A stretch of 21,006 bases of DNA from a virus, in IMG/VR virus record IMGVR_UViG_3300032265_000155, positions 1 to 21,006 of that record; one strand, given 5' to 3'. Made by a program: the position numbers and the translations under genes. Below, piece after piece: positions 1 through 21,006 of the stretch; positions within the stretch are counted from its first letter, which is position 1; every line of letters starts with the position of its first letter. The notes beneath the pieces were generated by a model. It worked only from the letters and a program-made list of their open reading frames with translations. It was not told the DNA's origin and searched no databases.

Positions 1-1205
1 GACGCGCTGATCTGGCCAGCCATATAACGACGCCGAAGATCAGCCTCAGCGATTGAAAGCTCGCGAGTGATGTCAGCGTTTTGATCCTGGCGAATCTGAC
101 TGATTTGTTGATTGTAAGATTGGACAGCAGGTGCTGCGCCTTCACCGATTGCCCCAGCAAGACTTGGGTTTCTGGATGCGGCGATGCGAAGGCCAGCTTC
201 AACAAGCGCCATCCTGCGCGCCTCGCTACGGCGCTCGCCCTCGTTGGTGCGAGAAGCCTTGATGCGGTCCAGCAATTCCTGGGGAATGCCAGGGAACAGA
301 GCAAGGTTCCTTTCCATGTTCTGCGCGATAGTGGGCAACGCGCTAGGCGCGGCTGCTGCGGGAGCGGCGCTTGGTGCCAAAGCCCTGATACCGCCAGCAG
401 CAGAACCGCTTGCTGGAGGGCCGCCAGCGGGAGGCTCCGGGGGAAGCAGCAATGTTTGGGCGGGGGCTGCTGGCGAACCGCCTTCAGTGCGTGCTGGAGG
501 GGTGGCAGCAGTGGAAGAAGGGGCTGCCGCTGGTGCTGCGGCTGGGGCGGCTGGCTGCGTCGGCGCAGCAATTGGATTATTTTTTATGTATTCTTCAGGG
601 TTATCCCACATTGCCTGCGGGTTGAAGTTTGGATTGTTAGCATTCTGAGTCACATAATCAAGATACTCGGCAGCCCTTCTACGAGTATTTGCCCCTGTGG
701 TGAACCAAGAGGGCAGGTTGGATTGGCTGCCATAATGGGACTGAAGACCCTCGACAGCAATTCTTCTGCGCTCATCGTCGCTCGGAGGCGCAACCATTCT
801 TTGCGCTACATCACCAACGCCCCTGATGATATTGCGACCGAAGGTGATGGCTGGGATTTCTCCTTCACCCTCAACCGCTTCGCCCTTAGCCATATGAACA
901 ATGCCACCCTCGCGCATCGCCTCGATGCCGGGAGCGTTCTCCTCCGTGGGATAGTCTTCATCTCCAGGCTCGGGCGTCGAGAGACTGCGAATCCCCATCG
1001 GGGCTTGCATGTTCTCTTCGCTGGTCAGGTCTTCAGCGACGGTGCTGCGCGGCTCTTGCGCCTGCTTCGCCCTCATCTCCTGGCGGCGGCGCAACTCAGA
1101 CAGCACTAGATAGGACGGAGCCGTGCTATCCGGTGAAGTTATCAGGCTCTTTAGTTGATCGTCTGATGCGTTTTTAAGGGCATCTTGAATGCTGAGAAGA
1201 TTCAT
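1..1205 (-). CDS. Large virion protein, probable internal/DNA-ejection protein (3'-truncated by window edge)
   Basis: The frame is open from an ATG at 1205 to the left edge without a stop, giving 401 visible residues; the C-terminus is outside the window. The ATG overlaps the stop of the upstream gene by 4 bases (ATGA), which fixes the start. Residues 30-45 read PSYLVLSELRRRQEMR, a pattern I know from N-termini of podovirus structural proteins. A GGIVHMAKGE segment lies at 100-109. Residues about 210-295 are an Ala/Pro-rich linker. A helical region follows (about 295-400), with MALVEAGLRIAASRNPSLAG at 332-351, which resembles the recurrent 'GL.i....P....aIGeGa' segment of such proteins. No enzymatic motif is visible. 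Position after gp13-like and 300-residue genes suggests a T7 gp15/gp16-type role in the internal core or ejectosome. The gene call is firm; the function is inference. Confidence 0.8.
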   Translation of the reverse strand, partial: MNLLSIQDALKNASDDQLKSLITSPDSTAPSYLVLSELRRRQEMRAKQAQEPRSTVAEDLTSEENMQAPMGIRSLSTPEPGDEDYPTEENAPGIEAMREGGIVHMAKGEAVEGEGEIPAITFGRNIIRGVGDVAQRMVAPPSDDERRRIAVEGLQSHYGSQSNLPSWFTTGANTRRRAAEYLDYVTQNANNPNFNPQAMWDNPEEYIKNNPIAAPTQPAAPAAAPAAAPSSTAATPPARTEGGSPAAPAQTLLLPPEPPAGGPPASGSAAGGIRALAPSAAPAAAAPSALPTIAQNMERNLALFPGIPQELLDRIKASRTNEGERRSEARRMALVEAGLRIAASRNPSLAGAIGEGAAPAVQSYNQQISQIRQDQNADITRELSIAEADLRRRYMAGQISA

Positions 1206-2104
1206 TTGTCGTTCCCATTGCCTGAAAGCAAAGCCAATCCAGACATGGCAAGACCACCATACTGGGCGATTGGGCTTGGCTGCCTAGTGGCTTGAGTTGT
1301 TGTTGTGTTTGCTTGGACCGGAACGCCGCGCATGATGTTTGACAAATATCCCACTTGATTTTTTTCAAAATCACGTTGGTCAACAAAGTTTTGGTAACCA
1401 AGGTCCAACTCTCTCTGCTTCAATTCTTGTTGAGCAGCGCCTTGGCTATTCAAGGCCTGAACCTGAGCCAAGGTCAGCCCCTGCTGCTGGGCATTGAGAG
1501 AACCCATCTGAGCGCCAGCTTGCAGGCCAAGGCTTCCGCCAGCCAGTGAGGCATTGCGGTCTGCGTTGTATTGCTGCTGGGCATTTGTGAAAGCTTGTTG
1601 GCGACCAGACGCCTCGATATCATTCAGGCGATTGCCTAATCCACGCTGTGCAACGCCCTGCTGGATAGCATCACGATAGCCGCCGAACGCACCAGCATTG
1701 ATTGCCTGTGTGTCGCGTCCCGGTTGCCCCTCACTATAATCACGCAAGGCCGCGTCTTTCTGACGCTGAATGACGCTGTTCATGTAGGGAGACATATACT
1801 GGTCAGCCTGCTGCTGACCGAATGGCTGGCTTGCCCCAAACCCCACATTCGCCGCTTGCTGCGTCATACCAACACCAGCATTAACGCCCGGTGTGCCTTG
1901 GGCCGCTAGATTCCTGGTAATATCAAACGCTTGATTTGTATCTCCAGTAAAATCAGCAATTCGCTGCTCGCCATATGGCTGATATGCTTGTTCGCTCGCA
2001 GTCTTAGCGCGAGACATGATGTTTTCAAAATATGGGCGAGCATATGCGGGAAGTTCGTTGGTTTGAGTTGACGTTGCCGTCGGTTTCATTTTGCCGCCGC
2101 TCAT
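1202..2104 (-). CDS. Gln/Ala-rich structural protein, putative internal virion (gp14-position) protein
   Basis: This 300-residue product starts with ATG at 2104, one base after the stop of the gp13-like gene. It is rich in Gln, Ala and Asn and predicted to be mostly helical. The segment YMSPYMNSVIQRQKDAALRD (about 103-122), followed shortly by NAGAFGGYRDA, is a pattern I recognise from conserved podovirus virion proteins of unknown exact role. The C-terminus has a short hydrophobic stretch, IAQYGGLAMSGLALLSG (about 279-295), long enough to insert in or lie on a membrane. In T7 the gene after gp13 encodes gp14, the small ejection protein that forms the outer-membrane channel. The position, the helical composition and the C-terminal hydrophobic stretch fit that role, but I see no sequence identity to gp14 itself. 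It could also be a generic minor virion protein. Confidence 0.8.
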   Translation of the reverse strand: MSGGKMKPTATSTQTNELPAYARPYFENIMSRAKTASEQAYQPYGEQRIADFTGDTNQAFDITRNLAAQGTPGVNAGVGMTQQAANVGFGASQPFGQQQADQYMSPYMNSVIQRQKDAALRDYSEGQPGRDTQAINAGAFGGYRDAIQQGVAQRGLGNRLNDIEASGRQQAFTNAQQQYNADRNASLAGGSLGLQAGAQMGSLNAQQQGLTLAQVQALNSQGAAQQELKQRELDLGYQNFVDQRDFEKNQVGYLSNIMRGVPVQANTTTTQATRQPSPIAQYGGLAMSGLALLSGNGNDK

Positions 2105-2105
2105 A

Positions 2106-2519
2106 TCAAATGTCCTTTTCCATCATGGTCAATCCCCATTTGATTCCATGAGACTCAAGCATCTTTACCCACCCCCTTCTACCATACGCTTCAAGCCCGC
2201 TGCATTTATTATTCCTGCCCCAGGATGAAAGGGTTTGAATTACTTCATCTCGCCACAAACGGAAATCAGTTCCGGCAAGAAACAGAACGGTCAAAAGGCG
2301 GCGAGATGGGTAATCACTGATTGAGGTTACCGCGCATCCAATAATATCTCGTTCATCATTAAAAGCAATCCAAAGCTGCATGTCTCCAAGCTTGGAGGCA
2401 GTTCTAATATCTTCAACCAAATATCTGCCATTTGTCAAAACAACGGCTGGCGCAAGAATCTTTTCAACAATATCCCATACATCATTGATATGTTTGGGAG
2501 GAACAAAGCTGATGTTCAC
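2106..2519 (-). CDS. GNAT-fold, T7 gp13-like internal virion protein
   Basis: This 137-residue product starts with GTG at 2519, and the GTG overlaps the upstream stop as GTGA, which suggests coupled translation. The layout is that of a degenerate acetyltransferase (GNAT) fold: an N-terminal helix-rich half, the strand pair MQLWIAFNDERDIIGCAVTS near 47-66, and a C-terminal segment EAYGRRGWVKMLESHGIKWG near 111-130. That last segment is the most conserved part of T7 gp13/DUF2833-type proteins as I know them. In T7, gp13 is needed for assembly of the internal core and is encoded directly after the nozzle gene gp12. Here the nozzle-like gene lies two genes upstream, with a spike and a 396-residue protein between. 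Catalytic acetyltransferase activity is not implied, since I see no clear acetyl-CoA pyrophosphate loop (Q/RxxGxG/A). The GC content is visibly lower than in neighbours. Confidence 0.78.
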   Translation of the reverse strand: MNISFVPPKHINDVWDIVEKILAPAVVLTNGRYLVEDIRTASKLGDMQLWIAFNDERDIIGCAVTSISDYPSRRLLTVLFLAGTDFRLWRDEVIQTLSSWGRNNKCSGLEAYGRRGWVKMLESHGIKWGLTMMEKDI

Positions 2520-3706
2520 AGAGTGATCTTTCCGCCAATCGATTTAGGCTGAGTCTTCTTGCCTGTCCGCTGCTTCCTGACAGCGTTCATCATCTCATGC
2601 AAACGACGAACGCCGTGATCGGTTGAGCCATCACCCAAGCCAGACACCACATCGGCGGGCACCACAAACTCGCCATCAGCAAGGCGAACCTGTTGACGGC
2701 CTTCGATTGTGCCAGGGATTAAATCATCCATGCCGCCACCAGCGCCAGTGATGCGACCGCCAGTCATTTTGTCGCGCAACATATACAAAGCATCGCGGCC
2801 AAACATGTTCTCAAACCGTTCCAAAGCTTCTCTGGGGCGGGGGTGTTCGTTAAGTAGGGCCGCCTTAGCCTCGTTCATGATGTTGGCTGTCATGCCTTCC
2901 TCGCCACGCATGGAGGCAATCCCTCCTTTGGACAACAAGAGGAGGGGAAGCATAGCAAGGGCTTCTGGACTGGCAGCAGCGGCAACTTCTGGGACAGCAG
3001 CAGCCGCCGCCTCTGGGGCGAAAGCAGCAGCCGCCTCTGGAGCAGCCGCCGCCGCTTCTGGGGCGGCAGTGGCAGCCTCTGAAGCTGAGCCAGGGCTGTT
3101 GAAAAATTGAGATGCATGTTTACCAAGCCTTGTTCCCAAATCGGAAATTTGCCTGATAAGACCGGGAGAACCTTGGGGAGCTTGAGGGCCTTTTTCTTTT
3201 TTATTAATAATTGTGGCTGGGTTGCTTTCGTAAAATTTATTTCTGGTAAGCGGGCCTTCGTCAGGATTGCTTGGCGGAACAGGAGGTAATGGCATGCCGT
3301 TAGGCGCATACGCCGGGCCTGTTGAGTTTGATTGGTTGGCAAAGTCAGCATCGGTTGCTGATGTTGCGTATGGAGAAGCGCCACCACCAACAAACATCCC
3401 CGGCTCTCCAGGCATTGCTGTTCCGGAAATCTGACCGGATGAGGTCTTGGCCATGTCTGAGTCTGGGTATGTATACGAATTGTCGCTAGGGCGGTTCAGA
3501 CGCCGCGCACCAGCAATAGCTGCGGAGAGAGCGGGTAGGGCAACGTCGCTTAAATTGAAAGCCTCTGGCAGCCCTGTGTGTGGGTTGTAAGTGAAGTCTT
3601 TGCCAGTTAGCTGGCGGATTCCCTCAAGCTCTGCCCGGCTGACATGGAGAAGGGTGTCGTCCCCATGCCGACCATAGCCTGCTAGATGGTTTACTGTGCG
3701 GTCCAT
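2516..3706 (-). CDS. Conserved phage structural protein with GRxGD N-terminus and ADGEFVVPADVVS C-terminus
   Basis: This 396-residue product starts with ATG at 3706, with AAGGA upstream. Three parts are visible. The N-terminus (about 1-55) carries YGRHGDDTLLHVSRAEL and NPHTGLPEAF, a paired motif common at the starts of phage virion proteins. A middle part (about 60-250) is disordered and Pro/Ser-rich and ends in a PEAAAAA-type low-complexity run at 207-249, then a short hydrophobic stretch LAMLPLLLLSKGGIASM (250-266). The C-terminal domain (about 316-396) contains MDDLIPGTIEGRQQVRLADG followed by EFVVPADVVSGLGDGSTD and ends Lys-rich. This C-terminal module is widespread in podoviruses with no assigned function as far as I know. 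The location between spike and gp13-like gene points to a virion or ejection role (inference). Confidence 0.82.
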   Translation of the reverse strand: MDRTVNHLAGYGRHGDDTLLHVSRAELEGIRQLTGKDFTYNPHTGLPEAFNLSDVALPALSAAIAGARRLNRPSDNSYTYPDSDMAKTSSGQISGTAMPGEPGMFVGGGASPYATSATDADFANQSNSTGPAYAPNGMPLPPVPPSNPDEGPLTRNKFYESNPATIINKKEKGPQAPQGSPGLIRQISDLGTRLGKHASQFFNSPGSASEAATAAPEAAAAAPEAAAAFAPEAAAAAVPEVAAAASPEALAMLPLLLLSKGGIASMRGEEGMTANIMNEAKAALLNEHPRPREALERFENMFGRDALYMLRDKMTGGRITGAGGGMDDLIPGTIEGRQQVRLADGEFVVPADVVSGLGDGSTDHGVRRLHEMMNAVRKQRTGKKTQPKSIGGKITL

Positions 3707-3719
3707 GAAGGATTCCTTC
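3707..3719 (-). promoter_or_regulatory. 13-base palindrome covering the ribosome-binding site of the 396-residue protein gene
   Basis: On the minus strand GAAGGAATCCTTC lies immediately before the ATG at 3706. It can fold into a 5-bp stem (GAAGG/CCTTC) with an AAT loop, and the only plausible Shine-Dalgarno sequence (AAGGA) is inside the 5' arm. This junction is also the longest intergenic gap in the window (49 bases). The stem is short, so any effect on translation would be modest. The sequence is seen directly; a regulatory function is inference. Confidence 0.4.
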
Positions 3720-3755
3720 TTTCAGAAGCGGGGCATAATACCTCAGTTGCCCAGT

Positions 3756-6095
3756 TCATGAATGCTCTTTTTTGTAATTGTCAAACTCTAGTTTAAGTTC
3801 TTGAACGGCCTTCCACAAAACGGGTATTAACTGGTCCGGGCGAAGATGCTCCACGCCCTCTTCGTCTTTGACATACCCGCCAAAATCAAGGCCAGTCTTG
3901 TCAAACGCAGCCTTTACGTCAGACGCCAGGAAGCCCCAGTGAGTGCGCTTGCCGGGCCTGTCAACATAGATAACTTCTTCGACATCCTCTTCAACAAAGC
4001 CTTCGCCATCCGGTGCTGGCACTTGCTTCTTGGTGACCTTCTTTTCCTCAATCTTACCGCCCGACACCCATTTAAATGTAACGGGGTCAATGCCCTGAAT
4101 AATCGGCAGGGCGGCAGGCAAGGAAGAGATATCGGTCTTAAGAGTAGGATCGGATGTTATGATGGTGCCATTGGCGGCATAGACGTTTGCCCACCGATTG
4201 GCCGAGCCACCAAGGTTGAATGCGTTATCAGAAACTGGATAAAGGGTTGTTTGAATAAACGTGCCGCCAAACTGGCCGTAAGGCGCAATAAGCAGATTGG
4301 TAGATGAGTTCACCAAGGCGACCTTTTCGCCGCCGCTGGTGTTCCAAGAAAGGTTTTGCCCATCTTTAAAACGAACAGTGCCAGTTGAAGACATGCTCGC
4401 AAAGTCAAGCGCGTAGCTAGGGTTACCAACCACTTGCATGGCAGTGCCAGAAGGTGAGTTGATATAAAGGCTGCCGCCAGACACCTGACCAACTGCGGCA
4501 AGCGCACTGCCCGCAATAGTTCCTGTAGTCGTTACACTAGCGCCAGCAATAGCTCCAACAAAAGACCCGTTATTAGCAGCAAGCTGACCGCTCAATGTTA
4601 GACCGCCGCCATTGGTAACGTAATTCTGAACGATCTTGTTCGTGCCGGTACCGCCGTCAGCAATATTAGCAATGATGTTATTATTAATAACATTGCCAAC
4701 TATTTGATAATAATCGGACGCGCCGCTATTGATAAACACACCATAAGATTGAGTGGTTCCTACGTCACTGAATGAGGTGTCGTTGCTAATAGTGTTTCCC
4801 GTAATAGTAAATTTAGAAATGCCTGCACCAATGCCAATACCTGCATAACCTGGGGCTGCGATAGAATTTAAAGCAATGATATTGTTATTTATGCAGGCAC
4901 CAAAACCAGCATTTAACAAAATACCAAACTGAGCATTGCCCCAAATTCTACTGTTAGTGACCAGCAGTTCACTACGCCAATTGTTTGCCGTAACAATTCC
5001 ACTGCCCGTAAAGGTAGAGCCAATCCAGCTTGTGGTAAGGAAGCAACCTTCGCCACCATAAAGGCAAATCGCGTCATTCCATTGATGATCGCATTCCAAA
5101 TCAAAAGCATGTAGCCATGTCGGAAATGAATAAGAACCGATTGTTGGAGATGCTCCAACACTATCCTGCATCAATATTGCGTTGCCGCCCCACAAAAATG
5201 CAGAAGCTTCAATAATTAAACTGTGTGCATATGAATCATAAATAACATGAACAAAACTAGTTGATCCGGTTGTTACTTCAGAGTTGTCCATTACAACTTT
5301 AGAAATAACACAGCGGAAGCTGTTAAGAGCAAACGTGCCGTAATATTTAATACCGTAGCTGCCATAGAATGCGCGCATTTCGCAATCAATTATTTGATTG
5401 CCAGTGCCCCACATTGAAACGCCGTTGCCCGTGCCTGATATTCTGCAAGTCCGCACTTCACAAAAGTATGCGTTGTTTTGAAAAGCAATAGCATGACCAA
5501 CTGTTAAATTGCTTGCGCCGGGCAAACGCCTGATGTTGATGGATTCAATGATGCAGTGAGTTTTTGCACTAATAGTGATAACGCTTCTTGCCGTTCCATC
5601 ATTGGAGGCACCCCACTCAATGATGGTGCTGGCTGTCGCCGTGGTGTCGGTAAGGCCAAATGGTCCGTTGCCACTCTCGCCATACATCCGCTGGCTACTG
5701 GATGTCATCGATAGGCCAGACGTAACCAGATACCTGCCTGAAGGCAGATAGACGTTCTTCTTGGTGTTTAGCGCAGCTTGGATGGCAGCCGTGTCGTTTG
5801 CGACACCATCGCCGACAGCACCGAAGTCTTTAACGCTGACAACATCAGCCGCCTTGCTTTGCCAAGTGCGGGTGGTTGCGTCTGTCCCAGGTTGCAAGAA
5901 GCCTTGAAAGGTTGGCGCTGCTGCCACCCCGTTGCCAGTAAAGGCATAACCAGCAGTGCCGGTAGACGCGCCTGCTCCACCTCCACCAGCAAAGGAGGCG
6001 TCAAAGTTTTGATCAATTGCCCGAATAAGCTGGTCGCCCCAAACTCTATCCCAGTCATCGACCGCGAGGGGAAGTCTTGTGCGGCCTTGGCTCAT
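3756..6095 (-). CDS. Tail spike: right-handed beta-helix (pectate-lyase-3-like) with C-terminal Peptidase_S74 chaperone
   Basis: This 779-residue product starts with ATG at 6095, overlapping the upstream stop as ATGA. The N-terminal about 80 residues should attach the spike to the tail; they include [17 protein letters not shown]. At 86-108 the segment [20 protein letters not shown] is the signature start of Pectate_lyase_3 beta-helix domains. A long parallel beta-helix follows (to about 500), rich in Asn/Ile turns typical of capsule- or LPS-degrading or binding spikes. Residues 648-779 are a Peptidase_S74 intramolecular chaperone: SDPTLKTDI holds the expected Ser648/Lys653 dyad, and [18 protein letters not shown] and [17 protein letters not shown] are the family's other conserved blocks. 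This domain trimerises the fibre and then cuts itself off. The centre of the beta-helix (about 4650-5600) is much more AT-rich than the ends, suggesting module exchange. The glycan substrate is unknown. Confidence 0.93.
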
Positions 6096-8248
6096 CTTCT
6101 GCCATCCTCTTTGATATCAACACGCGGTGCGCCAAGACGCCATGCTACGCCCACTCCATCGCTTTGTACACGCAGCGTCATCATGCGCCCCCGCAAGCGG
6201 AAGTAAGTCTGACTGGTAAACTGCTCGACGGGGAATGTGACGATAGTTACTCCCCCTTGATCGCTTGTGTTTGAGATGTATTTTGTGTCGTTGTCTTTTG
6301 TTTGGCTAAAACTGGAGCCAGAGAAGTCTTGAGTTTTCAGGACAAAGTTTACAGACGGGTTTGCAGAAGAGCTATTTCTGAATGTTAAGTCAGGTATCAT
6401 TCTCCAGGCAAACCCGAATGTTTCTCCAGAACCAATTTCGATTGGAGCGCTTTCAATATAAGCCACGATAGGTGAGTATGGATTGGTAGAACCATCGTCT
6501 TGACCGATTTCATGAAAATAAACATACCCATCAACGCCAGCGGCGCGGGGATAATCTTCAATACTGCGGTCGATCCATGCGGTTCTAGCAATATTTCCTA
6601 TCGTCCAAACTTTTTCATTGTAGTTGTAAACTACATAACGGTCATTCTCTTCTGAGTTCAAGCTTGGATAAAACCACCAAACCTCGTTGAACGACATATT
6701 GCTACCGCCGTAAATTTTATCGGCTTGGTTCCAATTCAGATCGTTGAAGACATAATCCTTGACAGAGCATGGCAATCCATACACGCGACCATCGTATTGG
6801 TAAAAGTTATTTGCCCCCATCCAGAATACCACATCGTTGGATGATGCAATGGCGTTTGGAGCAATTAAGGTTGCCATACCCAAGCGGCTGATGGTGTATT
6901 CATATGGAGCGCCGATGTACTTCAAAGCGTGAACAGCGCTATCAGTCCAAACGAGAATCTCTTGTTTGGTTTTGATTGCCGACATGAACTCGGAGCCGGT
7001 AGGAATGCGAAGACCGCCAGCCGCGTTTGTTTCGAGTGGCGTCCATTGAAGCGGATTTTGATTATCTGACCAACGAATCAACAAACGATCCTGAACCCCA
7101 GTCAAGATATCAGTGCAACCAAACGCCAAAACCTTTCGGTCAAGTGTTGATACCATAATTTGACGGGCGACGGCAGGAACGTCAGAAGCATCAACCTTAC
7201 TACCCAAGTCAACAGCTCTAACTCCAAGCCCATCGGAGTTTGCCCAGTAATAGATTGCCGCATCGCGCGGGTTGATGATCAGGTCTTGCCCGTAGTTATC
7301 GCTGGACCACAGGCGAAGACGTGTACTGGATACCTGAGTGTTGGCGGGAACGCCCCAACCAGTGCCGTCCAGGGCAACCATAGATGTGCCCGCAGGAACG
7401 CTCTGAGATATGTTGATAGTGTATGTGCCCAATCCCCCAGTCCCTCCCCCTGAGCCGGAAGGAATCAACGCCGATATATAGGTTGCGTTAGAGCCTGGAG
7501 GATTAGTCGATACGCCACTGCCGGTAATCAAATCCCCAACTTTAATCAGGGCGGTCGTGCCCGTAGGGATTGCTGAAACTGTTAAGGTTGTACTGGTTAT
7601 GGAGCCAGTAAACGAAACGCTGTTGGCCGCGATAATGCCACCCCAAGTGCCAGCACCCCAGCCATTGGCGTAGAGTGTGCTGTTTGTGCCTGTATTAATC
7701 TGAAATTTAGCAGTAACAGAGCCGCCGCCAGTCGTTGCAGACGATGCTGGCGTGGCAGAAAGAATGTTGAATTGAGAAGAAGACAGAACTTTGGTGATTT
7801 GATATTCACCGTTCAGTGTCAACCCTCCAACAGACGTTGCTCCAGAAAATGTAACAAAATCATTTTCTGTTGCGCCGTGATTTGGAATTGTGACAAGCAC
7901 AATTCTTGATGTTCCAGAACCGGTGTTAGTTGTAAATGGGTTTGATACAGCAGGATCGGTTGTGTATCTAATTGGCGTGATGTCATACATAGACCCACCA
8001 CGCTCAATGTAATATTTAAAGTCCGTGCCAATGCCGAGATAGTAACTTCCTGTCAAATCAGAAAATGCAAATAGCTGACGGCATGTTCCTTGGAAGCGTT
8101 GGAGAACAGCCTTTTGCCAGCCACCAATCTTCTCCGGTGACCCAGCGCGAAACCGAACCTTGTCGGCTTCAGACCAAGAACCCGATGAGGAGTATCTTGA
8201 TCCATCATGCTGAACACCAGGAGTGAATAGGAGCTTCTGGAGAGGCAT
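6092..8248 (-). CDS. Conserved podovirus tail protein, probable tail nozzle (T7 gp12 position)
   Basis: I place the start at the ATG at 8248, giving 718 residues that begin [13 protein letters not shown], the usual start of this family. It follows the upstream TAA by one base. An in-frame TTG at 8281 would add 11 residues overlapping the previous gene and is less likely. Conserved stretches include [55 protein letters not shown] and [20 protein letters not shown], ending [19 protein letters not shown]. These repeated beta-sheet blades are typical of a family found across podoviruses. Size (T7 gp12 is about 790 residues) and the position ahead of internal virion genes support a nozzle role; I cannot prove this from sequence alone. 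About residues 205-293 look like an extra beta-rich domain inserted between GWGAGTWGG and GTGWGVPA. Confidence 0.85.
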
Positions 8249-8249
8249 G

Positions 8250-9239
8250 TTAGCCAGCAGCCTTCTTCTCAAGCGCGTCAACCTTCGCGCTTAATTCTTT
8301 CACGGCATTCACCAACAGGGCAATGACCCCGTTGTAGTTAAGCGACATCAGGCCAGGACCATCAGGATCATTCGCTGGCGCTTCGCTTGCAACGTCCACG
8401 GCTTCCGGCAGAACAGCAGCAACATCTTGCGCTAGAAGGCCAGCGTTGACAATTGGAGAGCCATCAATATTTGAGATGTCGTTTCTTTTGTAAGTAATGC
8501 CATTCAATTGGTTTACTTTGTTTAAAGCGCCTTCAATAATTTTTTGTTCGTCTTTAACTCTTCTGTCTGAAAGTGATATAAAGGTGTTGGGTGCGTAGCC
8601 ATTTCCGTTGTTTTCAAATCTAAAAATAACAGAGCTACTGCCAACAACAATTTGAGCGCCAGCACTCACATCTGGTTGATGGAAGTAACGCAAATATGTT
8701 TGAAATGAACCAGGAGATGATGTTAAAATTGGACTATAGTAAGTTCCGCTAGTTAAAGTAGCATTTTGCATAGTGATATTATTGTAGTTAATAAGGTTGC
8801 CAGTGATAACGGCGTCGCCATTTGAAGAATTAGTAGGTATGGTAGCACTAACAACATTGGTGCCGTCGCAATACACAAGCTGGGTGTAGCCATTGAATAG
8901 TGTTACGCCAGTGCCAGCAGATGTTTTTACTATAACGGCCTGTCCTCCAGCCGTGGCATTGCGGATGGCATAAAACTTATTGACCGATGGCACGATCAAA
9001 TTACAAGTCGCGCTAAGAGTTCCTCCAAGAACCAACACTGCATTGCGCGCATCGCCAACAACGCCAGTGCCGGTCACTATGGTGACGCTAGGGCCAGCCA
9101 TTGTGACGTTGCCAACACCGGTGATGGCCTGCTCAAGAAGAGTGCCCAGGTTGTAGTTAGTTGTGTTGCCCCAGTTGGAAGCCTGCTCACCGTTGCCGAT
9201 AAGCTCAATACCAAGGGACGGGCTGTATGTACTGGGCAT
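8250..9239 (-). CDS. Tail fibre with C-terminal Peptidase_S74 self-cleaving chaperone
   Basis: This 329-residue product starts with ATG at 9239. The N-terminus, [20 protein letters not shown] (about 7-26), is a well-known phage fibre opening (a short helix ahead of beta-rich repeats). The middle is beta-rich with Thr/Asn/Gly repeats and probably forms a trimeric shaft. From about residue 222, [14 protein letters not shown] carries the S74 Ser224/Lys229 pair. [16 protein letters not shown] and [20 protein letters not shown] follow, with a terminal coiled coil ([11 protein letters not shown]). The C-terminal chaperone should be removed after trimerisation. The mature shaft is then only about 220 residues, so this is a short fibre, perhaps a side or tip fibre beside the larger S74 spike encoded downstream. 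The DNA of the domain junction (about 8461-8760) is strikingly AT-rich. Confidence 0.9.
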
Positions 9240-9260
9240 CTTCTTGCCTTGCTATAAGGT

Positions 9261-9812
9261 TTAGCAGGAGACGGTGTAGGTGACGGTCAGCGTATCGCCA
9301 CTCAGCACCGCGCGAGACGAAGCGAAATCAGCCGCAGAGAACAACGTGCCGGTCGTGCCGCCAATGGTGCTGTTGGTCGTGATGAAGCAACCAGCAACGG
9401 TGTTGGTGGCGTTGATGTTAAACACTGCGGGCGAAGCAGAGTTGGTGGAGGAACCAGCGGTCGAAGACGCAGCGGTGAAAGTCGGGCGCGTGGCGTTCGA
9501 GTAGCCAGTGATCTCAGACCAGCCAGCATGGGAAGCCATGGTGTCGCCAGCAGCGATAGTGCCGGTGCCCTTCAGGCCCACATAGAACGCAGCGGTATAA
9601 GCCGAACCAAGGAAATACTTGTTCAGCAGATCGTTCTTGCCCGTGGTCACAACCAGATTGGGGAAGCCATCTGCCCAGCGAAGGTTGCCCTCAGCATCGC
9701 GGCATTCGACAATGAACTTGCCGGTCACGCCAACGAAATCATTGACTTCAAGACGGGCGGTAAGGCCAGCGCCAGCAGTGTCTCTCAAAACAATCAAATC
9801 ATTGTTGTCCAT
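9261..9812 (-). CDS. Conserved phage virion-type protein (function unknown)
   Basis: This 183-residue product starts with ATG at 9812, directly after the upstream TAA. The sequence is beta-rich. Landmarks are NLRWADGFPNLVVTTGKNDL (about 43-62), AAFYVGLKGTG, GDTMASHAGWSEITGYSNAT and the end GDTLTVTYTVSC. I recognise this arrangement (a short aqueous domain, then 'DTMasHaGW.E..Y..a.RP', then a beta-strand end) as a conserved phage protein found near tail fibre genes. It is usually unannotated. It has no signal peptide, membrane segment or enzymatic motif. Neighbours are a repeat-rich fibre-type protein and an S74 fibre, so a role in the fibre or baseplate-like tail tip is likely (inference). 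No better assignment can be made from the sequence. Confidence 0.78.
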   Translation of the reverse strand: MDNNDLIVLRDTAGAGLTARLEVNDFVGVTGKFIVECRDAEGNLRWADGFPNLVVTTGKNDLLNKYFLGSAYTAAFYVGLKGTGTIAAGDTMASHAGWSEITGYSNATRPTFTAASSTAGSSTNSASPAVFNINATNTVAGCFITTNSTIGGTTGTLFSAADFASSRAVLSGDTLTVTYTVSC

Positions 9813-10826
9813 TTAGCTATTCCCTATTGGTGTCCATGTTGCAGTTGTAGCAGGGATTGGTGTCCATATAGAATCCCCGCCCGTATCTACTGGCGTCCAA
9901 CCCTGCCCTGGATTGGGGATGGGCTGCCATCCACCATACCCTACCGCAACATCGGCCAGAGATATTGTATCCGAAGCTGATTTGAAAAGGATAGCAGTAT
10001 TTGTGGAGATGTCACTAAGGGCAATCAAATCACTTGCCAAGGCCAGACCAGATATCTTGCCACTGGAAGAATCGGATGTGATTAGCGTGTCTGCCGCACT
10101 GGCCGCGACGTTGAGCTTGAGGACTGAAGAATCCGACAACGACAAACTATCGGACGCTGCTTTCGCATAGGAGAGGGCAAGCGCAGAGCTATCGGATAGT
10201 GTTATCGAATCCGAAACGCTGGAGGAGTAACCGGCCCTGCATGCGGCGAGATCAGACAGGGTGAGCGTGTCAGACGCGCTTCCGGCTAGGCTGATAGCCG
10301 CAGCACCAACATCAGCCAGAGATAGGCTGTCGGAACCGCTAGCAGATAGGCTCAACTTGCCTGCTGTGGATTCCACAAAGACTATCGAGTCGGAGGCGTT
10401 GCCCAGGAAGGACGCCACGCTCACTGCGCTATCTGAGAGCGTCAACGTATCGGATGCGCTAACGCCGATAACAACGATGAAGCTTGTTGTATCTGAAAGA
10501 GTGATCGAGTCAGACGCGCTCGTTGAATAAGCCGTGCCGCCAGCAGCCAAGTCAGATAGCGTCAGGGCATCAGAGGCTGCGCTAGAGATGGCTGTGGACG
10601 CGCTAATGGCGTCGGATAGCGTGATGGTGTCGGAGGCGCTCACAGGCGCATTGAAGAAGCCTGCGGCTGATTCTGTTAGGGCAATAGAATCAGATGCTGA
10701 ACTGCTGAGGCTAATCGCATTCGCGGTGCTGTCGTTTAGTGTCAAGGCGTCGGACGCGGAACCTTGCAGGAAGGAGCCGGACTGACCGCTGAACGGCGCA
10801 CCAGAGAATGGGAAGAAGCCAAACAT
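9813..10826 (-). CDS. Tail-associated protein with fourteen exact 20-residue S-A-S-D-x-[IL]-x-L-[ST]-D repeats
   Basis: This 337-residue product starts with ATG at 10826. Residues 1-21 (MFGFFPFSGAPFSGQSG...) form a short aromatic/Pro head seen in some phage tail proteins. From 22 to about 299 there are fourteen consecutive units, with the Ser-Asp pair at residues 25, 45, 65 and so on to 285, strictly every 20 residues. The first half of each unit is conserved (SASDtltLSDsa) and the second half is variable, often with hydrophobic residues alternating with Ala/Ser. This suggests a solenoid or fibrous beta-structure with one turn per unit. The C-terminus repeats a WTPI/WQPI theme four times (residues 300-333). 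It lies between a tail-assembly-chaperone gene and a conserved virion protein, so a fibre or adhesin role is likely. Asp/Ser-rich repeats could bind cations, but no RTX GGxGxD motif is present. Confidence 0.85.
   Translation of the reverse strand: MFGFFPFSGAPFSGQSGSFLQGSASDALTLNDSTANAISLSSSASDSIALTESAAGFFNAPVSASDTITLSDAISASTAISSAASDALTLSDLAAGGTAYSTSASDSITLSDTTSFIVVIGVSASDTLTLSDSAVSVASFLGNASDSIVFVESTAGKLSLSASGSDSLSLADVGAAAISLAGSASDTLTLSDLAACRAGYSSSVSDSITLSDSSALALSYAKAASDSLSLSDSSVLKLNVAASAADTLITSDSSSGKISGLALASDLIALSDISTNTAILFKSASDTISLADVAVGYGGWQPIPNPGQGWTPVDTGGDSIWTPIPATTATWTPIGNS
9930..10763 (-). repeat. Fourteen tandem 60-base coding repeats
   Basis: The array encodes the 20-residue units of the overlying gene. 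At DNA level the most conserved part of each unit is the minus-strand stretch coding for SASD-x-[IL]-x-LSD. On the plus strand it appears as recurring variants of 'gatagcgtc' and 'gtcggacgcg'. Unit length never varies, which indicates expansion and loss by whole units under selection for frame and geometry. Confidence 0.85.
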
Positions 10827-10849
10827 CTCTTAGGTTCTGAATCCTTTGG

Positions 10850-11185
10850 CTATGGTGCCGTTGGCCAGACGATATTCAAAGGAAATCCTGGTTGTTCAGG
10901 AATATCACGCAACGCCTGCCGGTATACGGCAAGATCAAAGTCAAGGCCATTGCCGTCTTCCAGGGCTTTGACCACGCGCCAGTCAGTTGTGGCAAGAAGG
11001 GCGTTTCTACGCAGCCGGGCAAACGCCGCTTCCGCCTCAGTGTCGGGCGGCGCTGGCAGGAATTGCCCGTCTTGGTACAAGTCGCCAATGTTCGCGCCAT
11101 TGCCCAACACCCAATTGAGTTCAATCGGAAAATCAGCGAGCGCGATGTTGGCTACCCTGCCGTTTTCAATGATTGCGTATTTCAT
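10850..11185 (-). CDS. Tail fibre assembly chaperone (Phage_tail_APC type), copy 2
   Basis: This 111-residue product starts with ATG at 11185 after a near-perfect AAGGAGG. The N-terminal half (MKYAIIENGRVANIALADF...) resembles the fibre-contacting part of tail assembly proteins. The C-terminal half, RLRRNALLATTDWRVVKALE then LAVYRQALRDIPEQPGFPLN, matches the Phage_tail_APC pattern (R.xRN.LLa.tDW...YRQALRD.PeQ.GFP...VWP). Such proteins help fold or assemble the fibre encoded immediately upstream, here the 401-residue Gly-rich fibre. A paralogue of 127 residues lies at 12400-12783 and follows the other Gly-rich protein. The two share their C-terminal halves but not their N-terminal halves, as expected if the variable N-terminal part matches different fibres. 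Confidence 0.86.
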   Translation of the reverse strand: MKYAIIENGRVANIALADFPIELNWVLGNGANIGDLYQDGQFLPAPPDTEAEAAFARLRRNALLATTDWRVVKALEDGNGLDFDLAVYRQALRDIPEQPGFPLNIVWPTAP

Positions 11186-11192
11186 GGGTGCG

Positions 11193-11199
11193 CCTCCTT
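11193..11199 (-). promoter_or_regulatory. Strong Shine-Dalgarno sequence of the 111-residue chaperone gene
   Basis: Minus-strand AAGGAGG sits 7 bases before the ATG at 11185. It is the best match to the anti-SD sequence that I found at any start in the window and overlaps the end of the preceding fibre gene. It suggests that this chaperone is made in larger amounts than its neighbours (inference). Confidence 0.6.
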
Positions 11200-12403
11200 A
11201 CCAGCTATACACGCGGATGTAGCCGTTGCCGCCAGTGCCGCCTGCGCCACCACTGGCTACAACGGACGCACCACCACCGCCGCCGCCACCGCCAGGAAAT
11301 CCGCCAGCGCCGCCTTTATTAAGATTAGAGGTTCCGTTAGTCGTGGAACTACCACCACCGCCGCCACCTTGACCGCCGCCACCAACTCCCGCTGCGCCCG
11401 CTCCGCCAACAGTAGGAGTAGAGCCAGAAGTGCCGGCCGTGCCGCCACCTCCATTATTCAAAAGGTTTGCCCCACCGGCAGAGGCAGACAATACAGTCCC
11501 GCCACTATCAATACCACCGCCGCCACCACCACCAGCGCCGCCTTGGTAAGAACTGCCCCCAGCATAAGCACTGGCGGAATAATTAGCATTACCACCAGCG
11601 CCACCACCAAATCCACTACTTCCAGTATTGTTGTAACCGCTCTGATAAGCCCCGCCAAAGGCGGTGCCGGTAGTAGTAGATGAAAATGCTATTTTTGGAT
11701 TGTTATTACTAAATACGCCGCCGCCACAACCTCCGTTGTAAGCACTATATCCATCATAACCCTGGCCGCCATAAGCAGTTAAATACGAACCAAATGTGCT
11801 GTTTCCGCCGTCAGACCCCGGATTCCCTGATGCAAAAGAACCTTGAGAAGCGCCGCCAGCCCCGCCAGCACCGACGGTAGTAGTAACCGTTGATGGTAAT
11901 TCGCTTGCCAAAAAAAGCCGAAAAACATACGCACCACCACCACCGCCGCCGCCACCCGTGTTTATGGAGCCTATTGAAACACGGCTGCCACCATTACCGC
12001 CACCACCACCACCCCAAACCTCAACAAAAACAAACGTCGCGGTGCTGGGCTTGGTCCAAGTCCCGGAAGATGTAAACGTCTGGACGTTAGCGCCAGCAGG
12101 CGCAGAGCTTGCCCAGGTCGTGCCGTTACTAGACAAGACGTTGCCGCTCGTACCAGGAGCAACAAACTGCACAGCGCTTGTGCCGTTGCCCAGGATTACG
12201 TTGTTGGCGGTCAATGTTGCTGCGCCAGTGCCGCCAGCGGCAACAGGAAGCGTGCCCGCAGTTAGCGCGGAAGCTGACGTTGAATAAAGCGCATTGTTTG
12301 CGGCAGTTAGGGTTGCCAGCCCCGTCCCGCCATTGGCGGCACTGAGTACGCCAGCGCTGCTAGCACCAGGAGCAAGGTTGGATAGGTTGCGTGGGATGGT
12401 CAT
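11198..12403 (-). CDS. Tail fibre with repeat module and Gly-rich (polyglycine-type) tip domain
   Basis: This 401-residue product starts with ATG at 12403, overlapping the upstream stop as ATGA. Residues 1-100 hold two GGTG-based repeat modules; the second (57-99, GGTGAATLTANNVILGNGTS...) is a near copy of modules in the 467-residue fibre. From about 107 the segment FTSSGTWTKPSTATFVFVEV followed by WGGGGGG is the signature entry to the Gly-rich fibre domain. The remaining about 270 residues are runs of G/S/A/N/Y with short beta-like interruptions, ending GYIRVYSW. In T4-like S16 gp38-type adhesins, comparable Gly-rich loops form polyglycine-II sandwiches carrying receptor-contact loops; a similar receptor-binding tip is inferred here. 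Its probable chaperone is the APC gene just downstream. Confidence 0.87.
   Translation of the reverse strand: MTIPRNLSNLAPGASSAGVLSAANGGTGLATLTAANNALYSTSASALTAGTLPVAAGGTGAATLTANNVILGNGTSAVQFVAPGTSGNVLSSNGTTWASSAPAGANVQTFTSSGTWTKPSTATFVFVEVWGGGGGGNGGSRVSIGSINTGGGGGGGGAYVFRLFLASELPSTVTTTVGAGGAGGASQGSFASGNPGSDGGNSTFGSYLTAYGGQGYDGYSAYNGGCGGGVFSNNNPKIAFSSTTTGTAFGGAYQSGYNNTGSSGFGGGAGGNANYSASAYAGGSSYQGGAGGGGGGGIDSGGTVLSASAGGANLLNNGGGGTAGTSGSTPTVGGAGAAGVGGGGQGGGGGGSSTTNGTSNLNKGGAGGFPGGGGGGGGASVVASGGAGGTGGNGYIRVYSW
12107..12235 (-). repeat. Fibre repeat module, copy in the Gly-rich fibre gene
   Basis: This is one of three roughly 129-base copies that encode 43 residues starting GGTGAATLTANNVILGNGTS and ending near NGTTWAS. 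The other copies, at 14276-14404 and 14750-14878, lie in a different fibre gene. The copies are closely similar at nucleotide level, for example around the sequence coding for NNVILGNGTS. Confidence 0.8.
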
Positions 12404-12783
12404 TTAGGTGCCTCTGGCCAAACAACATTAGAAGGGAAGCCTTGTTGCTCAGGGACTTCACGCAGCGCTTGCCGGTAAGCGGCCCATGCGGCTTTGTCTA
12501 CCGGCGCGTCAGCCAATTGCGTCCAATCGCTATCAGCCAGCAAAGTGTTTCTGCGTGACCGGACGGATTCTGCGATTGCTTCTGTGCTGGGTGGTTGCGG
12601 CACAAACGGAGCAGGAGGCGGCAAGTTGACCCACACGCCATCCTGTAGAGTTGCGCCGTTGGTCGTGCCTTCTGGCACCTCAACCGTGTAGAATGCCGCC
12701 ACATCCGGGTGATAGATCAGCGTCGGATCGCCGGGTGCTACATCGCGCGCGGTGTTGGGTGGGTCTATCCAGGCGAAGGGCAT
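12400..12783 (-). CDS. Tail fibre assembly chaperone (Phage_tail_APC type), copy 1
   Basis: This 127-residue product starts with ATG at 12783, after GGAAGGA. The N-terminal half carries WIDPPNTARDVAPGDPTLIY and a Pro-rich linker, PPPAPFVPQPP (about 74-84). The C-terminal half, RSRRNTLLADSDWTQLADAP then YRQALREVPEQQGFPSNVVW, is a full match to the Phage_tail_APC consensus as I know it. It lies between the 338-residue Gly-rich protein (upstream) and the 401-residue Gly-rich fibre (downstream, overlapping by 4 bases), and most likely assists the former. It is more canonical than the second copy at 10850-11185, in which the 'LADaP' part is altered. Confidence 0.9.
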   Translation of the reverse strand: MPFAWIDPPNTARDVAPGDPTLIYHPDVAAFYTVEVPEGTTNGATLQDGVWVNLPPPAPFVPQPPSTEAIAESVRSRRNTLLADSDWTQLADAPVDKAAWAAYRQALREVPEQQGFPSNVVWPEAPK

Positions 12784-12784
12784 G

Positions 12785-13801
12785 TTAATATCCTTCCGTA
12801 AAGTATAGAATCACAGCGCCAGCACCACCTAAAGCCAATGATGAGTTAGAGAGCGAACCTCCACTGCCGCCACCCCCGCCATTTCCTCCAGATGCACCAG
12901 ACGCCGCATAGGTAGTTGAAATAGTTCCGCCGCCACCCCCACCAAAGCCGCCCACACCAGCAGTAGAATAGCTGGCAGCCGCTGCGGCACCGCCGCCGCC
13001 AAAGCCGCCCGGCCCGCCTGCGGAGTTACCATAACCGCGCCCCCCTCCTCCACCCGGACCACCGCCAACTCCAGAACCAGAGGCAGGGACTACTCCACCC
13101 GTACCCGTTAAACTTGCCGTTAAAAAAGAAAGGAACGGATTTATTGCAATTGATGTATTTCCTGATACAGGGGCGCGCCCGTCGTTTGAGAAAGAACCTT
13201 GCCCAGCACCACCGCCTCCATCACCTGTGCTGGTTGTTGGGCCTAATCCAGCGCCACCATTTGCATTATTGGCGGCGACCCCTCCAGTACCATAGGGAGA
13301 GCCAGCGGCCGACCCTCCGGAGCCGCGAGCGCCACCACCGCCACCTCCGGACGCGGTGAACGATCCGCGAAGCCCCCCGGCAACGGTGCCTGATCCTCCA
13401 GCCCCGGCTGTGCCGTTTATATACCCTGGACCATTTGCAGTCCCGCCGTTTGTTCCCCCGGTGGCTGAGATGAGTGTTCCTATACTAGAAGTTCCGCCAG
13501 GAGATGCGCCAACAGTCAACGACAAAATTTGTCCGGGCACAACATCAATAATTCCTTGCGCCCACCCACCGCCACCGCCAGGGCCGCCAGCAGTATAATA
13601 GGAAGAACCATCATATGCGCCATTTCCTGCATTACCGCCGCCACCCATGGCACACGCCATGATCTGGTAAACATTTCCCGGTACTGTGAAGGTATAGCTG
13701 CCAGCCGTCAGGAATGCGCGAAAGCTGCGAAATTCAGCAGGAGCAACGCGCGTTGGAGCATTTGGTGGCAACGGATAACCATAGGCACCAAGGTTGGACA
13801 T
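12785..13801 (-). CDS. Gly-rich adhesin-like tail protein
   Basis: This 338-residue product starts with ATG at 13801, overlapping the upstream stop as TAATG. After an N-terminal segment (YGYPLPPNAPTRVAPAEFRS, about 7-26), residues 33-55 (GSYTFTVPGNVYQIMACAMG) open the Gly-rich domain. The rest is dominated by GGxGGGGG runs broken by short segments such as SFTASGGGGGGARGSGG. It ends AVILYFTEGY, a strand pair that closes the domain. Such proteins occur as distal receptor-binding tips in tailed phages, and the Gly runs probably pack as polyglycine-II helices while the interruptions contact the receptor. It is followed at once by a tail assembly chaperone gene. Receptor specificity cannot be inferred. 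Confidence 0.85.
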   Translation of the reverse strand: MSNLGAYGYPLPPNAPTRVAPAEFRSFRAFLTAGSYTFTVPGNVYQIMACAMGGGGNAGNGAYDGSSYYTAGGPGGGGGWAQGIIDVVPGQILSLTVGASPGGTSSIGTLISATGGTNGGTANGPGYINGTAGAGGSGTVAGGLRGSFTASGGGGGGARGSGGSAAGSPYGTGGVAANNANGGAGLGPTTSTGDGGGGAGQGSFSNDGRAPVSGNTSIAINPFLSFLTASLTGTGGVVPASGSGVGGGPGGGGGRGYGNSAGGPGGFGGGGAAAAASYSTAGVGGFGGGGGGTISTTYAASGASGGNGGGGGSGGSLSNSSLALGGAGAVILYFTEGY

Positions 13802-14205
13802 TAGAAGTCACCTCCTGTGGCAATGACGTTAAACGTCTCGGCATTTTGCGGAGCGGCGCGAAGAGAATAACCAGACGGCAGCATCAACGGATAACGGGTT
13901 GACGACAGTGGTGTGTTGCTACCAAGCGCCGCAGAGAATGTTGGCACGCTCGCTGCTGGCGTAATGGCAATCACAGGCACCTCATCATAGAGATAAGCAG
14001 TTGTGCCGTTATGGACATAAAGCCTTATCATTCCCGCCGTTGTGGTGGCAGTTGCCTCAATTATGATTGCATCAATGCGAGAGCCGGAAGCCCCCGCCGT
14101 GAACACAGTCACAATGGTTCCGGTGCCGTCACGGTTAGTATTAGCCACGCTAAGTGCGCCAATGCCAACTTTGGGGGTTGCAGAGAAATTAGGTGTGGTT
14201 GCCAT
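13801..14205 (-). CDS. Small conserved fibre-associated protein
   Basis: This 134-residue product starts with ATG at 14205, one base after the upstream TGA. The composition (Thr, Ala, Ser, Val) and alternation of hydrophobic residues indicate an all-beta fold, probably a small sandwich. Landmarks are GTGTIVTVFTAGASGSRIDA (about 27-46), MIRLYVHNGTTAYLYDEVPV and PLMLPSGYSLRAAPQNAETF. I recognise the arrangement 'N.dGtGt...vfTag..GsrID.i.i.a' as a recurrent phage hypothetical protein found among tail genes. No motif indicates an enzyme. It may cap or join the fibre encoded by the preceding gene, or be part of the tail tip. Confidence 0.8.
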   Translation of the reverse strand: MATTPNFSATPKVGIGALSVANTNRDGTGTIVTVFTAGASGSRIDAIIIEATATTTAGMIRLYVHNGTTAYLYDEVPVIAITPAASVPTFSAALGSNTPLSSTRYPLMLPSGYSLRAAPQNAETFNVIATGGDF

Positions 14206-14206
14206 T

Positions 14207-15610
14207 TCAGTAGATTCCTAAAGTGTATGGAGCGTTAATTGCGCTCACCACCAAAATTGGTTTAGAGGCGGTAGCGCTTGTCCATGTCGTACCGTCACTA
14301 ACTAAGGCGTTTCCGCTCGCCCCAGGGGCGACGAATTGAACCGTGCTTGTGCCGTTGCCTAGGATTACGTTGTTAGCGGTCAATGTTGCCGCGCCAGTGC
14401 CGCCTTGAGAAACGCCAACTGTAGCGGTTTCGCCAACCAAGCCAGCATTATCATAAAGAATGCGCCCACTAGTGCCGCCAGATATAACCGTGCTGCCGAC
14501 CGTAATGGCGCTTAAAGACAAGCTACCATTTGAAATAGCAATGAACTCTACGATATCGCCAACCAGACATGCAGACGCCAGCACAACACTAGTGCCGTTC
14601 GATGCGGTATAGTCTGCTGAGTTCAACAGGATGCCGTTCACAAACACCTGAACAGCGCCGACCGTGTAGGCTACGGTGAATGTGGTTTGCCCTGCGGTCG
14701 CAGTGAATGCCGTGCGAACATAAGTTGCTGGGCCAGTTGCTGGGGTTGTCGAAGCCCAGGTCGTGCCGTTCGATGTCAGCACGTTACCAGTTGTGCCAGG
14801 GGCAACAAACTGCACCGCGCTTGTGCCGTTGCCTAGGATGACATTGTTTGCCGTTAGCGTAGTAGCGCCAGTACCACCACGGCCTGCGGCAATAGCTGCG
14901 CCATTCCATGTGGCGTTGATGATCGAACCGGGGTAATCCAGCGTGTTGGTGGACCATGAAGTATTGGATGGAACATAAAAATGGCTTTCCCAAGAGCCAG
15001 CAGCGGGCGTGTTTGCCAGCAAAACAAGATTCAAAAACGAGCCAGATTGAACCGTGGCAACAGTTGTTGCGCTGTTATTCCTGACAATAATTGTGCCAGA
15101 AGATTGATTATTGTTAAACGTATAGATAGCGCCAACAGGAAGTGTTGTGGCGTCTGGTAGCTGGTAGGTCTGACCACCAGACCCAGACACAACATAAGCA
15201 GGAGCCGACGCTGCCGTTAGCGTTACAACCGTGCCAGACGCCGTTGTTGCAAGCGTGTTAGCAAACAAAGCATTAATAGAAACATTGGAATTTGCATCAC
15301 GCAAAACCGATCTGCCAGCCGGGTAGGTGATGAAGACAGCCTTGGTGCCCGCAGCGAAGTTAACCGCAGAACCGGCGTTGCTGGACGATAGGATGGTCGT
15401 GCGAGCCAGCGTTGAGGGCGATGTGAACGTGCCTAGGCCAACTTCCCAGTTAGCCCCACCTTGGTCAGCAATCGTGTAGTAGGTCGTGTCAGCGGTCGCT
15501 AGGACCGACGCGAAGGTCTGGTAGCCAGTGACTGCACCAGCAAGCGTGAAGTTGCCCGTGCCCGTTGTGGTCGAGGTTTCCTGAACGCGATCAGCTACAA
15601 TAAGTGCCAT
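14207..15610 (-). CDS. Modular tail fibre with two GGTG-type repeat modules
   Basis: This 467-residue product starts with ATG at 15610, directly after the TAA of the preceding gene, with GAGGA upstream. Residues 1-105 (VQETSTTTGTGNFTLAGAVT ... WEVGLGTFTSPSTLARTTIL ... YPAGRSVL) form an N-terminal fibre domain that is very common in phages. The middle (about 120-235) is beta-rich. Two near-identical modules lie at 245-287 and 403-445. Between them, residues about 297-360 form a small beta-domain (VRTAFTATAGQTTFTVAYTV, VQVFVNGILLNSADYT) common in fibre proteins. The domain order is therefore head, shaft, repeat, knob-like insert, repeat, short tail. There is no S74 or Gly-rich tip, so the tip may be supplied by the downstream proteins. 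It is the first gene of the fibre block. Confidence 0.88.
   Translation of the reverse strand: MALIVADRVQETSTTTGTGNFTLAGAVTGYQTFASVLATADTTYYTIADQGGANWEVGLGTFTSPSTLARTTILSSSNAGSAVNFAAGTKAVFITYPAGRSVLRDANSNVSINALFANTLATTASGTVVTLTAASAPAYVVSGSGGQTYQLPDATTLPVGAIYTFNNNQSSGTIIVRNNSATTVATVQSGSFLNLVLLANTPAAGSWESHFYVPSNTSWSTNTLDYPGSIINATWNGAAIAAGRGGTGATTLTANNVILGNGTSAVQFVAPGTTGNVLTSNGTTWASTTPATGPATYVRTAFTATAGQTTFTVAYTVGAVQVFVNGILLNSADYTASNGTSVVLASACLVGDIVEFIAISNGSLSLSAITVGSTVISGGTSGRILYDNAGLVGETATVGVSQGGTGAATLTANNVILGNGTSTVQFVAPGASGNALVSDGTTWTSATASKPILVVSAINAPYTLGIY
14276..14404 (-). repeat. Fibre repeat module, distal copy in the 467-residue fibre
   Basis: It encodes residues 403-445 (starting GGTGAATLTANNVILGNGTS). 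The C-terminal half has drifted from the other copies (GNALVSDGTTWTS instead of GNVLTSNGTTWAS). Confidence 0.8.
14750..14878 (-). repeat. Fibre repeat module, proximal copy in the 467-residue fibre
   Basis: It encodes residues 245-287 (starting GGTGATTLTANNVILGNGTS, ending NGTTWAS). By eye it is closest in protein sequence to the copy in the Gly-rich fibre gene at 12107-12235. Confidence 0.8.
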
Positions 15611-16069
15611 TTAGTTGATCCTCACAATAGCACTAAGATCAGTGATCTGCGGGAAGTTCAGAGTGAATACGCCATTTGATGTATAGCGCGTAACTCCAAA
15701 GTCCAGCACAATGCAAGCTGGGTTTGTATATGTGTGAGTTGGCGTGGTGTTGTAAATCAAAGCGCCGCGCGCAGCAATTTGCCCAATCCAAGTAACGCTC
15801 TGGAATGAACATACACCAGATAGATTATACTGCGTCGGGCCGATGTTGGTTAGGACCGCGCCGCCAGTGGTGTAGCCACCAACAACAATCTCTCCTGCAA
15901 CAGGAAGGATTTCACCAGCCGTTGTGTAGGCGGTCGTCGTGGCGTTGAGATTGGCAACCTCCGTATACAGCGCCACCTTAAAGATGTCGCCGCCAACAGC
16001 ACGGAAATCATGCGCGCCTTCCAGAAGCTGCTTCTTGAAGCTTGTGCAGAAGGCTTGAACGATAGCCAT
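15611..16069 (-). CDS. Conserved phage structural protein (function unknown)
   Basis: This 152-residue product starts with ATG at 16069, with AAGGAATCGAA before it. The pattern is characteristic: VQAFCTSFKKQLLEGAHDFR (about 4-23), FKVALYTEVANLNATTTAYT, GEIVVGGYTTGGAVLTN, ARGALIYNTT and IVLDFGVTRYTSNGVFTLNF, ending AIVRIN. It is an all-beta protein that I recognise as a conserved member of phage tail/structural clusters, usually labelled hypothetical. It sits between the second adaptor gene and the first fibre gene, so it may link fibres to the tail or be part of the head-tail junction. No enzymatic motif is present. Confidence 0.83.
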   Translation of the reverse strand: MAIVQAFCTSFKKQLLEGAHDFRAVGGDIFKVALYTEVANLNATTTAYTTAGEILPVAGEIVVGGYTTGGAVLTNIGPTQYNLSGVCSFQSVTWIGQIAARGALIYNTTPTHTYTNPACIVLDFGVTRYTSNGVFTLNFPQITDLSAIVRIN

Positions 16070-16078
16070 TTCGATTCC

Positions 16079-16714
16079 TTAAGTCGGCACGATGCGTGGC
16101 AGATCAAGCCGAAAGTTATCGCGCTTATCCTTGCCTTCACCGAGGTCTTTCAGGCGAGACATAGCTTCATCGTACCTTGCGCGGTACAATTGAGCAAGAT
16201 CAGCATCGCCCTTCATATAGGTGTAGGCTTCAACCAAAGAGCCATAGAACAGCGGGCTTTCGTAATTTGTGCCAAGCCAAGATGTTCCAATATCCACAAT
16301 GCTGGGAGGATCATAGAAGTAGTGAAGCTCAACATCATAATAGGCATTTGGGGTTGGAGAAACCACAAAGGTGGAATCGTTAAACAAGGCATAATAACGC
16401 GGCACACCAGTCACGGACGGGTCTGGAAATGCTTCGTTAATATACCCAACTTCTTTCTCAAGCAGATAAGCATATACACCAGACGCGCTTTTTGCTGCCA
16501 TTGAATACGAGGCGAGGAAGTCTGTCGGGGCGGCTAGATACTTGTTGCCCAGCACAAAGTTGGATGTCGCGTTCTTCCTGAGAGCAGGGAACTGCGCCGT
16601 CTGATAGATGCGGTCCTCAGCAAGACGGACAATATTAGGGATAGCGGCAACGAACTCTGTCGATGAGTTCTGCGTGTAGTCTTGAAGAAGAGTTACAAGC
16701 GTTGCGTAGTTCAT
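16079..16714 (-). CDS. Tail adaptor, T7 gp11 / SU10-adaptor-like (copy 2)
   Basis: This 211-residue product starts with ATG at 16714, with AGGAG 9 bases upstream. Early on it has the helix TLVTLLQDYTQNSSTEFVAA and IPNIVRLAEDRIYQTAQFPA (about 7-43), then a beta-sandwich core with YLAAPTDFLASYSM and PRYYALFNDSTFVVSPTPNA. A C-terminal helix (AYTYMKGDADLAQLYRARYD, AMSRLKDLGEGKD) follows, and the protein ends RLDLPRIVPT. This is the arrangement of podovirus adaptor (tail tubular protein A) proteins, which form a 12-fold ring between portal and nozzle. Length is close to T7 gp11 (196). A second adaptor-like gene lies at 17315-17989. Confidence 0.85.
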   Translation of the reverse strand: MNYATLVTLLQDYTQNSSTEFVAAIPNIVRLAEDRIYQTAQFPALRKNATSNFVLGNKYLAAPTDFLASYSMAAKSASGVYAYLLEKEVGYINEAFPDPSVTGVPRYYALFNDSTFVVSPTPNAYYDVELHYFYDPPSIVDIGTSWLGTNYESPLFYGSLVEAYTYMKGDADLAQLYRARYDEAMSRLKDLGEGKDKRDNFRLDLPRIVPT

Positions 16715-16727
16715 TGCCAGCTACTCC

Positions 16728-16994
16728 TCAGCCCATAGGACCGCGAGCCATAGTCCCCTTGGTGGCAGCGCCAGTGCCGCGAATCTTGGTTGCCTTGCGA
16801 GGATAACCATCGGTCGGGACGATAGCTTCGTCAGGAGCCTTCTGGTCGCGCGCCATCTGCTTCGGCTCAGAGACGCTGGCTTCGCCAACCGGGAATGGGA
16901 AGTTCTTGGTCGCCTTGCGCGCGGACTTCTGGTTCATGGCGCGGGCCATGTTCCGTCCATACTTAAGCATGTCTTTGCTGGTTGGGCTGCTCAT
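16728..16994 (-). CDS. Small basic protein with RGTGAATKG C-terminus (function unknown)
   Basis: This 88-residue product starts with ATG at 16994, with AGGAG about 6 bases upstream. It is rich in Lys, Arg, Ala and Met, with no hydrophobic core evident, so it is probably disordered or nucleic-acid associated. The C-terminus KIRGTGAATKGTMARGPMG recalls, but does not match exactly, the basic tag that ends four proteins at 18472-20445 (G-x-G-x-x-x-K-G-x-x-x-x-G). I know similar short 'RGTGAAtkG...G' endings from podovirus genomes next to adaptor genes. It lies between the zinc-ribbon and the second adaptor gene. No function can be assigned. Confidence 0.78.
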   Translation of the reverse strand: MSSPTSKDMLKYGRNMARAMNQKSARKATKNFPFPVGEASVSEPKQMARDQKAPDEAIVPTDGYPRKATKIRGTGAATKGTMARGPMG

Positions 16995-17003
16995 CTAAAT
17001 CTC

Positions 17004-17318
17004 CTATGGGGTATATACGTTAATAATACCAGCGTTGCCATTCATGGTGGTAGCAGAATTACCAACAGGATTCCAGCCAGGAAGACTGCGACCGGGATTG
17101 ATATCTGGTCTAGGCTCAAGCAGGGCAACCGGATCATTGATCGGCGTTTTGCCCAACTGATACTGAGGATGATCTACGTCATTGCATTCATCGCAAACCT
17201 TCAGCCCGGTCGGCTTCTGGTTGACAACCTGATAGGTCAATTCGCTCAAGTCATATCGCTGATAACAACGATCACAAAAAGCATAAGCTTTATTGCCCCG
17301 TGCAAACTTAGCTGTCAC
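17004..17318 (-). CDS. Small zinc-ribbon protein of podovirus structural clusters
   Basis: I place the start at GTG 17318, where GTGA overlaps the upstream stop by 4 bases, giving 104 residues. A TTG at 17333 in the same frame would add five residues with a 19-base overlap and is an alternative. Two CxxC pairs are present, CDRC (15-18) and CDEC (42-45), separated by 23 residues, a typical zinc-ribbon spacing. Downstream lie DHPQYQLGKTPINDP and EPRPDINPGR, a signature I recognise in small proteins beside adaptor genes of podoviruses. The C-terminal about 25 residues are Gly/Asn-rich and probably flexible. A role in tail assembly is inferred from context; transcription-related functions are equally possible for a ribbon of this type. 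Confidence 0.82.
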   Translation of the reverse strand: MTAKFARGNKAYAFCDRCYQRYDLSELTYQVVNQKPTGLKVCDECNDVDHPQYQLGKTPINDPVALLEPRPDINPGRSLPGWNPVGNSATTMNGNAGIINVYTP

Positions 17319-17989
17319 GGATAGGACATCCAAGGCACGAAGCGGGCAGGCTCTCTACCACGGTCTTCATCGGCCGCTAGCTGGAATTGCTCCATGTACT
17401 CTGCCTTCAACATAGGAACCCGTGCAGCGGCTTCTGGACGCTTCATGGCCAGTTGGAAGGCTAGACCAGACACCAGGGCGGGGACGAACCTGACGGGCAT
17501 ATCCATCACGTCAGTCGCGTTGGTGGCGTCCTGAATGCGGCGCATGGTCCAGTAGATGATCGTGTAGGGCAGATCAGGAACGGGCCAGAGGGTGTAGGTC
17601 GGATTGACCTGACGATCCACATATATTTGGAGAGGACGGCCTGTGCTGTTCTTGTTGGGCAATGTGGCATAGTCACCAACGCCAATCCGGGACACCGTAT
17701 AATCCAACGGCGTACCGTTGCTATTCACGCGAATGATTGTCTCGATGATATCGATGGTGTCAGCCGGAAGCGTGTAGGTCTTGGTGCCGGGCGTCAAAAC
17801 CAAGCTGTTCTCTTGAACGGTCCAGAGATTCAATCCTCTGTTAGACCATTCAGCGGACAAGATGTTCAGAGAGCGACGGGCAGTGCGGTAGTCATAGCCA
17901 GTGCGTGCTTCAAGGCCAGCGCGTTCATACGCCTCCTCAATCGCGTCAGCAATGTCTAAGTTCCAAACCGCAGTGCCGGAAGTTGTCAT
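17315..17989 (-). CDS. Tail adaptor / head-tail connector, SU10-adaptor-like (copy 1)
   Basis: This 224-residue product starts with ATG at 17989, directly after the TAA of the 59-residue gene. Conserved stretches are DIADAIEEAYERAGLEARTG (about 12-31), RTARRSLNILSAEWSNRGLN, TYTLPADTIDIIETIIRVNS, TGRPLQIYVDRQVNPTYTLW and YTIIYWTMRRIQDA, ending EDRGREPARFVPWMSYP. This is a familiar podovirus protein related to the phiSU10 adaptor, thought to form the ring below the portal. The neighbouring 211-residue protein is also adaptor-like. The pair could form successive rings, or one could be a specialised neck protein. The order before the nozzle gene agrees with T7 gp11-gp12. Confidence 0.88.
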   Translation of the reverse strand: MTTSGTAVWNLDIADAIEEAYERAGLEARTGYDYRTARRSLNILSAEWSNRGLNLWTVQENSLVLTPGTKTYTLPADTIDIIETIIRVNSNGTPLDYTVSRIGVGDYATLPNKNSTGRPLQIYVDRQVNPTYTLWPVPDLPYTIIYWTMRRIQDATNATDVMDMPVRFVPALVSGLAFQLAMKRPEAAARVPMLKAEYMEQFQLAADEDRGREPARFVPWMSYP

Positions 17990-18169
17990 TTACGGGCGTC
18001 CAATCTTCGAGAGAGTTTTAGCGAGACGCGCCCGCTTACCCATGATACTCGGCTTCTTCTCTGCTGTCGCTAGAGTTTTGGCGGGAATCTTCTCGCCAGC
18101 CTTAACTCCAAGAGACGAACGCAATGCGCCGGGCTTCTTGATGGCGTCCTTGATCCAGTTCTTAGCCAC
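17990..18169 (-). CDS. 59-residue very basic conserved phage protein
   Basis: It starts with GTG at 18169, immediately after the TAA of the DUF6496 gene, and ends with TAA immediately before the ATG of the adaptor. The translation begins MAKNWIKDAIKKPGALRSSL and ends KRARLAKTLSKIGRP, with 14 Lys and 5 Arg in 59 residues. The motif 'KNWI..AIKKPGALR' then '..GKRA.LAkTL.K' is one I recognise as a small conserved protein of phages, usually encoded near structural genes. A C-terminal helix with basic patches suggests nucleic-acid or capsid binding. The perfect fit between neighbours supports it as a real gene. Function unknown. Confidence 0.8.
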   Translation of the reverse strand: MAKNWIKDAIKKPGALRSSLGVKAGEKIPAKTLATAEKKPSIMGKRARLAKTLSKIGRP

Positions 18170-18475
18170 TTACTTAACCTTCTTCATGGCATTGATGCGG
18201 GCAAACAGACCAACCTTCTTATCCCCGGAAGCCTTGGCAATCCTAGACGCCGCAGTTTTCTGCGCGGGCGTCATGGTCTTGGACTCCATGTTAGCCGGTC
18301 TAGGACGCTCGTAGAGAGGCTTCTCAGCCTTGCCGCCAGCCTTCATGTGGGCAGCCTCAGAGAGGGCAATAGCAACCGCCTGTTTGCGGTTCTTGACCTC
18401 ATCGCCGCTAGAAGATTTGAGGGAGCCTTCCTTAAACTCCTTCATGACCTTCTCAATCTTCTCTGGCTTCTTCAC
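18170..18475 (-). CDS. DUF6496 family protein
   Basis: I place the start at GTG 18475, which forms a 4-base GTGA overlap with the upstream stop and gives 101 residues (MKKPEKIEKVMKEFKEGSLK...). An in-frame TTG at 18511 would add 12 residues with a longer overlap. Residues about 8-40 (VMKEFKEGSLKSSSGDEVKN then RKQAVAIALSEA) are the hallmark of DUF6496, a short helical domain of phages and bacteria with unknown function. The remainder is Lys-rich: MKAGGKAEKPLYERPRP, then a basic helix ending INAMKKVK. No enzymatic residues are evident. The protein stands between the tag-bearing block and the basic 59-residue gene. Confidence 0.87.
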   Translation of the reverse strand: MKKPEKIEKVMKEFKEGSLKSSSGDEVKNRKQAVAIALSEAAHMKAGGKAEKPLYERPRPANMESKTMTPAQKTAASRIAKASGDKKVGLFARINAMKKVK

Positions 18476-18834
18476 ACCATGCGACCCTTGGTTTTGCCAG
18501 TCATGGCGCAACCATCGCCACGGCCAGACTTTACAGCACCACCCTTGGCCATCTTCTTCATTTTGATAAGGCCGCCCTTGGCATTGCCGGGACTGCCCTG
18601 TTCATATGAGGTTTGCTGCTCGGCGGGGGCGGCTGGGGCGGGAGCGGGAGCAGGCGCACTTGCTGCTTCAGTTGCAGCCGCAGCAGGATCGGCTTTCGGC
18701 GGCTGGAAATACATATGCTCAGGGCTAATGCCCGGCCTATAGCCAGCTTCAGGCGAAGTGTAAACAAGCTTAGGGGTTCCGGTAGAACCACCATCGGCAT
18801 AACGCTTTGGCTTACGAGCCTTCATCATAGCCAT
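18472..18834 (-). CDS. Low-complexity small protein with basic C-terminal tag (tag protein 4)
   Basis: This 120-residue product starts with ATG at 18834, overlapping the previous stop as TAATG. The N-terminus, MAMMKARKPKRYADGGSTGT, is basic and Gly-rich. Residues 26-45 (YTSPEAGYRPGISPEHMYFQ) are followed by an Ala/Pro run (ATEAASAPAPAPAPAAPAEQ, about 55-74). The C-terminus, MAKGGAVKSGRGDGCAMTGK followed by TKGRMV, is the conserved tag shared with three neighbours. There is no fold or enzyme signature, and most of the chain is likely disordered. I do not recognise a function. It may be a small virion component or an assembly cofactor (inference only). Confidence 0.75.
   Translation of the reverse strand: MAMMKARKPKRYADGGSTGTPKLVYTSPEAGYRPGISPEHMYFQPPKADPAAAATEAASAPAPAPAPAAPAEQQTSYEQGSPGNAKGGLIKMKKMAKGGAVKSGRGDGCAMTGKTKGRMV
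18475..18552 (-). repeat. C-terminal tag sequence, copy in the 120-residue gene
   Basis: It codes for the last 26 residues (MAKGGAVKSGRGDGCAMTGK, then TKGRMV). Together with the copy at 19148-19234 it forms the 'GCxxxG[KR]TKGRMV' subtype, with a conserved Asp-Gly-Cys. Confidence 0.7.
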
Positions 18835-19145
18835 TAGACAAACTTTCCTTTGGTTTTGCCTTTGGATTCAATCCCGCTGCCGCGAATTGCACCACCAGAC
18901 TTCAGGCGCTGACGGCTTTGGTCGCTCATGGGAACCATGCGATAGCCGCCATGGCTCATATCTGGGCCGGGGTATGTGGGCAAAATACGTTCTTCAGGTA
19001 TCCCGCGAGGAAGCCTGGGGAAGGGCATGTTGACGGGAGGGGATTTGCGAGAACCAGACCGCTTCTCACTCGCATCCTCCCTGTCATCTTCCATCTCACC
19101 GCCTTTGGCGTAACCTTTTGCGCCACAGGACTTCATCTTTGCCAT
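18834..19145 (-). CDS. Small basic Pro-rich protein with C-terminal tag (tag protein 3)
   Basis: This 103-residue product starts with ATG at 19145, overlapping the previous stop as TGATG. It opens MAKMKSCGAKGYAKGGEMED, with one Cys and a KGG motif, and then has a charged segment (DDREDASEKRSGSRKS, about 20-35). A Pro/Arg-rich stretch (NMPFPRLPRGIPEERILPTY, about 39-58) and HGGYRMVPMSDQSRQRLKSG lead to the tag [20 protein letters not shown] at 84-103. The tag is the 'IE[ST]KGKTKGKF[VI]' subtype shared with the 118-residue gene. No known domain is visible. Confidence 0.75.
   Translation of the reverse strand: MAKMKSCGAKGYAKGGEMEDDREDASEKRSGSRKSPPVNMPFPRLPRGIPEERILPTYPGPDMSHGGYRMVPMSDQSRQRLKSGGAIRGSGIESKGKTKGKFV
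18837..18896 (-). repeat. C-terminal tag sequence, copy in the 103-residue gene
   Basis: It codes for the last 20 residues ([20 protein letters not shown]). It lacks the Asp-Gly-Cys of the other subtype. Confidence 0.7.
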
Positions 19146-20092
19146 CAGACCATGCGCCCTTTGGTTCTGCCCTTGGTCACGCAGCCATCGCTGCGGCCAG
19201 AAGCCGAAGACTTAACGACGCCGCCCTTGGCCATCTTCTTAACCGGGCCGCCCTTCTTCATGGCTTCCAGTTCGCGTTGACGCTCTTGGTCCGCGCGACG
19301 GGCAATGATGTTACGAGCAGCCTCACCACGAACGCCACGCATCTCAGCAATGCCAGACTCGGGGTCAAGAGTAAGGCCCTGAATGTTATGCAGTTCATCT
19401 GAAGTTAGTTCGCGTGGAGACATGCGCGTGGCGGGGCGCGTAGCTTGACGAGCCTGAGTGCGGGCTTGCGCTTCACGCCTAACCTCTGCCGCAGAGGCGG
19501 GTGCGCCGCCTCCGTAATTTTCAGCAGCACCAGCAGCGGCGTCAGATGCGCGCTGTGCTTCATGCTCAGCCAACATCCGCCGACCCTCTGGAGTGTCGGT
19601 CAATTGAGCGCGAGCAACAGGCGTTGCGCCGGCTCCAAGGCCAAGTGCGCCAAGACCGCGAGCGGCAATGCGTCCAGCAACAGAGGTGGCCGTGGATGCG
19701 GCGCTACGGAGGTTAATGGGGATGCGGTTGTCAACCGTCGCAAGGGCGCGGCCAGGACCACCGCCGGGCACGGGAGGGCGATTGCCATCGGGAACCACTG
19801 CGCGGCCACCACCACCGCCGTTGCCGGAACCACCGCCTTGAATGGCAGGCAAAGTTTCCCGACGAACGGTTGGCGCGGGTTCTGCGGGAGCAGCCGCAGC
19901 CTGCGCTGCGCGAGCGCTGGCAGTCGAGGGAGGGCCAGCAGCGGCTTGCGCGGCGCGAGCAGAGCTGGTGGAGGGAGGGCCAGCGGCGGCTTGGGCTGCT
20001 CTTGCCCGCGCAGCATCCCTGGCTTCCCGCCTAGCGATGCCCTCTTCTATGCGGCGGCGCGCGGCATCAGCCGGGTCTTCTGGAATAGGCAT
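19145..20092 (-). CDS. Ala/Arg-rich low-complexity protein with 15-residue repeats and C-terminal tag (tag protein 2)
   Basis: This 315-residue product starts with ATG at 20092, overlapping the previous stop as TGATG. Residues 1-30 are helical and charged (ADAARRRIEEGIARREARDA). Residues about 30-69 hold three copies of a 15-residue Ala-rich repeat (SARAAQAAAGPPST). Residues 86-120 are Gly/Pro-rich. The middle (about 130-165) is IPINLRSAASTATSVAGRIA followed by ARGLGALGLGAGATPVARA, possibly amphipathic. The region 190-290 is Ala/Arg/Glu helical (EVRREAQARTQARQATRPAT). The C-terminus (287-315), MAKGGVVKSSASGRSDGCVT then KGRTKGRMV, is the shared tag. I cannot assign a function. The composition suggests a disordered, nucleic-acid- or capsid-associated protein. 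Confidence 0.72.
   Translation of the reverse strand: MPIPEDPADAARRRIEEGIARREARDAARARAAQAAAGPPSTSSARAAQAAAGPPSTASARAAQAAAAPAEPAPTVRRETLPAIQGGGSGNGGGGGRAVVPDGNRPPVPGGGPGRALATVDNRIPINLRSAASTATSVAGRIAARGLGALGLGAGATPVARAQLTDTPEGRRMLAEHEAQRASDAAAGAAENYGGGAPASAAEVRREAQARTQARQATRPATRMSPRELTSDELHNIQGLTLDPESGIAEMRGVRGEAARNIIARRADQERQRELEAMKKGGPVKKMAKGGVVKSSASGRSDGCVTKGRTKGRMV
19148..19234 (-). repeat. C-terminal tag sequence, copy in the 315-residue gene
   Basis: It codes for the last 29 residues (MAKGGVVKSSASGRSDGCVT, then KGRTKGRMV). It shares MAKGGxVKS, the Asp-Gly-Cys and [KR]TKGRMV with the copy at 18475-18552. Confidence 0.7.
19886..20005 (-). repeat. Three tandem 45-base coding repeats
   Basis: They encode successive units of about 15 residues (consensus SARAAQAAAGPPST), with Arg at 31, 46 and 61 of the 315-residue protein. 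The third unit is degenerate after AAQAAAA. The repeats probably arose by slippage and show up as a GC-rich patch. Confidence 0.7.
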
Positions 20093-20445
20093 CAGATAAA
20101 CTTCCCTTTGGTCTTGCCTTTGGTTTCAATGCCACCACCAGTGGCCATCTTAGTCATGCCACCCTTCTTCAGCCCCTTCATGGACTGCTGGGCATCATGC
20201 TTTTTATCGGCAGCAGACTTCTCCCAAGCCGCAAGGGATTCACCGCGCTTGGCGGCGAGCTTCTTGTCTTGCTGCAAATCCTTCTTGGAGGCTTCCCACT
20301 CTTTCTCAGGAACTTTGCCGCCCTTAGCCATGCCGCCCGGACGAATAGCACGCGCACCAAAGCGCGGCATACCAGCACCAGCGGACGGCATCTCAGGCGT
20401 CATCTTTGCGGGCATCTTCATACCCTTGGGCTTCTTCATTTCCAT
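20092..20445 (-). CDS. Small Lys/Met-rich protein with C-terminal tag (tag protein 1)
   Basis: I place the start at ATG 20445, with GGAG 7 bases upstream, giving 117 residues; a GTG one codon earlier (20448) is equally in frame. The N-terminus is Met/Lys/Pro-rich ([20 protein letters not shown]), then [21 protein letters not shown] charged helical segment follows ([20 protein letters not shown], about 47-66, then [20 protein letters not shown]). The end is [18 protein letters not shown]. The protein looks intrinsically disordered except for the central helix. The start overlaps the endolysin stop by one base (TGATG), so the two may be co-translated. Function unknown. Confidence 0.78.
20095..20148 (-). 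repeat. C-terminal tag sequence, copy in the 117-residue gene
   Basis: It codes for the last 18 residues ([18 protein letters not shown]). It is the 'IE[ST]KGKTKGKF[VI]' subtype, like the copy at 18837-18896. Confidence 0.7.
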
Positions 20446-20963
20446 CACTTATCTCCAATCATATCAAATGCTTTGGCTTCGCATTCATCCGTGCGGCGCA
20501 GCCAACCCTTGCCAAAACGATCAAATGTTTCGAGCGTCTTATAGAAGTTCCGTCTCTCGGTGGAGAAGCGAATAACAAGATCGCGGGGCAGAATGCCTTT
20601 GGTCAAGGCAATGGTCTTTGCGCCAATAGCGCCATCGACGTTTGCCCCAACGCAACGCTGAAGCATTCTGGAGGAGCGACCGACGCCACCATTAACGGCC
20701 ATGTCAAACACCACCATATCGACACCAACGTCGAGATCATCGCAACTTGCATTACCCCAGTAACGGGTTTTATACAAGTCAATTAGGTGTTCGTCAGGAA
20801 TATTGCGAAGCTCGTCTTTGCTGGGCAAGCGACCAAGATAGACTTTGTAAGTTAAAAGCGTAACGCCTTTCATGGTAGCGCCACCAGGATCGTGCGGGTC
20901 GTCAGACCAGCCGCCTTCGTGCTTCAGAACAAAGTCCAAGCAGGATTCGAAGTTTTCTTTCAC
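20445..20963 (-). CDS. Endolysin: GH108 N-acetylmuramidase with PG_binding_3 domain
   Basis: This 172-residue product starts with GTG at 20963, which overlaps the previous stop as GTGA. Residues 11-35 ([20 protein letters not shown], then MKGVT) are the GH108 signature, with Glu16 of HEGG as the expected catalytic acid. [17 protein letters not shown] (64-80) and [17 protein letters not shown] (87-103) complete the domain. From about 104, [18 protein letters not shown] and the helix to residue 172 match PG_binding_3. The enzyme should cleave the glycan strand of peptidoglycan to release phage particles. No signal peptide or transmembrane segment is visible, so export through a holin is expected. 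The full length agrees with the family (about 165-185). A virion-borne lysin role is possible, since it lies among structural genes. Confidence 0.93.
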
Positions 20964-21006
20964 CGCCGCATCATCCTGTCGATTGTGCCGTCTTTCTTGG
21001 CGTCAC
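20960..21006 (-). CDS. 3' end of an unidentified upstream gene (5'-truncated by window edge)
   Basis: The last 14 codons (ending [14 protein letters not shown]) and a TGA are visible. The stop overlaps the GTG start of the endolysin by 3 bases within GTGA, the same coupling seen at other junctions here. The tail is basic and hydrophilic. Position before an endolysin would suit a holin or other lysis gene, but nothing in these residues identifies it. Confidence 0.55.
   Translation of the reverse strand, partial: DAKKDGTIDRMMRR

Follow-up and report, generated by a model that had tools for sequence, protein, structure and literature searches.

The question raised by this locus is what a short basic peptide does at the C-terminus of four consecutive genes whose products otherwise fall into four different clusters. 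The window analysed here is the whole of a 21,006-base virus record (IMGVR_UViG_3300032265_000155), probably a fragment of a phage genome, and represents a piece of a Pag-Yong1/DSL-LC04-like podovirus; the fragment is without a capsid gene and carries an SU10-type adaptor. Its minus strand reads from an endolysin through the four tagged genes and a DUF6496-like gene to the SU10-type head-to-tail adaptor and the tail genes, with the tagged block placed in the head module and flanked by the endolysin on one side and by the DUF6496-like and adaptor genes on the other. All four stop/start junctions of the tagged genes overlap (TGATG, TGATG, TAATG and GTGA), and the DUF6496-like gene probably starts, judging from the sequence, at the GTG overlapping the stop of gene 4 and not at the TTG from which it was called. 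No RNA family was found in the window. The features are given below with the tag subtype, A (DGCA) or E (GGCE), and the cluster of each tag-free body:

20445..20963, minus strand: GH108 endolysin, upstream of the tagged block (Pfam PF05838, E 8.5e-25)
20092..20448, minus strand: tagged gene 1, 118 aa from the GTG at 20448 (117 aa from the ATG at 20445), cluster C0
20095..20154, minus strand: tag of gene 1, its last 20 codons, E subtype
19145..20092, minus strand: tagged gene 2, 315 aa, cluster C9, C-terminal ending DGCVTKGRTKGRMV
19148..19207, minus strand: tag of gene 2, A subtype, GRT variant
18834..19145, minus strand: tagged gene 3, 103 aa, cluster C32
18837..18896, minus strand: tag of gene 3, E subtype
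18472..18834, minus strand: tagged gene 4, 120 aa, cluster C8, C-terminal ending DGCAMTGKTKGRMV
18475..18534, minus strand: tag of gene 4, A subtype
18170..18511, minus strand: DUF6496-like gene, untagged (Pfam PF20106, E 1.5e-9), called from TTG
17315..17989, minus strand: SU10-type head-to-tail adaptor, the clade marker (Pfam PF24175, E 4.5e-16)

Elsewhere on the minus strand, a 337-aa protein (9813-10826) is composed of numerous degenerate repeats, each some 20 residues long (SASDxITLSDxA), and two separate tail-region proteins (10850-11185 and 12400-12783) have a common ending, ALR[DE][IV]PEQ.GFP.N[IV]VWP.AP, that looks like an ordinary duplicated tail-fibre-associated domain.

The original prediction, that four ORFs carry a common basic C-terminal tag, was borne out on the minus strand, and the K/T-G-G segment that it had placed ahead of the tag was recovered as a GG element before each of the four. 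When the last 15 residues of all 87 mechanically called window ORFs of at least 60 aa were compared with BLOSUM62, the six tag-tag pairs scored 39-68, against 20 for the best other pair, and 200 shuffles reached a maximum of 38 (mean maximum, 21). The tag comprises 20 basic, glycine-rich residues with the consensus [SG]xS[KR]R[AG]DG[CIV]Ax[RK]GKT[KR]G[RK][MF][VI] and a variant in which GG[CIV]E replaces DG[CIV]A. Counting back from the C-terminus, G-13 is invariant in 233 distinct tags, though their selection did not require it.

Searches of viral contigs place the peptide predominantly at the end of the protein. A DNA pattern for G[KR]TKG[RS]MV, from which the stop codon was left out, was run over 2.9 million viral contigs and matched in at least 120, with 134 of 134 listed matches lying directly before a stop codon; in loci fetched by their adaptor protein and not by the tag (at least 80), all 136 relaxed matches were also terminal. 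A profile of the last 20 residues found at least 510 ORFs, 390 of 510 matches being exactly terminal, and amounts to at least about 400 terminal tags in 184 contigs, at one to four and rarely five per contig, counts to be read as minima from a non-random sample. The core [DGN]GxxxxG[KRH]T occurs in 408 copies no more than 6 residues from the C-terminus, compared with 0.1 expected from shuffled proteins, in loci that were partly selected by the tag. About 88 of the 510 profile matches are not at the end, most of them being followed by 5-31 further residues, frequently ...KMxxGGKxC; a family of 59-69 aa with the motif at the N-terminus accounts for about a dozen. A free carboxyl end is usual and not absolute, and the profile search that had been suggested as a possible refutation, by finding the motif internally or in one protein family, instead returned mostly terminal tags on varied bodies. 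A tblastn query of the tag alone against phage records gave no matches, presumably because it is short and low in complexity, and this is not evidence of absence.

The ORFs of the 59-69 aa family, in L041, L051, L056, L059, L100 and L122, carry the tag core near the N-terminus (MAYKxxADGIAKKGKTxG...) and end in MGRNMARxxNQK, a stretch also found in an 88-aa protein of the window (16728-16994, minus strand). This 88-aa protein contains YGRNMARAMNQK and ends in KIRGTGAATKGTMARGPMG, a basic, glycine-rich ending that differs from the tag, resembles its core (xGxAxxKG) and is kept in the homologues of L131 and L128.

The tag marks one clade, the Pag-Yong1/DSL-LC04-like podoviruses of lakes and the ocean. 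An SU10-type adaptor was present in 51 of 53 distinct contigs selected by the tag only, a proportion that holds for these contigs, and 37 of 47 contigs had a Pag-Yong1-like major capsid protein (MCP), with 69-75% identity when short end fragments are set aside; from the remaining 10, all incomplete records, the capsid gene may simply be missing. The capsid protein of the clade matches Phage_capsid_4. The adaptor lies downstream of the tag in 99% of cases, the median distance being 889 bases, and neighbouring tagged pairs share a strand in 237 of 237 instances, with a median gap of -1. Among adaptor-selected relatives with enough upstream sequence, a tag was found in 49 of 54; it was found neither in the remaining five nor in DSL-LC04. 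A search of 84,980 species genomes with the tag pattern matched a single one, a metagenome bin, making spread through prophages unlikely.

Pag-Yong1 is a cultured phage that carries the tag. GenBank records of equal length for Pag-Yong1, MinM2 and Pra-JY27 place the tagged protein UMO75986.1, to which the C-terminus of window gene 2 is a weak match, between the minor capsid and adaptor genes. The records OL906435, OQ594354 and PP438419 give different cyanobacterial hosts, are all 65,014 bp long and have an identical tagged gene; perhaps they are one phage or a shared contaminant. In the untagged relative DSL-LC04, hypA (L203 8398-8649) ends in KKKTKIY and hypB (8659-9003) in SKKTRIC, possibly a different shared ending of its own.

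What precedes the tag is highly varied. Removal of the tag left 340 unique bodies in 145 BLAST clusters, a number that depends on the threshold of E < 1e-5. One of the tagged bodies is DUF6321 (PF19846, phrog_727), a small protein found in 530 phage records and common in cyanophages and pelagiphages, which is untagged in Pelagibacter phage HTVC115P and the cyanophages examined, where it ends in ...INKSLRAWNC or close to it, and which carries the tag in 19 viral contigs, 16 of the A type and three of the E type. A DUF6321-like gene between cement and adaptor is tagged in L121, while the same place in L172, L131, L161, L128 and L014 is occupied by an untagged DUF6321-like ORF of 84-89 aa. The C0 and C32 bodies each occur with both subtypes (window gene 3 is of the E subtype and a related body in L127 bears the A subtype), and the C6 body occurs without a tag in DSL-LC04. 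As the same body can be untagged, A-tagged or E-tagged, the tag is a separable module, and the claim of a portable, exactly C-terminal tag on varied bodies holds across the 145 clusters.

The subtype is usually that of the body, with clear exchanges: tag identity is 0.71 on the same body in different contigs, 0.61 on different bodies in one contig and 0.58 otherwise. The alternation of subtypes noted in the window is real there and does not extend to a general pattern, with E-A-E-A found in only three of 76 contigs with three or more tags, where the commonest orders are A-A-A and E-A-A. Duplication of a two-gene unit, offered as the origin of the alternation, was rejected on this rarity and because each of the window's four bodies belongs to a cluster of its own.

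The bodies are hydrophilic, poor in aromatic residues, for the most part of low complexity and probably disordered, with a strongly hydrophobic stretch in only 2%. Searches of the tagged proteins against Pfam, PHROGs and NCBIfam returned almost only families of unknown function, the exceptions being scattered weak matches such as that of one tagged protein to a head scaffolding PHROG, and sequence searches of the PDB gave no useful match. In AlphaFold models, which were of low confidence, the 118-aa protein took on no fold and the tag on DUF6321 was disordered. P-SCSP1u, which is closely related to a phage with DUF6321, is the subject of a cryo-EM paper that has nothing on that protein. A second short element, of the type MKKxKRFxxGG, opens 22 of the 145 representative bodies, and elements resembling KKMAKGGxV are repeated within tagged bodies; these elements are possibly a second docking motif.

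The original prediction had further proposed that the tag targets proteins to the capsid, the tail or packaged DNA. It is synteny that speaks for a structural role, with the tagged genes placed between MCP/cement on one side and the adaptor on the other; from the same gene order we infer that the tagged proteins are present in the virion, while the target among the three, the binding partner and the recruiting function of the tag are putative. The reading we prefer, at about an even chance, is that of a portable docking tag by which hypervariable accessory proteins, disordered for the most part, would be carried into the head or onto its surface. Each phage of the clade would make one to four, rarely five, such small proteins from overlapping genes of the head module, and the common C-terminal peptide would recruit their fast-changing bodies to a conserved partner in the assembling head, which may be the portal, the shell or packaged DNA. 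In favour of docking count the constant terminal peptide on variable, rapidly exchanged bodies, the free synonymous variation, the overlapping genes of the head module, the tag that AlphaFold left disordered by itself, and the precedent of T4 described below. Within one phage, moreover, unrelated bodies have matching residues at -17, -15 and -10 more often than by chance (z of 6.0, 8.1 and 9.4, respectively), as expected for a phage-specific partner and likewise counted in favour of docking, although this covariation could also come from gene conversion, given that codon identity is mildly raised (0.48 within versus 0.41 between contigs). Against docking stand the subterminal or N-terminal motif of some relatives, the relatives mentioned above that have no tag, and the existence of a known ejection-protein module elsewhere: phage SU10 has ejection proteins gp20-24 and a needle, gp18 (PMC9509320), whose counterparts would lie, by position, near 3-3706 of the window, outside the tagged block.

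A more specific proposal, which we hold tentatively as a possibility well short of likely, is one of modular delivery, wherein a universal C-terminal loading tag with built-in ribosome-binding codons would let the family swap packaged, possibly anti-defence, plug-in cassettes, and the phage-specific tag positions would match a phage-specific receptor in the head. The tag could instead fix the variable disordered bodies to the outer face of the shell or neck, where they would be a decoration that alters adhesion or stability. The position of the tagged genes directly after the cement/minor capsid gene and the hydrophilic, aromatic-poor bodies suit such an anchor, but a strongly basic tag would suit DNA or the head interior at least equally and nothing puts the proteins outside, leaving this explanation unlikely.

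We regard as more doubtful a DNA-binding tail, a lysine/arginine- and glycine-rich peptide that would bind DNA, packaged or replicating, with no particular protein as its partner. Lysine and arginine swap freely at positions -9, -5 and -3 and mostly at -7, and charge is therefore what is kept at these sites; however, the invariant G-13, G-8 and T-6 and the nearly invariant G-4 and D/G-14 are not needed for charge, and the last two residues are hydrophobic.

The end of the tag also appears to have a role in translation. A possible downstream start lies within about 10 bases of the stop in 289 of 328 distinct tagged genes, start calls being mechanical; at codon -4, GGA or GGG is used in 164 of 277 cases compared with 8 of 289 at codon -8, and Arg -3 is AGG, CGG or AGA in 139 of 194. 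From this proximity and codon bias, the last codons of the tag look like a ribosome-binding site for the gene that follows and overlaps. The contrast between coupled and uncoupled genes gave p = 0.06 and 0.13, with an uncoupled class of only 12 genes, too small for significance. That the whole ending is kept for the sake of the next gene's ribosome-binding site and overlap, with a functionless peptide as by-product, is nevertheless very unlikely: it would account for codons -5 to -3 only, whereas the conserved peptide extends to -16 with synonymous freedom (GKTKGRMV is spelled in 108 ways at the DNA level across 136 distinct tag sequences, and G-13 and T-6 each make use of all four codons), and the few uncoupled genes retain the peptide. 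The tag is conserved as protein while its synonymous sites vary. For the docking tag, codons that would serve as the ribosome-binding site of the next gene would make body plus tag an exchangeable unit.

Exchange of bodies is itself suggested by comparison of related genomes. In contig pairs whose adaptors are 50-70% identical, sharing amounts to 5% for tagged-body families versus 50% for untagged neighbouring genes, a contrast that is partly the result of fast divergence and method, because the low complexity and disorder of the bodies lower BLAST sensitivity and single linkage raises sharing among the controls; with adaptors 85-95% identical, the values are 66% and 76%. Between the window and L123, whose adaptor proteins are near-identical, DNA similarity is 86-93% at the tags and 97% in the downstream flank, and the body of gene 3 belongs to C32 in the window and to C19 in L123, which suggests a body replacement between the two. 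Similar tags beside differing bodies are also what would be seen if the tag DNA were a homology block admitting new bodies and the peptide had no function, but the many DNAs that encode the peptide across the clade are the opposite of a homology block, and we consider this highly improbable. Least probable of all is a degradation tag delivering the proteins to a host protease, which would fit the exact C-terminal position and the basic stretch with a hydrophobic end (the MuA C-terminus, which ClpX recognises, is of the same character), but not the subterminal variants without a free end, a motif longer and more glycine/threonine-specific than known C-degrons, or genes located in the head module.

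No published description of the tag was found in the open-access literature under the peptide, DUF6321, Pag-Yong1 or wording for such a tag, and the docking tag looks to be undescribed. If it loads the particle, its 20 residues would be a handle by which accessory virion proteins could be recognised from sequence alone throughout a widespread clade of uncultivated phages, and would allow one to ask which bodies get swapped in answer to host defences.

Residues G-13 to T-6 fit the Walker A pattern GxxxxGK[ST], a likeness that we take to be a coincidence: some tags have arginine or histidine for the lysine (the 315-aa protein has GRT), no more than five residues follow the motif and there is no match to an NTPase family. 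Another parallel is provided by the cargo-loading peptides of encapsulins, cellular compartments with a shell of HK97 fold, which are C-terminal and common to unrelated cargo proteins. The tag, too, is a C-terminal peptide on unrelated proteins, and an HK97 fold is expected for the capsid protein of this phage; the peptide sequence differs, the encapsulin is a compartment of the cell, and binding to the inner face of the shell is putative here. The closest precedent comes from phage T4: its internal proteins IPI, IPII and IPIII, which are packaged in the head and injected, have a common N-terminal capsid-targeting sequence, whereas their mature parts diverge and give way to others in related phages (PMC9026906). 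Both systems place a short constant terminal peptide on several small, divergent, replaceable proteins per phage, those of T4 being late head proteins. The T4 sequence, unrelated to the tag, is N-terminal, 10 residues long and cut off by the gp21 protease, while the tag is C-terminal and 20 residues long, and packaging of its proteins is putative; no protease was identified in the window fragment, and Pfam did not resolve the head genes of its relatives in this respect. If the docking reading is true, the tag would represent a second, independent solution to the problem solved by the T4 capsid-targeting sequence.
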